DNA of 64,000 nt from Lachnoclostridium sp. An169 (GTDB lineage Bacteria; Bacillota; Clostridia; Lachnospirales; Lachnospiraceae). Made by a program: the position numbers and the translations under genes. Below, piece by piece: positions 1-64,000 of the stretch. Position 1 is the first letter of the stretch, and each line of letters opens with the position of its first letter. The stretch is taken from the NCBI RefSeq assembly GCF_002160525.1, contig NZ_NFKT01000004.1, positions 124,001 to 188,000 of the forward strand, given 5' to 3'. The notes beneath the pieces are model-generated. The model was not told the DNA's origin and did no database searches. It was given only the letters and a program-made list of their open reading frames with translations.

Positions 1-249
1 GAGGACACGGAAGTGAGCCTTGCATTTGACAAGGAGAAGCTCTATAAAAATATGGTGGACGCCAAGGCTGACTGGCTCTATGAGCTTCCCCAGTGGGAGA
101 AGATCTTCGATGAGGAGACGAGAAAACGGCTTTACCGTGAGCAGAAAGCTTCCGGAACTATCCGCAAGGGCAAGAAGATCGGCAGAAATGATCCCTGTCC
201 GTGCGGCAGCGGTAAAAAGTACAAATACTGCTGCGGAAGAAATGCCTGA
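1..249 (+). CDS. SEC-C motif protein, C-terminal part (5' end outside window)
   Basis: The reading frame is open from base 1, so the gene begins upstream and only its last 82 residues are seen. It ends with a SEC-C zinc-binding motif ([18 protein letters not shown]), where the pattern CxC-x8-CC supplies the zinc ligands. The same motif closes SecA, but the roughly 55 residues before it ([20 protein letters not shown]) do not look like the SecA linker, so a stand-alone SEC-C protein is more likely. The GTG at 13 is in frame but has no ribosome binding site and is not the true start. Specific function is not known. Confidence 0.75.
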
Positions 250-269
250 TTCAGGTGATAAGGAGTAAG

Positions 270-1106
270 ATGAGACTGTATTTTCTGATTTTTGGAATGG
301 TCTGCATTCTCTACTATTTTATACTCAGATTATACACCGGAAGGCGGTGGCCGACATTTTCCGGCTTCTGGCTGATAACGGGCGGCGCGCATCTGGCACT
401 CGGATGCGCGCCGTTTTCTGTGGGTATGCGGACGGTGTTTCAGTGTCTGGTTCCTGCTGTATGGACGGTTTTCCTTGTGGGGGAGATCCCCATTGTGGGC
501 GGCATGCTGAAAAACCGGTACACGCTGATAAGGCATGCAGCGGAAAACAGGCATACGCTGAAAAAATGTCATGAAGAAGAGTATATTGCAGCACACCAGG
601 CCGGCTGCATCATCATACTCGGCGCATTCGTCAACGGGACAACCCTCTCTTCGGCGCTGAAATCCAGGCTTGATACGGCCCTTATGTATCTGTCGTGTTT
701 CCCTAAGACAACGGTGATCGTATCCGGCGGACAGGGAAAAGATGAGGCTGTGCCGGAGGCGGATGCCATGGCGGATTACCTGATACAAAGCGGAGTCCCG
801 GAAGGACAGATTATCCGGGAAGACCGTTCTGTCTCCACCCGGGAGAATCTCAGATTCTCCCGGAAACTGGCAGATTCGCTGTATGATAGCAACAAGAGCA
901 GTCCTGTCGGTGAGAGAACCGGGATTGTCACCAGTGATTTTCATATGTTCCGGACACTGATTCTTGCCAGGCAGGAGGGGTACCGCCGGGTCTGTCCGCT
1001 TCCTGCACCTTCCGATCCGGTTTTCCTGCCGAATTATCTGGTACGGGAGTTTTTTGCGGTTGCGGCTGCTGTCTTATCCGGATTTCGAAAAAAAGAAAAA
1101 GAATAA
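270..1106 (+). CDS. YdcF/SanA-like DUF218 membrane protein
   Basis: A 278-residue protein with hydrophobic segments in its first 90 residues, followed by a DUF218 (YdcF-like) domain. That domain begins at IIILGAFVNG, continues through VIVSGGQGKDEAVPEADAMA and the STRENLRFS stretch, and ends with GIVTSDFHMFR. In this family the acidic and Ser/Thr motifs line a nucleotide-like pocket, and members are linked to envelope functions, but the reaction is not established. ATG 270 is chosen because AAGGAG sits 4 nt upstream (260-265); a GTG at 255 is in frame but lacks such a site. It starts 20 bp after the SEC-C gene and is probably co-transcribed with it. Confidence 0.8.
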   Translation: MRLYFLIFGMVCILYYFILRLYTGRRWPTFSGFWLITGGAHLALGCAPFSVGMRTVFQCLVPAVWTVFLVGEIPIVGGMLKNRYTLIRHAAENRHTLKKCHEEEYIAAHQAGCIIILGAFVNGTTLSSALKSRLDTALMYLSCFPKTTVIVSGGQGKDEAVPEADAMADYLIQSGVPEGQIIREDRSVSTRENLRFSRKLADSLYDSNKSSPVGERTGIVTSDFHMFRTLILARQEGYRRVCPLPAPSDPVFLPNYLVREFFAVAAAVLSGFRKKEKE

Positions 1107-1165
1107 AAAACGGACAGACGGGCATAATAAACCTGAATCTGTAAAGAGATAAGGAGGAAACTATT

Positions 1166-1507
1166 ATGCCAGAATTAAAATGTACGGTACAGACATGTGT
1201 ACACAACAATCAGTTTTTGTGCAGCCTGGATTCCATCAAGGTGGGCGGCGAGAATGCGAGAAATCCCCAGGAGACATGCTGCGACAGCTTCCAGGAGCGC
1301 AAAGAGGGAGGCGGCTATATGAACAGTATGCAGAATTCCATGCACAGTTCCATGCACGCTGCTTCCGACTGTGCCTGTGTGGACTGTAAGGCAACCCAGT
1401 GTATGTATAATGAGAACTGTGAATGCCACGCCGGGAAGATCAGCGTGGAGGGCGGAAGCGCAAGCGACAGCAGCGGTACAGAGTGCGCCACATTCAAATG
1501 TTCTTAA
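1166..1507 (+). CDS. DUF1540 cysteine-rich protein with two copies of the domain
   Basis: A 113-residue protein with two cysteine-rich DUF1540-like units: one near residues 3-40 (LKCTVQTCVHN ... ETCCDSF) and one near 70-112 (CACVDCKATQCMYN ... ECATFKC). They are joined by a Met/Ser-rich linker of MQNSMHSSMH type. Each unit carries four or more cysteines in a C-x4-C ... C ... C spacing suited to a small metal site. DUF1540 proteins are common in Clostridia and have no assigned function. AAGGAGGAAA (about 1151-1160) is an excellent ribosome binding site for ATG 1166. A terminator follows at 1559. Confidence 0.85.
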   Translation: MPELKCTVQTCVHNNQFLCSLDSIKVGGENARNPQETCCDSFQERKEGGGYMNSMQNSMHSSMHAASDCACVDCKATQCMYNENCECHAGKISVEGGSASDSSGTECATFKCS

Positions 1508-1558
1508 CACGGACTGAAAACTGTCTGCCATGAAAACGGCATGACGGCATGAACCCGG

Positions 1559-1614
1559 CTTCCGGATCCCCGTTCTGTTTGAAAGAAACGGAGTGAGGGT
1601 TCGGAAGTTTTTTT
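1559..1614 (+). terminator. Rho-independent terminator after the DUF1540 gene
   Basis: CTTCCG (1559-1564) pairs with CGGAAG (1602-1607). The stem continues with wobble pairs, and an inner GTTT/AAAC hairpin closes on GAAAG. A run of seven T follows (1608-1614). It ends the first operon and insulates metA. Confidence 0.8.
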
Positions 1615-1620
1615 ATTAAG

Positions 1621-1650
1621 TTGACTCATACATATCCGGCGCGTTATAAT
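1621..1650 (+). promoter_or_regulatory. sigma-A type promoter for metA
   Basis: TTGACT (1621-1626), an 18-nt spacer, then a perfect TATAAT (1645-1650). It lies directly after the upstream terminator and 45 bp before metA. The leader is too short for a SAM riboswitch or T-box, so any methionine control must be by a DNA-binding protein or by the enzyme itself. Confidence 0.8.
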
Positions 1651-1695
1651 TGATATACTATCGCAATTACAAAACAGGAAAAGAGGAAGAAAGTT

Positions 1696-2619
1696 ATGCC
1701 GATTCGAGTACAGAATGACCTGCCGGTAAAAGAAATACTGGAACAGGAGAACATATTTGTCATGGATGAGTACCGCGCCGCCCATCAGGATATCCGTCCG
1801 ATCAGTATCGGGCTGCTTAACCTGATGCCTCTCAAAGAGGATACCGAGCTGCAGATTCTGCGGTCCCTTTCCAACACACCGCTGCAGGTGGATGTGACTT
1901 TCGTGCGTGTGACAAGCCATGTGTCAAAGAACACCTCCACAAGCCATATTTATAAATTCTATGAACCTTTTGAAAATATCAGGAACCACAAGTTCGACGG
2001 CTTTATCATTACCGGGGCGCCGGTGGAACAGATGCCTTTCGAGGAAGTGGACTACTGGGATGAACTGGTAGAGATCATGGACTGGACAAAGACAAACGTG
2101 ACTTCCACCCTGCATCTTTGCTGGGGAGCCCAGGCGGGAATCTATCACCATTACGGGATCAATAAAGTTCCGCTGCCGGAGAAGCTTTCCGGTCTGTACT
2201 GGCATCATGTGAGAAACCGGAAGATTCCCCTTGTCAGAGGATTTGACGATCAGTTCCTTGCTCCTCACTCCAGATATACGGAGGTTCCCCAGGATCTCCT
2301 GGAGAAGGATGAGCGGATCACGATTCTGGCGGATTCGGAAAAAGCAGGGGTATTCCTCTGCATGGCACTGGAAGGAAGGCAGATCTTCGTGATGGGGCAT
2401 CCGGAATATGACCGTGTGACTCTGGACTCGGAGTTCCGGCGGGATCTGGGGAAGGGACTCAACCCCAAAGTTCCGGAGAATTACTATCCGGACGATGATC
2501 CCGGAAAGAAACCTCTGCTGACCTGGAGATCCCACGCGAACAATCTCTACACGAACTGGCTGAATTATTACGTGTATCAGGTGACCCCTTATGATCTGTA
2601 CGGGGCGCCCGCTTTCTGA
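1696..2619 (+). CDS. metA: Homoserine O-acyltransferase (probably acetyl-CoA specific)
   Basis: A 307-residue full-length MetA-family protein for the first committed step of methionine synthesis, activation of the homoserine hydroxyl. The class I amidotransferase-like fold is evident: the nucleophile lies in HLCWGAQAG (Cys142 by count), and the HPEYD motif near residue 235 supplies the catalytic His. Residue 111 is Glu (GAPVEQM), where E. coli MetA has Gly. Published mutagenesis of Bacillus MetA links Glu111 to acetyl-CoA and Gly111 to succinyl-CoA, so this enzyme is predicted to make O-acetylhomoserine despite the common succinyltransferase label. It has its own promoter and terminator and is thus monocistronic. 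Confidence 0.93.
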   Translation: MPIRVQNDLPVKEILEQENIFVMDEYRAAHQDIRPISIGLLNLMPLKEDTELQILRSLSNTPLQVDVTFVRVTSHVSKNTSTSHIYKFYEPFENIRNHKFDGFIITGAPVEQMPFEEVDYWDELVEIMDWTKTNVTSTLHLCWGAQAGIYHHYGINKVPLPEKLSGLYWHHVRNRKIPLVRGFDDQFLAPHSRYTEVPQDLLEKDERITILADSEKAGVFLCMALEGRQIFVMGHPEYDRVTLDSEFRRDLGKGLNPKVPENYYPDDDPGKKPLLTWRSHANNLYTNWLNYYVYQVTPYDLYGAPAF

Positions 2620-2646
2620 ATTTAGAAGAAATTATAACGCTTGAAC

Positions 2647-2694
2647 AAAAAGTCTTTTTATGATACTCTTGTAGTGCTGTAAAAAGACTTTTTT
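2647..2694 (+). terminator. Terminator after metA
   Basis: A perfect 14-bp AT-rich inverted repeat, AAAAAGTCTTTTTA (2647-2660) against TAAAAAGACTTTTT (2680-2693), with a 19-nt loop and a run of T at the end. The A/T ends make it potentially bidirectional. Confidence 0.75.
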
Positions 2695-2732
2695 ATTGAG
2701 GCAAATATAGATGACGGAAGAGGAATGGTAGT

Positions 2733-3917
2733 ATGGACAACACACAGTTTTCAGATCTGGTAAACAATATTCAGCCGGGAATTTTCGGGGCGCTTAACGA
2801 GAAGAAGGAAGAGCTGCTCCGGGAGGGGCGGAAAGTATACAACCTGTCCGTGGGTACGCCGGATTTCCAACCGGCGCCCCATGTGATGAAGGCCATGGAG
2901 GACGCCTGCAAAGACCCGGAAAATTACAAATACTCTCTGGCAGACCTGCCGGAGCTGATCGAGGCAGTGCAGTACCGGTATCAGAAGCGCTTCGGCGTGG
3001 AGCTTGAGGCGGATGAGATCATGTCAGTATACGGATCTCAGGAGGCGATGGCGCATATCGGCCTGGTGTTCTGCAACCCGGGGGATACGATCCTGGTGCC
3101 GAATCCCGGATATCCCATGTTTGAGATGAGCGGCATCATGGCGCACGCCAATGTAGAGTATTATACGATCGAAGAGAAGAACGGATATCTGCCGGATCTT
3201 GACGGTATTCCGGAGGATGTCCTGGAGAGGACGAAGTATATGATCGTCTCTTATCCGCTGAATCCGGTCTGTGTCTGCGCTCCTGATGAGTTTTATGAGC
3301 GGCTGATCGCCTTTGCAGGAAAGCATCACATTGTCATCCTTCATGACAATGCCTATTCGGATATCATTTTCACGAGGAAACAGGGAAGATCTTTTCTTTC
3401 TTTTGAGGGGGCGAAAGAAGTGGGAGTCGAGTTTTACTCCCTGTCCAAATCCTACAACCTGACCGGGGCAAGGATTTCTTTCGTTGTGGGCAACCGGGAG
3501 ATTATCCGGAAATTCCGCCTGCTCCGCTCACAGATTGACTACGGGATCTTCTATCCGGTGCAGTATGCAGCCATTGCGGCGATGACGGGACCGGATGATT
3601 TCATCGAAGAGCAGAGGGAAAAATACGCGGCGAGAAACCGGGCACTCTGCGGAGGGCTCCGCAGAATCGGCTGGAATGTGCCGGACAGCCAGGGGACCAT
3701 GTTCGTATGGGCGAAGATACCGGAAGGATATGAGTCTTCTGCTGATTTCTGTATGAAGCTGATGGAGAAGACGGGTGTGATTGTGACGCCGGGAAGTGCT
3801 TTCGGGAGCGGCGGAGAAGGATATGTGCGGATGGCACTTGTGGTGGACGAGGAGACCATCCGGGAGGTAATCGGGGTTCTGGACGAGTCCGGAATATTTC
3901 GGAAAGAGCAGAACTGA
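2733..3917 (+). CDS. Class I/II PLP-dependent aminotransferase (aspartate/LL-DAP type)
   Basis: A 394-residue fold-type I aminotransferase. Visible landmarks are VYGSQEAMAHI (phosphate loop), PNPGYPMF, SYPLNPV (Asn contacting PLP), HDNAYSD with Asp205 that pairs with the pyridine nitrogen, and SLSKSYNLTGARIS with Lys239 as the Schiff-base lysine. The pattern fits the branch holding LL-diaminopimelate aminotransferase and alanine/aspartate aminotransferases. The usual YPNNPTG motif is altered to YPLNPVCV, which may reflect another substrate, so no symbol is given. It starts 113 bp after metA, behind metA's terminator, and dut follows 20 bp downstream in a likely operon. Confidence 0.85.
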   Translation: MDNTQFSDLVNNIQPGIFGALNEKKEELLREGRKVYNLSVGTPDFQPAPHVMKAMEDACKDPENYKYSLADLPELIEAVQYRYQKRFGVELEADEIMSVYGSQEAMAHIGLVFCNPGDTILVPNPGYPMFEMSGIMAHANVEYYTIEEKNGYLPDLDGIPEDVLERTKYMIVSYPLNPVCVCAPDEFYERLIAFAGKHHIVILHDNAYSDIIFTRKQGRSFLSFEGAKEVGVEFYSLSKSYNLTGARISFVVGNREIIRKFRLLRSQIDYGIFYPVQYAAIAAMTGPDDFIEEQREKYAARNRALCGGLRRIGWNVPDSQGTMFVWAKIPEGYESSADFCMKLMEKTGVIVTPGSAFGSGGEGYVRMALVVDEETIREVIGVLDESGIFRKEQN

Positions 3918-3937
3918 CAGAGAGGAGAAGAGAGCCA

Positions 3938-4450
3938 ATGAAGAGAATTGCAAAGTTTGAAAAGGTAAGCCTGGAGCAGTTCCGGGAAGGGTGGACAGAC
4001 ACCTTCGGACCGGCGGACGAGGGCGTGATTGAGGAGATCTACCGCGATATCCGGCTGCCGAAGCGTGCTACATCCGGAAGCGCGGGATATGACTTTTTTG
4101 CACCGGCACGTTTCGTACTGGAACCCGGAGAGACAGTGAAGATTCCTACGGGAATCCGTGTCTGGATGGAGCCCGAGTGGGTGCTGAAATGCTATCCCAG
4201 AAGCGGACTGGGCTTCAAGTACCGTCTGCAGCTCAACAATACGGTGGGAATTATCGACAGTGACTATTATTATTCTGATAACGAGGGACAGATTTTTGCA
4301 AAGCTGACCAATGATTCCAACGAGGGAAAGACGGTAGATGTAAAGCCGGGGGAAGGATTCATGCAGGGGATTTTCGTGGAGTACGGCATCACCCTGGATG
4401 ACGATGTGACTGATGTAAGAAACGGCGGTTTTGGAAGTACCACGAAATAA
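3938..4450 (+). CDS. dut: dUTP diphosphatase (trimeric dUTPase)
   Basis: A 170-residue protein with the five dUTPase motifs in order: GSAGYDFFA (motif 1), PRSGLG (motif 2, phosphate binding), NTVGIIDSDYY (motif 3, catalytic Asp and uracil pocket), a PGEGFMQGIF segment (motif 4) and a C-terminal GGFGSTTK (motif 5, the flexible lid). It hydrolyses dUTP to dUMP and keeps uracil out of DNA. An N-terminal extension of about 40 residues precedes motif 1, as in many clostridial enzymes. AGAGGAGA lies before ATG 3938. Phage often carry dut, but there are no phage genes nearby. Confidence 0.93.
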   Translation: MKRIAKFEKVSLEQFREGWTDTFGPADEGVIEEIYRDIRLPKRATSGSAGYDFFAPARFVLEPGETVKIPTGIRVWMEPEWVLKCYPRSGLGFKYRLQLNNTVGIIDSDYYYSDNEGQIFAKLTNDSNEGKTVDVKPGEGFMQGIFVEYGITLDDDVTDVRNGGFGSTTK

Positions 4451-4496
4451 CCCGGCGTCCTGCAGGGAGGCGCCGCTTCCCGTATAAGACAGACAT

Positions 4497-4571
4497 CTTA
4501 CAAAAATGTAAGGACGCCCGGTGAAAACGTAAGGCAATCGTATGGAAGAACCAGCAGGGATCCGGTATACT
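4497..4571 (+). promoter_or_regulatory. Perfect palindrome and possible promoter before the glycosyltransferase gene
   Basis: CTTACA-AAAA-TGTAAG is a perfect inverted repeat (4497-4512), suited to a dimeric repressor; its TACA/TGTA core resembles BlaI/CopY-type sites. A -10-like TATACT lies at 4566-4571 with only a weak TGGAAG at -35 spacing. The binding protein is unknown and no matching regulator gene is nearby. Confidence 0.35.
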
Positions 4572-4615
4572 GAAACTGTAAACGAAAGAGGAACAGGAAA
4601 GGCAGGTACCGGAAG

Positions 4616-5278
4616 ATGAAACTGATAAAGCGGCTGTGTTCTTTTATATTACTTTGCGCCATGATCCTTGGCGGCGTCCTTATATGGCAGGGGTACCGGG
4701 GATACCGGGAAGCCCTGCAGAACAAGAGTGTGGAGGAGATGGCATCCCAGATCGAGTCTATCGACAATTATACGCCCCTGAATGAACTGCCGGATACATA
4801 TATCAATGCGGTTCTGGCGGTGGAGGACAAGCGGTTCTACCACCATCCGGGAGTCGATCCGATTGCGATCGGGAGGGCGCTGGTCAATGACATCAGGGCC
4901 GGTGCCTATGTGGAGGGCGGAAGCACGATCACCCAGCAGCTTGCCAAAAACCAGTATTTTACCCAGGATAAAAAGATCGTCAGAAAGATCTCGGAGATGT
5001 TCATGGCCTTTAAGATCGAGAGTGTTCTGGACAAAGACAAGATCCTGGAACTGTATGTGAATTCCATCTTTTTCGGAAACGGGAATTACTGTGTGGGAGA
5101 TGCGGCGGAATATTATTTCGGGAAACCGCCTTCCCAGATGAACTTCGATGAGTGTACTCTTCTGGCGGGAATACCCAATGCGCCGAGCAACTACAATCCG
5201 GTCGCAAGCCCTGAACTTGCCCGGGAGAGGCAGGCGCAGGTAATCGAAAAAATGGAAAAAGCCGGATATCTGGAGTAA
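4616..5278 (+). CDS. Monofunctional peptidoglycan glycosyltransferase (GT51)
   Basis: A 220-residue protein with an N-terminal membrane anchor (residues about 5-25) and one GT51 transglycosylase domain. Motif 1 is AVEDKRFYHHPGVD with the catalytic Glu, then GGSTITQQLAKN (motif 2), KISEMFMAFKIE (motif 3) and ILELYVNSIFFGNGNYCVG (motif 4). It ends at EKAGYLE with no transpeptidase domain, so it polymerises lipid II into glycan strands but does not cross-link. It acts on the outer face of the membrane. Its own terminator follows directly. Confidence 0.9.
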   Translation: MKLIKRLCSFILLCAMILGGVLIWQGYRGYREALQNKSVEEMASQIESIDNYTPLNELPDTYINAVLAVEDKRFYHHPGVDPIAIGRALVNDIRAGAYVEGGSTITQQLAKNQYFTQDKKIVRKISEMFMAFKIESVLDKDKILELYVNSIFFGNGNYCVGDAAEYYFGKPPSQMNFDECTLLAGIPNAPSNYNPVASPELARERQAQVIEKMEKAGYLE

Positions 5279-5297
5279 AGGGTATCCGGAGTCGGGA

Positions 5298-5330
5298 ATA
5301 CCCGGAGTGATAAGACTCCGGGTATTTTTT
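5298..5330 (+). terminator. Terminator after the GT51 gene
   Basis: ATACCCGGAGT pairs perfectly with ACTCCGGGTAT around the loop GATAAG, followed by six T (about 5298-5330). A very strong intrinsic terminator. Confidence 0.92.
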
Positions 5331-5412
5331 GTATTCTGAGAGACGCGATGCATCAAATTCCGACAAAACAAAATTACGATGCAATGCGTGTCGTAAAAAT
5401 CTGAAAAAGCAC

Positions 5413-5441
5413 TTGTCATACTGCTTTGCGTGTGGTATGAT
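5413..5441 (+). promoter_or_regulatory. Promoter of the pilus operon
   Basis: TTGTCA (5413-5418), a 17-nt spacer and TATGAT (5436-5441). It is the only good promoter between the GT51 terminator and the pilus genes, so it should drive all five pilus/sortase genes. Transcription would start near 5448. Confidence 0.75.
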
Positions 5442-5447
5442 TTCACT

Positions 5448-5674
5448 ACATCAAAATCCCAGACGAATTTCATTCTAAAAATTCACCTGTCTGGAAAAGC
5501 CTCTCCGTCAGGGGGCGGGAGGGCAGATCTCTACTGTCGCGGCAGATTCGGCCGGAGATACCAGTTTTGATGAGAAATACAAAGAGAAAAGGAGGAGCAG
5601 CGTATGAAGCAGGATTGAGACAAAAGAATATTGTTGCAGAGAGTGTTGATTCAGTAAACAAAGGAGAGGTATGC
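5448..5674 (+). promoter_or_regulatory. Long structured 5' leader of the pilus operon, with a minimal upstream ORF
   Basis: About 225 untranslated nt separate the predicted transcript start from ATG 5675. The segment 5493-5565 can fold: GCCTCTCCG against CGGGAGGGC (8 of 9 pairs) and ATCTC against GAGAT enclosing CTG/CAG. It matches no riboswitch consensus I can recall. Near its end AAAAGGAGG (5587-5595) sits 8 nt before ATG 5604, which opens a four-codon ORF (Met-Lys-Gln-Asp-stop, 5604-5618). The true pilin start has a second site, AAGGAGAGG, at 5661-5669. Confidence 0.4.
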
Positions 5675-8035
5675 ATGAAGAGAAGAACGAGGCTCCTTTC
5701 CGGTGTACTGTTCTCTGTATTTCTGTTAGCTGCGGCAGGGGGAAGTCGGTCCTTTGCCGGAGAGGACGAAGGTGCAGACAGCATCAGCGGAAGGATGTCG
5801 CTTGCCGAAGAACTGGGGCTATCCGGGTATGTGGACCCGGAGGGGTACCTGACCGAAGAGTATCTTGGAGACAAAAGTACACTGGAGCTGGAACGCTCGG
5901 GTACTGCACAGCTGATACGGAGTTATTCTCCGGAAACGGCGAAAAAGAAAGTGCCCGCCGGGGTGAAAAGTGCGGTGCGGACGGCTGTCCCTGCAGCCAG
6001 ATCTGCAGGAGGGACAGTGACTGCATCAGAACTGGTGCGGTATATGAACACAGTTGTAGGATATTTTGAAGTGAACGGAATCCAGGCGTTTTGCGCAGAA
6101 CATGGAGTGGACCGCCCTCTTGTCGGCGAAACCACATCCGCTCCGGAAACGGTGACGGATTCGATGCAGAGAAAAGTCCTCTATTACGGGTACAGCGGCC
6201 CGAAGCAGTGGAGCGGCATATTCAGCTTTGAGCAGGGAAGAGCGGTTACATCTCTGGCTCTGAGTTACTATTATTCCGGCGCGGATTCCTTAAACTGGGG
6301 AATTCACGGAAATTATTCCACCCAGATGGGACTGTCCGGATTTATCGATTATATTGAGAGCGCGGCGGAAGCTCCGGAAGGTTTTAAGGTTTACAAGGTT
6401 TCCACGGGAAACGGGGCAAAGCAGGATCTGATGTACTGGGAATATCAGCCAAACGGTTATCTGTCTCTGGCAAAGCGCTCGGCAAATACTTCTGTTACAG
6501 CGCAGAATCCTCTGTATTCCCTGGAAGGAGCCAAATATGGGGTATATACGGATGAAGCGTGCAGAACGCCTGCCCTGACGGCAGATACCGGTGTCAATGC
6601 CGTGCTGGAGACGGACGCATCGGGAAATGCGGGAACTGTCTGCCTGAAAGTGGGAACATATTATGTAAAAGAAATAAAAGCGCCACAGGGGTATAAAGCG
6701 GACGACGCCGCAGTAAAGGTCAGCGTTGCGGCAAACCATACGTCCGCAGTGCCCAATACGCCGGTCGTCACGGATACGCCGGTCATGCTGCCGGTGAGTA
6801 TCCTTCTGAGAAAAGTGGATGCGGAAACCGGCGGTGCAGCCCAGGGGACAGGCTCTCTGGAAGGAGCCCAGTTCCGGGTGAAATTCTATGGTACCCGGAG
6901 CAGCTCGGATCCGGCGAAAGACGGGGATACTCCGCTCCGGACGTGGATCTTCGTCACAGATGCGGAAGGAAAACTGAAGTATTCGACGGAGTATCTGCTC
7001 TCCGGTGACGATCTTTACTATGATGCGGGGGAAAAGCCGGCGCTGCCATACGGCACACTGACCTTTGAAGAGATCGCTCCGCCGCCGGGATACCTGGCTG
7101 ACAGCCAGATTATTACCGCCAGCATAGAAGAGGGAAGCGGAGGCAGCGGAACCATTGTCTATCAGGAGCCGGTTCAGAAGGAAAATATTATCAGGCTGAA
7201 CCTGAAGAAAGTACAGTCCGGCACGGATCTGCCGGTTTCCGGTGTAGTGTTCGAACATACGGGACCTGACGGAACAAAGACAAGATACACGACAGACAGC
7301 GAGGGAATGGCAGTGATCCGCGGACTCCGGGAAGGGAAACACACGGTAAGAGAAGTGGGCGTTCCGGACGGTCTGTCTCTCAATGAAAATGTGATTACAT
7401 TTACAGTGGACAGGAAAGGAAATGTTACTGTCACATCCAAGGCGGAAGTCACAGAACTGAGCGGAGCGATTGTGGTCACGGCAAAGCAGGCCGGAGCCAC
7501 AGATATCCGGGTCGAGAACCAGCCGGCGCCATTTACCCTGAAAATCTGCAAAGAGAATGAAAAGGGGAAGGTCCTGGAAGGAGCGAAATTTACACTTTAC
7601 AGTGACAGCGGATGCAGCCGGACAGTGGCGAAGGCAGTCACCGGAAAAGACGGGACTCTTACGCTGGAAGGACTGCATCCGGGGACGGTCTACTATCTGA
7701 AAGAGACAGAAGCGCCGGCAGGATACCGGCTTCCCATGGACGAAGAAGGAGAGGATGTTGTCTGGGAGATCTGTGCCGAAAGCAGTGTGCCGGAGGGGAC
7801 ATTTACCTTCTATGTGAACGGAAAGGCATACACTGACCGGGAAGGCCAGTTCTGTGTGGAAGGAACAAAGAAGGACCGAATCGCCCGGATGACCATATAC
7901 AATGAGACCGGTATCCGGCTGCCGAAGACGGGATCCGGAGGAACCCTGCTTATGACGGCGGCGGGGATTCTGCTGGCGGCGGCAGCATTTACGGTTTCTG
8001 TGAGAGACAGAGGAACAGGCAGACGTAAAAGATGA
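5675..8035 (+). CDS. Pilus tip adhesin: thioester domain, SpaA/Cna-B repeats, LPKTG anchor
   Basis: A 786-residue secreted protein with a signal peptide (basic MKRR, hydrophobic core, cut near Ala28). Residues about 115-260 form a thioester-like domain with Cys140 in GIQAFCAEHG; in this family a Cys-Gln thioester can bind host surfaces covalently. Four SpaA/Cna-B-type domains follow (about 280-350, 375-485, 505-590, 620-700), recognised by LEGAKYGVY, LEGAQFRV and LEGAKFTLY starts and by E-box motifs VKEIKAPQGY and LKETEAPAGY, which form isopeptide bonds. The C-terminus has LPKTG (749-753), a membrane span and a basic tail. ATG 5675 is chosen for its ribosome binding site at 5661-5669 and the signal peptide; upstream in-frame ATGs lack both. 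Its stop overlaps a possible start (8032) of the next gene. Confidence 0.85.
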   Translation: MKRRTRLLSGVLFSVFLLAAAGGSRSFAGEDEGADSISGRMSLAEELGLSGYVDPEGYLTEEYLGDKSTLELERSGTAQLIRSYSPETAKKKVPAGVKSAVRTAVPAARSAGGTVTASELVRYMNTVVGYFEVNGIQAFCAEHGVDRPLVGETTSAPETVTDSMQRKVLYYGYSGPKQWSGIFSFEQGRAVTSLALSYYYSGADSLNWGIHGNYSTQMGLSGFIDYIESAAEAPEGFKVYKVSTGNGAKQDLMYWEYQPNGYLSLAKRSANTSVTAQNPLYSLEGAKYGVYTDEACRTPALTADTGVNAVLETDASGNAGTVCLKVGTYYVKEIKAPQGYKADDAAVKVSVAANHTSAVPNTPVVTDTPVMLPVSILLRKVDAETGGAAQGTGSLEGAQFRVKFYGTRSSSDPAKDGDTPLRTWIFVTDAEGKLKYSTEYLLSGDDLYYDAGEKPALPYGTLTFEEIAPPPGYLADSQIITASIEEGSGGSGTIVYQEPVQKENIIRLNLKKVQSGTDLPVSGVVFEHTGPDGTKTRYTTDSEGMAVIRGLREGKHTVREVGVPDGLSLNENVITFTVDRKGNVTVTSKAEVTELSGAIVVTAKQAGATDIRVENQPAPFTLKICKENEKGKVLEGAKFTLYSDSGCSRTVAKAVTGKDGTLTLEGLHPGTVYYLKETEAPAGYRLPMDEEGEDVVWEICAESSVPEGTFTFYVNGKAYTDREGQFCVEGTKKDRIARMTIYNETGIRLPKTGSGGTLLMTAAGILLAAAAFTVSVRDRGTGRRKR

Positions 8036-8046
8036 AAGGGAAAAGT

Positions 8047-10056
8047 ATGAAAAAGAATCAGATAAACAAAGGAACAAGAGAGACGAAAAAGAGCGGTGTA
8101 AAGGGAAATACTGTCGGGAGAAAGTACGGTGAACAAAAGAAATACAGTGTCGGGAGAAAATACAGGGTCCGCGTGATATGTACCTGCGCAGCCCTTGCAG
8201 CAGCCTTCCCCCTGACTTCTTTTGCTGAGCTGCCCGTTGTCATGGCGGCAGAAGAACCGTGGTACGCAGCGGGAAACCATGTGGCAGAAAAGGGGTATGT
8301 AAGTCTGGGAAGCGGAGGAGCCTCTATTACTGTCAACGGAAATCAGGGACAGTCCATGGAAGGCAAAAGGTTCGAGATCTTCCGTCTGTTCGACGCAGTG
8401 AATGCAAAGCAGGGTGAATCCATCAACTATACATTTAACGCTCAATATAAAACAGCCCTTCAGACAGTCGTGGCGCAGGCACTTAACAGGAGGGACGGCA
8501 CATCCCTGAAGGCATCCGCCGTGACGGAATATCAGGTGATCGATTACATTCAGTCCCTGAACACGAATCAGGTGGAGGGCGCCCATGCAGACCAGAAGCC
8601 GGAGGGGAGCTATTCGGACTTCCGGTATTTCGTGGAGCAGGTGAGAACCACGATCAAAGACATGGGAGGGGAAGGAGAATACGTCTATGTGGGCAGTGCA
8701 AAATCCGACAACTCGGTGACAATCAGCGGTCTTTCCTACGGATATTATATCGTGGATGAGATCTCGGAATATGACGAAGACGGCAGGGAATGGTATGCCT
8801 CTTCCCTCTGCATGGTGGACACTGCCAATCCGGCGACGGAGATCGAGATCAAATCCGATTATCCCCGGATCGTCAAGAAGGGGCGTGAGGATGATAATCC
8901 GGATTCTGTGGGGGATGACGGATGGAATGATATTGCGGACTACGAGATCGGACAGACTGTGCCATACCGGTTCGTCTCAACGATCTGCGACATGAACGGA
9001 TATCACAGTTACTACTATGCATGGCATGACCGGATGGATGAGGCGCTGACCTTCAACGGCGATAAAAATGCGATTCAGATTACCATTTCCAACGGAAAGA
9101 AAGACTATGTCCTGACAAAAGGAGAATACACCGTGATTACGGAGGGCAGCAGGCTGGACAGCGGCGATACGTTCCTCATCGAGGTGCAGGATATCAAGGC
9201 TGTCGTGGACCGGGAGTTTGACAGGATAAACAGTCTGGGACACAACGACTATACCGGTCTGACCGTGACGCTGACCTATGAGGCTACCCTCAATGACCTG
9301 GCGGCAGACCGGACAGGAAGGCCCGGTTTCGAGAACGGTGTCCGTCTGGAATTCTCCAATGACCCGGATGCAGACGGAAAAGGGGAGACCGGCTATACCC
9401 CCTGGGATACGGTTGTGTGCTTTACGTTCCGGCTCAACGGTCTGAAGACCAACGACCACGATCTTGTACTGGAAGGAGCAAAATTCCGGCTCTACAGTGA
9501 TGCGGACTGCAGAAATGAAGTCTATGTGAAGGAAAAGAATCAGGGCGGAAGCGGCTATATTGTGATCAACCGGGACAGCACCGGAGGGGATGACCATACC
9601 GGCGGAAGTGTGCCGAAGGATGCGGTGGAGATATCTTCCGGACAGGACGGTGTCTTTACCATCTACGGACTGGACCAGGGCGTTTATTACCTGAAAGAGA
9701 CTGCGGCGCCGGACGGATACCGCACGCTGCTGGATCCCATTGTGATCACGGTTACGCCTGCGTACACCGATGACCGGAACGGATACACGGCAGGGGAATC
9801 CGCAGGCAGCAGTATTCTGAAAAGTCTGGAGATGACTGCCCATATCCGGGAATTCTACGAAGGAGAGTACGCGGAAGATACGGTTGACCTGAACGGTGAC
9901 GCCGCAGATGGTTCCGGTGACCTGAAAGTGATCAACCAGGTGGGGAGCCGTCTTCCGGTGACAGGATCCGCGGCCATGCCTGTGCTCATCGGAAGCGGAG
10001 CGGTTCTGATGGTTACTGCTGCGGTGCTCGGCAGAAAGAAGAACAGAAAAGAATAG
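8047..10056 (+). CDS. Backbone (major) pilin with isopeptide D2 and SpaA domains, LPVTG anchor
   Basis: A 669-residue surface protein. A long basic N-region precedes the signal-peptide core (VICTCAALAAAFPLTSFA). A DYPRIVKKG segment resembles the pilin motif whose Lys joins subunits. A fimbrial D2-type isopeptide domain starts near residue 295 (ADYEIGQTVPYRF), and a SpaA domain lies near 470-570 (LEGAKFRLYSD ... YYLKETAAPDGY with the E-box Glu). LPVTG at 636-640, a hydrophobic span and RKKNRKE complete the sorting signal. These features fit the sortase-polymerised shaft. ATG 8047 has AAAGGG 6 nt upstream; ATG 8032 overlaps the previous stop (ATGA) and is the alternative, adding five residues. 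The sortase gene follows 25 bp later. Confidence 0.85.
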   Translation: MKKNQINKGTRETKKSGVKGNTVGRKYGEQKKYSVGRKYRVRVICTCAALAAAFPLTSFAELPVVMAAEEPWYAAGNHVAEKGYVSLGSGGASITVNGNQGQSMEGKRFEIFRLFDAVNAKQGESINYTFNAQYKTALQTVVAQALNRRDGTSLKASAVTEYQVIDYIQSLNTNQVEGAHADQKPEGSYSDFRYFVEQVRTTIKDMGGEGEYVYVGSAKSDNSVTISGLSYGYYIVDEISEYDEDGREWYASSLCMVDTANPATEIEIKSDYPRIVKKGREDDNPDSVGDDGWNDIADYEIGQTVPYRFVSTICDMNGYHSYYYAWHDRMDEALTFNGDKNAIQITISNGKKDYVLTKGEYTVITEGSRLDSGDTFLIEVQDIKAVVDREFDRINSLGHNDYTGLTVTLTYEATLNDLAADRTGRPGFENGVRLEFSNDPDADGKGETGYTPWDTVVCFTFRLNGLKTNDHDLVLEGAKFRLYSDADCRNEVYVKEKNQGGSGYIVINRDSTGGDDHTGGSVPKDAVEISSGQDGVFTIYGLDQGVYYLKETAAPDGYRTLLDPIVITVTPAYTDDRNGYTAGESAGSSILKSLEMTAHIREFYEGEYAEDTVDLNGDAADGSGDLKVINQVGSRLPVTGSAAMPVLIGSGAVLMVTAAVLGRKKNRKE

Positions 10057-10081
10057 ATAAAAGCGAAACACAGGAGAGAGC

Positions 10082-11044
10082 ATGAAACCTATGGGAAGTA
10101 ATAAGGGAAAAAAATGGATTTTGAGGATTGTGTTTGCCGCCGGTTTTCTTCTCCTCTGTTATCCCCTGGCAGGGAATATCATTCAGCGGCAGCAGCAGAA
10201 ATATGCTGTTGCCTCCTGCCGGAGTATTCTGGAGAAACAGGATGAATCCCGGATCCGGGAGATCCTGGACGAGGCGGAAGAGTACAACAGCATGCTGTTC
10301 CAGTCAAAAGGAGCGGTGGTGGACAATATGGATACGGGAATCTTAAGCGATGAGAGCTACTGCCGGATCCTGAACCAGTCTGACGGCATTATGGGAAGTA
10401 TCGAGATCCCGAAGATCGATGTGGACCTTCCGGTTTACCACGGGACAGATGAGGAGGTTCTGTCCGCAGGCGCAGGTCATCAGCAGGGAACCAGTCTGCC
10501 GGTGGGCGGCGAAAACACTCACTGCGTCCTGACCGGACACCGCGGAATCCCCGGCTCCAGTCTCTTTACCCGGCTGGATGAATTAAAAGAAGGGGATCTG
10601 TTCTTTCTGCAGGTTATGGGAGAGACGCTTGCCTACCGGATCTGCGGGACAGATGTGGTGGAGCCGGAAGATACCGGCGTGCTGAAGATTCAGGCGGGGA
10701 GAGATCTCTGTTCCCTGGTTACATGCACGCCCTACGGCATCAATACCCACAGACTGGTTGTCACCGGTGAGAGGGTCCCTTACGAGGAGACGGTGTACGA
10801 AAGCATCGCGCCGGGGATCCCGTCTTTTCGAGAACTCACTTTTACGGCTCTGCCTTTTCTGCTCCTTGCAGGGGCAGCCGTGTTTCAGATCACAGATTGG
10901 AGGAAAGAGAAATATGTCAGAGAAAAGCAGAATGGAAAAAAGAATGGTTCCCGCACTTCTTCTGTCCGGGATACTTCTTCTGTCCGCGATGCCCGTGTGC
11001 GCAGAAGAAGGAGAAGGAACAGGAGGCGGAAACGTTATGCCTGA
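10082..11044 (+). CDS. Class C (pilin-polymerising) sortase
   Basis: A 320-residue sortase with an N-terminal membrane span (residues 12-31) and a second span near 253-270, the two-anchor layout typical of class C. The catalytic triad is visible: His153 in LTGHRG, Cys215 in LVTCTPYG and Arg224 in NTHRLVV. It should link backbone pilins by joining the LPVTG threonine to a pilin lysine. A clear DPW/DPF lid motif is not seen. After the second span comes an unusual tail of about 50 residues ending in an Arg-rich run; residues about 278-320 are encoded in a second frame over the signal peptide of the next gene. AGGAGAG precedes ATG 10082. Confidence 0.9.
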   Translation: MKPMGSNKGKKWILRIVFAAGFLLLCYPLAGNIIQRQQQKYAVASCRSILEKQDESRIREILDEAEEYNSMLFQSKGAVVDNMDTGILSDESYCRILNQSDGIMGSIEIPKIDVDLPVYHGTDEEVLSAGAGHQQGTSLPVGGENTHCVLTGHRGIPGSSLFTRLDELKEGDLFFLQVMGETLAYRICGTDVVEPEDTGVLKIQAGRDLCSLVTCTPYGINTHRLVVTGERVPYEETVYESIAPGIPSFRELTFTALPFLLLAGAAVFQITDWRKEKYVREKQNGKKNGSRTSSVRDTSSVRDARVRRRRRRNRRRKRYA

Positions 11045-11609
11045 TGCCGGAGCGGGGAAGATTGAGATCCTGCTGACTGAGGGCGCAGAAGGAACATCAA
11101 GGGAAGGAGTATGGCTTTCCTGTACAAAGGCAGCAAATGTCACAGAGGGAACCTATGAGCTGACGGACGCCTGCAGCGATGAGCGCATCGACCTGAACAG
11201 CATCGGGAGCGCTTCGGAACTGGAGCGGGCGGCCCGGATAATTGCGGAGAAAAGTGTGGCACCGGACACTACCGTGCAGACGGATGCAGAAGGGAAGGCT
11301 GTATTTTCCGGTCTGGATGTGGGCGTCTACCTGATTCAGGCGCTGGATGATTCGGGGTATGATGAGATTACGCATTTCCTCATTGCAGTGCCGACCTGGA
11401 GTGAGGAAGAGGGGACCATGCTTTATGAGATTACGGTAAAACCGAAACATACCCCCAGACCGGAGGAGTCAGAGGAGAAAAGGCACGCGCCCCAGACCGG
11501 AGTGTTCAGCCCGGTGCTGCTGTTTTTCGGGACAGCGGCAGCTCTTTTTACCCTGGGAATTATGATGAATCTGCCGGGAGGAAAAAAAGAGAGCGATGAG
11601 AAGGATTGA
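10914..11609 (+). CDS. Small pilus protein with non-canonical APQTG sorting signal (likely base pilin)
   Basis: A 231-residue protein with a signal peptide cut near VCA30, one SpaA/Cna-B-like domain (about 48-175, with AVFSGLDVGVYLIQ near its end) and a C-terminal sorting signal. That signal reads APQTG (192-196), where the first Leu of LPxTG is replaced by Ala. A hydrophobic span (198-220) and a charged tail follow. Size, order and the variant motif suggest the basal pilin that joins the shaft to the wall. ATG 10914 has GGAGG about 10 nt upstream, and the signal peptide begins there. The start lies inside the sortase gene, giving a 131-nt overlap in another frame; the 3' end overlaps the next gene by 14 nt. 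Confidence 0.8.
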   Translation: MSEKSRMEKRMVPALLLSGILLLSAMPVCAEEGEGTGGGNVMPDAGAGKIEILLTEGAEGTSREGVWLSCTKAANVTEGTYELTDACSDERIDLNSIGSASELERAARIIAEKSVAPDTTVQTDAEGKAVFSGLDVGVYLIQALDDSGYDEITHFLIAVPTWSEEEGTMLYEITVKPKHTPRPEESEEKRHAPQTGVFSPVLLFFGTAAALFTLGIMMNLPGGKKESDEKD

Positions 11610-12411
11610 CCAGAGAATAAGAAAATTGGAACGGCGGAAGAAACGGCAGAAAGGAAAGCATACAGCAGAAAGGATCTATACAGGGATTGTTTTTCTTCTT
11701 CTCGGAGCGGTGCTGCTTGCGGCGGGGACAGCGGAACTTGTGAAGTTCCGCGATCTCCAGGCGCAGAGTGAGGCGCTGAAAAATGCCGTTGTCAGAGTCC
11801 CGGGCGCCGGACAGCTTCTTGACCCGGATGATCCATTTAACCGGAATATTGATTTCGAGAAGCTCCGGGCGATCAATCCGGACATCTGCGGCTGGATCTA
11901 CGTGCCGGATACGAAGATTGACTACCCGGTGCTGACCGGGGAGACGGATGAGGAGTATCTGTCGCTGGACTATCAGGGGAAAAAAGCAGAAAACGGCGCA
12001 GTGTTTACATTCGCCGGGGCAGATCTGGAAAATGACGGCCATATCTGCATTTTCGGCCATAATCTGATCTCCGGCCAGATGTTCGGCGAACTGAAAAATT
12101 ACAGAAACCGGGACTTCGCCGGCGCCCATGAGACCATGTACCTGTATACACCGGACAGAACGGTAAAGTGCCGCCTGATCTCCGTGTTTCCCTGTCGAAA
12201 AGATGACGGGGTATTTGAACTGGACCGCGCAGGAGATACTCTGGAACTGGAAGCGCTCAGCGCAGATCTGCAGAAGAGGAGCATATCGGCGGGAAATGTG
12301 GTGGAAAGTCCGGGGAAAATATTCACCCTGGGAACCTGCAGCGGACAGACAGGAAGTGCAGACCGTCTGACCGTACATTTCGCGGCCGTGAAACAAAAAT
12401 ATATTTTATGA
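11596..12411 (+). CDS. Class B sortase
   Basis: A 271-residue protein with a very basic N-terminus (RRIDQRIRKLERRKKRQKG), one membrane span (about 28-47) and a class B sortase domain starting near DFEKLRAINPDICGWIYVP. The triad is His155 (FGHN), Cys248 (TLGTCSG) and Arg257 (DRLTVHF). The TLGTC motif differs slightly from the common TLSTC. It probably anchors the finished pilus to peptidoglycan, recognising the neighbouring APQTG protein, though class B enzymes polymerise pili in some species. It is the last gene of the five-gene pilus operon and overlaps the preceding pilin by 14 nt, which implies translational coupling. Confidence 0.88.
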   Translation: MRRIDQRIRKLERRKKRQKGKHTAERIYTGIVFLLLGAVLLAAGTAELVKFRDLQAQSEALKNAVVRVPGAGQLLDPDDPFNRNIDFEKLRAINPDICGWIYVPDTKIDYPVLTGETDEEYLSLDYQGKKAENGAVFTFAGADLENDGHICIFGHNLISGQMFGELKNYRNRDFAGAHETMYLYTPDRTVKCRLISVFPCRKDDGVFELDRAGDTLELEALSADLQKRSISAGNVVESPGKIFTLGTCSGQTGSADRLTVHFAAVKQKYIL

Positions 12412-12497
12412 CAGAGAGAATGCATCCGGCAGTCTGCTGCATATTTTCCGGACAAACAGGGAAATCTAACAGGGAAAAGAAGAAAGGAAAAGCTGCC

Positions 12498-13865
12498 ATG
12501 GTTGAGAAAGACACCAGAAAAATCAGCGCGCTGTTTGAAGAAAATATTGCGTACATGAACGAGACTCTTCCGGTGAAGGAGAGCTTTGACATTATAAGAA
12601 GAGAGATTGAGATCGGCGGGAAAGCGTCTGTGTTCTACTATATCGACGGTTTTATAAAAGATGAGGCCATGCTCAAGATCATGGATTCTTTCCTGTCGGT
12701 GACGGAGGAAGATATGCCGGAGGATGCAGAGGGATTCGTCCGGAAACACGTCCCTTATGTGGAGGTGGACGTACTGGAGGACTTTGACCAGGCGGTTCGG
12801 AACGTGCTGTCAGGCGCCGCATGTCTTTTTATTGACGGATACAGCGAGTGTATCTGCATCGACTGCCGGACCTATCCGGCCAGAAGCGTTGAGGAGCCGG
12901 ACAAAGACAAGTCCCTGAGAGGATCAAGGGACGGATTCGTGGAGACGATTGTGTTCAATACGGCGCTTATGCGCCGGCGCATCCGGGATCCCCATCTGGT
13001 CATGGAGATGATGGAAGCGGGGCAGGCGTCGCGCACGGATATCGCCATCTGCTATATGACAGACCGGGTGGACCGGGGGCTTCTGGACAATTTAAGAAAT
13101 CGGATCCAGAGCCTGCAGATCGGGGATCTGCGCATGACGCAGCAGAGTCTTGCGGAAGCTCTGTTTAAGAGAAAGTGGTTCAATCCGTTTCCGAAGTTCA
13201 AGTATACGGAGCGGCCTGATACGGCGGCTGCCTGCCTTCTGGAAGGCAAGGTGGTGGTTCTGGTGGACAATTCCCCGTCTGCCCTGATTCTGCCCACTTC
13301 GGTTCTGGATATGATTGAGGAGGCAAATGATTATTATTTCCCGACGATTACGGGAGTCTATCTGAAGGCGACCCGGATTCTCATCACAGTGGCAACCGTG
13401 TTCTTTACACCGCTGTATCTGCTGTTTATGCAGAATCTCGAGTGGCTGCCGGAGGTGTTCGAATTTGTGGCGGTCAGAGATGAGGTGAACATCCCGCTGA
13501 TCTTCCAGTTTCTGATCCTGGAACTGTCCATTGACGGCCTGCGCCTGGCAGCAATGAATACGCCAACCATGCTCAGTACGCCCCTGAGTGTGATCGCCGG
13601 TATTGTCATGGGAGAGTTTTCCGTGCAGTCAGGCTGGTTTAACTCGGAAGTGATGTTATACATGGCATTCGTGGCGGTGGCGAACTATACACAGCCGAAT
13701 TTCGAACTCGGCTATGCTCTTAAGTTCATGCGGCTGCTTCTGCTTATCCTGACAGCATGCTTCAATCTGTACGGGTTTATCATCGGCTGCATACTGGTGC
13801 TCTGTTTCCTTGTCTTTAACAAGACACTGTCAGGGCGGAACTATCTGAACGTCAAGCTGAACTGA
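12498..13865 (+). CDS. spoVAF: SpoVAF/GerA-family spore membrane protein
   Basis: A 455-residue GerA-family membrane protein. The soluble N-terminal half has family motifs such as RGSRDGFVETIVFNTALMRRR and TDIAICYM; RGxRDGF is closer to SpoVAF than to GerAA germinant receptors. The C-terminal half holds five or six membrane spans (about 310-445). SpoVAF sits in the inner spore membrane and is thought to aid dipicolinic-acid release during germination. It normally lies beside spoVAE but stands alone here. ATG 12498 has AGGAAA 7 nt upstream; an in-frame ATG at 12408 overlaps the sortase end and would add 30 unlikely residues. Expected control is by forespore sigma-G, but no promoter was assigned. 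Confidence 0.75.
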   Translation: MVEKDTRKISALFEENIAYMNETLPVKESFDIIRREIEIGGKASVFYYIDGFIKDEAMLKIMDSFLSVTEEDMPEDAEGFVRKHVPYVEVDVLEDFDQAVRNVLSGAACLFIDGYSECICIDCRTYPARSVEEPDKDKSLRGSRDGFVETIVFNTALMRRRIRDPHLVMEMMEAGQASRTDIAICYMTDRVDRGLLDNLRNRIQSLQIGDLRMTQQSLAEALFKRKWFNPFPKFKYTERPDTAAACLLEGKVVVLVDNSPSALILPTSVLDMIEEANDYYFPTITGVYLKATRILITVATVFFTPLYLLFMQNLEWLPEVFEFVAVRDEVNIPLIFQFLILELSIDGLRLAAMNTPTMLSTPLSVIAGIVMGEFSVQSGWFNSEVMLYMAFVAVANYTQPNFELGYALKFMRLLLLILTACFNLYGFIIGCILVLCFLVFNKTLSGRNYLNVKLN

Positions 13866-13954
13866 ATGACCGGGGAAGGAGATCAGAAAAGGACAGAACG
13901 GAAAAGGAAAGATCATGAACGGCAGATCGATACCGGGACTGCGGTAAAAAGATT

Positions 13955-13983
13955 TTGCCTTGGTAAGGAAAAGATGGTATGAT
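13955..13983 (+). promoter_or_regulatory. Promoter of the DegV gene
   Basis: TTGCCT (13955-13960), a 17-nt spacer and TATGAT (13978-13983), about 60 bp before the start codon. A strong vegetative sigma-A pattern. Confidence 0.8.
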
Positions 13984-14044
13984 AGTTAGGTACACATTAC
14001 TCCTTTAATCAGGGTAAAAAATTTTATCAGGAGGATCCAGTAAT

Positions 14045-14908
14045 ATGAGAGATTTTGTAATCACGGTGAACAGTACCGTTGATCTGCCGCGGGAGTGGCT
14101 TGAGGAGAGGCATGTGCCTGTAATTCCGCTGAAATATACGATTGACGGGCAGACGTACACAGATATGTACGGGCTGTCCGCAAAAGAATTTTTCCAGAAA
14201 CTCAGAGAGGGACACATGTCTGTTACATCCCAGATCAATCCGGAGGAAGCGGTACAGATGCTCGAGCCGTTTCTGAAGGAAGGAAAAGACATCCTTCATC
14301 TCGGCTTTTCCTCTGCTCTGAGCGGCACGTACAACAGTATGCGCATTGCGGGGGAAGAACTGTCGGAGAAATATCCGGAGGCAAAGATCTATATTATTGA
14401 TACTCTGTGCGCATGCCTTGGAGAGGCAATGCTTCTCTATAAGAGTCTTCAGCTCAAGGAGCAGGGAAAGAATATCGATGAGATCGCACAGTGGGTGGAG
14501 GAGAACAAGCTTCATGTATGCCACAATGTGACGGTGGATGATCTGAACCATCTCCACAGAGGTGGGCGTATCTCGAAGACGACGGCTGTACTCGGAACTC
14601 TTGTCCAGATCAAGCCGATCATACATATGGATGATTCGGGGAGCCTGCAGGTGATCGGAAAAGAGCGGGGCAGAAAGAAGTCGCTGAACCGGATCGTGGA
14701 TATGGCTGTGGAACAGTCGAAAGGATGGGACAATGATATTATCATGATTACCCACGGGGACTGTCTGGAAGACGCAGAGTACGTGGCGAAGCTTGTCCGT
14801 GAGAAGATGGGGATCGACAACATCCTGATCAACAATATCGGTACGGTGATCGGAAGCCATACCGGTCCGGGCGTTGTCGCGGTGTTCTGCATGGGTAACA
14901 AGCGATAA
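14045..14908 (+). CDS. DegV family fatty-acid-binding protein
   Basis: A 287-residue two-domain DegV protein. It starts with the usual VNSTVDLPREW segment and has SALSGTYNSMRIA (the SGTY motif that contacts the lipid carboxylate), a HRGGRIS segment and VVAVFCMGN at the end. DegV/FakB proteins carry fatty acids, and some present them to the kinase FakA for phosphorylation; no fakA is nearby, so that role is only inferred. AGGAGG lies 10 nt before ATG 14045. It has its own promoter and faces the convergent symporter gene. Confidence 0.88.
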   Translation: MRDFVITVNSTVDLPREWLEERHVPVIPLKYTIDGQTYTDMYGLSAKEFFQKLREGHMSVTSQINPEEAVQMLEPFLKEGKDILHLGFSSALSGTYNSMRIAGEELSEKYPEAKIYIIDTLCACLGEAMLLYKSLQLKEQGKNIDEIAQWVEENKLHVCHNVTVDDLNHLHRGGRISKTTAVLGTLVQIKPIIHMDDSGSLQVIGKERGRKKSLNRIVDMAVEQSKGWDNDIIMITHGDCLEDAEYVAKLVREKMGIDNILINNIGTVIGSHTGPGVVAVFCMGNKR

Positions 14909-14912
14909 ACGA

Positions 14913-14942
14913 TAAAAAATGGAGGGATCAGCCGATCCCTCC
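14913..14942 (-). terminator. Terminator of the symporter gene; the stop codon lies in the hairpin
   Basis: GGAGGGATC-AGCC-GATCCCTCC (14921-14942) is a perfect 9-bp stem. On the minus strand it is followed by ATTTTTTATC, a good U-tract. The symporter's TGA occupies 14928-14930 inside the hairpin, so its last Gly-Gly-Ile codons are part of the stem. The plus strand has no T-run after the stem, so it is a poor terminator for degV. Confidence 0.75.
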
Positions 14943-16238
14943 AAAAAATATTCCGAGAATATATACAAGGACTGCGACAATGCAGAAGACATATTTTGTC
15001 ATCGGTTCAAACCATTTCCCCAGTGTGCGTTTCCGACCGAGCTGTACAGCGTTGCGGGCGAATGTGGAGCCGCATACCCAGAACATGGTGATCCCTGCCA
15101 GGAGCGCTCCGAGGGGAATCACATAGATGGAAATACTGTCCATCCAGGGACTTAAGAGGGGACCTTCCACGAAGATGCCCACCACTGCCGTCACGGCCCC
15201 GACCAGAAGGAGGGACATTTTTCTGGACCAGCCCAGGCGTTTCTGAAGTGCTTCAACCGGGCTCTCCAGAAGGTTCATAAGGGAGGTCACACCTGCGAAG
15301 AGTACCGCCAGGAAGAAGACCACTGCAAAGATTCTTCCGAAAGGAATGCTGCGGATCACAGTGGGAATTGTGATGAACAGCAGTCCCGGACCGGAGTTGG
15401 GCTCCATTCCGTAGGCAAATACGGCAGGAATAATCACAAGTCCTGCCAGGAGAGCGGCTGCCGTGTCAAATATGGCGACGTATTTGGCGCTGCTCACCAC
15501 ATCAACATCGGATTTCAGATAGCTCCCGTAGACAACTGTGCCGCTCCCCGCTACAGACAGGGAGAAGAATGCCTGCCCCATGGCATAGACCCATGTCCGC
15601 GGATTCGCCATGGCTGACCAGTCCGGCTTGAAAAGGTAGGCATACCCCTCCAGCGATCCGTCCAGAAAGAAAACACGCACGGCAAGGAACAGGAACAAAA
15701 CATAAAAGGCCGGCATCATGATGCGGTTGACAGTTTCAATGCCCCGGGCGATGCCGAAGGACATGCAGATCAGCACAAGAACCAGACCCAGGAGGTGCCA
15801 GGGAATGCTCCCGAAATTCCCGGACAGACCGCCGAAAACTGCAGCGGGATCTTCGGATGAGACAATCTCACCGCTGATAGAATCTGCAAGAAACTTTAAG
15901 ATCCAACCGATGATGACACTGTAGCCGATGGCGATTCCCAGGGAGCCGATCACCGGGATCAGCCCGATGAATGTCCCAAGCCGTGGCAGCCCCCTCATGC
16001 TGTACGCCTTTCTGAAAGCACCTAGAGGACCGGAGTGCATGGCGCGTCCGAATGCCATCTCGCCGATGACCCCGCTGAATCCGATCAGGACGACAAAGAT
16101 GAGGTAGGGGATCAGGAATGCGGCACCGCCGAACTCGCCGATCCGGTACGGGAAGAGCCAGATATTCGCCATTCCCACGGAACTTCCGATACAGGAGATG
16201 ACAAAGCCCCATTTGTTATTAAACTTTTCAGAACTCAT
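14928..16238 (-). CDS. Sodium:neurotransmitter symporter family (NSS) transporter
   Basis: A 436-residue polytopic protein with about 11 membrane spans, typical of short bacterial NSS members of the LeuT fold. It opens with KWGFVISCIGSSVGMANIWLFPY, the first span with the unwound GMANIW motif of the sodium/substrate site. Later segments GFSGVIGEMAFGRAM and QAFFSLSVAGSGTVVYGSY (span 6) also fit. It most likely imports an amino acid with sodium, such as tryptophan, tyrosine or a small neutral one; the substrate cannot be read from the sequence. It is monocistronic, convergent to degV and divergent from pit. Confidence 0.9.
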   Translation of the reverse strand: MSSEKFNNKWGFVISCIGSSVGMANIWLFPYRIGEFGGAAFLIPYLIFVVLIGFSGVIGEMAFGRAMHSGPLGAFRKAYSMRGLPRLGTFIGLIPVIGSLGIAIGYSVIIGWILKFLADSISGEIVSSEDPAAVFGGLSGNFGSIPWHLLGLVLVLICMSFGIARGIETVNRIMMPAFYVLFLFLAVRVFFLDGSLEGYAYLFKPDWSAMANPRTWVYAMGQAFFSLSVAGSGTVVYGSYLKSDVDVVSSAKYVAIFDTAAALLAGLVIIPAVFAYGMEPNSGPGLLFITIPTVIRSIPFGRIFAVVFFLAVLFAGVTSLMNLLESPVEALQKRLGWSRKMSLLLVGAVTAVVGIFVEGPLLSPWMDSISIYVIPLGALLAGITMFWVCGSTFARNAVQLGRKRTLGKWFEPMTKYVFCIVAVLVYILGIFFGGIG

Positions 16239-16347
16239 TTCTACTTTTTCTCACTTTCCCCAGATATTTTAATTATTCCGGATAATCATTGTGCGGTTTC
16301 ACCAGACGATGAAAGAAAAAAGTCAGATGAATGCCGCAGCTTCTAAC

Positions 16348-16460
16348 ACTATATCACGAATAATTTTCCAGGAAAAGGGGGATCATTAATAAATAATATG
16401 TTAAGAAATCGGAAATGTAAATGGAGATTTGTTGACATACAGAAAACAGAATGTTATATT
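16348..16460 (+). promoter_or_regulatory. Divergent intergenic region with the pit promoter
   Basis: TTGACA (16432-16437), a 17-nt spacer and TATATT (16455-16460) form a near-consensus promoter for the phosphate transporter. Just downstream the repeated TAAGTAAAA / GTAAGTAAAA could be an operator. A weaker TATAGT on the minus strand (16348-16353) may serve the NSS gene. The rest of the 362-bp gap shows nothing clear. Confidence 0.7.
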
Positions 16461-16600
16461 TAAGTAAAAAGTAAGTAAAATAAATGGCAGGAGGAAGACA
16501 TAGATCATATGTGAGAAGGTGTCTGTATCATTTGCGGCAGATTCCGTTTTTGTTTTCTTCACGCCATTTTTTTGCGCAAAAATATAGAGGGAGAAAGTTT

Positions 16601-17653
16601 ATGGGAATTACATTTACTGATTTTTGTCAGCAGGTCTTTTCCAACCCGGTCCTGCTGATTACGGTTGCGCTTACTCTGGGAGTTATCTTTGTCAATGGCT
16701 GGACGGATGCGCCAAATGCGATTGCAACCTGTGTTGCCACCAGATGTATGAAGGTAAGGACAGCCATCATGATGAGTGCAGTGTTTAATTTTCTGGGCGT
16801 GCTTGTCATGACGCACATCAACAGTGCGGTGGCTTCTACGATTTCCAACATGGTGGATTTCGGCGGAGAGACGGGAGAGGCGCTGATCGCCCTGTGTGCC
16901 GCGCTTTTTTCCATTGTTGTCTACAGTGTCGCCGCATCGGTGTTCGGCATTCCTACCAGTGAGAGCCACAGCCTGATCGCCGGACTTTCCGGGGCAGCGA
17001 TTGCGATTCACAACGGAGTCGGCGGTATCAACTTTAATGAGTGGGTAAAGGTACTCTACGGACTTGTGCTGAGCCTGGCGCTCGGATTTGCCATGGGCTG
17101 GGTGATCTGCAAGGCGCTTACCCTGATCTGTGCAGAGATGGACCGGCGCAGTACGAACGGTTTCTTTACGGTGGCACAGATCTTCGGTGCGGCATTTATG
17201 AGCTTTATGCACGGTGCCCAGGACGGTCAGAAATTCATCGGCGTTCTGTTCCTCGGCATCGCGTTCTGCAACGGGCAGAGCAGTGTGGAGGGAATGATTA
17301 TCCCGGTATGGCTGATGCTGCTGTGCAGCGTGGTCATGGGTGTGGGGACAAGCGTCGGCGGAGAGAAGATTATCAAATCTGTCGGCATGGATATGGTAAA
17401 GCTGGAGAAGTTCCAGGGATTTTCCGCAGACCTTGCAGGCGCGGTCTGTCTGCTCCTCTCCAGTGTATTCGGAATTCCGGTATCTACGACACACACAAAG
17501 ACAAGCGCGATCATGGGCGTGGGAGCTGTAAAGCGACTTTCCGCCATCAATTTCGGGGTGGTAAAGGACATGATGCTGACCTGGATCTTTACTTTCCCGG
17601 GATGCGGACTGATCAGTTTTGTGATTGCAAAAATATTTATTATGGTTTTCTGA
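16601..17653 (+). CDS. pit: PiT family inorganic phosphate transporter
   Basis: A 350-residue membrane protein with the duplicated PiT signature. The first half has GWTDAPNAIATCVAT and FGIPTSESHSLIAG; the second has GAQDGQKFIG and FGIPVSTTHTKTSAIMG. These form the phosphate and cation pathway of this low-affinity transporter. About ten hydrophobic segments are visible. ATG 16601 follows GAGGGAGA at good spacing; a longer frame from 16484 begins close to the promoter and adds a non-hydrophobic basic stretch unlike the family. The DUF47 partner starts 46 bp downstream, the usual pair. Confidence 0.92.
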   Translation: MGITFTDFCQQVFSNPVLLITVALTLGVIFVNGWTDAPNAIATCVATRCMKVRTAIMMSAVFNFLGVLVMTHINSAVASTISNMVDFGGETGEALIALCAALFSIVVYSVAASVFGIPTSESHSLIAGLSGAAIAIHNGVGGINFNEWVKVLYGLVLSLALGFAMGWVICKALTLICAEMDRRSTNGFFTVAQIFGAAFMSFMHGAQDGQKFIGVLFLGIAFCNGQSSVEGMIIPVWLMLLCSVVMGVGTSVGGEKIIKSVGMDMVKLEKFQGFSADLAGAVCLLLSSVFGIPVSTTHTKTSAIMGVGAVKRLSAINFGVVKDMMLTWIFTFPGCGLISFVIAKIFIMVF

Positions 17654-17698
17654 CGGCAGTATGAAAACAAAAAAGGAAAATCAGCAGGAGGAGAAGAA

Positions 17699-18322
17699 AT
17701 GGCAAAGAAACAGGATCTGTACTATTTTGATACATTTGTGGCATGCGCAGAGGATTCATGCAGGGCGGCGCATATGTTAAAAGAAAGTCTCAACAACTTT
17801 CATCCGGACCAGCTTAAGGAGCAGCTGGACGAGCTTCATAAGGTGGAACACAGCGCGGACATGAAAAAGCATGATATGCTGGACCGTCTGGCAAGAGAGT
17901 TTATACCGCCCATCGAGAGGGAGGACATTATCTCTCTGAGCCAGAATATCGATAACATCACCGACAAGGTGGAGGACGTAATGCTCCGTGTCTACATGAA
18001 CAATGTGCAGGATATCGAGTCGGGAGCACTTAAGATGACGGATGTTATCATCGAGTGCTGTGAGGCGGTAAAGGCTCTTCTGGAAGAGTTCCGGGAATTC
18101 AGGAAGTCAAAGAATCTGAAGAACCTGGTGATCCGAATCAATGATCTGGAGGAGAAGTCGGACAAGATGTTCATGGAAAATATCCGCAGCCTTTATGTGG
18201 AGTCCGAAGATCCCATCCGCATCATTGCATGGAGAGATATCTATATCTATCTGGAGCGCTGCGCGGACGCCTGCGAGCATGTGGCGGATGTGGTTGAAAG
18301 CGTTGTTATGAAGAATTCGTAA
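17699..18322 (+). CDS. DUF47/PhoU-like phosphate transport accessory protein
   Basis: A 207-residue, mostly helical protein of the DUF47 (PhoU-like, YkaA) family. Acidic and His-rich helices such as KVEHSADMKKHDMLDRL and REDIISLSQNIDNITDKVEDVML resemble the E/DxxxD metal-cluster motifs of PhoU. It sits directly after pit and follows GGAGGAG, so the two are co-transcribed. Members are thought to regulate or stabilise PiT transport in the cytoplasm; the mechanism is not established. No clear terminator follows. Confidence 0.88.
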   Translation: MAKKQDLYYFDTFVACAEDSCRAAHMLKESLNNFHPDQLKEQLDELHKVEHSADMKKHDMLDRLAREFIPPIEREDIISLSQNIDNITDKVEDVMLRVYMNNVQDIESGALKMTDVIIECCEAVKALLEEFREFRKSKNLKNLVIRINDLEEKSDKMFMENIRSLYVESEDPIRIIAWRDIYIYLERCADACEHVADVVESVVMKNS

Positions 18323-18510
18323 GTTTGTAAGTGATAAGATATATCCGGGTCCTGGCCTGACAGGGAAGCGGATAAAGTGAAAATTCGGACGGAATCCGGC
18401 CGGGGCGGGCAGTGCACGGAAAAGACGGTCTGTTTACTGTCCGCAGGCTGCTTTCTCTATAAGGTATGAATGTGTGAAAATCAGAAGATGAAAAAATCAT
18501 GTTTTTACTG

Positions 18511-18539
18511 TTGACAAGAGGATGAGAATGTGGTAAGTT
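18511..18539 (+). promoter_or_regulatory. Promoter of infC-rpmI-rplT
   Basis: TTGACA (18511-18516), a 17-nt spacer and TAAGTT (18534-18539). It lies about 210 bp before infC and gives a transcript with a long leader. The region 18323-18510 between the DUF47 gene and this promoter shows no gene. Confidence 0.65.
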
Positions 18540-18545
18540 AATACC

Positions 18546-18751
18546 TGCGTGAAGCAAAAAACAAAGTAGAGTATCCACTCTCACCATAGCACAATCGCGT
18601 GACTACTGGTTCGATATTTTTAAGTTTGACGGATTCCGGGTTCTTTTACGGAAAGCGTTGCTAATTGTGTCGGGTGGATATGATATTCACTCGTTTTTTT
18701 GTGTCTTCGCATAGGACCTGAGGGAAATTCATTTGACGGAGGTATACTACA
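18546..18751 (+). promoter_or_regulatory. Candidate L20 (infC operon) leader with transcription attenuator
   Basis: The leader runs from the predicted start to infC. AGAGT/ACTCT (18568-18581) forms an early hairpin, followed by an unpaired, conserved-looking stretch (ATAGCACAATCGCGTGACTA, from 18586). A terminator hairpin CGGGTGGATA-TGA-TATTCACTCG (18671-18693) with seven T (18694-18700) ends it 51 bp before infC. In Firmicutes, ribosomal protein L20 binds such leaders and causes early termination. Placement before infC-rpmI-rplT and the built-in terminator support this; the exact Rfam match was not tested. Confidence 0.65.
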
Positions 18752-19258
18752 ATTAGCGATTTAATGATTAACGAGCAGATCAGAGACAAAGAGATCCGTC
18801 TGATCAGCGAGGATGGGGAACAGTTAGGCATCATGTCTGCCAGAGAGGCAATGAAGATTGCCCAGGAAGCGGAGCTTGATCTTGTAAAGATCGCACCGAT
18901 GGCCAAACCGCCGGTCTGCAAGATCATTGATTACGGTAAGTTCAAGTACGAGCAGACCAGAAAAGAAAAAGAGGCGAAGAAAAAGCAGAAGACTGTTGAA
19001 ATCAAGGAAGTACGCCTGTCACCGAATATCGATACGAATGACCTTAACACCAAGGTGAATAATGCCAAGAAGTTCATCACCAAGGGGAATAAGGTTAAGG
19101 TAACGCTGCGTTTCCGCGGCCGTGAGATGGCGCATGTGCAGCAGAGTAAACATATTCTTGACGATTTCGCAAAGATGCTTGAGGACATCGCCGTAGTGGA
19201 AAAACCTGCAAAGCTTGAAGGCAGGAATATGAGCATGGTTTTAACTGAAAAACGTTAA
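18752..19258 (+). CDS. infC: Translation initiation factor IF-3, predicted AUU start
   Basis: A 168-residue IF-3. The N-domain begins MINEQIRDKEIRLI, the linker is lysine-rich (YEQTRKEKEAKKKQKTVEIKE), and the C-domain has EVRLSPNID and VTLRFRGREMAH. IF-3 binds the 30S subunit and rejects non-AUG starts. The only strong ribosome binding site, GGAGG (18738-18742), lies 9 nt before an in-frame ATT at 18752 but 21 nt before the first ATG at 18764. An AUU start (residues Ile/fMet-Ser-Asp-Leu-Met-Ile-Asn) is therefore chosen. AUU-started infC is known from E. coli and Geobacillus, where IF-3 represses its own synthesis. If ATG were used, the protein would be four residues shorter. Confidence 0.93.
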   Translation: MSDLMINEQIRDKEIRLISEDGEQLGIMSAREAMKIAQEAELDLVKIAPMAKPPVCKIIDYGKFKYEQTRKEKEAKKKQKTVEIKEVRLSPNIDTNDLNTKVNNAKKFITKGNKVKVTLRFRGREMAHVQQSKHILDDFAKMLEDIAVVEKPAKLEGRNMSMVLTEKR

Positions 19259-19321
19259 AAAATAATATATATTCCGGGATGAATATCCTGAAAAGGCAGC
19301 ACAATAAAGGAGGAAATTATC

Positions 19322-19519
19322 ATGCCAAAAATCAAAACAAATAGAGCGGCAGCAAAACGCTTCAAAAAAACAGGTACAGGAAAGCTGAAAAGAAATAAAG
19401 CTTACAAGAGCCATATCTTAACAAAGAAGTCTACGAAGAGAAAAAGAAATCTCAGACAGGCTACGATTACAGATGCTACCAATGTAAAGAATATGAAGAA
19501 GGTTTTACCATATCTGTAA
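19322..19519 (+). CDS. rpmI: 50S ribosomal protein L35
   Basis: A 65-residue, highly basic protein with the L35 pattern [19 protein letters not shown] and ending in [11 protein letters not shown]. It is a component of the large ribosomal subunit. It lies between infC and rplT, the standard order, and AAGGAGGAAA precedes ATG 19322. Confidence 0.97.
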
Positions 19520-19550
19520 GATTTGGAAGTTGATGAAGGAGGATTAAGAA

Positions 19551-19907
19551 ATGGCAAGAATCAAAGGCGGAATGAACGCTAAGAAGAAACATAACAGAAC
19601 ACTGAAACTGGCGAAAGGATACAGAGGAGCACGTTCCAAACAGTACAGAGTTGCAAAACAGTCTGTAATGAGAGCTCTTACATCTGCATACGCAGGAAGA
19701 AAGCAGCGCAAACGTCAGATGAGACAGCTGTGGATCGCACGTATCAACGCTGCAGCAAGAATGAACGGCCTTTCCTACAGCAAATTTATGCACGGCCTGA
19801 AGCTGGCAAATGTTGACATCAACAGAAAGATGCTTGCAGAACTTGCTGTAAACGACAAAGAAGGATTCGCAACACTTGCAGCTCTTGCAAAAGAGAAGGT
19901 TGCGTAG
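19551..19907 (+). CDS. rplT: 50S ribosomal protein L20
   Basis: A 118-residue basic protein with the L20 start [16 protein letters not shown], the [15 protein letters not shown] segment and a C-terminal domain with [13 protein letters not shown]20 is needed early in 50S assembly and in Firmicutes also binds the leader of its own operon to limit synthesis, consistent with the attenuator before infC. AGGAGG lies just upstream. It is the last gene of the operon. Confidence 0.97.
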
Positions 19908-19923
19908 TATTATAGAGACAGGA

Positions 19924-19955
19924 AGCCCGGTCCCGGTTGGGATCCGGGCTGTTTT
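19924..19955 (+). terminator. Terminator of infC-rpmI-rplT
   Basis: AGCCCGG (19924-19930) pairs with CCGGGCT (19944-19950), extended by CCC/GGG around a GGTT loop, followed by GTTTTCTT. Confidence 0.85.
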
Positions 19956-20014
19956 CTTATCTGAGTGACTTACGGGGAAGAAACAGTCCCGAAAACGACA
20001 GGGGAGTGGTTGCC

Positions 20015-21034
20015 ATGAGAAATCATGAAGTGACGGCGGTTCAGCCGCTGCTGAATTCGGAAGGAAGGATACAGGAACCGGGGTGGGCGAGGACGCCGGT
20101 GTGGACCTATGACAGAAGCATGATAAAAGCGCCCGCCTTCCGGATTAAAGAATGGGATTACTATCTGGTGATGAATCAGGATTACGGGGCGGCATTTACA
20201 ATATCGGACCTGGGCTATGCGGGACTTCTGTCCGTGTCTCTGCTGAATTTCCGGGAGGGATGGGAACACACGGAAACCATAGTGACAGCCCTGCCCATGG
20301 GCAGGATGAAGCTCCATCCTTCTTCCGAGGAAGGAAATACATCTTTCCGGGATAAAAGACTCAGACTGGAGTTTGGCACGGAGCGGGAGAGAAGGACGAT
20401 TTCCTGTGATTTTAAGGATTTTTATGAGGGAAAGCCGTTCTACTGTGAGATCACACTGGAGCAGCCGGATATGGACAGCCTGGTGATCGCCACACCATGG
20501 CAGGAGGGGAAGGCTTTCTACTACAACCGGAAGATCAACTGTATGCCAGCGGAAGGATATATGTCCTATGACAATGTGACATACTGGTTCGAGCCGAAAC
20601 ATGATTATGGTACGCTGGACTGGGGACGTGGCGTATGGACCTACGACAACACCTGGTACTGGAGTTCGGGAAACGGCACGGTAGGCGGAAGACCCTTCGG
20701 CTTTAATCTGGGATACGGGTTCGGCGACACAACCGCTGCCACGGAGAATATTCTGTTCTATGACGGAAAAGGGCATAAACTGGATGACGTGACATTTCAC
20801 ATCCCGGAGGACGACTACATGAAGCCCTGGAAATTCTCCTCCAGTGACGGAAGATTTGAGATGGATTTCGTCCCGGTGCTCGACCGGTCCGCTTCCATGA
20901 AAGTTCTGTGCATCTCCACGGAACAGCACCAGGTATTCGGAAGGATGAGCGGGAGAGCAGTGCTGGACGACGGGAGATTTATCGAACTGAAGGATTTCAT
21001 GTGTTTTGCGGAGAAGGTGCATAACCGGTATTAA
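20015..21034 (+). CDS. DUF2804 family protein
   Basis: A 339-residue soluble protein rich in aromatic and beta-strand segments (GWARTPVWTYDRSM, EWDYYLVMNQDY, YGTLDWGRGVWTYDNTWYWS, FNLGYGFGD). This fits DUF2804, a family with a lipocalin/CrtC-like double-barrel appearance and no known reaction. No signal peptide or membrane span is seen, so it is probably cytoplasmic. ATG 20015 is chosen because AGGGGAG lies 8 nt upstream; the longer frame from 19937 begins inside the rplT terminator. A single gene between two operons. Confidence 0.75.
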   Translation: MRNHEVTAVQPLLNSEGRIQEPGWARTPVWTYDRSMIKAPAFRIKEWDYYLVMNQDYGAAFTISDLGYAGLLSVSLLNFREGWEHTETIVTALPMGRMKLHPSSEEGNTSFRDKRLRLEFGTERERRTISCDFKDFYEGKPFYCEITLEQPDMDSLVIATPWQEGKAFYYNRKINCMPAEGYMSYDNVTYWFEPKHDYGTLDWGRGVWTYDNTWYWSSGNGTVGGRPFGFNLGYGFGDTTAATENILFYDGKGHKLDDVTFHIPEDDYMKPWKFSSSDGRFEMDFVPVLDRSASMKVLCISTEQHQVFGRMSGRAVLDDGRFIELKDFMCFAEKVHNRY

Positions 21035-21075
21035 GCAGGTTTAAGCGGGTATTAAAACAGGTATTGAAAAAGGGG

Positions 21076-21104
21076 TTGACACCATCAGATTAATGTGGTA
21101 AAGT
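21076..21104 (+). promoter_or_regulatory. Promoter of the trpB2 T-box transcript
   Basis: TTGACA (21076-21081), a 17-nt spacer and TAAAGT (21099-21104), directly before the T-box leader. Confidence 0.75.
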
Positions 21105-21110
21105 TCCTTT

Positions 21111-21436
21111 AAACCGATGAGGAAGAGCAAGTAACTTCGATGTGCTTCTTTACAGAGAACTGCAGGCGGTGGAATTGCAGTATGACAGGCGCGGGGTGAA
21201 TGGGCTTCTGAGGGCGAACTGAACAGGGGTGCCGGAAAAGGATGACCTGGATTATTATTTTCAGGAAAGGCAGCCAAGTAGGAAAGCCGGAGATTTAACT
21301 CCGTTAACAAAGAAAGCATATGTTTGTATGCGTGAGAGGATGTATAAAATTACATCAAGCCGGGTGGCACCGCAGGAGTTTGAAATTTTACGCTCTTGTC
21401 CCTGCATTTTATTTGCGAGGGACAGGAGCTTTTTTA
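21111..21436 (+). promoter_or_regulatory. T-box riboswitch, tryptophan specifier UGG
   Basis: A full T-box leader. Stem I begins with GATGAGGAAGAGCAAGTAA; its specifier side reads GTGAA-TGG-GCTTC, with codon UGG at 21201-21203, so it senses tRNA-Trp. The conserved T-box AAGCCGGGTGGCACCGC lies at 21357-21373. A terminator follows (GCTCTTGTCCCTGC ... GCGAGGGACAGGAGC, 21392-21429, then a T-run). Uncharged tRNA-Trp would favour the antiterminator and switch on the downstream gene when tryptophan is scarce. Confidence 0.95.
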
Positions 21437-21480
21437 ATGGCCTGCGAACTTCTCTCGCGTAAGTAGAAAGGAGAAGAAAA

Positions 21481-22866
21481 ATGAGTGAACAGAAAATCCC
21501 GTACAAAATCTATCTGGAAGAAAGTGAGATGCCGAAAGAATGGTACAACGTCCGGGCGGATATGAAGAATAAGCCCGCGCCGCTTCTCAATCCGGCGACA
21601 TTAAAGCCTATGACCGCCGAGGAGCTTGGCGTTGTATTCTGCGAGGAACTGGTAAAGCAGGAACTTGACAATGACAACCGCTACATTGAGATCCCCCAGA
21701 AAATCCGGGACTTCTATAAGATGTACCGTCCGTCTCCGCTTGTGAGGGCTTACTGTCTGGAGGAGAAGCTGCAGACTCCGGCAAAGATCTATTATAAATT
21801 TGAAGGAAATAATACCAGCGGAAGTCATAAGCTGAATTCTGCTATTGCCCAGGCTTACTACGCAAAAGATCAGGGACTCAAAGGTGTTACGACAGAGACC
21901 GGGGCAGGGCAGTGGGGAACCGCTCTTTCCATGGCATGCGCGTATCTGGATCTTGACTGCAAAGTATATATGGTGAAATGCTCCTACGAGCAGAAACCTT
22001 TCCGCCGTGAGGTGATGCGCACTTACGGTGCAAGCGTGACACCGTCACCGTCGGATACAACGGAAGTGGGAAGAAAGATCCTGGCAGAGCATCCGGGAAC
22101 ATCCGGAAGCCTGGGATGCGCGATTTCCGAGGCTGTGGAAGTGGCTACCCATACAGAGGGGTACAGATATGTGCTTGGAAGCGTTCTGAATCAGGTGCTC
22201 CTTCACCAGTCTGTGATCGGTGTTGAGACGAAAATCGCCATGGATAAATACGGAATCAAGCCGGACATCATCATCGGATGCGCAGGCGGCGGTTCCAACC
22301 TCGGCGGACTGATCTCCCCGTTTATGGGCGAGAAGCTCAGAGGCGAGGCTGATTATGAGTTTATCGCAGTGGAACCGGCGTCCTGCCCGAGCCTGACACG
22401 AGGCGTGTATGCATATGATTTCTGCGATACGGGAATGGTCTGCCCGCTGGCGAAGATGTATACTCTGGGAAGCGGTTTTATCCCTTCCGCAAACCACGCC
22501 GGGGGCCTGCGCTATCACGGTATGAGTTCCACACTTTCACAGCTTTATCACGACGGGTACATGGAAGCCAGATCAGTAGAGCAGACGGCTGTGTTTGAAG
22601 CGGCAGAGCAGTTCGCGAGAGTGGAGGGGATTCTTCCCGCTCCGGAGAGCAGCCACGCGATCAAGGTTGCTATTGACGAGGCTCTCAGGTGTAAAGAAAC
22701 AGGGGAAGAGAAGACGATCCTTTTCGGACTGACAGGAACCGGATATTTCGATATGTATGCATACGAAGCGTTCAACGATGGAAGAATGACGGATTATATC
22801 CCCACAGACGAGGATCTCAAAGCCGGATTTGACGGGATCCCCAGATTCCCGGGAAATATGGAGTAA
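21481..22866 (+). CDS. Tryptophan synthase beta chain-like protein (TrpB2 type)
   Basis: A 461-residue PLP enzyme of the TrpB2 branch. The Schiff-base lysine lies in NTSGSHKLNSA, ETGAGQWGTA follows, and GCAGGGSNLGG binds the PLP phosphate. N- and C-terminal extensions (LEESEMPKEWYNVRAD; PTDEDLKAGFDGIP) separate it from classical TrpB. TrpB2 joins indole and serine to make tryptophan, either with TrpA or alone to salvage free indole. No trp genes adjoin it, which favours indole salvage. The tryptophan T-box leader supports a role in tryptophan supply, active when charged tRNA-Trp runs low. Confidence 0.9.
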   Translation: MSEQKIPYKIYLEESEMPKEWYNVRADMKNKPAPLLNPATLKPMTAEELGVVFCEELVKQELDNDNRYIEIPQKIRDFYKMYRPSPLVRAYCLEEKLQTPAKIYYKFEGNNTSGSHKLNSAIAQAYYAKDQGLKGVTTETGAGQWGTALSMACAYLDLDCKVYMVKCSYEQKPFRREVMRTYGASVTPSPSDTTEVGRKILAEHPGTSGSLGCAISEAVEVATHTEGYRYVLGSVLNQVLLHQSVIGVETKIAMDKYGIKPDIIIGCAGGGSNLGGLISPFMGEKLRGEADYEFIAVEPASCPSLTRGVYAYDFCDTGMVCPLAKMYTLGSGFIPSANHAGGLRYHGMSSTLSQLYHDGYMEARSVEQTAVFEAAEQFARVEGILPAPESSHAIKVAIDEALRCKETGEEKTILFGLTGTGYFDMYAYEAFNDGRMTDYIPTDEDLKAGFDGIPRFPGNME

Positions 22867-22919
22867 GTATAAGCAATAGGAGAAATGAGGGCGGCGGGGA
22901 TGCAAAGCCATAATTAACT

Positions 22920-22976
22920 GACAGAAAGAAGGAGCAGCATAAAAACAAAGGTTTTCAGCTGCTCCTTCTTTCTGTC
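22920..22976. terminator. Perfect 19-bp inverted repeat, likely bidirectional terminator
   Basis: GACAGAAAGAAGGAGCAGC (22920-22938) is perfectly repeated in reverse as GCTGCTCCTTCTTTCTGTC (22958-22976), with an AAAAC/GTTTT mini-stem in the loop. The GC-rich inner part followed by TTCTTTCTGT works on both strands, as in bidirectional terminators. It would serve trpB2 (+) and the small minus-strand ORF. Confidence 0.6.
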
Positions 22977-22985
22977 AAAAAGGGA

Positions 22986-23075
22986 TCAAATCAGATCCTT
23001 AAACAGTTCCAGATTCGAAGCCGACAGAGGAAGTTCCCCGGACTGTTCTTTTTTCAGGCTCCATAAATTGCACAT
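22986..23075 (-). CDS. Possible 29-residue small protein
   Basis: A short frame on the minus strand encodes MCNLWSLKKEQ ... NLELFKDLI and ends just before the 22920 hairpin. GAGGAGG (23088-23094) lies 12 nt upstream. An out-of-frame ATG at 23080 is better spaced (7 nt) but yields only eight residues. It follows directly after the tRNA terminator, so expression needs read-through or an unseen promoter. The family is not recognised. A plausible but unproven gene; the alternative is chance coding. Confidence 0.3.
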   Translation of the reverse strand: MCNLWSLKKEQSGELPLSASNLELFKDLI

Positions 23076-23098
23076 CTCATATTAAAGCCTCCTCTGAT

Positions 23099-23133
23099 AA
23101 AAAAAACTGAAACCCAAGAAATACAAGGGTTCC
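23099..23133 (-). terminator. Terminator of the first tRNA-Leu gene
   Basis: On the minus strand GGAACCC pairs with GGGTTTC (one wobble) around an 11-nt loop, followed by an eight-T run (complement of the A-run 23099-23106). It lies 16 bp past the tRNA 3' end. Confidence 0.75.
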
Positions 23134-23148
23134 AGCAATTATTATAAA

Positions 23149-23232
23149 TGCGGAAGATGGGACTTGAACCCACACGACACGAATGTCACAAGATCCTTAG
23201 TCTTGCTCGTCTGCCAGTTCCGACACTTCCGC
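23149..23232 (-). tRNA. tRNA-Leu (anticodon AAG), copy 1
   Basis: An 84-nt class II tRNA. The acceptor is GCGGAAG/CTTCCGC with discriminator A, and the D-arm GGAACTGGCAGACGA is of leucine type. The anticodon arm is CAAGA-CTAAGGA-TCTTG, giving anticodon AAG; the long variable arm is GACA-TTCG-TGTC and the T-arm GTGGG-TTCAAGT-CCCAT. CCA is not encoded. A34 would need conversion to inosine to read CUC and CUA as well as CUU. Identical in sequence to the copy at 23409. Confidence 0.95.
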
Positions 23233-23280
23233 AACTCATTATTCGTAGTCAACTGGTCTCCCGCGCTGACCACAAGTGAT

Positions 23281-23309
23281 ATAATACACGTTTCCTGTTA
23301 AAATGTCAA
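23281..23309 (-). promoter_or_regulatory. Promoter of tRNA-Leu copy 1
   Basis: On the minus strand TTGACA (23309-23304), a 17-nt spacer and TATTAT (23286-23281). About 48 nt precede the mature 5' end, so RNase P would remove a leader. Confidence 0.8.
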
Positions 23310-23365
23310 CACTTTTTTTCTTTTATTTTTAACCGGAATCGTGCGGAGGATTATATCAGTAAAAT

Positions 23366-23399
23366 AGAAAAAGCAAATCCTGCAACCACAGAATTTGCT
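23366..23399 (-). terminator. Terminator of tRNA-Leu copy 2
   Basis: On the minus strand AGCAAATTCTG pairs with CAGGATTTGCT (one mismatch), followed by TTTTTC. It lies about 10 bp past the tRNA end and before the promoter of copy 1. Confidence 0.75.
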
Positions 23400-23408
23400 G
23401 TTCTATAA

Positions 23409-23492
23409 TGCGGAAGATGGGACTTGAACCCACACGACACGAATGTCACAAGATCCTTAGTCTTGCTCGTCTGCCAGTTCCGACACTTCCGC
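23409..23492 (-). tRNA. tRNA-Leu (anticodon AAG), copy 2
   Basis: Identical over all 84 nt to the copy at 23149-23232, with the same AAG anticodon, long variable arm and no encoded CCA. It has its own promoter and terminator, so the two are tandem independent units and not one processed transcript. Confidence 0.95.
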
Positions 23493-23518
23493 ACAAGTCT
23501 TATGTAAGACACCATTAT

Positions 23519-23547
23519 ATAATACATCTTTGACCAGAATCTGTCAA
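23519..23547 (-). promoter_or_regulatory. Promoter of tRNA-Leu copy 2
   Basis: On the minus strand TTGACA (23547-23542), a 17-nt spacer and TATTAT (23524-23519): the same boxes and spacing as copy 1, with different spacer sequence. The gap between this and the TetR promoter is AT-rich with no gene. Confidence 0.8.
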
Positions 23548-23651
23548 TAATTTTTTGAAAAAAATTCCAAAAAAATTCCGGAAAATTTTCTGACTCCCAA
23601 CGGAAAATAAAACAATCAGTACCCAATATTGATACGCTGCTGATAAACATA

Positions 23652-23681
23652 TTTACAATACGGCTCAGGATTCACTATAAT
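23652..23681 (+). promoter_or_regulatory. Promoter of the TetR regulator
   Basis: TTTACA (23652-23657), an 18-nt spacer and a perfect TATAAT (23676-23681), 48 bp before the start codon. No TGACA/TGTCA operator is seen here, so autorepression is not evident. Confidence 0.7.
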
Positions 23682-23728
23682 AGAGAAATAGATTAGGAGA
23701 GACAGAGCAGAGAAAGAGAGGAAAAACG

Positions 23729-24370
23729 ATGTCCAGAGGTTCAGTTCAGCTTACCGAAGCAAGAAAATCAGAAATTATTGAGGCATGCTCCAGGCTTTAC
23801 AGGGAGAAAAGTTTTAAGGAGATCAAACTGCAGGATATTGCGGATGCAACGACGCTTACAAGAACAGCGTTATATAAATATTACAGGACAAAGGAAGAAA
23901 TATTTCTCGGCCTGCTCCAGAGAGAGTATGAAAAATGGAACGAAAGCCTCCTGGCGATTCTGAATGAAAATGACAGCCTGACAAAGGAAGAGCTTGCCAG
24001 GGCGGTTTCCCGCTCTCTGGAAGAGAGGATCCAGCTTTTAAAGATCATGTCGATGAATAATTTTGAACTGGAAGAACAGAGCAGGTTTGAGAGAGTAGTA
24101 GAGTATAAAAAGGCACTGGGAGATTCGATGAAGATCATGAGGCGGATTCTCGACAAATTCTGCGCGGACTTGAGCGAAGAGCAGAAGGAAAAATTTATTT
24201 ACACCTTCTTCCCCTTCACCTTCGGGCTTTACCCCTATACGAATTTAAATGAAAAAGCGGTAAAGGCCATGGAAGAGGCAGATGTGGGATTTCATTATTA
24301 TTCGATATACCAGCTGTCCTATGACTGCATTACAGCGCTTTTAAACGGAGGATTTCCAGGAGAAAGTTAA
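23729..24370 (+). CDS. TetR/AcrR family transcriptional regulator
   Basis: A 213-residue protein with an N-terminal TetR DNA-binding domain (about 10-60): IIEACSRLYREKSFKEIKLQ, then DIADATTLTRTALYKYYRTK, the helix-turn-helix with the family's YKYY recognition end. The helical C-terminal part would bind a small effector. Immediately downstream, two TGACA-N3-TGTCA palindromes flank the promoter of the flavoenzyme gene and are its most likely targets, so it probably represses that gene until an enoate-like compound appears. The effector is unknown. Confidence 0.9.
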   Translation: MSRGSVQLTEARKSEIIEACSRLYREKSFKEIKLQDIADATTLTRTALYKYYRTKEEIFLGLLQREYEKWNESLLAILNENDSLTKEELARAVSRSLEERIQLLKIMSMNNFELEEQSRFERVVEYKKALGDSMKIMRRILDKFCADLSEEQKEKFIYTFFPFTFGLYPYTNLNEKAVKAMEEADVGFHYYSIYQLSYDCITALLNGGFPGES

Positions 24371-24461
24371 GTCTGTTTTTGATCGTGCTCTTAAGAACTT
24401 TATTTTTTATGCTTTTTATCGCTTCTGTATTTCTGGTTTCTGTATTTTTTCTTCTTTTATA

Positions 24462-24511
24462 TTGACACAATGTCACTTTAGAGTTATTCTTTGATTAGTG
24501 ACATCATGTCA
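24462..24511 (+). promoter_or_regulatory. Promoter with two TetR-type operators
   Basis: TTGACA (24462-24467), a 17-nt spacer and TATTCT (24485-24490). Palindrome 1, TGACA-CAA-TGTCA (24463-24475), overlaps the -35 box. Palindrome 2, TGACA-TCA-TGTCA (24499-24511), lies at the expected transcription start. Their centres are 36 bp apart, and the wider flanks also mirror each other (ATTGACA ... TGTCAAT). A dimer on each would block polymerase. Confidence 0.8.
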
Positions 24512-24530
24512 ATATAGAAGGAGGAATACA

Positions 24531-26499
24531 ATGATGAAACAGTACGAGTATCTCAACAGTCCGATGAAACTTGGAAACACAGTCCTCAGAAACCGTTTTG
24601 TGGTCGCTCCGATGGGCGTGGGATTCATCTATGAGCCTGACCGGGGAGATCAACACAAAGGGGCTGGAATATTACGAGAGAAGAGCTAAGGGCGGATTCG
24701 GTCTTATCTATTCCGGGTCGTTTAACTCGGACAGCACCGTGGATGCTGACAATCCGCTGGCGGCAAATCCGCTGAAAAGTCCCTCATTATTCGTAAAAAC
24801 GTCTCTTGAGCTGACCAGAAGGGTTCATATATACGGGACAAAGATCATTGCCCAGGTGACAATGGGACTTGGGAGAAATTATCCGGGCTATCTGGCGCCG
24901 AGCGCCCTGCCTGTTTACAATTTCCCGGATCAGACGTCCCCGGTCCTGACCGTGGAACAGATCCATGAAAAAGAGCGTCTTATGATCGAGGCGGCGAAAC
25001 TGTGCAAACAGGGCGGATACGACGGATTTGAAATCCATGCGATGCACTGGGGATATCTGCTGGATGAATTTTCCATGAGCATCACGAATCATCGGACGGA
25101 TGAATATGGCGGAACACTGGAAAACAGAATCCGTATCGCAAAAGAACTGATCGAAGGGATAAAAAATGCCTGTGGAAGTGATTTTATCGTGACGATCCGT
25201 CTGGGACTGAAAGCCTTCATGAAAGATTTCAATGAGGCAAGCTTTGACGGCAGTGAGGAAAAGGGCAGGGATATCGATGAGGCGGTTGAGATCGCAAAAC
25301 TGCTGGAGTCCTATGGACTGGACGGCCTGTCTGTTGACACAGGCGTATATGATTCCTTCTATTACGCATGTCCTCCGATGTATGTACCATCCGGGTTCGC
25401 GATCGATCTGGCAGCCCGGGTGAAACAGGAAGTAAAGATTCCGGTTATGCTTGGAGGGCGTATGGCGGATATCGATCTTGACGAGGAGGCTGTAAGAGAC
25501 GGAAAGATTGATGCGGTCGTTCTTGGCAGACCGTCTCTCGCGGACCCGGATCTCCCGAAAAAAGTAGAAATGGGCATGCCGGAGCGGATCCGCCCATGCA
25601 TCGCATGCAATCAGGGATGCATGTACCGTCTGCTGGAGCAGGGAGTGGATTCTTACTGTGCAGTGAATCCGGAGCTTGGCAAGAGCGTAGACTATCTGCC
25701 GCAGCCTGCCCTGGAAAAGAAAAATGTGATCGTTGTCGGCGGCGGAGTCGCGGGGATGGAAGCGGCGAGAACACTGACCAGGAGAGGGCATAAAGTTGTC
25801 CTGTACGAAGCAAACAGTGAGCTTGGCGGGAATCTGATCCCGGCAGGGGCTCATGAATTCAAAAATGATATCCACAGGCTGAATGCCTGGTATCAGCAGG
25901 AACTTGAGCGTCTGCAGGTAGAAATACATACCGGAAGGAAAATATCTGCCGGGGAAATCACAGAGGTGCATCCGGATGCCGTTATCCTTGCTGTCGGTTC
26001 GGTGCCTGTGACTCCGAAAGTGGAGGGAATCGAAAAGGCGGTCGGCTGTCTGGATATTTTGAGTGGGAAAGCAGAGCTGGGAGAAAAAGTTGTCGTTGTC
26101 GGCGGCGGTCTGGTCGGCTGTGAGATCGCATACGATCTATCCATGAAGAAGAAAGACGTGACAGTTGTGGAAGGTCTGGATCACATTCTGAACGGTCCCG
26201 TTCCTTCTATAAATAAACAGTTTTTACTTGATGCATTCAAGTATTACGGGACGAAGGTAAAAACAGGGACCATGCTCTCGAAAGTAACGGATGAAGGCGT
26301 CTTTGTAACCGGAGAAAACGGAGAGATGTTCCTGGAAGCAGATACGGTTGTTATTGCAGTTGGTTTCCGTCCCGTGCCATCCATGGCAAGAGAGCTTTAC
26401 GGACACGGAATCGAGGTCTATGAAGTGGGCGACGGAAAAGAGGTCGGGGATATTTACACTTCCATCGGCTCTGCCTTTGAAGTGGCAAGGGAGATCTGA
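24531..26499 (+). pseudogene. NADH:flavin oxidoreductase / enoate reductase-type flavoenzyme, frameshifted
   Basis: The product would be about 655 residues: an N-terminal old-yellow-enzyme FMN barrel (SPMKLGNTVLRNRFVVAPMG; HAMHWGYLLDEFSM), a 4Fe-4S site (CIACNQGCMYRLL ... C) and two Rossmann domains for FAD and NAD(P)H (VIVVGGGVAGMEAA; VVVVGGGLVGCEIA). This is the 2-enoate / 2,4-dienoyl-CoA reductase layout. The true N-terminus starts at ATG 24531 behind AAGGAGG, but its frame runs out after about 50 residues. Removing one C at 24641-24642 restores EPD-GEINTKGLEYYERRAKGG exactly. The remainder is intact from 24643. It is either a recent null mutation or a sequencing error. The promoter and operators remain intact. 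Confidence 0.85.
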
Positions 26500-26546
26500 G
26501 GCATCCGGTGCAACAGCATTACAATAAGAGAAGTGGTGATAAAAGA

Positions 26547-26605
26547 AAAACAGAGCGAGCGGGGCGCTGCAGGCCGATTACTGCAGCGCCCCGCCCGCTC
26601 TGTTT
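26547..26605 (+). terminator. Terminator after the flavoenzyme gene
   Basis: AAACAGAGCG-A-GCGGGGCGCTGCAG pairs with CTGCAGCGCCCCGC-C-CGCTCTGTTT: about 24 pairs with one A/C mismatch and an 8-nt loop, followed by TTCTGCTTTT. A very strong hairpin that also separates off the glycoside locus. Confidence 0.88.
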
Positions 26606-26749
26606 TCTGCTTTTCTGTTTTATGAATTTGGACAAGATGAGACTAAAAAGAACAAAATAATTATACATAACGCCTCAACAACCTGTTAAAATGATTACAA
26701 AGTTGAATTTTGCAGAAGACAATTTTTTTACAACGGAAGTGAGGTTACA

Positions 26750-30277
<3,528 letters not shown>

Positions 30278-30326
30278 TCAGGCATCTTCGCATCATAATG
30301 AATAAAATATAGCGAAAAAATGTACC

Positions 30327-30349
30327 GGAAAGCCAGAAACTGGTTTTCC
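30327..30349 (+). other. Intercistronic stem-loop between the kinase and rhamnosidase genes
   Basis: GGAAAGCCAG-AAA-CTGGTTTTCC gives a 10-bp stem with one G-U pair and a 3-nt loop. No T-run follows on the plus strand, so it is probably an RNA processing or stability element and not a full terminator. Confidence 0.45.
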
Positions 30350-30410
30350 ATAATGGCTGTTTGCTGATAGAATCAATAACAGAATACTTTGGACGAAGGA
30401 GGACGTTCCG

Positions 30411-32693
30411 ATGAATCAAGATTTTTTCAGGACAAACTGGATCTGGATGCAGGACGAAATTCATGACGAACGGGAGTATCCCTGCATCGTATATTTCCGC
30501 AAAGAATTTAACGACGCCGGGAAGATCCGCATATCCGCCAACTGCCGCTACAAGCTGTACATCAACGACGTATTTGTGCAGGAAGGCCCCCAGAAGGGGA
30601 ACGCAGAGACTGCTTATGCGGATTCTGCCGACTTGGGTAAATATGTAAGAAAGGGAGAAAAGAACACGGCAGCCGTGGAGGTGCTGTATTATCCGGAAGA
30701 TCCGGCCCGAAGAAACGACAGTCTGTATTACAGCCAGTATCCCTGCCTTTATATCGAAGATCTGGGAGATGCGGTGGAAAAGGCACTGAACGGAAAAGAA
30801 GGATGGCGGTATACCATGGCGTCCCATATCGGAATCACCGGGGAACCTTTCAACCCGGCGCCTATTCACGGGGAAGAGCGGGTTCATGCGCGGGCGGATC
30901 TGGCAGGCTGGATGGAGTCCGGCTATGACGACAGCTCCTGGCAGGAGGCAAAGCCCTATAATTTCCTTCAGGTGAACAAGCCTGTTGCGCCCTTCAATAT
31001 GGAGGAGCGGACGATTCCGCCAATGCGGCACGAATCCTGCAGATTTGAGGGCGTAGTCTGTGTGCGGGAATCGTCTGCCCAGACGGCGGATTCTTTAAAG
31101 GAGCAGTGGGAGAAGATGCTCTCCGGAACGGGAACTGTAGAAATCCCTGCAAATACGACCCAGATCGTGGAGATCTCAGCCGGAGAAGAAATGTGCGGAT
31201 ATCCTGCATTTATCATGGCAGGGGGAAAGGAAGCAGAGATTACGTTCCTCTGCTCGGAGTGTTACGGAGTGCCGCAGCCGGACGTGGTGACGCCGAGCGG
31301 GGCAAGGAAGCTCCCGCCCCTGAAAGGAGACCGTACAGATTATGTACACGGCGTTCTTGAGGGTACGACTGACGTCTATTACGCAGCAGGATACGGTACG
31401 AAGGAGAAACCGGAGAAATATACTCCGTTTCTGTTCCGCACATTCCGTTATATCCAGGTGAAGATCACCACAAAGGATCAGGGCATGTCCCTGCTTGGCT
31501 ATGATTATCTGTCCACCGGGTATCCGCTTGAGGTAAAGACGCACCTTGAGACGTCCGACGAGTCGCTGAACAGGATCTGGGATATTTCCATGCGCTCTCT
31601 GAAACGGTGTATGCACGAGACGTATGTGGACTGTCCTTTCTATGAGCAGCTCCAGTATACCATGGATTCCCGTGCGGAGATCCTCTTTACTTACGCAGTG
31701 TCGGGGGATGACCGCCTGGCGCGCCAGTGTATGGATTCGTTCCGGAAAACACAGAGAAGCGACGGAATCCTGCAGGCGAGCGCTCCGGCGGTGGGGGTCA
31801 ATGTGATCCCAGGGTTTTCCATTTTCTATATCCTTATGGTACATGATCACATGATGTATTTCGGAGACAAGGCACTGGTGCGTGAACATTTTGCCTGTGT
31901 GGACCGTGTTCTGGAATTTTTCCATAACCATCTGACAGAGAAAGGTCTGGTGGGAAGCGTGGGCGGCGTGCTGTTCCGTCACAAATACTGGTCATTCATT
32001 GACTGGTGCCCGGAGTGGAATGAATCGGTCGGGGTTCCGGCAGCAGCTTTACAGGGCGACGGTTCCATAACCATGGAGAGTCTGCTTTACCTCTGCGGAC
32101 TGCTGAGAGCGGCGGAGCTGGCAGAGTACATCGGCAGGGAAGGTGTGGCAGAAGAGTACCGGGAACGCGCGGAAAAGGTAAGAGCAGCGGTTCAGGCATA
32201 CTGTACCGGAAAGGACGGCCTGATCCAGGATGGACCCGGACTGGAGCTTTACAGCACGCACTGCCAGGTATGGGCTGCACTGACCGATACCGTTTCTGAG
32301 GAGCAGGGAAGGAAAAACCTGGAACGGACGTTTGGAACAGAGGGCATTCCCCAGTGTTCGGTGTCCATGAGTTTTTATCTTCTGGAGGCGTTCAGGAAAA
32401 CCGGGATGCTGGAAAAGGCGGATCAGATGTGGGAGCCGTGGCGCTGGATGGTGAAGAACAACATGACCACCTGCGCGGAGAATTTTACCGATCAGAGAAG
32501 CGACTGCCACGCCTGGGGAGCATTGGCGCTGTACGCACTCCCGGCGGTCTATCTGGGGATCCGTCCTGTGAAACCGGGATTTGCAGAATACGAGAAGAAA
32601 ACAGATCTGGGACATCTCTCCTGGATCCGCGGCGAGATCGTAACGCCAAGGGGAATTCTGCGGATAGATGAGAGCAGAGCAGACGAAAAATAA
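30411..32693 (+). CDS. GH78-like alpha-L-rhamnosidase, intracellular
   Basis: A 760-residue protein. The N-terminal part has beta-sandwich segments (FRKEFNDAGKIRISANCRYK LYINDVFV region, then ARADLAGWMESGYDDSSW). An (alpha/alpha)6 barrel follows from about 380 with HETYVDCPFYEQLQYTMDSR, matching the DCPxxEQLQY variant of the GH78 catalytic region, and FIDWCPEWN. It would release terminal rhamnose from glycosides such as rutinosides. It lacks a signal peptide and is shorter than many GH78 enzymes. It ends at a bidirectional terminator facing the response regulator gene. GGAGG precedes ATG 30411. Substrate is inferred from family only. Confidence 0.82.
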   Translation: MNQDFFRTNWIWMQDEIHDEREYPCIVYFRKEFNDAGKIRISANCRYKLYINDVFVQEGPQKGNAETAYADSADLGKYVRKGEKNTAAVEVLYYPEDPARRNDSLYYSQYPCLYIEDLGDAVEKALNGKEGWRYTMASHIGITGEPFNPAPIHGEERVHARADLAGWMESGYDDSSWQEAKPYNFLQVNKPVAPFNMEERTIPPMRHESCRFEGVVCVRESSAQTADSLKEQWEKMLSGTGTVEIPANTTQIVEISAGEEMCGYPAFIMAGGKEAEITFLCSECYGVPQPDVVTPSGARKLPPLKGDRTDYVHGVLEGTTDVYYAAGYGTKEKPEKYTPFLFRTFRYIQVKITTKDQGMSLLGYDYLSTGYPLEVKTHLETSDESLNRIWDISMRSLKRCMHETYVDCPFYEQLQYTMDSRAEILFTYAVSGDDRLARQCMDSFRKTQRSDGILQASAPAVGVNVIPGFSIFYILMVHDHMMYFGDKALVREHFACVDRVLEFFHNHLTEKGLVGSVGGVLFRHKYWSFIDWCPEWNESVGVPAAALQGDGSITMESLLYLCGLLRAAELAEYIGREGVAEEYRERAEKVRAAVQAYCTGKDGLIQDGPGLELYSTHCQVWAALTDTVSEEQGRKNLERTFGTEGIPQCSVSMSFYLLEAFRKTGMLEKADQMWEPWRWMVKNNMTTCAENFTDQRSDCHAWGALALYALPAVYLGIRPVKPGFAEYEKKTDLGHLSWIRGEIVTPRGILRIDESRADEK

Positions 32694-32694
32694 G

Positions 32695-32745
32695 AAAAGA
32701 GCACAGACCCTCCGGGATCATGATTCCGGGTGCCTGTGCTCTTTT
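32695..32745. terminator. Bidirectional terminator between convergent genes
   Basis: AAAAGAGCACAG (32695-32706) pairs with CTGTGCTCTTTT (32734-32745), with a CCGGGATC/GATTCCGG inner stem. The A- and T-ends serve both strands. The minus-strand gene's stop codon lies inside the hairpin (32718-32720). Confidence 0.85.
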
Positions 32746-33527
32746 ACATACTGGGACGGCGTCATGCCGTAGTATTTTTTAAATACCGTGGAGAAATAGG
32801 GATAGTTGCTGTATCCGATCTGCCAGGAGATGTCGGCAGCAGGCTTGTCAGTGGTAAGGAACAGGGTGGAGGCAAGCTCCATCCGCTCCTTTATGATCCA
32901 CTGATTAATGCTGTATCCTTTCTCCTTCTTAAAGATACGGTTCAGGTAGATCGGGTTTAGATAAACACTTCCGGCGATATCGTTGACGCTTAAGGTGCTG
33001 TCACCGATATGGTCCAGAATGTAATTGACACATTTCTCCGCGATCTCCGCCGGGGTGGAGCGGGTGTTTCCTTCTTCCTCCTCGGCGGACGCCGTCTGGA
33101 TCTGGTTGGCAAGCCAGTTCTTTCCGTAGTCCTGGAGACGTTTTTCCTCCAGATGCTGCTGCCTGCGCAGACAGACTTTCTGCACCGCCTTCGCGATATC
33201 CTCGTATTTCGCCGGAAGGGTGATGTAGTCCTGGCAACCAAGGGAGAGCCCTTCCCGGGCATATTCAAAATCTGCATGGCAGGTCAGAAGGACGCAGTCG
33301 ATATCGTAGCCGTTATCCTGGATCCAGTGGATCAGGGAGAGTCCGTTTTCGTCAGGCATCTCAATGTCGGAGAGCAGGATATCGATATGGTTTGCCTGAA
33401 TGACCTCTCTTGCCTGCAGAGCGCTGAATGCGGTAAATACGCCGTCAATACCGTACTCTTCCCAGTGGATGTCGGACGCCATGGTCTGCGCCTCGATGGC
33501 GATGTCATTTACGATCAGCAGCTTCAT
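32718..33527 (-). CDS. YesN-type response regulator (receiver plus AraC domain)
   Basis: A 269-residue regulator. The receiver domain (1-125) begins KLLIVNDIAIEAQTM and has the phospho-accepting Asp in ILLSDIEMPDENG, Thr in CVLLTCHADFE and Lys in TLPAKYEDI. The AraC DNA-binding domain (about 165-265) ends with IGYSNYPYFSTVFKKYYGMT and PSQYVKEHR. Its start overlaps the stop of the histidine kinase gene (33527), so the two are translationally coupled. YesN-type regulators usually activate nearby CUT1 transporter genes; the likely target here is the transporter at 38643-42108. Its own stop lies within the terminator hairpin. Confidence 0.92.
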   Translation of the reverse strand: MKLLIVNDIAIEAQTMASDIHWEEYGIDGVFTAFSALQAREVIQANHIDILLSDIEMPDENGLSLIHWIQDNGYDIDCVLLTCHADFEYAREGLSLGCQDYITLPAKYEDIAKAVQKVCLRRQQHLEEKRLQDYGKNWLANQIQTASAEEEEGNTRSTPAEIAEKCVNYILDHIGDSTLSVNDIAGSVYLNPIYLNRIFKKEKGYSINQWIIKERMELASTLFLTTDKPAADISWQIGYSNYPYFSTVFKKYYGMTPSQYVKEHRHPES

Positions 33528-35167
33528 CAGTATTCCTCCTCCAGATTGTATGGTATGGTAATCGTAAAAGTGGTGCCTACATTGATTTCCGAGTCACAGA
33601 CAACCGAAACATTGTCCCCGTAATAATAGCGCAGACGCCAGATGGAATTCTTGATGCCCACATTCTTTCCGTCTTCCACGGAATACTGTTCCAGAGATTC
33701 CAGTTCGTTGATGGAGCGGACGGCTTCCTCGTCCATGCCTTTCCCATCGTCTGAAATGTAAAAAGTCACCACCCCATCCTCATACTCGCCGGAGAAAACG
33801 ATATGTACTTTCCGGTCCGGCAGCAGGGCGTGGGCAATAATATTTTCCATAAAACTGTGGAGTACCAGGGGTGGCACCCGCATCACATCCAGGATCGGCT
33901 CCAACTGATAGGAAACTTCAAAAGAGACGGGATAATAGATCTTTGTGATGTTCATGTAATCTTCGATCAGTTTCCGCTCCTTTGAGAAAAGCTGCAGGTC
34001 CCCGACGCTGCGGAAGAGGTAGCGGAAATAGTCGGAGAGGAACAGCACCATTTCCTGAGCGTTTTCCCGGTGTCCGCTCTGAATCAGCGTGTAGAGCACG
34101 TTGAAGGAGTTCAGGAGAAAATGGGGACGGATCTGCAGCTGCAGGAAATCGATCTGGAGCTGCTTGTTGGAGAGCTCCTTGTCCAGCACCTCTTTCTGGA
34201 GCTTCTGAAGGGAGGACGCCATCTTGTTGAAACTCTCGTATGCCGCGCCAAACTCCATGGAATTGGCAGGCTCCGTGATCCGGTAGTCGTCGTTGCCCTG
34301 CCGAAGCTGCAGCTGGGCAAAGTTCAGGCGGGTCAGCGGCGTTGCAACGTAGCGTTTCATCAGCTGGTACAGGCAGGGAATCAGCGCCAGATACAGGATG
34401 AAAAACAAAATGACAGCAGCAGGCAGCACGCCGGGGCTGCTGTTCAAATCTCTGGATGAGATGGCGGCGGTCAGATAGATGCCGTCCTCGATTTCCCGGC
34501 TGAAATAGTGCGTCGTCAGCGTGGATTCCTGCGGTGAAGTCTCGAAAGATAATTCCAGAGACTTATAGCTGGATAACGTGCCATACTGTTCCATAAAGTC
34601 ATTCAGGTCTATGGCGGCGCCATAATAAACTCCCAGAGCAGAATTATAAATGACACGTACCATCTGGGTGTGATCTTCCGGCAAAAACCACTGGGAACCG
34701 TACCGGTCCAGATTTTCAATATATGTATAGTAAGGACGTGTGCCGGAAGTAGCAGCAGTATAATTGGGAACCGGAATATAATCATCACGGTCCGGCACGT
34801 AAATGAAGAATGTATCCGCCACGTTGGAGATGCGTATCTGTGATGTCAGGGAATCCACAAGCTGATGGCGGAAAATCAGATACCGGGAATCGTCCCGGGC
34901 GCTGCAGAGCGAGGTAAGGGTTGGATTATCCGTCGCAAGATCATAAAAAACAGTGTGCGTATTATAAACTTTGCTGTCCAGCGTAGTTGCCTGGGATTCC
35001 AGCGTATATCGGATCACCGTTTCGGCACTTTTTATAGAATTCTGATAGGAAACTACGGATACGACAATGCCGATTATGTTGAAGGGAAGCACCAGAATCA
35101 GCAGGATAATAAGTGCTTTTGCCATCAGGGAACTTCTGTTGATCTCAAAAGGCAGTCTGAGTTTCAT
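33527..35167 (-). CDS. YesM-type sensor histidine kinase
   Basis: A 546-residue membrane kinase with a first span near 15-38, an extracellular sensor (40-240), a second span near 247-268 and a HAMP linker (YVATPLTRLNFAQL). A coiled region follows, then the His_kinase domain with phospho-accepting His in LQIRPHFLLNSFNVL. The ATPase part shows the N-box FMENIIAHALL and G-box DDGKGMDEE. The extracellular domain may sense a sugar or sugar-bound protein. It is paired with the response regulator gene that overlaps its end. The gap to the upstream YczE-like gene is 62 bp. Confidence 0.92.
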   Translation of the reverse strand: MKLRLPFEINRSSLMAKALIILLILVLPFNIIGIVVSVVSYQNSIKSAETVIRYTLESQATTLDSKVYNTHTVFYDLATDNPTLTSLCSARDDSRYLIFRHQLVDSLTSQIRISNVADTFFIYVPDRDDYIPVPNYTAATSGTRPYYTYIENLDRYGSQWFLPEDHTQMVRVIYNSALGVYYGAAIDLNDFMEQYGTLSSYKSLELSFETSPQESTLTTHYFSREIEDGIYLTAAISSRDLNSSPGVLPAAVILFFILYLALIPCLYQLMKRYVATPLTRLNFAQLQLRQGNDDYRITEPANSMEFGAAYESFNKMASSLQKLQKEVLDKELSNKQLQIDFLQLQIRPHFLLNSFNVLYTLIQSGHRENAQEMVLFLSDYFRYLFRSVGDLQLFSKERKLIEDYMNITKIYYPVSFEVSYQLEPILDVMRVPPLVLHSFMENIIAHALLPDRKVHIVFSGEYEDGVVTFYISDDGKGMDEEAVRSINELESLEQYSVEDGKNVGIKNSIWRLRYYYGDNVSVVCDSEINVGTTFTITIPYNLEEEY

Positions 35168-35229
35168 TTATAATCATCTCCAATCGTCTCCGGAAATATT
35201 TTTCGCTTACCGTTTACTGAAATATTTTA

Positions 35230-35876
35230 TCATATGCCGGCAGGTTTTGAAAGTTTAAAATCTATGGCCTGGAACAGGGAGATGAACCGCCCGATCAGAA
35301 GTGCGGACAACAGTGTTCCGATCCCGATCCCGATAGTCCGACCGCAGATGATCCATCCGAGTACCGCTGCCACGACCACCATACTGATATCGAAAATATT
35401 CCGGATCAGCCCCAGCGGTTTCCCGACATATTCTGCGAGAGTACGGACCAGCCCGTCAGGAGGATTCAAAATAAGATTTCCGGCTGTCATAAGATAGGTC
35501 CCCAGGGCAGTGAGCAGGATCGCTGCGGAGAGAGTGAGCAGCTTCAGAACCGGGGAAGAGGGGGCGAATTCCAGAAGAGCGTCATAGATATTCAGGACGA
35601 CTCCGAACACGAAAGAAAAGGGCAGCTGCAAAAAGGCTTTCAGGTCTGCTTTCCGGGTAAGGATGCACTGAATCCCGATGAAGAGAAAGTAGAGAACCAC
35701 AGTTGTGGTTCCCAGACTTACTCCCAGAATCTCCGCAGCAGTATAGGGAAGCGTGTTGATGGCGCCGACGCCGAGGGTGGACTTGGTGTTCAGGATGATC
35801 CCTGCGGCAAGGATGTTCATTCCCACAAAGGAGAGCAGGCATTTTGTTTTCATGCTCATACTTTTCTGATCTTCCA

Positions 35877-35877
<1 letters not shown>
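35230..35877 (-). CDS. YczE/YitT-like integral membrane protein (DUF6198 type)
   Basis: A 215-residue protein with five hydrophobic segments. The motifs NTKSTLGVGAINTLPY and GNLILNPPDGLVRTLAE match the YczE/YyaS family of small membrane proteins, whose transport role is unknown. Its ATG overlaps the stop of the GH1 gene by one base (TAATG), so it is made with that enzyme. The context suggests a role in exchange of a sugar, aglycone or product, but this is only inference. Confidence 0.75.
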
Positions 35878-37286
<1,409 letters not shown>

Positions 37287-37385
37287 TTATCATGCTCCTT
37301 TCTTTATCTGGCATCTGCTTTCTTTTTATCCGGTCTGCGTTTTGGCAGCCGGTCGTTTTTTGGGAATATTGCTGTGCCAGATAAA

Positions 37386-37448
37386 ATTATAAATGAAAGG
37401 AACTGTGCATTTCCATGGTCCGGCCTCATCTTTAAACAGCGTTTACAA
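37386..37448 (-). promoter_or_regulatory. GH1 promoter (minus strand) and candidate cre/CcpA site
   Basis: On the minus strand TGGAAA (37415-37410), an 18-nt spacer and TATAAT (37391-37386) form a plausible promoter. Upstream, TTGTAAACGCTGTTTAA (minus strand, 37448-37432) contains the palindrome TAAAC-AGC-GTTTA and matches the cre consensus WTGNAANCGNWNNCW at all but one position. It could mediate glucose repression in both directions. Confidence 0.5.
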
Positions 37449-37491
37449 CTTCCCTGAAAAAAACGGGATATTTATTAAATGATGTATATGT

Positions 37492-37545
37492 TATGATAGA
37501 GGAAGGTTTAATTAGAAGGTTTATTACACGAAGAAAGTTTATTAT
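37492..37545 (+). repeat. RpiR promoter -10 and three 13-bp direct repeats
   Basis: TATGAT (37492-37497) is a likely -10. Downstream are GAAGGTTTAATTA (37502-37514), GAAGGTTTATTAC (37515-37527) and GAAAGTTTATTAT (37533-37545), consensus GAARGTTTAWTA. Lying between the start point and the RpiR gene, they look like an operator array. Confidence 0.55.
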
Positions 37546-37569
37546 GAGAGAATTACGAGAGGTGATCAT

Positions 37570-38445
37570 ATGCTTATTATGCAGAAAATGGAAAGTATCC
37601 ATATGTCGGAAAACGAAAAACATATCCGGGATTATATTCTGGACCACAGGGACGAGGCTGTGAACCTTACCGTGCGGGAACTGGCGGATAAGATCTATGT
37701 CTCTCCGGCAAGCCTGGTTGTGTTTGCAAAGAAACTGGGGTTTTCCGGATGGAATGAATTCAGGCAGTCTTTTGGTGAGGAACAGACGTATCTGGACAGC
37801 CATTTCCACGATATTGATGCAAATGTACCCTTTACCGGGACGGATAATATTATGAAGATTGCCAACAAGATTGCCGTGCTGCAGCAGGAGACGATCTCGG
37901 ACACACTTTCGCTGATTCGCCAGGACCGGCTGCAGCGGGTGCTCCAGATCTTAAAGAAAACGGAAATCCTGTATATGTACGGGACAAGCATGTCTTATAT
38001 GGCTGCCCAGGAATTTGCCTATTCCATGAAGCGGATCGGAAAGCCGGTGGAATACTGTGAGCTGCAGGCAGAACAGCTTTTCCAGGCCAGGGCAGTGCGC
38101 CAGGGCAGCAGTGCGATGGTGATTTCCTATACCGGAGAGACGCCCCATGCGGCGGAGGTATGCCATATATTGAAGAAGAAAAAAATCCCCATCATGGCGG
38201 TTACCGGGATCGGGGAGAATACGGTAAGACAATACAGCGATGTATGTCTTGATATCAGCACCCGGGAAAACGTACATTCCAAAATCAGCACATTTTCCAC
38301 CAGACAGAGTATCCACACGATTCTTGATATTATCTACAGCTGCTTTTTTGCCCTGTCGTACGAGGAAAATTATCAGACGGTGATAGAGACAAACCGGGCG
38401 GTGGAGCGCAACCGGTTTTCCACGAACAGCCGGATCAATAAATAA
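37570..38445 (+). CDS. RpiR/MurR family transcriptional regulator
   Basis: A 291-residue regulator with an N-terminal RpiR helix-turn-helix (ENEKHIRDYILDHRDEAVNL; VRELADKIYVSPASLVVFAK, then KLGFSGWNEFRQSF) and a C-terminal SIS domain for sugar-phosphate sensing (YMYGTSMSYMAAQEFAYSMK; SSAMVISYTGETPHAAEV). Such proteins detect phosphorylated sugars, which fits a locus where phospho-glucosides are intermediates. GAGAGGTGATC lies just before ATG 37570. It is divergent from the second GH1 gene and upstream of the ABC transporter genes, and may control both. Confidence 0.92.
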   Translation: MLIMQKMESIHMSENEKHIRDYILDHRDEAVNLTVRELADKIYVSPASLVVFAKKLGFSGWNEFRQSFGEEQTYLDSHFHDIDANVPFTGTDNIMKIANKIAVLQQETISDTLSLIRQDRLQRVLQILKKTEILYMYGTSMSYMAAQEFAYSMKRIGKPVEYCELQAEQLFQARAVRQGSSAMVISYTGETPHAAEVCHILKKKKIPIMAVTGIGENTVRQYSDVCLDISTRENVHSKISTFSTRQSIHTILDIIYSCFFALSYEENYQTVIETNRAVERNRFSTNSRINK

Positions 38446-38479
38446 GCGGAGAAATTCTGAATAATCGATTTTTCTTTTC

Positions 38480-38521
38480 AGATTCAGAAGATTCAGAAGT
38501 TTCAGATTTATAAATTTCAGA
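38480..38521 (+). repeat. 9-bp tandem repeats upstream of the binding-protein gene
   Basis: AGATTCAGA (38480-38488), AGATTCAGA (38489-38497), AGTTTCAGA (38498-38506) and AATTTCAGA (38513-38521). The inverted form TAAATCTGAA follows at about 38555, so a hairpin with CAGATTTA can form. The rest of the gap holds a likely -10 TATAAT (38588-38593) and AAAGGAGG before the gene. A candidate activator site for the response regulator. Confidence 0.55.
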
Positions 38522-38642
38522 TGCAAAAGTTTAAAATTCAAAAGTCAGAGGTTTTAAATCTGAATGGTCTAAAAGAATCCGGACGGCTATAATAAAGACA
38601 TCTTAAGGAGATCACAAGAGATCAGGAAAAAGGAGGATAATC

Positions 38643-40202
38643 ATGAAAAGGAAAATCGTATCACTTATGTTAGTATCGGCAATGGTATTCGGACTGACAG
38701 CCTGCAGCGGCGGCGGAGACAGTGAAGGCGGAAACAGCGGAGGCGGTGGAGAAGGAGAAGAACCTTACAATATCGTTATGCAGGTTCCGACCTGGGGACA
38801 GGAGTACTCGGGACTTGCCGATGTAGAGGCTGCAATCAATGCCATCATTGAACCGGAGATCAACGCAACAGTGACTCTGGAACCCATCGCAGCCTGGGAC
38901 ATTCCCAATACATCCACACTGCAGATTACCTCCGGCGAAAAGCTGGATCTGCTCTGTATCGAATCAATGGGAAGCAACATGGATTCCATTTCCAATTATG
39001 TAAATGTGAACGGGCTGACAGAGCTTAATGATATTTATGATGAGTATGGAAAGGATATTCAGTCCTGCCTCGGCAATCTTATCGATATCGGATACATGGG
39101 CGAGACGTTGTATGCAGTTCCGGCTAATTATTACGCAGGCGGAGGCTACTGCTTTGCAGCGATTACTTCTGAGCTGGAAGCGCTCGGCTTCTCCTTTGAC
39201 GAGAATCAGATCTATACACTGGAAGACGTGGAGGAAGTTCTGGCGGCTTATCAGGAGTCTAAAGGTTCCGGATATTATGCGATTGCAGGTTTTGCAGATG
39301 GACCGCTTGTCACAAATCTCGTGCCGACAGACGATCTGGGCGACCCGGCGATAGGTTCTCTGATGAACGGAGGCCTTGACAATACAACCGTTGTAAACCG
39401 TTTCGCGACGGATGAGTACAGAGAGGCCTACGAGAGAATCCGGGGTTGGAATCAGGCAGGTTACATAAACCCGGATGTCATTTCCATTACAGACACATGG
39501 CCAACACTTCTTGCATCCGGCCAGTATTTAGGCGCTTTTATGTATGTACAAAGCAACGGACTGGAAGGAATTCCGCAGAATGAGAAAACAGTGGGACAGG
39601 ATCTGACAGTGATCCGCTTCTTCCCGGACTATGCGACGACTACGAAAGCGGCTTATGCGCTGTGGGCGATCCCGGTGACAAGTGAAAACCCGGAAAAAGT
39701 CATGGAGTTCCTCAACATTCTCTATCAGGACAGGGAACTTTCTGAAAATGTCAGCTGGCTGCTCTCCGCCGGAATTGAAGGGGAAAGCTATGAAATTGTT
39801 GAGACGCTGGACGATGGCAGGATTATCATCGATTACCCGGAAGGACTGGATGCTGCGACAGTACCGTATACCGGTTCAGGTCCGATCTATGGCGATGCGC
39901 TTTCTGCACCGAAGTATGTGCCGGTAGATGCTGAGATGTTTGACGAGATTGTTGCATATAATGATACTTCCATCGAATACTCCAAGGCGTTTGGCTATAC
40001 ATTCGACTCGTCTGAGTATTCCAACCAGATCTCTGCGATCAATAATGTGATTGAGACTTACGGGGCACAGCTTGGTTTTGGAATGGTAGACGTGGATACG
40101 GTGCTTCCGCAGTTTATCTCAGAGCTTGAGGCAGCAGGTATCAACGACGTAATTGCGGCAAACCAGGAGCAGCTTGACGCATGGCTTGCAGCACAGGAGT
40201 AA
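38643..40202 (+). CDS. Extracellular sugar-binding lipoprotein of a CUT1 ABC transporter
   Basis: A 519-residue family 1 solute-binding protein. The lipoprotein signal MKRKIVSLMLVSAMVFGLTA-Cys has its lipobox at LTAC (Cys21), followed by a Gly/Ser-rich linker. The body has the usual two-lobe features such as TSGEKLDLLCIE and YALWAIPVTSENPEKVMEFL. Its size and partners match LplA/YtcQ-type proteins for complex oligosaccharides. A 75-nt gap with a strong stem-loop separates it from the permease genes, consistent with higher expression of the binding protein. The sugar cannot be named. Confidence 0.92.
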   Translation: MKRKIVSLMLVSAMVFGLTACSGGGDSEGGNSGGGGEGEEPYNIVMQVPTWGQEYSGLADVEAAINAIIEPEINATVTLEPIAAWDIPNTSTLQITSGEKLDLLCIESMGSNMDSISNYVNVNGLTELNDIYDEYGKDIQSCLGNLIDIGYMGETLYAVPANYYAGGGYCFAAITSELEALGFSFDENQIYTLEDVEEVLAAYQESKGSGYYAIAGFADGPLVTNLVPTDDLGDPAIGSLMNGGLDNTTVVNRFATDEYREAYERIRGWNQAGYINPDVISITDTWPTLLASGQYLGAFMYVQSNGLEGIPQNEKTVGQDLTVIRFFPDYATTTKAAYALWAIPVTSENPEKVMEFLNILYQDRELSENVSWLLSAGIEGESYEIVETLDDGRIIIDYPEGLDAATVPYTGSGPIYGDALSAPKYVPVDAEMFDEIVAYNDTSIEYSKAFGYTFDSSEYSNQISAINNVIETYGAQLGFGMVDVDTVLPQFISELEAAGINDVIAANQEQLDAWLAAQE

Positions 40203-40222
40203 TCAGTAAAATCATCATGATG

Positions 40223-40246
40223 AGGGCGGTCCGCCGGGGCCGCCTT
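40223..40246 (+). other. Stem-loop between binding protein and permease genes
   Basis: AGGGCGGTCC-GCCG-GGGCCGCCTT forms a 10-bp stem with two G-U pairs and a 4-nt loop, with only TCTGAAT after it. Such intercistronic hairpins protect the upstream mRNA and reduce permease expression. Confidence 0.6.
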
Positions 40247-40277
40247 CTGAATACCCGAACCGGGAAGGACGGAAAAT

Positions 40278-41198
40278 ATGAAGACAAAGAGAAAGAGTAA
40301 TAAAATCGTACGCTGCCTTCCGTTTTATGTGATGGCGCTTCCGGGAATCGCGTACCTGATCTGCAACAATTTCATGCCGCTTTACGGAATGCTCCTTGCG
40401 TTCAAGAAGCTGGATGTCCGGAAAGGCATTTTCGGGAGTGAGTGGGTGGGACTGAAAAACTTTGAGTTCCTCTTCAGTTCCAATACAGCGTTCAAGATCA
40501 TCCGAAATACAATCGGTTATAACCTGGTATTTCTCATCGTCGGAACGGCTATTGCAGTTGCCCTTGCCATTCTCTTAAACGAGGTCCGGCTGAAAGGATT
40601 TAAGAAATTTTATCAGAGCATGCTGCTCATTCCTTACCTGATCAGCTGGGTTCTGGCAAGCTATCTGGCATATGCTTTTCTGGCGCAGGACGTGGGACTG
40701 ATCAACAGCATCCTGAACTTCTTCGGACTTCCGGATGTGGCATGGTATACAAGCAAACAGTACTGGCCGGTCATCCTGTTCATTGTTTATATCTGGAAGA
40801 ATGTAGGCTATATGCTGATCATCTATTATTCCAGTATCGTCAGCATCAGCGCGGATTATTTCGAGGCGGCGACGATTGACGGCGCGACGAAGTGGCAGCA
40901 GATCCGTTTTATCACCCTGCCGCTGATCAAATCTACCGTAGTAACTATGACGATCCTTATGCTGGGACGTATCGCAAACTCAGATTTCGGTCTGTTCTAC
41001 CAGATCCCGAGAAACTCCGGAGCCCTTTACGACACAACCCAGACCATCGATGTATATGTATATAATGCCCTGATGAACAACAACGACTTCGGAATGTCTG
41101 CGGCAGCAGCCGTATTCCAGTCAGTAGTCGGATTTATCTTTATCATGGCTGCCAACGGTGTTGTAAGAAAGATCAGCAAGAGAGACGCGCTGTTCTAA
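40278..41198 (+). CDS. CUT1 ABC transporter permease (LplB/YtcO type)
   Basis: A 306-residue integral membrane protein with six spans. The N-terminus is basic (MKTKRKSNKIVRC), then FYVMALPGIAYLICNNFMPLYGMLLAFK. The EAA loop is YFEAATIDGATKWQQIRFITLPLI, which docks the ATPase. No ATP-binding gene is in the locus, so a shared MsmX-type ATPase elsewhere is expected, as is normal for these systems. The second permease follows 16 bp later. Confidence 0.93.
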   Translation: MKTKRKSNKIVRCLPFYVMALPGIAYLICNNFMPLYGMLLAFKKLDVRKGIFGSEWVGLKNFEFLFSSNTAFKIIRNTIGYNLVFLIVGTAIAVALAILLNEVRLKGFKKFYQSMLLIPYLISWVLASYLAYAFLAQDVGLINSILNFFGLPDVAWYTSKQYWPVILFIVYIWKNVGYMLIIYYSSIVSISADYFEAATIDGATKWQQIRFITLPLIKSTVVTMTILMLGRIANSDFGLFYQIPRNSGALYDTTQTIDVYVYNALMNNNDFGMSAAAAVFQSVVGFIFIMAANGVVRKISKRDALF

Positions 41199-41214
41199 GT
41201 GAGGAGGAAAGATT

Positions 41215-42108
41215 ATGAAGACAAGAGACGCCTTTAAATGGCAGGTTATATCACATGTTGTCCTGATGTTCTTTGCACTGTGTGCACTGATTCCGTTTAT
41301 CCTCCTTGTAGCTGCGTCGTTCAGCGACGAGGTCGCGGTTATGACACAGGGGTATTCCATTATCCCGAAAGAGTTCAGCCTGGATGCCTATACCTATATT
41401 GCAACCAGATGGGCGGATATCGGCAGAAGTTATCTGATGACGATCCTTGTTACCCTGATCGGCACCGGCGTCAGCATGATTATTACAAGTATGTTCGCAT
41501 ATACGCTGTCCATGGACTTTGTTCCGGGCGTTAAGATTCTGAACTTCCTGTGTATCTTCACTATGCTGTTTTCCGGCGGTGTGGTAGGAAGCTACTATAT
41601 CTGGAGTAATGTGTTCCACATCCGTGATACGATCTGGGGGCTGATTCTTCCGAACCTGATGATGAATGCATTCAACGTTATTCTGGTAAAGAACTATTAT
41701 GTCAACAGCATTCCCGCATCTCTGCGTGAGGCGGCAAGAATCGACGGATGCAGCGAGATTGGAATCTTCTGGAAAATCGCCATGCCTCTGTCCATACCGA
41801 TCAACGCAACAATCGGTCTGATGACAGGGCTTGCCTACTGGAATGACTGGACAAACGGTCTGTACTATCTGACAGAAAGAAACGGAAGCCAGTACTACAC
41901 GATCCAGCTTCTGTTAAACAGGATCAGTGAAAATATCCAGTGGCTGTCCACTGCAGCCCAGGGCGCAGGAGTGACGACGGCGAACATCCCGACGACCACA
42001 TCCCGTATGGCGATCGGTGTAATCGGTCTTATCCCGGTGCTGATTGTATATCCGTTCCTGCAGAAGTACTTTGTAAAAGGTATCACCGTAGGTGCGGTAA
42101 AAGAATGA
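41215..42108 (+). CDS. CUT1 ABC transporter permease (YtcP type)
   Basis: A 297-residue permease with six spans and the EAA loop SIPASLREAARIDGCSEIGI followed by FWKIAMPLS. Together with the preceding permease it forms the membrane pore. It follows GAGGAGGAAAG, and a strong terminator lies just past its stop, so binding protein and two permeases form one transcription unit, with the phosphorylase-like gene downstream as a separate or read-through unit. Confidence 0.93.
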   Translation: MKTRDAFKWQVISHVVLMFFALCALIPFILLVAASFSDEVAVMTQGYSIIPKEFSLDAYTYIATRWADIGRSYLMTILVTLIGTGVSMIITSMFAYTLSMDFVPGVKILNFLCIFTMLFSGGVVGSYYIWSNVFHIRDTIWGLILPNLMMNAFNVILVKNYYVNSIPASLREAARIDGCSEIGIFWKIAMPLSIPINATIGLMTGLAYWNDWTNGLYYLTERNGSQYYTIQLLLNRISENIQWLSTAAQGAGVTTANIPTTTSRMAIGVIGLIPVLIVYPFLQKYFVKGITVGAVKE

Positions 42109-42125
42109 TTTTGTGAGTAATCTGA

Positions 42126-42156
42126 AGCGCTGCTGTGCAGACAGCGGCGCTTTTTT
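42126..42156 (+). terminator. Terminator of the ABC transporter operon
   Basis: AGCGCTGCTGT pairs with ACAGCGGCGCT (one T-G pair) around GCAG, followed by TTTTT. Confidence 0.88.
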
Positions 42157-42202
42157 AAAATCCTGATCAAAGGGAAATGTGGACAGACAAGGAGTTGGTG
42201 AT

Positions 42203-45200
42203 ATGTTTGATGAAAAAAGACGTTTTATAATTAAAAATTACCAGAAGCAGAAAGAATTTTCCAGTTTTCTTCCGGGTATTGCAGGTATAAAGGGAATTCC
42301 TGTATGGAGCTTCTACGTGAACCGTGGACAGGGAATCTGCAGCTTTGGGATAAGCGACAAGCAGAATCCGATTATGGAATTCTATCCTGCACATACTTCT
42401 TATGAACTTGTAAGAAAAAAAGGATTCCGCACATTTGTGAAAGCAGACGGAAGATATTTCGAACCGTTTTCATCCTATGAAGATGAAAGCTATATGTATG
42501 TGGGAAACAATGAGCTTGAAATTTCGGTTAAGAATGAAGAAACAGGCATCAGGACAGAAGTTCTCTATTATGTTCTCCCCGAAGAAAAAAACGGAGCCCT
42601 CGTTCGGCAGCTGACGATTACGAATCAGTCAGGATCTTCCATGGATCTGGAGGTTGTGGACGGAATCCCCGAACTGATCCCATATGGCGTGACATTAAAT
42701 GATATGAAAAATGTAACTCAGACAATACAGGCGTGGATGCAGGTGGAAAATGTCGAAGAAAATCTCCCTTTTTATCGTCTTAGGGCAAGCTCTGGAGATA
42801 CAACTGCAGTTAAGCAGATCGAAGAAGGAAATTTTTATGCAGCGTTTGATGAGAATGGAAACCGTCTGCCTGTTATTGTTGACCCTGGGGTTTTGTTCGC
42901 ATATGATACGGCGTTGGAGAATGCGGTCAATTTTCAAAAACATGCGTTATCAGAATTGATCTCTGGAAACCAGACCGTGCTGAATCAGATTCCATGCGGA
43001 TTTTCCTGCCTGAGCAGAAAGATCGCTCCGGGCGGAGCACTGAAAATTAATACACTGATAGGCCATACAATGGATTATGAGGGGTTGAAATTGTTTGCGG
43101 AGAAAGGGCTGGATCAGACATTTTTCGACAGTAAATATGCCAGGACAGAAAAAATCGCGGATGAGATCACTGCCCATATTAATACAGTAACTGCAGATAA
43201 ATGTTTTGACGAATACTGCAGGCAGACCTATCTGGATAATCTGCTCCGCGGAGGATATCCGGTTCAAATTACAAAAGATAAGATTTTATATATTTACTCA
43301 AGAAAACATGGCGATTTGGAACGTGATTATAACTCTTTCTCTATGTCAGCAGAATATTGTTCCCAGGGAAATGGAAATTACCGGGATGTGAACCAGAACA
43401 GGCGAAGCGATCTTATTTTTTCACCATTTGTCGGAGACTATAATATAAAAATATTCTATAATCTGATACAGTTGGACGGATATAACCCTCTTGTTCTGCT
43501 CCCTGAGACATTTATAACAGAAGATACATCTTTCCTGCAAGGAATTGTGTCCGAAAAAAGAGAAAAGGAACTTGCTTTGATTCTGGAAGAAAAATTTTTC
43601 CCTGGCAGGCTGCTGATGGCGTTGCACGAGGGTGAAGAAGAACTGTTCGGAAAGATCCTGTCTCATTCACAAAAAGTTCAGAATGCTGATTTCAGCGAAG
43701 GGTATTGGACAGATCATTGGACTTATAACTTAGACCTAGTGGAAGAATATCTTGAGATTTATCCGGAGAAAAGAGAGTATCTGCTCTATGATGATACAGA
43801 TTATCTGTACTATAGCTCCTGTGCGTCTGTTCTCCCCAGAGAAGAGAGGTATGTACAAACAGAAAATGGAGTGCGGGAATTCATCTTTCTCCGCGAAAAA
43901 TCAGATGAAAACACTGAAAAATGGGTTCACACTGATTACGGAAAAGGAGAAGTTTACCGTTCTTCTCTTATGACAAAACTGATCCTGCTTTGTATAGTGA
44001 AGTTTGCTGCACTGGATATGAAGGGAAAAGGCATTGAGATGGAAGCGGGCAGACCGGGATGGTATGACGCACTGAATGGACTTCCAAGCATGTTTGGTTC
44101 TTCCATGTGTGAGACATATGAATTGAAGAGAATGTTACTTTTCGTAGTAGAGAACCTCAAGAGATATAACCGTCCTGTCCTTCTGCCGGAGGAACTGGTG
44201 CGACTTCTGGAGGAAGAGAAAGAAGCTTTGAACTCATTTGAAAGTAAAACAGCGGATAAACTGGATGTGTGGAACAGGATCAATATTGCCAAAGAGGCAT
44301 ATCGAACTGCCACAGAAAAAGGTATTGATGGAAAGCAGAGAAAAATTGAGGCAGAAGAGCTCGCAGATATTCTTTCCCATTTTTCTTTTTATCTGGATGA
44401 TGGAATTTCACAGGCTGTCAGGGAGAACAAGGGCATTCCTCCGGCATACTGTTCGTATCATATGGATGGATTTGAAGAAAAGAACGGTGCGATAACATTC
44501 CATAACCTGACGGAATGGCACATGCCGGATTTCCTTGAAGGTCCAGTCCGTTTTCTGAAGCTTCCGGTAAGTCAGGAAGTAAAGAAATCTGTTTTTGAAA
44601 AGGTCAGGAATTCAGATTTATATGACAAAGAACTTAAAATGTATAAAATAAACACATCTCTGGAAGATCAGCCTCAGGATATCGGAAGAGCAAGAGCTTT
44701 TGGCAGGGGATGGCTGGAAAACGAGTCCATATGGCTTCACATGGAGTATAAGTATCTTCTTGAACTGCTGAAATCCGGGATGTATAAAGAGTTTTTTGAT
44801 GCATTGCACACGGCATGCGTTCCGTTTATGGATTATCGGACTTATGGCAGAAGCCTGACAGAAAATTCTTCTTTTATCGCCAGCAGTGTCAATGAAAACA
44901 AATCTCTTCACGGCAGAGGCTTTGTGGCACGGCTTTCCGGTTCTACAGCAGAATTTCTTGATATATGGCGCAGGATGTTTTTTGGCAATCATTTTGTGAA
45001 GGAACAGGAAGGCAGCGTGAAATGTATGTTTTCGCCGGCCCTTCCAGAGTACCTGATTCCAGAGGATGGTGTTGTAAAAGCAAGACTTTTTGGCAGTGTG
45101 GATGTTGTTTATCACATTTATGGAAAAGGAGATCTTATCCCGGGTGAGTATGCGGTTTCAAATATCCTGGTAAAATTCAGAGAAGATCCCGAGCCCAGGC

Positions 45201-45283
45201 ATTTGAAGGAACTGGATAGTTCGGTGTATTATAGTATAAGAGCCGGGAAGATATCTGAGATCCGGATGGATGTTTTAAGATAA
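42203..45283 (+). CDS. Cellobiose-phosphorylase-like (alpha/alpha)6 barrel enzyme
   Basis: A 1026-residue cytoplasmic protein. The N-terminal half has GH94-like beta-sandwich segments (GIPVWSFYVNRGQGICSFG; PEFYPAHTSYE-like stretch). A barrel half follows with GNGNYRDVNQNRRSD, SEGYWTDHWTYNLDLVEEYL and GRPGWYDALNGLPSMFGSS, where Asp622 aligns with the catalytic Asp of the WND motif in GH94 phosphorylases. It resembles large COG3459 proteins whose substrates are mostly unknown; it may split a beta-glucoside with phosphate. ATG 42203 has AAGGAG at good spacing; a GTG at 42179 is less likely. Base composition is far more AT-rich than the neighbours, suggesting transfer. Confidence 0.65.
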   Translation: MFDEKRRFIIKNYQKQKEFSSFLPGIAGIKGIPVWSFYVNRGQGICSFGISDKQNPIMEFYPAHTSYELVRKKGFRTFVKADGRYFEPFSSYEDESYMYVGNNELEISVKNEETGIRTEVLYYVLPEEKNGALVRQLTITNQSGSSMDLEVVDGIPELIPYGVTLNDMKNVTQTIQAWMQVENVEENLPFYRLRASSGDTTAVKQIEEGNFYAAFDENGNRLPVIVDPGVLFAYDTALENAVNFQKHALSELISGNQTVLNQIPCGFSCLSRKIAPGGALKINTLIGHTMDYEGLKLFAEKGLDQTFFDSKYARTEKIADEITAHINTVTADKCFDEYCRQTYLDNLLRGGYPVQITKDKILYIYSRKHGDLERDYNSFSMSAEYCSQGNGNYRDVNQNRRSDLIFSPFVGDYNIKIFYNLIQLDGYNPLVLLPETFITEDTSFLQGIVSEKREKELALILEEKFFPGRLLMALHEGEEELFGKILSHSQKVQNADFSEGYWTDHWTYNLDLVEEYLEIYPEKREYLLYDDTDYLYYSSCASVLPREERYVQTENGVREFIFLREKSDENTEKWVHTDYGKGEVYRSSLMTKLILLCIVKFAALDMKGKGIEMEAGRPGWYDALNGLPSMFGSSMCETYELKRMLLFVVENLKRYNRPVLLPEELVRLLEEEKEALNSFESKTADKLDVWNRINIAKEAYRTATEKGIDGKQRKIEAEELADILSHFSFYLDDGISQAVRENKGIPPAYCSYHMDGFEEKNGAITFHNLTEWHMPDFLEGPVRFLKLPVSQEVKKSVFEKVRNSDLYDKELKMYKINTSLEDQPQDIGRARAFGRGWLENESIWLHMEYKYLLELLKSGMYKEFFDALHTACVPFMDYRTYGRSLTENSSFIASSVNENKSLHGRGFVARLSGSTAEFLDIWRRMFFGNHFVKEQEGSVKCMFSPALPEYLIPEDGVVKARLFGSVDVVYHIYGKGDLIPGEYAVSNILVKFREDPEPRHLKELDSSVYYSIRAGKISEIRMDVLR

Positions 45284-45361
45284 GAGGGAAAAAAGTTTGT
45301 GATGGTGAGAGTTTTTATGAAAAGTTATAAAATAAAAAATTGATTAAAGGAAGGGAATATA

Positions 45362-46207
45362 ATGACGGGAAACAGTGTGAAACGTCGTGAATTAGTAAAC
45401 ATCATGACAAAATATACGGAGGCTCTGATTGAAAAGAATCCGTCTGCACTTCCGTTGGCAGATAACTGCCGGGCAACATATAATGGGATGGAAATCCATC
45501 CCGGAGAAAATGAAGTCTGGAAAAATACATTGGTTATAAGAGAAAGACAGACTTTTGTAGATCCTGTCAGTGGAGAAGCTGTATTTTTTGGAATGATGAC
45601 AAATGAAACAATAGACAGAAATCAGGATTTTAAAATAGATTTTCCGGTTTACGTAATTTATTACCAGTATACGGTACGGATCAAAGTGGAAAACCATGAG
45701 ATCACAGAAATAGAAGAGCTTGCATGTGACAGGAGAATCCGTAATTTTTATAATGAGATTCATGATATTAAACTTCCTGATCTTGAATTCGAAATACCTG
45801 TTCCAGAAGAAGAACGCTCAACCCGCATGGAACTGATTGAGATCGTAGAAACATACTGGGATGCTTGTGAACAGGAAGAAGCGCGGAAAAAGCTTCCGGT
45901 TCACCCGGATGCCCAACGAATTGAAAATGGGTATCGTACGACGAATCATTCATATTCATTTTTGGGGGATTTTAAACATAATCCGGGGTTCCGTTGGAAA
46001 ACACCAAAAAACACCAGAAGCTATCCAGTTGCAGATCCGGTTCGCGGACTTGTTGTCAGTGAGTGTCTGCTTCAGGATAATAAAGAAGCTCCTGATGGAT
46101 GCAGGGGAATGATGATTGTAGAAGCTTTTAAAATTAAAGATGGGGCGATCTGCCATGTAATGGCGCATTTCCCGCGAATTGCAGGGACAACGGGCTGGGA
46201 AAAATAA
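45362..46207 (+). CDS. Tandem NTF2-like (SnoaL/DUF8021-type) protein
   Basis: A 281-residue protein made of two similar cone-shaped-fold units, about 5-125 and 150-277. Each has an opening helix (LVNIMTKYTEALIEKNP; ELIEIVETYWDACEQEEARK), then DNCRATYNG-like or HPDAQRIENG, and ends in a strand set; the second has RSYPVADPVRGLVVSE and VEAFKIKDGAICHVMAHFPR. NTF2-like units bind small hydrophobic molecules or act as isomerases and hydratases. Its place between the phosphorylase-like enzyme and an esterase suggests handling of an aglycone. AT-rich like the preceding gene. No reaction can be assigned. Confidence 0.6.
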   Translation: MTGNSVKRRELVNIMTKYTEALIEKNPSALPLADNCRATYNGMEIHPGENEVWKNTLVIRERQTFVDPVSGEAVFFGMMTNETIDRNQDFKIDFPVYVIYYQYTVRIKVENHEITEIEELACDRRIRNFYNEIHDIKLPDLEFEIPVPEEERSTRMELIEIVETYWDACEQEEARKKLPVHPDAQRIENGYRTTNHSYSFLGDFKHNPGFRWKTPKNTRSYPVADPVRGLVVSECLLQDNKEAPDGCRGMMIVEAFKIKDGAICHVMAHFPRIAGTTGWEK

Positions 46208-46242
46208 GTTCTGTACAAGTCAGAACAGAAAGGACTATAAAA

Positions 46243-47751
46243 ATGAATCATATCGTTGAAACCAAATATGGAAAAGTGGAAGGCTTTGAAGAAAACAGTC
46301 TCGTGAAATATCTGGGAATCCCGTTTGCAGAGCAGCCTGTAGGCGCCCTTGTATGGAAACGGTGCCGGGAGTGTAAGCCCTGGGACGGCGTCCTTGAGGC
46401 AAAGGCATACGGACCGGTGGCGCTGCAGGATGACAAGGGGATCTTTCAGGGGTCCAACGAGTGTCTGACCATTAATGTTGTCTGCCCGGAAAATATTGAA
46501 GAGAAAAAGGCTGCGGGAGAAAAGCTTCCCGTTTTTGTCTGGATCCACGGAGGCGGATACATGTGCGGAAGCGCAAGCGACACGCTGTACCACGGCGATA
46601 CCTTTGCGCAGGACGGCGTGATCTACGTCAACTTCCAGTACCGTCTGGGAGTGTTCGGATTCTATGATTTTTCAACCTACGAGGGATGTGAGGAGATCGA
46701 GTCCAACCGGGGACTTTCTGATATGATCATGGCCCTGAAATGGATCCACGAGAACATCGCGGCTTTCGGCGGCGATCCCGAAAATGTGACCATTGCCGGA
46801 GAATCTGCGGGAGGAGCGGCTGTAGTTACGCTGATGGCGGTTCCGGCTGTGCAGGGATACTTTCAGAAGGTTATCGCCCAGAGCGCTCTGTGCAACTGTG
46901 TGATGACCCCGCAGATGCAGCGGAAAAATGTGGATCTCTTCCTGGAAGGAATGGGATGGGACGACAGGAATCTGGCGGAGAAACTTAAAAACGGAGATGC
47001 CGAGGAGATGATCAAAGCCACCCGCTATCAGGAGAGGGTGCACCAGTACCACTATCCGGGGATCTTTGAGCCGGGCCCGGTAATCGATGATCTGCTTCCC
47101 CGCCGTCCTCTTGACGCCATCAAAGACGGCTGCGCGAAAGGCGTGAAACTGATCATCGGCGACAACCTCCACGAGGGAACCATGTTCGTTCACGAGGAGA
47201 ATACCGGATTCCCGAACAGCTGGGAAATGGTACATGATATGTTTGGACAGAACGGTCATCTCGATGGCTATGACGCCATTAAAGCGTACTATGACGATCC
47301 CGCGAAAGAAGAAAAATACGGGTCGCCGTTCGTACATTTCGCCACAGACTACGTGTGGGAGATGCCTTCCGTCAAGGCTGCCATGTATCAGGGACAGTAT
47401 GCGGATACATGGATGTACCGGTTCGAATACCTCACAGAGTTCGCGAAAAAGACGGGAATGCTTGTGACCCATGCCTTTGATCTTCCCTGCGTGTTCGGCG
47501 TAAAAGAACATGAGTTCAGCAAGGTGTTCTTTGAGGGAGAGTCCGAGGAGGCGGCGAATAAGATTATCTCCGACATGCACGGAGCATGGGTGCGCTTTAT
47601 TAAGACCGGAGATCCCGATCCGGAAAACTGGCCGAAGTATGAAGGAGCGGTCTCGCCGGTGAGAATCTTTGACCACGAGACAAGGACGGAAGTGCTTGAC
47701 CGGTCAGAGCTTATGAACGTCTGGGATGACATGCGTTTTTATGAAGACTAA
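46243..47751 (+). CDS. Type B carboxylesterase family protein
   Basis: A 502-residue alpha/beta-hydrolase. The oxyanion hole lies in VWIHGGGYMCGS, the nucleophile Ser in TIAGESAGGAAV, and an acidic residue follows in the KLIIGDNLHEGTMF region; MLVTHAFDLPCVFG probably carries the catalytic His. No signal peptide, so it acts inside the cell. It could remove acetyl, malonyl or phenolic acyl groups from imported glycosides. It starts 35 bp after the NTF2-like gene, and its GC content returns to that of the surrounding chromosome. A terminator follows. Confidence 0.88.
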   Translation: MNHIVETKYGKVEGFEENSLVKYLGIPFAEQPVGALVWKRCRECKPWDGVLEAKAYGPVALQDDKGIFQGSNECLTINVVCPENIEEKKAAGEKLPVFVWIHGGGYMCGSASDTLYHGDTFAQDGVIYVNFQYRLGVFGFYDFSTYEGCEEIESNRGLSDMIMALKWIHENIAAFGGDPENVTIAGESAGGAAVVTLMAVPAVQGYFQKVIAQSALCNCVMTPQMQRKNVDLFLEGMGWDDRNLAEKLKNGDAEEMIKATRYQERVHQYHYPGIFEPGPVIDDLLPRRPLDAIKDGCAKGVKLIIGDNLHEGTMFVHEENTGFPNSWEMVHDMFGQNGHLDGYDAIKAYYDDPAKEEKYGSPFVHFATDYVWEMPSVKAAMYQGQYADTWMYRFEYLTEFAKKTGMLVTHAFDLPCVFGVKEHEFSKVFFEGESEEAANKIISDMHGAWVRFIKTGDPDPENWPKYEGAVSPVRIFDHETRTEVLDRSELMNVWDDMRFYED

Positions 47752-47760
47752 AATATTTAG

Positions 47761-47798
47761 AAAAAAGGAAGAATCCAAACGCGATTTTTCCTTTTTTT
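47761..47798 (+). terminator. Terminator of the glycoside locus
   Basis: AAAAAAGGAAGAATC pairs with GATTTTTCCTTTTTT around CAAACGC, followed by more T. The long A/T ends make it probably bidirectional. Confidence 0.85.
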
Positions 47799-47878
47799 AT
47801 TATGATTGTATGATATAATTACAATAATTTAAGGAAACACGTCAATAATATCTGAATAAAGAACCGGAGGAAAAAGAG

Positions 47879-49447
47879 ATGTTAGAAAAAGTTGATCTGA
47901 CAAAATCGTTGTCTAAGGAAGAATACAGAGCAAAGATGCCGCTGCTCGAGGCGAGGCTCGGACTGCTGCAGAGGCAGTGCAAGGAACTGAAAATCCCGGT
48001 GATGATTGTATTTGAAGGATTTGGTGCATCGGGAAAAGGCGTGCAGATCGGGCGTCTCATCCAGAGTATGGACCCGAGAGGATTCCAGGTATATCCGATC
48101 AAGAACGAGACAGAGGAAGAGAGAATGCATCCGTTCCTCTGGCGTTTCTGGACGAAGACCCCGGAGCGGGGCAGGATCTCCATCTTTGACGGGAGCTGGT
48201 ACCGGAAAGTCCTGATTGACCGCTTCGAGAAGCGGACAAAGGAAAAAGATATCGGGCGGGTGTTCCATTCCATTAATTCTTTTGAGGAGCAGCTCGCCGT
48301 GGACGGGAATGTGATTATCAAGCTTTTCCTTGATATAGACAAAAAAGAACAGAAGAAACGTTTTGAAAAACTGAAAAAGAACAAGGAGACGGCATGGCGC
48401 GTAACCCAGGGAGACCTGGAACGAAATGCGAAGTTTGACGAGTATTCCGCCATGATGGAAGACATGCTCTTTAAGACAGACACAGATTATGCCCCCTGGA
48501 CGATTATCGAGTCCACGGACCGCAGGTTTGCCACGGTGAAGATCTATACTACCGTGATCAAGGCGCTGGCGGATGCCATCGAGGAAGTGCAGGCTGCGGC
48601 AGAACAGAAAAAGGCGGAGAAAGAGGTGGAAGAAAGGGACAATGCCGTCCTTTCCGGCACTGAGAAAATAGCGGAGATTGCGCAGGAAGCTGACCATGAT
48701 ATGAAAGAACTGCAGGTTTCCATCCTCTCAAAAGCAGATCTGTCGCTGAAATATACCAGGGAAGAGTACAAGGAGAAGCTGGATAAGCTTCAGAAGAAAA
48801 TCGAGAAACTCCACGGCGAACTGTACCGGAGAAGAATCCCGGTTGTGCTCGGATTCGAGGGCTGGGACGCCGGAGGAAAAGGCGGCGCCATCAAGCGGCT
48901 GACCGAGAAGATGGATGCCCGCGGATATGTGGTGAACCCGACCGCGTCTCCCAATGATATTGAGAAAGCCCACCATTATCTGTGGCGTTTCTGGCGGGCT
49001 ATGCCGAAAGACGGACATGTGGCCATCTTTGACCGGACCTGGTACGGACGTGTTATGGTAGAGCGGATCGAGGGCTTCTGCACAAAGGAAGAATGGCAGA
49101 GAGCCTACAAGGAGATCAACGATATGGAGAAAGATCTCTATGATTCGGGAGCGATTGTGATCAAATTCTGGATGCATATCGACAAGGATGAACAGGAGAG
49201 GCGTTTCCGGGAGAGAGAGCAGAATCCCGAGAAGCAGTGGAAGATCACCGATGAGGACTGGCGTAACCGGGCAAAGTGGGATCAGTACGAAGATGCGGTA
49301 AATGAGATGCTCCTGCGCACATCCACGGATTATGCTCCATGGGTGGTTGTGGAGGGCAACGACAAGTATTATGCCCGGGTAAAGGTACTCAGAACCGTAG
49401 TCGATGCCATTGAGAAAAGACTGAAAGAAAAGGAGAAACAGCCATGA
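47879..49447 (+). CDS. pap: Polyphosphate:AMP phosphotransferase (two PPK2 domains)
   Basis: A 522-residue class II PPK2 protein made of two homologous kinase domains, about 10-235 and 285-515. Walker A motifs are FEGFGASGKGVQIGRL in the first and FEGWDAGGKGGAIKRL in the second. The Walker B region is IFDGSWYRKVL in the first and IFDRTWYGRVM in the second. In the first domain the Arg after Asp is Gly, so the second is likely the active one. These enzymes use polyphosphate to convert AMP to ADP. The dgt start overlaps the stop by 4 nt (ATGA), an unusual coupling of two nucleotide-metabolism enzymes. Confidence 0.92.
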   Translation: MLEKVDLTKSLSKEEYRAKMPLLEARLGLLQRQCKELKIPVMIVFEGFGASGKGVQIGRLIQSMDPRGFQVYPIKNETEEERMHPFLWRFWTKTPERGRISIFDGSWYRKVLIDRFEKRTKEKDIGRVFHSINSFEEQLAVDGNVIIKLFLDIDKKEQKKRFEKLKKNKETAWRVTQGDLERNAKFDEYSAMMEDMLFKTDTDYAPWTIIESTDRRFATVKIYTTVIKALADAIEEVQAAAEQKKAEKEVEERDNAVLSGTEKIAEIAQEADHDMKELQVSILSKADLSLKYTREEYKEKLDKLQKKIEKLHGELYRRRIPVVLGFEGWDAGGKGGAIKRLTEKMDARGYVVNPTASPNDIEKAHHYLWRFWRAMPKDGHVAIFDRTWYGRVMVERIEGFCTKEEWQRAYKEINDMEKDLYDSGAIVIKFWMHIDKDEQERRFREREQNPEKQWKITDEDWRNRAKWDQYEDAVNEMLLRTSTDYAPWVVVEGNDKYYARVKVLRTVVDAIEKRLKEKEKQP

Positions 49448-50451
49448 GCCTGACCATCCGAGAACAGATCGAAGAGCGGGAAGTGGAATATTTAAGCCCG
49501 TATGCAACGCTGAGCAGGAATACCCGCGGCAGAGAGCGGGAGGAACCCCAGTGTGACATCCGTCCTGTTTTCCAGAGAGACAGGGACCGGATTCTGCACT
49601 GCAAGGCATTCCGCAGGCTCAAGCAGAAGACGCAGGTCTTTCTTCTGCCCAAGGGCGATCATTACCGGACAAGGCTGACACATACCCTTGAGGTGTCCCA
49701 GATCGCCCGGACCATCGCCAAGGCGCTGAGGCTGAACGAGGATCTGGTGGAGGCGGTTGCCCTGGGACATGACCTGGGGCATACCCCTTTCGGACATGCA
49801 GGGGAGAAGGCCCTCAATCATGTCTATCATTTCTCCCACCACCGGCAAAGCCTGCGGGTGGTGGAGTGCATTGAAAAAGGGGGACGGGGACTGAATCTGA
49901 CCTGGGAAGTGAGGGACGGCATCTTAAATCATCAGACTGCCGGACATCCTCACACTCTGGAGGGGCAGGTGGTCCGTCTCTCGGACAAGATTGCCTATAT
50001 CCATCATGATATGGATGATGCTATCCGGGGAGGAATTCTGACGGAGGAGGATATTCCGGCAGAGTTCCGGAGCGTCCTGGGCGAGACCTGCCGGGCAAGG
50101 CTGAACTGTCTGGTCCACGATGTGATTACGAACAGCATGGATCGCCCCGAGATCTGCATGTCGCCGGCTGTGGGCGAGGCGATGACCGATCTAAGAAAGT
50201 TTATGTTTCAGAATGTCTATCTCAATCCAAAGGCAAAAGGAGAAGAAGATAAGGCTGTACATATGATTGAACAGCTCTATACATACTATGTAAAACATCT
50301 GGAACTGCTGCCGCAGCAGTTTCTGGACGCCCTGTCAAATCCGGACAACAGCAGGGAACAGATTGTCTGCGATTATATTGCCGGAATGACAGACTCCTAT
50401 GCCGTCAAGAAGTTTGAAGAATTTTTTGTCCCCGAATCGTGGAAAATTTAA
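49444..50451 (+). CDS. dgt: Deoxyguanosinetriphosphate triphosphohydrolase-like protein
   Basis: A 335-residue HD-domain enzyme. The metal ligands are in RTRLTHTLEVSQIAR and ALGHDLGHTPFGHAGE (HD motif), with a later His/Asp in LSDKIAYIHHDMDDA. It hydrolyses dNTPs to nucleoside and tripolyphosphate, adjusting the pool for DNA replication. It overlaps pap by 4 nt and precedes dnaG, the order found in many Clostridia. Shorter than E. coli Dgt, as usual for this subgroup. Confidence 0.92.
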   Translation: MSLTIREQIEEREVEYLSPYATLSRNTRGREREEPQCDIRPVFQRDRDRILHCKAFRRLKQKTQVFLLPKGDHYRTRLTHTLEVSQIARTIAKALRLNEDLVEAVALGHDLGHTPFGHAGEKALNHVYHFSHHRQSLRVVECIEKGGRGLNLTWEVRDGILNHQTAGHPHTLEGQVVRLSDKIAYIHHDMDDAIRGGILTEEDIPAEFRSVLGETCRARLNCLVHDVITNSMDRPEICMSPAVGEAMTDLRKFMFQNVYLNPKAKGEEDKAVHMIEQLYTYYVKHLELLPQQFLDALSNPDNSREQIVCDYIAGMTDSYAVKKFEEFFVPESWKI

Positions 50452-50467
50452 AGGAAATCAAAATCTT

Positions 50468-50495
50468 TTGTCGAATATATAGTATAGGGTATTCT
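50468..50495 (+). promoter_or_regulatory. Possible promoter before dnaG
   Basis: TTGTCG (50468-50473), 16-nt spacer, TATTCT (50490-50495), in the 73-bp gap between dgt and dnaG. AGAGGAGG follows before the start codon. Confidence 0.45.
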
Positions 50496-50524
50496 TTACT
50501 TTACTCTTTCCAGAGGAGGCTGAC

Positions 50525-52303
50525 ATGTATTATTCGGATGAACTGATCGAAGAGATAAGGACAAGAAATGATATTGTGGACGTGATTTCCGGCTATGTAC
50601 GGCTGCAGAAGAAAGGAAGCAATTATTTCGGGCTGTGTCCGTTTCACAATGAAAAATCACCCTCGTTTTCCGTGAGCCGGCAGAAGCAGATGTATTACTG
50701 TTTCGGCTGCGGCGCAGGAGGAAATGTCTTCACATTTCTGATGCAGTACGAGAACTTTTCATTTATGGAGGCAGTGAAGTTTCTGGCAGACAGGGCGGGA
50801 ATTGCCCTCCCGGAGGAAGAATACTCGAGAGAAGCAAAGGAACGGGCTGATCTGAGGTCATCGATCCTGGAAGTGAACAAACTGGCTGCAAAATATTTTT
50901 ACGTACAGCTGAAATCCGAGCGGGGAAAGACCGCATATGAATATCTGAAGAACCGGGGACTCTCGGATGAGACGATCACCGCATTCGGTCTGGGATATTC
51001 GAATAAATTCAGCGACGACCTGTATAAATATCTGCGGCAGAAGGGATACAGCGAGGATCTGATCCGCCAGGCAGGGCTGATTAATACGGATGAGCGTCAG
51101 GGCGTCTATGATAAGTTCTGGAACCGGGTTATGTTCCCTATCATGGATGTAAACAGCCGGGTCATCGGATTTGGCGGCCGGGTGATGGGCGATGCGAAAC
51201 CCAAGTATCTGAACTCACCGGAGACGGCGGTGTTTGACAAGAGCCGCAATCTGTACGGGCTGAACCGGGCAAGGACCTCAAGAAAACCGTATTTCCTCCT
51301 GTGCGAGGGATATATGGATGTGATCTCCCTGCACCAGGCGGGATTCACAAACGCGGTGGCGTCTCTTGGAACTGCGCTGACAGCGGGACATGCCTCCCTG
51401 ATCAAGCGTTATGTGAAGGAAGTCTATCTTACGTATGACAGCGATGATGCGGGAACACGGGCTGCGCTGCGTGCGGTGCCGATTCTGAGGGAAGCGGGGA
51501 TCCAGGCTAAGGTAATCCGCATGGCCCCCTATAAGGATCCGGATGAGTTTATCAAGAATCTGGGAGCCGAAGAGTATGAAAAGCGGATCGAAGATGCCCG
51601 CAACGGTTTTATGTTTACAATCGCCATGCTTGCCAGGGATTATGACATGAATTCCCCGGAAGGAAAGACCGAGTTTTTCAACGAGGCTGCGGCAAGACTC
51701 CTTGCGTTTGAGGATGAACTGGAGCGTAACAACTATATCGAGGCGGTTGCCTCCGAGTATAAAGTGACGCCCGAAAGCCTGAAAAAACTGGTCGCAAAGA
51801 AGGCGGTAAGTGCCGGGATGGCGCGTCCGGTGGCACGTCCGAAACGCGCGGACGGGACGCAGAAGCAGCAGAAGGAAGACGGTATCCTGGTCTCCCAGAA
51901 AGCGCTCCTGACGTGGATGATCGACGATGCTTCTCTATATGATAAAATCAGCAGATACATAACCCCCGATGATTTCACAGGGGAGATCTACCGGAAAGTT
52001 GCCGGGCTGCTCTACGAACAGAGACAGAAAGGGGAACTGAATCCGGCGCAGATTCTGAATCATTTTACGGAAGAGGAAGAACACCGACAGGCGGCTTCTC
52101 TGTTTCACACGAGAATCCGGGAGCTCAAGACGAAGGAAGAAAGGGAACAGGCGCTCAAGGAGACGATTCTGCGGGTGAAGAGCCACAGCATCGACGTGAA
52201 GACCATGAACCTCTCCCCGGACGACCTTGCCGGCCTGCAGCACCTGATGGAGGAGAAGAGAAAGCTGGAAGACCTGAAGAAACTGCATATTTCTATTGAT
52301 TGA
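50525..52303 (+). CDS. dnaG: DNA primase
   Basis: A 592-residue primase. The N-terminal zinc domain has LCPFHNEKSPSFSV and YYCFGCGAGGN (Cys-His-Cys-Cys). The catalytic core has the RNA polymerase-like basic motif GFGGRVMGDAKPKYLNS and the toprim acidic motifs CEGYMDVISL and TYDSDDAGTRAA. A helical C-terminal region for DnaB binding ends the protein. It makes RNA primers for Okazaki fragments. It lies in the standard dnaG-rpoD order with 57 bp to the sigma factor. Confidence 0.97.
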   Translation: MYYSDELIEEIRTRNDIVDVISGYVRLQKKGSNYFGLCPFHNEKSPSFSVSRQKQMYYCFGCGAGGNVFTFLMQYENFSFMEAVKFLADRAGIALPEEEYSREAKERADLRSSILEVNKLAAKYFYVQLKSERGKTAYEYLKNRGLSDETITAFGLGYSNKFSDDLYKYLRQKGYSEDLIRQAGLINTDERQGVYDKFWNRVMFPIMDVNSRVIGFGGRVMGDAKPKYLNSPETAVFDKSRNLYGLNRARTSRKPYFLLCEGYMDVISLHQAGFTNAVASLGTALTAGHASLIKRYVKEVYLTYDSDDAGTRAALRAVPILREAGIQAKVIRMAPYKDPDEFIKNLGAEEYEKRIEDARNGFMFTIAMLARDYDMNSPEGKTEFFNEAAARLLAFEDELERNNYIEAVASEYKVTPESLKKLVAKKAVSAGMARPVARPKRADGTQKQQKEDGILVSQKALLTWMIDDASLYDKISRYITPDDFTGEIYRKVAGLLYEQRQKGELNPAQILNHFTEEEEHRQAASLFHTRIRELKTKEEREQALKETILRVKSHSIDVKTMNLSPDDLAGLQHLMEEKRKLEDLKKLHISID

Positions 52304-52360
52304 GGATAAAATAAAACATGATAGCCTGCGTTTGTGCGCCGGCGAAGGAAGGATGGACAC

Positions 52361-53488
52361 ATGGAAGAGAACACACAGAAATTTCTGGAGAGACTGAAAC
52401 AGTTGGTTGCCCTGGGAAAGAAGAAAAAGAGCATACTGGACGTTCAGGAGATCAATGACTTTTTTACGGACATGGAACTCAATGCCGATCAGATGGAGAA
52501 AGTCTTTGATTATCTTGAGTCGAATAATATCGATGTCCTGCGCATCAGCGGAGATACCGATGATGTGGATATGGATATGGACATGAATCTGGATGATATT
52601 CTGGCGGACGAGGAAGAGGTGGATATGGAAAATATCGACCTGTCAGTTCCGGAGGGCGTCAGCATCGAGGATCCGGTCCGTATGTACCTTAAAGAGATCG
52701 GAAAAGTCCCCCTTCTGAGCGCAGAGCGTGAGATTGAGCTCGCAAGAAGGATGGAGGAAGGCGACGAGGATGCGAAGAAGGAACTCGCCGAGGCCAACCT
52801 GCGTCTTGTAGTCAGCATTGCCAAGCGGTATGTGGGAAGAGGCATGCTTTTTCTGGATCTGATCCAGGAGGGAAATCTGGGCCTGATCAAGGCTGTGGAA
52901 AAGTTTGATTACCATAAAGGTTACAAATTCAGTACCTATGCGACATGGTGGATCCGCCAGGCGATCACGAGAGCCATTGCAGACCAGGCAAGGACGATCC
53001 GTATCCCGGTTCATATGGTGGAGACGATCAACAAGCTGATCCGTGTCTCGAGACAGCTGCTTCAGGAGCTGGGAAGAGAGCCGCTCCCGGAGGAGATTGC
53101 CAAAGAACTGGACATGCCGGTGGACCGTGTCCGCGAGATCCTGAAGATCTCCCAGGAACCGGTTTCCCTGGAGACTCCCATCGGAGAAGAGGAGGACAGC
53201 CACCTGGGAGACTTTATCCAGGACGACAATGTCCCGGTACCTGCGGAGGCTGCCGCGCAGACACTTCTCAAAGAGCAGCTTGACGAGGTGCTTGACACCC
53301 TGACGGAGAGGGAACAGAAAGTGCTCCGTCTGCGGTTCGGAATGAACGACGGCAGGGCGCGCACCCTGGAAGAGGTGGGCAAGGAGTTTGATGTTACGAG
53401 AGAGCGTATCCGTCAGATTGAAGCGAAGGCGCTGAGAAAGCTGCGTCATCCGAGCAGAAGCCGGAAACTGCGGGACTATCTGGACTGA
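52361..53488 (+). CDS. rpoD: Primary sigma factor RpoD/SigA
   Basis: A 375-residue sigma-70 factor. An acidic region 1 ([20 protein letters not shown]) precedes region 1.2 ([16 protein letters not shown]) and region 2 ([40 protein letters not shown], which melts and reads the -10 box). Region 3 follows, then region 4.2 ([20 protein letters not shown]), which reads the -35 box. ATG 52361 follows AAGGAAGGAT at normal spacing; a GTG at 52334 is in frame but adds a poor basic stretch. The many TTGACA/TATAAT promoters in this window fit this factor. Confidence 0.97.
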
Positions 53489-53514
53489 TTACTTCCCGGA
53501 CAGGAGAACAGGAG

Positions 53515-54228
53515 ATGGAATTATCGATTCGATTACAGGCGGTCGCAGATCTTGTGACCGCCGGATTAAAGTTTGCCGACATCGGGACAGATCACGCCTA
53601 TATTCCTATCTGTCTTGTGGAGAGCGGTAAGAATCCCGGGGCAGTCGCCATGGATGTGAACAAAGGACCTCTCGAGAGAGCGGGAGAGCATGTCCGCGAA
53701 CACGGGCTGGAAGAGCAGATCTCCCTGCGGCTTTCGGACGGCTTTGCCGGGCTGGAGCGGGGAGAGGTGCAGAGCGCTGTGCTTGCGGGCATGGGAGGCG
53801 GCCTGATGATGCGGATCCTGAAAGAGGGCGCTGATGTGGTAAATACCCTTCAGGAGTGCATTCTTCAGCCCCAGTCGGAGATTGAAAAAGTGAGAGCCTT
53901 TCTTTTAGAGGAAGGTTTTTTGTTTATCCGGGAAGATATGGTCCTGGACGATGGAAAATATTATCCCATGATGAAGGTGGCGCCGCCGGGGCAGAAAGAT
54001 ACCTGCAGCCGTGAAAGGTGGTCACCGGTGGAACTGCGCTACGGCAGGCTTCTCCTGAGGGACAGGAATTCTGTTCTGCGTGCGTTCCTGGAGCGGGAGA
54101 TCCGTCTGAAAAAGGAGATTCTCTCTGCGCTTGCAGGCAGAGAAGGGGAGCAGATCCGCCGTAGAAGGGATGAACTTCAGAAAGAACTTACATATGCAGA
54201 GAAAGGGATGGAATACTATGCTTTGTAA
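53515..54228 (+). CDS. trmK: tRNA (adenine22-N1)-methyltransferase
   Basis: A 237-residue Rossmann methyltransferase of the TrmK (YqfN) family. SAM-binding motif FADIGTDHAYIPI and acidic VAMDVNKGPLERA are followed by LAGMGGGLMMRIL and the family's LQPQSEIEKVRAF and EDMVLDDGKYYPMM. It methylates A22 in the D-loop of several tRNAs. The C-terminal coiled region fits the family. It lies after rpoD and overlaps the Nif3-like gene by 11 nt, the usual B. subtilis-like arrangement. Confidence 0.93.
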   Translation: MELSIRLQAVADLVTAGLKFADIGTDHAYIPICLVESGKNPGAVAMDVNKGPLERAGEHVREHGLEEQISLRLSDGFAGLERGEVQSAVLAGMGGGLMMRILKEGADVVNTLQECILQPQSEIEKVRAFLLEEGFLFIREDMVLDDGKYYPMMKVAPPGQKDTCSRERWSPVELRYGRLLLRDRNSVLRAFLEREIRLKKEILSALAGREGEQIRRRRDELQKELTYAEKGMEYYAL

Positions 54229-55000
54229 AGAGATTATACAGGTGATAGAAGCGACGTATCCGAGAAATGCGGCGCTTGATTTTGACAATGTGGGGCTTCT
54301 CGCAGGGCGAAGCGAAAAGGAAGTGAACCGGGTCTATCTCGCACTGGATGCGACGGATGAGATTATCACACGGGCGGTGGAAGCCGGAGCGGATATGCTT
54401 GTGACCCACCATCCGCTGATCTTTTCACCTCTGAAAAAAGTGACGGATGAAGATTTCGTAAGCCGCAGGGTTATGCGGCTGATTCAGAATGATATTTCCT
54501 ATTATGCCATGCACACCAACTATGACGTTCTCGGGATGGCAGAACTGGCGGAAAAGATTCTGGATATCCGGGACACGCAGGTGCTGGATGTGACGGGTGC
54601 AGACGGGGAGAGAGAGGAAGGCATCGGCAGGATCGGCAGGCTGGAACGGGAGATGAGCCTGGAGGAATGCTGTGTCTATGTCAAGCATAAACTGAACCTG
54701 GGAAGCATCAAGGTGTTCGGCGATATGAACCGGCGCGTCAGAACGCTGGCGGTTTCACCCGGATCCGGGAAGTCTGCCATTAAGCCTGCCATCCAGAAAG
54801 GCGCGGATGTTCTTGTGACGGGGGATATCGGACATCATGACGGTATCGATGCAGTGGAACAGGGACTTGCGGTTATCGATGCAGGCCACTACGGAACAGA
54901 ATATATTTTCATTGATGATATGAAGCGGTTTTTCGCGGAGAAGCTGCCGGGGCTGGAAGTGGAGACGGCGCCGGTGATTCATCCTTTCCAGGTGATCTGA
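54218..55000 (+). CDS. Nif3-like dinuclear metal-centre hexameric protein
   Basis: A 260-residue Nif3/DUF34 protein (YqfO type without the inserted PII-like domain). Metal ligands are seen in NVGLLAG, VTHHPLIF and MHTNYDVL, and in the C-terminal DIGHHDGIDAVEQ and DAGHYGTE. The family forms a hexameric ring; the true substrate is not established and the label GTP cyclohydrolase type 2 is doubtful. ATG 54218 overlaps the end of trmK, with GAAAGGGA upstream; the longer frame from 54131 merely reads trmK in another frame. Confidence 0.9.
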   Translation: MLCKEIIQVIEATYPRNAALDFDNVGLLAGRSEKEVNRVYLALDATDEIITRAVEAGADMLVTHHPLIFSPLKKVTDEDFVSRRVMRLIQNDISYYAMHTNYDVLGMAELAEKILDIRDTQVLDVTGADGEREEGIGRIGRLEREMSLEECCVYVKHKLNLGSIKVFGDMNRRVRTLAVSPGSGKSAIKPAIQKGADVLVTGDIGHHDGIDAVEQGLAVIDAGHYGTEYIFIDDMKRFFAEKLPGLEVETAPVIHPFQVI

Positions 55001-55036
55001 GTAAGCAGAAAGAAAAGGCATTAAAGGAGGAGCACA

Positions 55037-56707
55037 ATGGCAGAGACAACATACACGGTTACGGTAGAAGGCGTGAAAAGAGAATATCCCGAAGGTACGT
55101 CCTATCAGGAGATTGCCCGGGATTTTCAGGATCAGTATGAGCATCAGATTGTACTTGTGTTTGCGGACCGGTTCCATCTTCAGGAGCTGAGAAAAACGCT
55201 GCAGAAAGACTGTGAGCTGTCTTTCGTGACGACGGGAGACCCCATCGGACATGAGACATATAAGCGGAGCATGTGTTTTCTCCTTGTGAAAGCCGTGCAT
55301 GATGTGGCGGGACATGACAGGATCGAACGGGTGAGGATTCACTTTTCCCTGGGAAAAGGGTACTACTGTACAGTAGAAGGTGACGTCAGCCTGGACGAAG
55401 CCTTTCTGGAAAAGGTCGCGTCACGGATGCATGAACTGTCTGATCAGAGAATTCCCATTGAAAAACGGTCGATTCATACCGATGAGGCAGTGGAACTGTT
55501 CCACAGACACGGGATGTATGACAAGGAACGTCTCTTCGAGTACCGGCGGGTGTCAAAGGTGAACATCTACAGTATCAATGAGTTTGAAGACTACTACTAC
55601 GGATATATGGTGCCGGATGCGGGGTGCCTGAAATATTTTTCCCTCCATCTCTACGAAAGAGGATTCGTCCTGCAGATGCCGGACCGGGAGAATCCGGAAA
55701 AGGTGCCGGAATTCAATCCATGGCCGAAACTGTTCCATGTGCTCCGGGAATCCGTGGCGTGGGGGGACAGTCAGGAGATCGATACGGTAGGAGCCCTCAA
55801 CGACATGGTAACCCACCAGGACATGCGGGAGGTTGTGCTGGTCCAGGAAGCTTACCAGGAAAGAAAAATCGGAGAGATTGCCAGGCAGATCGCAGAGAGG
55901 GGAAATGTGAAGTGCGTTCTTATCGCCGGACCTTCCTCCTCCGGAAAGACTACATTTTCACACCGGCTTTCCATCCAGCTGAGGGTCAACGGGATGAAGC
56001 CCCATCCCATCGCAGTGGACAATTATTTCGTGGACAGGGAACATACGCCCAGGGATGCGGACGGAAACTATGATTTTGAGTGTCTGGAGGCTATCGATGT
56101 CCCGAAGTTCAACGAGGATATGGAGGCTCTTCTGGACGGGAAAGAAGTGTATCTGCCGGTCTTTGATTTTACTACGGGAAAACGGAGCACCATGACCCAT
56201 CCGAAGAAACTTGGTCCCCAGGATATCCTTGTGATAGAAGGGATTCACTGTCTGAATCCGAAGCTGACAGAGATGCTGGATGACGATAACAAATTCCGGA
56301 TCTATATCAGCGCCCTGACCCAGCTCAATATTGACGAGCATAACCGGATCCCATCCACAGACGGGCGGCTGATCCGCAGGATTGTGCGGGACGCCAGGAC
56401 GCGGGGAGCTTCCGCCACAAGAACCATATCCATGTGGCCTTCGGTGAGGCGGGGAGAGGAGAGGAATATCTTCCCCTTCCAGGAGCAGGCGGATGTGATG
56501 TTCAATTCCTCCCTGCTCTACGAGCTTGCCGTGCTTAAGCAGTATGTGGAACCTCTTCTGTTCGGAGTAGACAAAGATACGGAAGAGTACCTGGAGGCAA
56601 AGAGACTGCTGAAGTTTTTCGATTATTTTGTGGGGATCGGAAGCGAAAATGTGCCGACGAACTCCCTGTTGAGGGAATTCATCGGCGGGGGATGCTTCCG
56701 CGTATAG
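55037..56707 (+). CDS. TGS-domain nucleoside (uridine-type) kinase
   Basis: A 556-residue two-part protein. The N-terminal 250 residues resemble the TGS and second additional domain of threonyl-tRNA synthetase (TVTVEGVKREYPEGTSYQEI; HFSLGKGYYCTVEGD). The C-terminal part is a uridine kinase/phosphoribulokinase-type P-loop kinase: GPSSSGKTTFSHRL near residue 297, VDNYFVDREHTPRD and IVIEGIHCLNPKL. Such fusions are frequent in Clostridia and phosphorylate a nucleoside, but the substrate is unproved. AAAGGAGGAG precedes ATG 55037. Confidence 0.9.
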   Translation: MAETTYTVTVEGVKREYPEGTSYQEIARDFQDQYEHQIVLVFADRFHLQELRKTLQKDCELSFVTTGDPIGHETYKRSMCFLLVKAVHDVAGHDRIERVRIHFSLGKGYYCTVEGDVSLDEAFLEKVASRMHELSDQRIPIEKRSIHTDEAVELFHRHGMYDKERLFEYRRVSKVNIYSINEFEDYYYGYMVPDAGCLKYFSLHLYERGFVLQMPDRENPEKVPEFNPWPKLFHVLRESVAWGDSQEIDTVGALNDMVTHQDMREVVLVQEAYQERKIGEIARQIAERGNVKCVLIAGPSSSGKTTFSHRLSIQLRVNGMKPHPIAVDNYFVDREHTPRDADGNYDFECLEAIDVPKFNEDMEALLDGKEVYLPVFDFTTGKRSTMTHPKKLGPQDILVIEGIHCLNPKLTEMLDDDNKFRIYISALTQLNIDEHNRIPSTDGRLIRRIVRDARTRGASATRTISMWPSVRRGEERNIFPFQEQADVMFNSSLLYELAVLKQYVEPLLFGVDKDTEEYLEAKRLLKFFDYFVGIGSENVPTNSLLREFIGGGCFRV

Positions 56708-56715
56708 AATAAGCC

Positions 56716-57816
56716 TTACGGCAGATAGATTTTCCGGAGATGATCCATTCGTGCGCCCATATTCTGGAGCAGAAGGTCTGCCAGGGTGACGGCGGTCATG
56801 GACTCGACGACGACTACGGCCCGGGGAACGATCACCGGGTCGTGGCGTCCGTGAATGGAGATCTCCACGTCTTCACCGGATTCATTAACGGTGTGCTGTT
56901 TCTTCGCAATGGAAGAGGTGGGCTTGACTGCCGCCCGCAGGATCAGCTGAGAGCCGTCGCTCATACCGCCGAGGGTTCCTCCCGAGTGGTTGGTCTTCTT
57001 GCATACTTTGCCGTCTTTCATATAGAAAGGATCGTTATTGCGGCTTCCTGTGGAGGCTGCCGCTGCAAAACCGTCACCGATTTCCACACCTTTCACTGCA
57101 CCGATGGACATGACCGCCTGGGCGAGCAGGGCGTCAAGCTTGTCGAAAGCCGTCTCTCCAAGCCCGACGGGAAGCCCGTCAGCGCGGCATTCGATAATTC
57201 CGCCGCAGGAGTCTGTCTGCGACATCAGGGAGGAAACATACTCTCCGGCTTTTTCCGCGTAGGCATTTCCCGGCATGTAGAAACTGTTCTCATTGATCTC
57301 GTCCAGTCTGTATTCTTCTTCCGGTATTGTCACCGGACCTATCGCTTTTGCGTAAGCCATGACTTTGATTCCGAGTTCCTTCAGAAGAAGGGAGGCCACA
57401 GCGCCCGCCGCAACACGCGCTATCGTCTCGCGTCCGGAGGAACGTCCGCCGCCGCGGTAATCCCGGAAACCGTATTTTTCCTTAAATGGATAATCTGCGT
57501 GTCCCGGACGGAATGTATATGCGATCTCTCCGTAATCTCTGGAACGCTGGTCTTTGTTGTAGACGGCGATACAGATAGGCGTGCCGGTTGTCTTTCCCTC
57601 GAACACGCCGGAGAGAATCTCCGCAGTATCGGATTCGTTTCTCCGGGTAGTGTATTTGCTCTGTCCCGGTCTGCGGCGGTCCAGATAGCGCTGGATATCC
57701 TCTGCCTCCAGGGGAAGACCTGCCGGGCATCCGTCGATCACCACGCCTACCGCCAAACCGTGGGATTCTCCCCATGATGTAATACGGAATAACTTTCCAA
57801 ATGATGAACCACTCAT
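56716..57816 (-). CDS. aroC: Chorismate synthase
   Basis: A 366-residue chorismate synthase with GESHGLAVGVVIDGCPAG at the N-terminus, RRRPGQSKYTTRRNESD, FRPGHADYPFKEKYGFRDYR followed by GGGRSSGRETIARVAAGA, and DPVIVPRAVVVVESM near the end. These bind FMN and EPSP. It catalyses the last step of the shikimate pathway to chorismate. It is convergent to the nucleoside kinase gene with 8 bp between stops and has its own promoter on the minus strand. Confidence 0.97.
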   Translation of the reverse strand: MSGSSFGKLFRITSWGESHGLAVGVVIDGCPAGLPLEAEDIQRYLDRRRPGQSKYTTRRNESDTAEILSGVFEGKTTGTPICIAVYNKDQRSRDYGEIAYTFRPGHADYPFKEKYGFRDYRGGGRSSGRETIARVAAGAVASLLLKELGIKVMAYAKAIGPVTIPEEEYRLDEINENSFYMPGNAYAEKAGEYVSSLMSQTDSCGGIIECRADGLPVGLGETAFDKLDALLAQAVMSIGAVKGVEIGDGFAAAASTGSRNNDPFYMKDGKVCKKTNHSGGTLGGMSDGSQLILRAAVKPTSSIAKKQHTVNESGEDVEISIHGRHDPVIVPRAVVVVESMTAVTLADLLLQNMGARMDHLRKIYLP

Positions 57817-57859
57817 TATAAAATACTCCTTTCTGAGTCATACTTTTTAGAAAAGGGCA

Positions 57860-57938
57860 GTGCAGAAAACGGACCGGCTGACAGGCGGTTCCGTCTGCAC
57901 ACGGACATAATTATATATGAAGTTACCCGGTCGTGCAA
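57860..57938 (-). promoter_or_regulatory. aroC promoter and 5' hairpin
   Basis: On the minus strand TTGCAC (57938-57933), a 17-nt spacer and TATAAT (57915-57910). The transcript start would fall near 57903, directly before a hairpin GTGCAGACGG ... CCGTTTTCTGCAC (57900-57860, 7-bp perfect outer stem). TTTTCTAAAAAG follows it. The hairpin may protect the 5' end or act as a weak attenuator. Confidence 0.65.
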
Positions 57939-57988
57939 GCACGGGCGGCTTTATATCCTTAAAAATGTTTTAAGAAATTTTATTTTTC

Positions 57989-58017
57989 TGTACATTTTTC
58001 CGGTTTCGTACTATAAT
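57989..58017 (+). promoter_or_regulatory. Promoter of the L,D-transpeptidase gene
   Basis: TGTACA (57989-57994), a 17-nt spacer and TATAAT (58012-58017). The -10 box covers the first in-frame ATG (58016), which rules that codon out as the start. Confidence 0.65.
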
Positions 58018-58042
58018 GATGCGTGATACTGGAAAAGGAGAG

Positions 58043-59734
58043 ATGGACATCAATATGAACAGCGAAAAAAAGAACAGCAGTGATGCACTTACTCCGGAAG
58101 AAGAGATGCTTAACGCACAGACAGAACCAGAACTGACTGGAGAAGGGACAGAAGATTCCGTCTCCGCAGATAAAGCAGATAGAACAGATGAAAATACCGG
58201 AGAGGAAGAAACACATCCTGAAGCGGATGCAGAGGGCAGGGCAGCAGACGAGGGGACGCCTGGCGAAGAATCTGCCGGGAAAGACCGGAAAAGGCGCCGC
58301 GGACGCCGCAGAGGCCGGGGACGCAGAAACAGGGCGAAGAAAGACTGGGGAAAGAAGCCGTTTATTATAGCAGGCGGCATTGTCGGCGGGCTTCTTGTAA
58401 TTTATCTCGGTATATCCGCGTTTTTTATCAGCCACTTTTACTTTAATACGATGATTAACGGACAGGATTTTTCCGGAAAAACCGTCAGTGATGTGGAAGA
58501 TTATCTGAAACAGCAGGTTTCCGGATATTCCCTGACAGTACGGGAACAGAACAATGAGACGGATGTGATCAGCGGGGCAGATATTTCCCTGACTTATGTG
58601 GAAAATGATGATATCCGGAATGCGCTGGACAGTCAGAATCCGCTTCTGTGGCCTTCTGCACTCTTCTCACAGTCCTCAACGGACGTGACGGTGGAAGTGG
58701 GATATGATGAGGCGGCTCTGACGGAGAAGATCCAGTCGCTGAAAGCAGTGACAAAAGAGCAGACCCAGCCGACTTCGGCGTATCCCAAGTATGACGGGAA
58801 CTCTTTCGTGATCCAGCCGGAGACTTACGGGACAGCGGTGGATCTGGAAGTGCTGACGGAAAAGGTAAAACAGTATATTACGGAATTTAAGACAGAACTA
58901 CGCCTGATGGATGAGTCCTGCTATATTATGCCCACATATACAAAGAATTCTGCTGAGGTGCAGGAGGCCTGCGATACCATGAACCGGTACTGCCAGGCGA
59001 GTATCACCTATACCATGGATAAAGATGTGGTGGTTGACAAGACGCTGATCTCCACCTGGCTGACATGCAGCGATGACATGCAGGTATCTGTGGACTATGA
59101 TTCTGTCCGCGCATGGATGCGTGAGTTCGGAAAAACCTACGACACTGTGGGAACTACAAGGACGATCACCACGCCCACCGGGAAGACCGCCCAGGTATCC
59201 GGCGGTACATACGGCTGGTCGGTGAATGAGGATCAGGAGACACAGGATCTGATCAACAGTATCCAGAACGCGGAAGTGGTGGAGAGGGAACCTGCCTACA
59301 AGCAGACGGCGGCTTCCCGCGGAGCCCAGGACTGGGGAAACACGTATCTGGAAGTGGACATGAGCGCCCAGCATATGTGGTATATTGTGAACGGTTCCGT
59401 TGTGCTTGAGACCGACGTGGTTACAGGACGGCCCACGCCGGACAGAGAGACGCCGCAGGGAGTCTATTCTGTGGTCGAGAAAATGAGAAACAAAGTGCTT
59501 CGCGGTTCCATTGATCCCGCTACAGGAAAACCGGAGTACGAGACACCGGTATCCTACTGGATGCGGATCACCTGGACGGGAATCGGTTTCCATGACGCAA
59601 CATGGCAGGCAAAATTCGGAGGAGACTGGTACCAGAACCATGGTTCTCACGGCTGTATCAACATGCCTCTGGACAAGGCAGCGCAGCTCTATGATATGCT
59701 GGAGATGCACACTCCGGCGATTGTGCATTACTGA
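58043..59734 (+). CDS. L,D-transpeptidase (YkuD) with PG-binding-like domain
   Basis: A 563-residue membrane-anchored enzyme. A long acidic, disordered N-terminus is followed by an Arg-rich patch (RKRRRGRRRGRGRRNRAK), one membrane span (about 110-130), an extracellular region with two VanW/YceG-like PG4-type repeats (150-420) and a C-terminal YkuD domain. The catalytic motif is NHGSHGCINMP (His, Cys). It forms 3-3 cross-links in peptidoglycan. ATG 58043 or 58055 is the start; AAGGAG is slightly too close to the first and far from the second. Earlier ATGs at 58016 and 58019 lie in or next to the -10 box. A stem-loop TGCCTGAT/ATCAGGCA (59765-59790) follows the gene. Confidence 0.9.
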   Translation: MDINMNSEKKNSSDALTPEEEMLNAQTEPELTGEGTEDSVSADKADRTDENTGEEETHPEADAEGRAADEGTPGEESAGKDRKRRRGRRRGRGRRNRAKKDWGKKPFIIAGGIVGGLLVIYLGISAFFISHFYFNTMINGQDFSGKTVSDVEDYLKQQVSGYSLTVREQNNETDVISGADISLTYVENDDIRNALDSQNPLLWPSALFSQSSTDVTVEVGYDEAALTEKIQSLKAVTKEQTQPTSAYPKYDGNSFVIQPETYGTAVDLEVLTEKVKQYITEFKTELRLMDESCYIMPTYTKNSAEVQEACDTMNRYCQASITYTMDKDVVVDKTLISTWLTCSDDMQVSVDYDSVRAWMREFGKTYDTVGTTRTITTPTGKTAQVSGGTYGWSVNEDQETQDLINSIQNAEVVEREPAYKQTAASRGAQDWGNTYLEVDMSAQHMWYIVNGSVVLETDVVTGRPTPDRETPQGVYSVVEKMRNKVLRGSIDPATGKPEYETPVSYWMRITWTGIGFHDATWQAKFGGDWYQNHGSHGCINMPLDKAAQLYDMLEMHTPAIVHY

Positions 59735-59829
59735 TGATACAGCGCACGGCTTTGAGTACTACTTTGCCTGATGCATAGGCTTATCAGGCATGATCGTATG
59801 ATTATTATATATTATGATAAGGACAGAAT

Positions 59830-60969
59830 ATGAGTATAAATACGTATGAACTACTGAAAAAGGACGGACTGGCGAAGCGGGGGCGCCTTCACACGGTCCA
59901 CGGAACCATAGAGACCCCCGTGTTTATGAACGTGGGGACGGCAGCCGCCATCAAAGGGGCAGTTTCCACAGATGATCTGAGGACGATCAGGACCCAGGTG
60001 GAACTTTCCAATACCTATCACCTGCATGTCCGTCCCGGGGATGAAATTGTAAAGAAACTGGGCGGACTTCACCGGTTTATGAACTGGGACAGGCCGATCC
60101 TCACGGACTCCGGCGGCTTCCAGGTGTTTTCCCTGGCTTCCTTAAGGAAGATCAAGGAGGAAGGCGTACACTTTAATTCCCATATTGACGGGCGAAAGAT
60201 CTTTATGGGACCGGAGGAGAGCATGCAGATCCAGTCTAATCTGGCGTCCACCATCGCCATGGCGTTCGACGAGTGCCCTTCCAGTGTGGCGGATAAGAAA
60301 TATATCGCCAACTCGGTGGCGCGCACGACACGCTGGCTGAAACGGTGCAAAGATGAGATGGCAAGACTGAACTCGCTGCCGGATACGATCAATCCCCATC
60401 AGATGCTTTTCGGCATCAATCAGGGCGGAGTTTACGAGGATATCCGGATCGAACATGCACAGCAGATTTCCGAACTGAATCTGGACGGGTATGCCATCGG
60501 CGGACTTGCCGTGGGCGAGAGCCATGAGGAGATGTACCGGATCCTGGACGCAGTGGTGGGATATCTGCCGGAGGACAAACCGACCTACCTGATGGGTGTG
60601 GGTACACCTGCCAATATTCTGGAAGGCGTGGAGCGGGGCGTGGACTTCTTTGACTGTGTGTATCCCAGCCGGAACGGGCGCCACGGACATGTATATACAA
60701 ACCATGGAAAGATGAATCTTTTCAATGCAAAATATGAACTGGATGACCGGCCCATCGAGGAAGGATGCGGATGTCCGGCCTGCAGAAGCTATAGCCGCGC
60801 CTATATCCGTCATCTCCTGAAAGCAAAGGAGATGCTCGGCATGCGGCTTTGCGTCCTGCACAACCTCTATTTCTACAACACCATGATGGAGGAGATCCGG
60901 GATGCCATTGACGCGGGACAGTTTCAGGAATATAAGAAGAAAAAACTGGAAGGGATGATGCAGAAATAA
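59830..60969 (+). CDS. tgt: Queuine tRNA-ribosyltransferase
   Basis: A 379-residue bacterial TGT. Key sites are GTAAAIKGAVSTDDLR, the Asp in LTDSGGFQVFSL, GGLAVGES for substrate binding, and the nucleophilic Asp in FFDCVYPSRNGRHGHVYT. The zinc site is CGCPACRSYSRAYIRHLL plus a later His. It exchanges guanine 34 for preQ1 in GUN anticodon tRNAs. ATG at 59830 follows AAGGACAG. No queA is directly upstream. Confidence 0.96.
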   Translation: MSINTYELLKKDGLAKRGRLHTVHGTIETPVFMNVGTAAAIKGAVSTDDLRTIRTQVELSNTYHLHVRPGDEIVKKLGGLHRFMNWDRPILTDSGGFQVFSLASLRKIKEEGVHFNSHIDGRKIFMGPEESMQIQSNLASTIAMAFDECPSSVADKKYIANSVARTTRWLKRCKDEMARLNSLPDTINPHQMLFGINQGGVYEDIRIEHAQQISELNLDGYAIGGLAVGESHEEMYRILDAVVGYLPEDKPTYLMGVGTPANILEGVERGVDFFDCVYPSRNGRHGHVYTNHGKMNLFNAKYELDDRPIEEGCGCPACRSYSRAYIRHLLKAKEMLGMRLCVLHNLYFYNTMMEEIRDAIDAGQFQEYKKKKLEGMMQK

Positions 60970-60999
60970 CATCTGTCCATAATATTTTCCAAAATACTC

Positions 61000-61028
61000 T
61001 TGAAGATTCTGCCATTTTTGTGTATAGT
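61000..61028 (+). promoter_or_regulatory. Promoter of yajC
   Basis: TTGAAG (61000-61005), a 17-nt spacer and TATAGT (61023-61028). It lies between tgt and yajC, so yajC has at least one independent transcript here. Confidence 0.7.
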
Positions 61029-61069
61029 TATTTTATTGCGGTAACTTTAGCAGTTAGGAGGAAATTATA

Positions 61070-61345
61070 ATGGATTTAGTTGGCATTATCGTACTTTATG
61101 TCGTTGTGATCGGAGGAATGTGGTTCCTGCTTATGCGTCCCCAGAAAAAGGAGCAGAAGAGGGTTCAGGCCATGCTTTCCACGATGGAAGTAGGCGACAC
61201 AGCCCTGACGACAAGCGGATTTTACGGTGTGATCATTGATATTACCGACGATGATGTGATTGTGGAATTCGGCAACAATAAGAACTGCCGTATCCCGATG
61301 CAGAAATCAGCGATCGCTCAGATTGAAAAACCGAACGCAGAGTAA
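61070..61345 (+). CDS. yajC: Preprotein translocase subunit YajC
   Basis: A 91-residue protein with one N-terminal membrane span (IIVLYVVVIGGMWFLLM) followed by RPQKKEQKRVQAM and a small beta domain (GDTALTTSGFYGVIIDI; VIVEFGNNKNCRIPM). YajC joins SecDF and helps the Sec translocon. tgt-yajC is a common order, though secD does not follow here. TAGGAGGAAA lies before ATG 61070, and a strong terminator follows. Confidence 0.95.
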   Translation: MDLVGIIVLYVVVIGGMWFLLMRPQKKEQKRVQAMLSTMEVGDTALTTSGFYGVIIDITDDDVIVEFGNNKNCRIPMQKSAIAQIEKPNAE

Positions 61346-61353
61346 ATGCGCAG

Positions 61354-61383
61354 ACGGAGGACAGATTATGTCCTCCGTTTTTT
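61354..61383 (+). terminator. Terminator after yajC
   Basis: ACGGAGGACA pairs perfectly with TGTCCTCCGT around GATTA, followed by a five-T run. Confidence 0.93.
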
Positions 61384-61428
61384 AAAATATACATTTTAGA
61401 GCGCCCTCTATTTTTTTGACGGGAATAC

Positions 61429-61457
61429 TTGAAACAAACAGCGAAATGAGGTATGAT
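61429..61457 (+). promoter_or_regulatory. Promoter of leuB-ilvD
   Basis: TTGAAA (61429-61434), a 17-nt spacer and TATGAT (61452-61457). The leader to leuB is under 40 nt, too short for a T-box or leader-peptide attenuator. Confidence 0.75.
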
Positions 61458-61495
61458 AGACAATAGTATTTCTGAATTTGGAAGGATGATTTGTA

Positions 61496-62587
61496 ATGGA
61501 CATGAAAATCGGAGTTATCAAGGGGGACGGGATCGGTCCGGAGATTGTGGATGAAGCGATGAAAGTTCTGGACAGGACAGCAGAAGCATACGGACATTCC
61601 ATCTCCTATACACAGCTTCTTATGGGAGGCGCATCCATCGATGTGAACGGAGTTCCGCTGACGGATGAGACACTGGGGCAGGCGAAGAAAAGCGACGCTG
61701 TCCTGATGGGATCCATCGGCGGAGACGCGAAGACTTCTCCCTGGTATAAACTGGAACCGTCAAAAAGACCCGAGGCAGGGCTTCTGCAGCTGCGCAAGGG
61801 ACTGAATCTTTTTGCAAACCTGCGTCCGGCAGTGCTCTATGAGGAGCTCAAAGACGCCTGCCCGCTGAAGAAAGAGATCGCGGACCAGGGATTCGACCTG
61901 ATGATTATGCGGGAGCTGACCGGCGGGCTTTATTTCGGAAAGCGCAGTACGGAACCGGTGGACGGCGTCATGACTGCCCGGGATGAGCTTACATACAATG
62001 AGAATGAGATCCGCAGAATCGCAAAGCGGGCCTTCGACATCGCCATGAAGCGCAGGAAAAAAGTGACAAGCGTGGACAAGGCCAACGTCCTGGATTCTTC
62101 CCGGCTCTGGAGAAAAGTCGTGGAGGAAGTGGCGCAGGATTATCCGGAAGTCGAGCTGGAACATATGCTGGTTGACAACTGTGCAATGCAGCTGGTGAAA
62201 GATCCGGCGCAGTTCGATGTGATTCTGACAGAGAACATGTTCGGAGATATCCTTTCTGATGAGGCGAGCATGGTGACGGGCTCCATCGGTATGCTGGCAT
62301 CCGCAAGCCTGAATGAGACGAAGTTCGGTCTCTATGAACCAAGCGGCGGCTCCGCACCGGATATTGCAGGAAAAGGCATTGCCAATCCGATCGCCACGAT
62401 CCTGTCCGCTGCCATGATGCTGCGGTTCTCCTTTGATCTGGACGAGGAGGCTTCGGCGATTGAACGCGCGGTTGAGAGCGTCCTCAGAGACGGATACCGG
62501 ACGATCGACATCATGTCCGAAGGAATGAAGCAGATCGGCACGAAAGAGATGGGCGACCGGATCTGTTCCTATATCAGCAGACAATAA
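61496..62587 (+). CDS. leuB: 3-isopropylmalate dehydrogenase
   Basis: A 363-residue isocitrate/isopropylmalate dehydrogenase family protein. It starts MKIGVIKGDGIGPEIVDEAM and has AVLMGSIGG, FANLRPAV, MIMRELTGGLYFGKRS (the LeuB-type Leu/Arg substrate contacts), catalytic Lys in VDKANVLDSSRLW, the metal Asp in ENMFGDILSDEASM, and the NAD site EPSGGSAPDIAGKGIANPIA. It oxidises and decarboxylates 3-isopropylmalate in leucine synthesis. ilvD follows 28 bp later, one branched-chain amino acid unit. Confidence 0.97.
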   Translation: MDMKIGVIKGDGIGPEIVDEAMKVLDRTAEAYGHSISYTQLLMGGASIDVNGVPLTDETLGQAKKSDAVLMGSIGGDAKTSPWYKLEPSKRPEAGLLQLRKGLNLFANLRPAVLYEELKDACPLKKEIADQGFDLMIMRELTGGLYFGKRSTEPVDGVMTARDELTYNENEIRRIAKRAFDIAMKRRKKVTSVDKANVLDSSRLWRKVVEEVAQDYPEVELEHMLVDNCAMQLVKDPAQFDVILTENMFGDILSDEASMVTGSIGMLASASLNETKFGLYEPSGGSAPDIAGKGIANPIATILSAAMMLRFSFDLDEEASAIERAVESVLRDGYRTIDIMSEGMKQIGTKEMGDRICSYISRQ

Positions 62588-62615
62588 AAAATCAAAATAG
62601 AAATGAGGAATTACC

Positions 62616-64000
62616 ATGAGAAGTGATACAGTTACAAAAGGCGTACAGCAGGCACCCCACCGTTCTCTTTTTAATGCGCTCGGACTTACCGAGGAAGAAC
62701 TTTCACGTCCCCTGATCGGCGTGGTCAGCTCCTACAGCGAGATCGTGCCGGGACATATGAATCTGGATAAAATTGCAGAAGCAGTAAAACTCGGAGTTGC
62801 AATGGCAGGTGGAACCCCGATTATGGTTCCCGCTATCGCGGTGTGCGACGGAATCGCCATGGGGCATATCGGAATGAAATACTCGCTTGTGACGAGAGAT
62901 CTGATTGCGGATTCCACAGAGGCGCTTGCCATGGCTCATCAGTTCGACGGACTTGTCATGATCCCCAACTGCGACAAGAATGTGCCGGGACTTCTGATGG
63001 CTGCGGCCCGCGTCAATATCCCTACAGTATTTGTCAGCGGCGGTCCCATGCTTGCCGGCCATGTGAAAGGTGAGAAGACCAGCCTCTCCAGTATGTTTGA
63101 GGCGGTAGGAGCCCATGCTGCAGGAAAGATCAGCGACGAAGAACTCTGTGAATTTGAAAACAAAGCATGCCCGACCTGCGGATCCTGTTCCGGAATGTAC
63201 ACGGCAAACAGTATGAACTGTCTGACCGAGGCGCTGGGCATGGGACTTCGCGGAAACGGAACCATCCCGGCTGTCTACTCCGCAAGAATCCAGCTCGCAA
63301 AACATGCGGGAATGCAGGTGATGGAACTGGTGCGCAAAAACATCCGTCCCCGGGATATCATGACGGAGGACGCTATCCTCAATGCCCTTACGGTTGATAT
63401 GGCTCTGGGATGTTCCACCAACAGCATGCTGCATCTTCCGGCTATCGCCCATGAGATCGGCATGGATTTTGAGATCGATTTCGCCAATACGATCAGCGAG
63501 AAGACACCTAACCTCTGCCACCTTGCACCGGCAGGACACACCTACATTGAGGACCTCAATGAGGCGGGCGGTGTTTACGCGGTGATGAATGAACTGAATA
63601 AAAAGGGACTGATCCACACGGACTGCATGACCGTGACCGGAAAGACCATCGGAGAGAACATCGCCGGGTGCGAGAACAAGAATCCCGAAGTTATCCGTCC
63701 CATCGACCATCCATACTCCGAGACAGGCGGTCTTGCTGTCCTGAAGGGGAATCTGGCTCCGGACGGCAGCGTGGTAAAACGTTCCGCTGTCTGCGACGAG
63801 ATGCTTGTACACGAAGGTCCGGCAAGGATCTTCGAGAGCGATGAAGAGGCAACAGCAGCTATCAAGAGCGGTAAAATCAATCCGGGTGATGTCATCGTGA
63901 TCCGCTATGAGGGACCGAAAGGCGGACCGGGTATGAGAGAGATGCTCAACCCCACATCCGCGATTGCAGGCTATGGCCTGGGTTCCAGCGTCGCCCTGAT
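62616..64000 (+). CDS. ilvD: Dihydroxy-acid dehydratase, 5' part (runs off window end)
   Basis: The first 461 residues of IlvD (normal length about 555-560). Visible are [16 protein letters not shown], the iron-sulfur Cys in [34 protein letters not shown] with the second cluster Cys, [20 protein letters not shown] and [14 protein letters not shown]. It makes 2-oxo acids for valine, isoleucine and, indirectly, leucine. ATG 62616 follows GAGGAA at good spacing. The reading frame continues past base 64000. Confidence 0.97.

Follow-up and report, generated by a model that had tools for sequence, protein, structure and literature searches.

A Five-Gene Operon for a Predicted Covalent Pilus With Class C and Class B Sortases in Lachnoclostridium sp. 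An169 and Its Relatives in Conjugation Modules

Introduction

Where a class C sortase (SrtC) and a class B sortase (SrtB) are encoded in one pilus operon, the question arises which of them would build the fibre, which would fix it to the cell and what the tip would hold on to. Such an operon occupies positions 5675-12411 (+ strand) of the window, i.e., the whole stretch of 64,000 nucleotides analyzed here, and comprises a tip adhesin, a backbone pilin, SrtC, a small pilin and a divergent SrtB in that order (Table 1). An earlier note on this DNA had listed the five genes with their order, place and strand as well as the signals LPKTG, LPVTG and APQTG, all of which were located again, and gene content and domain matches bear out its pairing of SrtC with a dedicated SrtB in one sortase-pilus operon.

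Table 1. Features of the pilus operon and its upstream border (positions in the window).
Feature	Position	Strand	Basis or remark
Terminator-like hairpin ending the upstream unit	5294..5329	+	15 pairs, T tail
Promoter-like TTGTCA-17-TATGAT, TG ahead of second hexamer	5413..5441	+	10/12 consensus matches; consensus only
Tip adhesin, 786 aa	5675..8035	+	Pfam TED_2, SpaA in 4 stretches, Gram_pos_anchor
FCAEH motif, Cys140 = putative thioester Cys	6089..6103	+	fits [YFL]C-hydrophobic-polar pattern (PMC6194298)
KQDLMY motif, Gln250 = putative thioester Gln	6419..6436	+	alignment column read by eye
Tip LPKTG	7919-7933		residues 749-753
Backbone pilin, 674 aa	8032..10056	+	GramPos_pilinBB, RrgB_K2N_iso_D2
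Candidate acceptor Lys274 in KSDYP	8851-8865	+	kept in 12/12; inferred role
Backbone LPVTG	9952-9966		residues 641-645
Class C sortase (SrtC), 320 aa, catalytic Cys215	10082..11044	+	NF033745; TC at 10721-10726
Small base pilin, 231 aa	10914..11609	+	PKH motif, predicted pilin-like fold, profile matches
Acceptor-like VKPKH (Lys178) in base pilin	11436-11450	+	PKH in 13/13 triads
Base pilin APQTG	11487-11501		residues 192-196
Terminator-like site inside operon	11515-11540	+	within small-protein coding sequence
Divergent class B sortase (SrtB), 271 aa	11596..12411	+	TIGR03064, class B structures

Recurrence of the Cassette

Triads of SrtC, base pilin and SrtB were found 13 times in 12 genomes, 11 of them with all five genes. 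This recurrence in other genomes rules out a chance gene order; the five-gene cassette is a real unit, recurrent but uncommon. Of 20 stretches screened, those without a clear small sorted pilin beside SrtC (L190, L191, L202) were left out of the counts, as were the downstream half of L195 (L196) and a locus that starts close to the edge of its contig, shows no SrtC and has a base-like protein without APQTG (L187); none of these five was tallied among the SrtB-free pairs. L188 is a duplicate of L060, an element-borne copy of Faecalimonas umbilicata DSM 103426, and the two were counted once; L198 and L199 were counted although another sortase-like ORF (TLFTC) adjoins the base. Furthermore, L110 was left out owing to its far less similar SrtC and SrtB, and L073, L078, L085, and L108 owing to a distance of about 5-6 kb between SrtB and SrtC.

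Sortases, Sorting Signals and Assembly

SrtC reaches 253 bits with the NCBIfam class C model NF033745 (cut-off 160), and its Cys215 is invariant in the eight sequences aligned. The best NCBIfam match of the operon SrtB is the class B model TIGR03064, at 125.2 bits and thus below the cut-off of 153.75; among solved structures, class B sortases come nearest to it, its catalytic Cys248 stands in the TLxTC setting (TLGTC), and Cys248, His155 and Arg257 are invariant in eight aligned sequences. The backbone matches PF16569 (GramPos_pilinBB, 51.1 bits), TIGR04226 (RrgB-type isopeptide domain, 57.5 bits) and PF17802 (49.4 bits). Its K274, K282, N443, and E556 are kept in the 12 backbones aligned, with Lys282 and Asn443 as the putative isopeptide pair. 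The canonical YPK pilin-motif lysine is absent from the window backbone, which reads YPR; YPK occurs in 2 of the 12 backbones and KSDYP in all of them. As FctA of S. pyogenes is likewise described without the YPK lysine (PMC7900414), this feature is not universal.

For the small protein, a structure model of moderate quality (pLDDT 65 overall, >80 in residues 61-140) predicts a fold matching shaft-pilin N-domains and the basal pilins SpaB and GBS52, the top matches being shaft pilins; in its core, the model is similar to pilins, among them the basal ones of C. diphtheriae, L. rhamnosus, and S. agalactiae. A profile search with the base pilin also matched 4hss and Spa2. Its sorting signal is coupled to the second sortase: APQT[GNS] is present in the base of 12 of the 13 triads and in none of 12 SrtC-base pairs without SrtB, these counts referring to related sequences. 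The pairs carry LPQTG, IPQTG, IPVTG, IPDTG, SPKTG or no clear motif instead. A perfect coupling can be rejected, because one triad (G778) features VPATG in place of APQTG and another genome (G047) a class-B-like SPKTG base with no SrtB adjacent. The distribution fits an SrtB whose substrate is the base pilin with APQTG. Since C. difficile SrtB was reported to cleave SPQTG and not LPETG (PMC4155245), APQTG could plausibly serve as a signal for class B enzymes.

Taken together, the operon probably encodes a three-part covalent pilus in which SrtC polymerizes and the dedicated SrtB anchors via APQTG; we infer the chemistry, expression and function of this pilus from sequence. SrtC would cut LPKTG of the tip and link its Thr to a backbone lysine, for which Lys274 is the best candidate, and would then repeat the reaction on the LPVTG signals of the backbone, resulting in shaft growth. 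The final backbone unit would be linked to Lys178 in VKPKH of the base pilin, whose APQTG the class B sortase would cut between Thr and Gly, attaching the fibre to peptidoglycan. If this is true, gut clostridia in which no class A sortase turned up anchor pili via an operon-encoded class B sortase, and SrtB and APQTG form a clean enzyme-substrate pair. The model agrees with the sortase set of the genome: of its 13 sortases, 11 were classified, and none of these was assigned to class A.

Class B sortases polymerize the FCT-2/3/4 pili of S. pyogenes (PMC7900414) and were proposed to do so for the C. perfringens VR-10B pilus (PMC8088525), so that the anchoring role of SrtB is not certain. An SrtB serving as polymerase or accessory polymerase in the manner of Spy0129, with SrtC adding the tip or base and another sortase of the cell anchoring, would agree with the six further class B-type sortases of the genome (four over the cut-off with 161-197 bits, and two that resemble the operon SrtB). 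Elsewhere in this genome, two pilus-like loci feature two class C sortases and no adjacent SrtB; a dedicated SrtB is thus dispensable in some cases. The structure matches of the operon SrtB include 3psq, which we take to be Spy0129 of S. pyogenes. Nevertheless, the anchoring-type SrtB structure 1rz2 outscores 3psq with the SrtB profile (106 vs 98.6 bits), and the strong class C match of SrtC, the LPxTG-like signals of backbone and tip and the recurrent APQT[GNS] of the base make a polymerizing SrtB improbable. Still less credence can be given to a locus without any polymer, in which SrtB and SrtC each anchor separate surface proteins, as the backbone matches isopeptide and pilin-backbone models, SrtC belongs to class C and the base fold is predicted to be pilin-like.

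Relation to Known Pili

The earlier note had regarded the pairing of SrtC and SrtB as a candidate new pilus type. This cannot be upheld in a categorical sense, because class B sortases in pilus operons of S. pyogenes and C. perfringens are already in print (PMC7900414, PMC8088525). The FCT-2/3/4 pili of S. pyogenes (Cpa-FctA-FctB) share with the window operon a thioester tip (Cpa), an isopeptide backbone, a small base pilin and a class B sortase (Spy0129) within the operon, as described in PMC7900414. Unlike in the window, where SrtC is present, the class B enzyme polymerizes there and FCT-1 to FCT-4 have only one pilus sortase, assembly involves a SipA/LepA protein, and the base, with an LPxTG-like signal in place of APQTG, is anchored by SrtA; neither a SipA-like nor any sixth gene was seen in the window operon. 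The C. perfringens VR-10B locus (CnaA-FimA-FimB, srtB1) is likewise a clostridial three-pilin operon with a class B sortase gene and a base, FimB, that bears an SrtB-type signal (PMC8088525). It differs in having class B in place of the class C sortase, a signal peptidase gene and a second srtB beside the operon in opposite orientation.

Spa-type pili (C. diphtheriae SpaA/B, E. faecalis Ebp, L. rhamnosus SpaCBA) resemble the predicted pilus in their arrangement of tip, shaft and base, their class C polymerase and their pilin folds. Their base pilin carries LPxTG for SrtA, whereas the window base features APQTG beside SrtB, and the YPK lysine is absent from 10 of the 12 backbones.

The Tip and Its Putative Thioester

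The tip adhesin starts with a hydrophobic signal (judged by eye) and probably carries an internal Cys140-Gln250 thioester, for which motifs are the evidence; it would bond to amines on the target cell. Its TED_2 match passes the Pfam cut-off of 27 narrowly with 28.3 bits and scores 33.6 bits in a six-frame search. Cys140, as named by the earlier note, is exact in its position and lies in FCAEH (residues 139-143). The thioester pattern further comprises a downstream glutamine in hydrophobic-Q-polar-hydrophobic-hydrophobic; in the tip, FCAE and KQDLM are present, with K at the hydrophobic place and the Gln column read by eye. A Gln was seen by eye at the equivalent place in all 21 rows of the TED alignment, several of them near-identical and some misaligned by a few columns. 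Conservation of the cysteine in this alignment is partly by construction, because the pattern with which 17 of the 20 loci were picked itself demands it; L149, i.e., the window, was subsequently removed. The thioester Cys is also visible by eye in L142 and L143 and was not located in L139. With 110 residues, the Cys-Gln spacing of the tip is shorter than the 171-204 found in three class II thioester-domain structures, as counted from residue numbers (PMC6194298), which places the domain below class II size, and a TQxxPhiW motif was not seen in the tip by eye. The AlphaFold model of the tip (pLDDT 39.5) was too poor for a fold search.

Mobility and the Target of the Tip

The cassette travels: conjugation (T4SS) modules surround six of the 13 triads, with VirB4 in each and three VirB4 types overall, while the window copy occupies a chromosomal site. 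For the latter, queries of two T4SS types matched no transfer gene in the 64 kb window. The window operon is an insertion, as its flanking chromosomal neighbors adjoin in 29 of 29 congeners among the matches listed; the two border stretches tested shared no direct or inverted 10-base word. Element-borne and chromosomal copies are mixed in the trees. A phage or plasmid origin found no support: viral contigs contained nothing related to the SrtB profile, and none of 72,556 plasmid records matched the backbone. One viral contig (L204) matched a thioester domain by itself.

For the window organism, a host-adhesion pilus as suggested by the earlier note, with the conjugative relatives as vehicles only, comes close to an even chance. 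This agrees with the lack of matched transfer genes in the window, with the binding of host fibrinogen by the SfbI thioester domain (PMC6194298, PMC7900414) and with the finding, made in one genus, that only 2 of 32 VirB4 matches have this kind of SrtC within 25 kb. Against it stand the variability of the tip, as TED_2 is present in four of eight tips tested and the N-terminus differs between operons, and the element-borne copies, which lie within transfer modules with the nearby transfer genes on the same strand in all six. In view of these relatives, adhesion between cells during mating deserves serious consideration instead.

A pilus for mating-pair formation (or aggregation), by its origin and, for the element-borne copies, by its function, can be considered tentatively. 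Besides the six triads in T4SS modules, it is favored by four elements in which the same T4SS genes follow 2-3 kb after the pilus operon. Moreover, efficient conjugation of pLS20 in liquid requires a thioester adhesin, and a Cys68Ser mutant fails to complement (PMC8092201). Both this TIE adhesin, with its needed thioester Cys, and PrgB of pCF10 (PMC12857230) are surface adhesins encoded with a conjugation system, as in the element-borne copies; unlike the cassette product, they are single proteins and not pili. In addition, loss of the host sortase genes did not affect pLS20 conjugation as adhesin loss did (PMC8092201). Further points speak against a mating pilus: copies on chromosomes have been retained where no transfer genes were detected, cargo, too, can lie between transfer genes, such an SrtC is missing from most VirB4 modules in the genus examined, and in G030, what remains of the G011-type module shows no pilus gene over 18.5 kb. 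A search for the G011-element VirB4 gave none in 295 genomes of the order at E 1e-150, a draw without positive control and thus uninformative.

According to a 2025 review, the conjugation systems of Gram-positives lack pilus genes; in view of this and of the pLS20 adhesin, a sortase-built mating pilus is a bold reading. It is conceivable, yet rather doubtful, that the cassette is the first sortase-built conjugative pilus of Gram-positives, gripping recipients, borne by several elements and captured by chromosomes. If so, mating would employ a covalent fibre whose tip is reactive and which has a polymerase and a cell-wall anchoring enzyme of its own, and the window chromosome would be among those that acquired and retained the cassette.

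Transcription and Borders of the Operon

The five genes are likely to share one transcript, with junctions of -4, +25, -131, and -14 nt between successive genes. The promoter-like site, at which the stretch described by the earlier note begins, follows shortly after the hairpin of the upstream unit; such sites are not commoner here than in shuffles (4 found vs a mean of 4.8). Within the operon, one terminator-like site occurs on the + strand. Riboswitch control was rejected, as no Rfam family exceeded its gathering score in the operon. The gene after the operon probably does not begin at 12408, where its ORF is listed to start; in three relatives it starts at the equivalent of 12498.

Operon layout and insertion site

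The window is part of contig C34 in the 4.85-Mb genome of Lachnoclostridium sp. An169 (G000), and as the earlier note had described, five genes follow one another there on the same strand, encoding a tip adhesin (P0001), a backbone pilin, a class C sortase (SrtC), a small APQTG protein (P0004, the base pilin) and a class B-type sortase (SrtB). Successive genes overlap or leave a 25-nt gap, and one terminator-like site, a consensus match only, falls within the small APQTG gene. The product is probably a pilus of tip, shaft and base that SrtC builds and SrtB anchors, acting as an adhesive fibre which may grip either host or bacterial cells. Neighbouring genes, named by eye from their translations, encode an aminotransferase, a dUTPase, a transglycosylase, GerA and DegV; judged from its relatives, the GerA-like gene probably has a wrong listed start. 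The insertion site was displayed for 29 other loci of the genus among the 55 genomes with a match, window included, and in all 29 a transglycosylase or dUTPase gene directly precedes the germination gene and no pilus gene is present. The operon occupies this germination-gene site in the window and in genomes G041 and G052, and no repeats were found at the borders of the insertion.

Features in the window and in related loci (L-numbers), with their coordinates
Sequence	Positions	Strand	Feature
Window	5413-5441		Promoter-like site downstream of a terminator-like hairpin (consensus match only)
Window	5675-12411	+	Five-gene pilus operon
Window	10316-10333		Class C sortase lid-motif position
Window	12408		Listed start of GerA-like gene
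Window	12498		Equivalent of the start in GerA relatives
Window	23149-23232; 23409-23492	minus	Two tRNA-Leu(AAG) genes, ~260 bp apart, equal score
L050	1705-6582		1625-aa protein with sortase-like domain
L057	2712-5123		Tip with N-terminal Cys and His motifs
L058	6370-8013		547-aa recombinase-like ORF (by eye)
L110	589-10361		Coriobacteriaceae locus with the same layout as the operon

Tip adhesin and candidate thioester

The tip protein combines a TED_2 thioester domain (28.3 bits, cut-off 27) with four SpaA stretches and an LPKTG signal, and Cys140, to which the earlier note had assigned the thioester, was indeed found at that position. Published motifs for thioester domains require two residues, a Cys within [YFL]C-hydrophobic-polar and, towards the end of the domain, a Gln (PMC6194298); the window tip reads FCAE at Cys140 and KQDLM at Gln250. 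Pro148 and Gly212, too, show no variation across 21 aligned TED rows, several of which are near-identical. By eye, every row has a Gln before the last strand, although in some rows MAFFT places this Gln a few columns off. Against a thioester count the Cys-Gln spacing of 110, compared with 171-204 in three class II structures, and the TQxxPhiW motif, which was not seen in the window tip. The AlphaFold model of the tip was uninformative (mean pLDDT 39.5). The tip end varies from operon to operon: four of eight tips tested contain TED_2 (window, L054, L060, L195) and four do not (L057, L059, L184, L185). The N-terminus of the L057 tip carries Cys and His motifs in place of the thioester domain, peptidase-like by eye and without a Pfam match.

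Base pilin

P0004 matches the SpaH/EbpB pilin model weakly (41.8 bits, cut-off 95). Its AlphaFold model, built from eight sequences, is confident in the core, where ten-residue means exceed 80 across residues 61-140. Foldseek ranks pilin N-terminal domains first, with SpaD and EbpC on top, and basal pilins lower (GBS52 at 8, C. diphtheriae SpaB at 17, L. rhamnosus SpaB at 46), at low TM-scores of about 0.3-0.4 which are partly due to the long loose ends of the model. A profile search from the base pilin reaches 4hss (SpaD) and Spa2. In all 13 base pilins the domain is closed by PKH, which we take to resemble the acceptor-lysine motif of pilins.

Sortases of the genome

G000 yields 13 sortase matches. 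Classification of 11 of them gave five of class C, four of class B over the cut-off and one unassigned, the operon SrtB being class B-like below the cut-off; class A was not called among the 11, with a model library that may lack this class. The remaining two match the operon SrtB. Two further pilus-like loci, on contigs C10 and C11, each have two class C sortases and no adjacent SrtB. At the lid-motif position, which in class C sortases is presumably DPF/DPW, the window SrtC reads DNM, and this position is variable in orthologues. Contig C25, which has a VirB4 match, encodes a protein (L050) with a C-terminal class B sortase-like domain (TLSTC), a fusion of a sortase with a large protein that probably belongs to a conjugative element.

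Recurrence of the unit and its sorting motif

Surveys covered 58 genomes of the genus, 392 of the order and 391 of the class; strong matches were few, and the triad of SrtC, base pilin and SrtB is therefore uncommon. SrtC, an APQT[GNS] protein and SrtB are consecutive in seven (L054-L060) of the best 80 of 231 SrtB relatives from a named-genome scan, and searches of further genomes brought two copies from G459 and one each from G453, G011 and G778. This results in 13 triads in 12 genomes, window included, with all five genes in 11, among them L057, where an extra ORF separates tip and backbone; no tip gene was found within the stretch examined of L056. In the element-borne operon of L058, the recombinase-like ORF ends at a backbone remnant of 125 aa.

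The base motif of the 13 triads is APQTG in ten, APQTN in L056, APQTS in L059 and VPATG in L265 (G778). APQT occurs in none of the 12 SrtC-base pairs without adjacent SrtB, which feature LPQTG (L192, L193, L197, L200, L201, L203), IPQTG (L189, L194), IPVTG (L198), IPDTG (L199), SPKTG (L297) or no clear motif (L299). A naive hypergeometric test gives this coupling a probability of 2.5e-6, an underestimate given the relatedness of the sequences. SrtB of C. difficile cleaves SPQTG and SPKTG and leaves LPETG and NPQTN uncleaved (PMC4155245). This is compatible with APQTG being a class B signal, and the failure to cleave NPQTN shows that enzymes of this class vary in the signals they accept. By analogy, the SPKTG base of G047 (L297) could be served by another SrtB.

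Conjugative-element context

Six of the 13 triads lie in transfer modules (L058, L059, L060, G011, G778 and contig C3 of G459). In L058, L059 and L060, TrbL-, VirB4- and VirB1-like genes follow 2-3 kb after the operon on the same strand (49-67% identity to those of G011), together with a PrgI-like gene (31-55%); relaxase and coupling protein were unmatched within the stretches examined. G011 also carries RepA_N, ParB, PrgI and a MobA/VirD2-type relaxase, with a coupling-protein match (32%) further on. In G778, a T4SS coupling protein gene lies 1.4 kb from the operon, VirB4, VirB6-like and glucosaminidase genes follow it, and the relaxase match is 36% over 266 aa. On C3 of G459, the operon has CHAP and SSB-like genes (by eye) next to it; further along, there are a coupling protein, a MobL relaxase and a protein resembling VirB4 (CagE_TrbE_VirB 23.8 bits, cut-off 21). 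A possible seventh case, G056, is not counted here; its operon shares a strand with a G778-type VirB4 at a distance of ~21 kb. Three VirB4 types can be distinguished: against the G056 protein, the G778 VirB4 gives 564 bits and the G011 VirB4 130 bits, and neither query found the G459 VirB4. In the remaining six (window, L054, L055, L057, L184 and L186), these queries, which would miss the G459 type, gave no transfer-gene match within the stretches examined; a weak RepA-like match (33% over 135 aa) lies ~9 kb downstream in L054.

A midpoint-rooted tree built from the combined backbone, SrtC and SrtB sequences shows element-borne and chromosomal copies intermixed. The chromosomal G045 copy clusters with element-borne ones (ultrafast bootstrap 88 and 73; wider group 100) and the G459-C3 element copy with chromosomal ones (100); single-gene trees differ in detail. 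Against a general rule, only two (G011, G056) of 32 listed VirB4 matches in the genus have SrtC (E <=1e-25) within 25 kb, and no pilus gene is present in the 18.5 kb read at a G011-type VirB4 remnant in G030.

For plasmid pLS20, efficient conjugation needs a thioester adhesin, the Cys68Ser mutant being inactive (PMC8092201). Because of this finding and the location of operons within transfer modules that have three different types of VirB4, we tentatively propose a role in mating for the element-borne copies, as a possibility rather than an expectation. Titles and abstract openings, with most subscription papers and preprints outside the search, revealed neither a gut-clostridial sortase pilus operon with both sortase classes nor a sortase pilus operon in a Gram-positive transfer module.

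Decayed and distant relatives

Two decayed relatives were observed: L297 without tip and SrtB, and L298 (G009) with a broken backbone and neither base nor SrtB seen, at a site resembling that of the chromosomal copies in G459 and G453, of another genus. L110 has the layout of the operon (LPMTG-LPSTG-SrtC-VPKTG-SrtB) in a different phylum, and its proteins are distant. In L073, L078 and L108 (L085 by layout), LPxTG pilins and SrtC are followed by a number of secreted ORFs, with a class B-type sortase ~5-6 kb on; this arrangement is conserved between rumen Lachnospiraceae. L061 (L062-L065 by layout) comprises an ORF resembling a signal peptidase, others whose starts look TasA-like by eye, a ~400-aa APKTG protein and a class B-type sortase, and possibly encodes a sortase-anchored non-pilus fibre.
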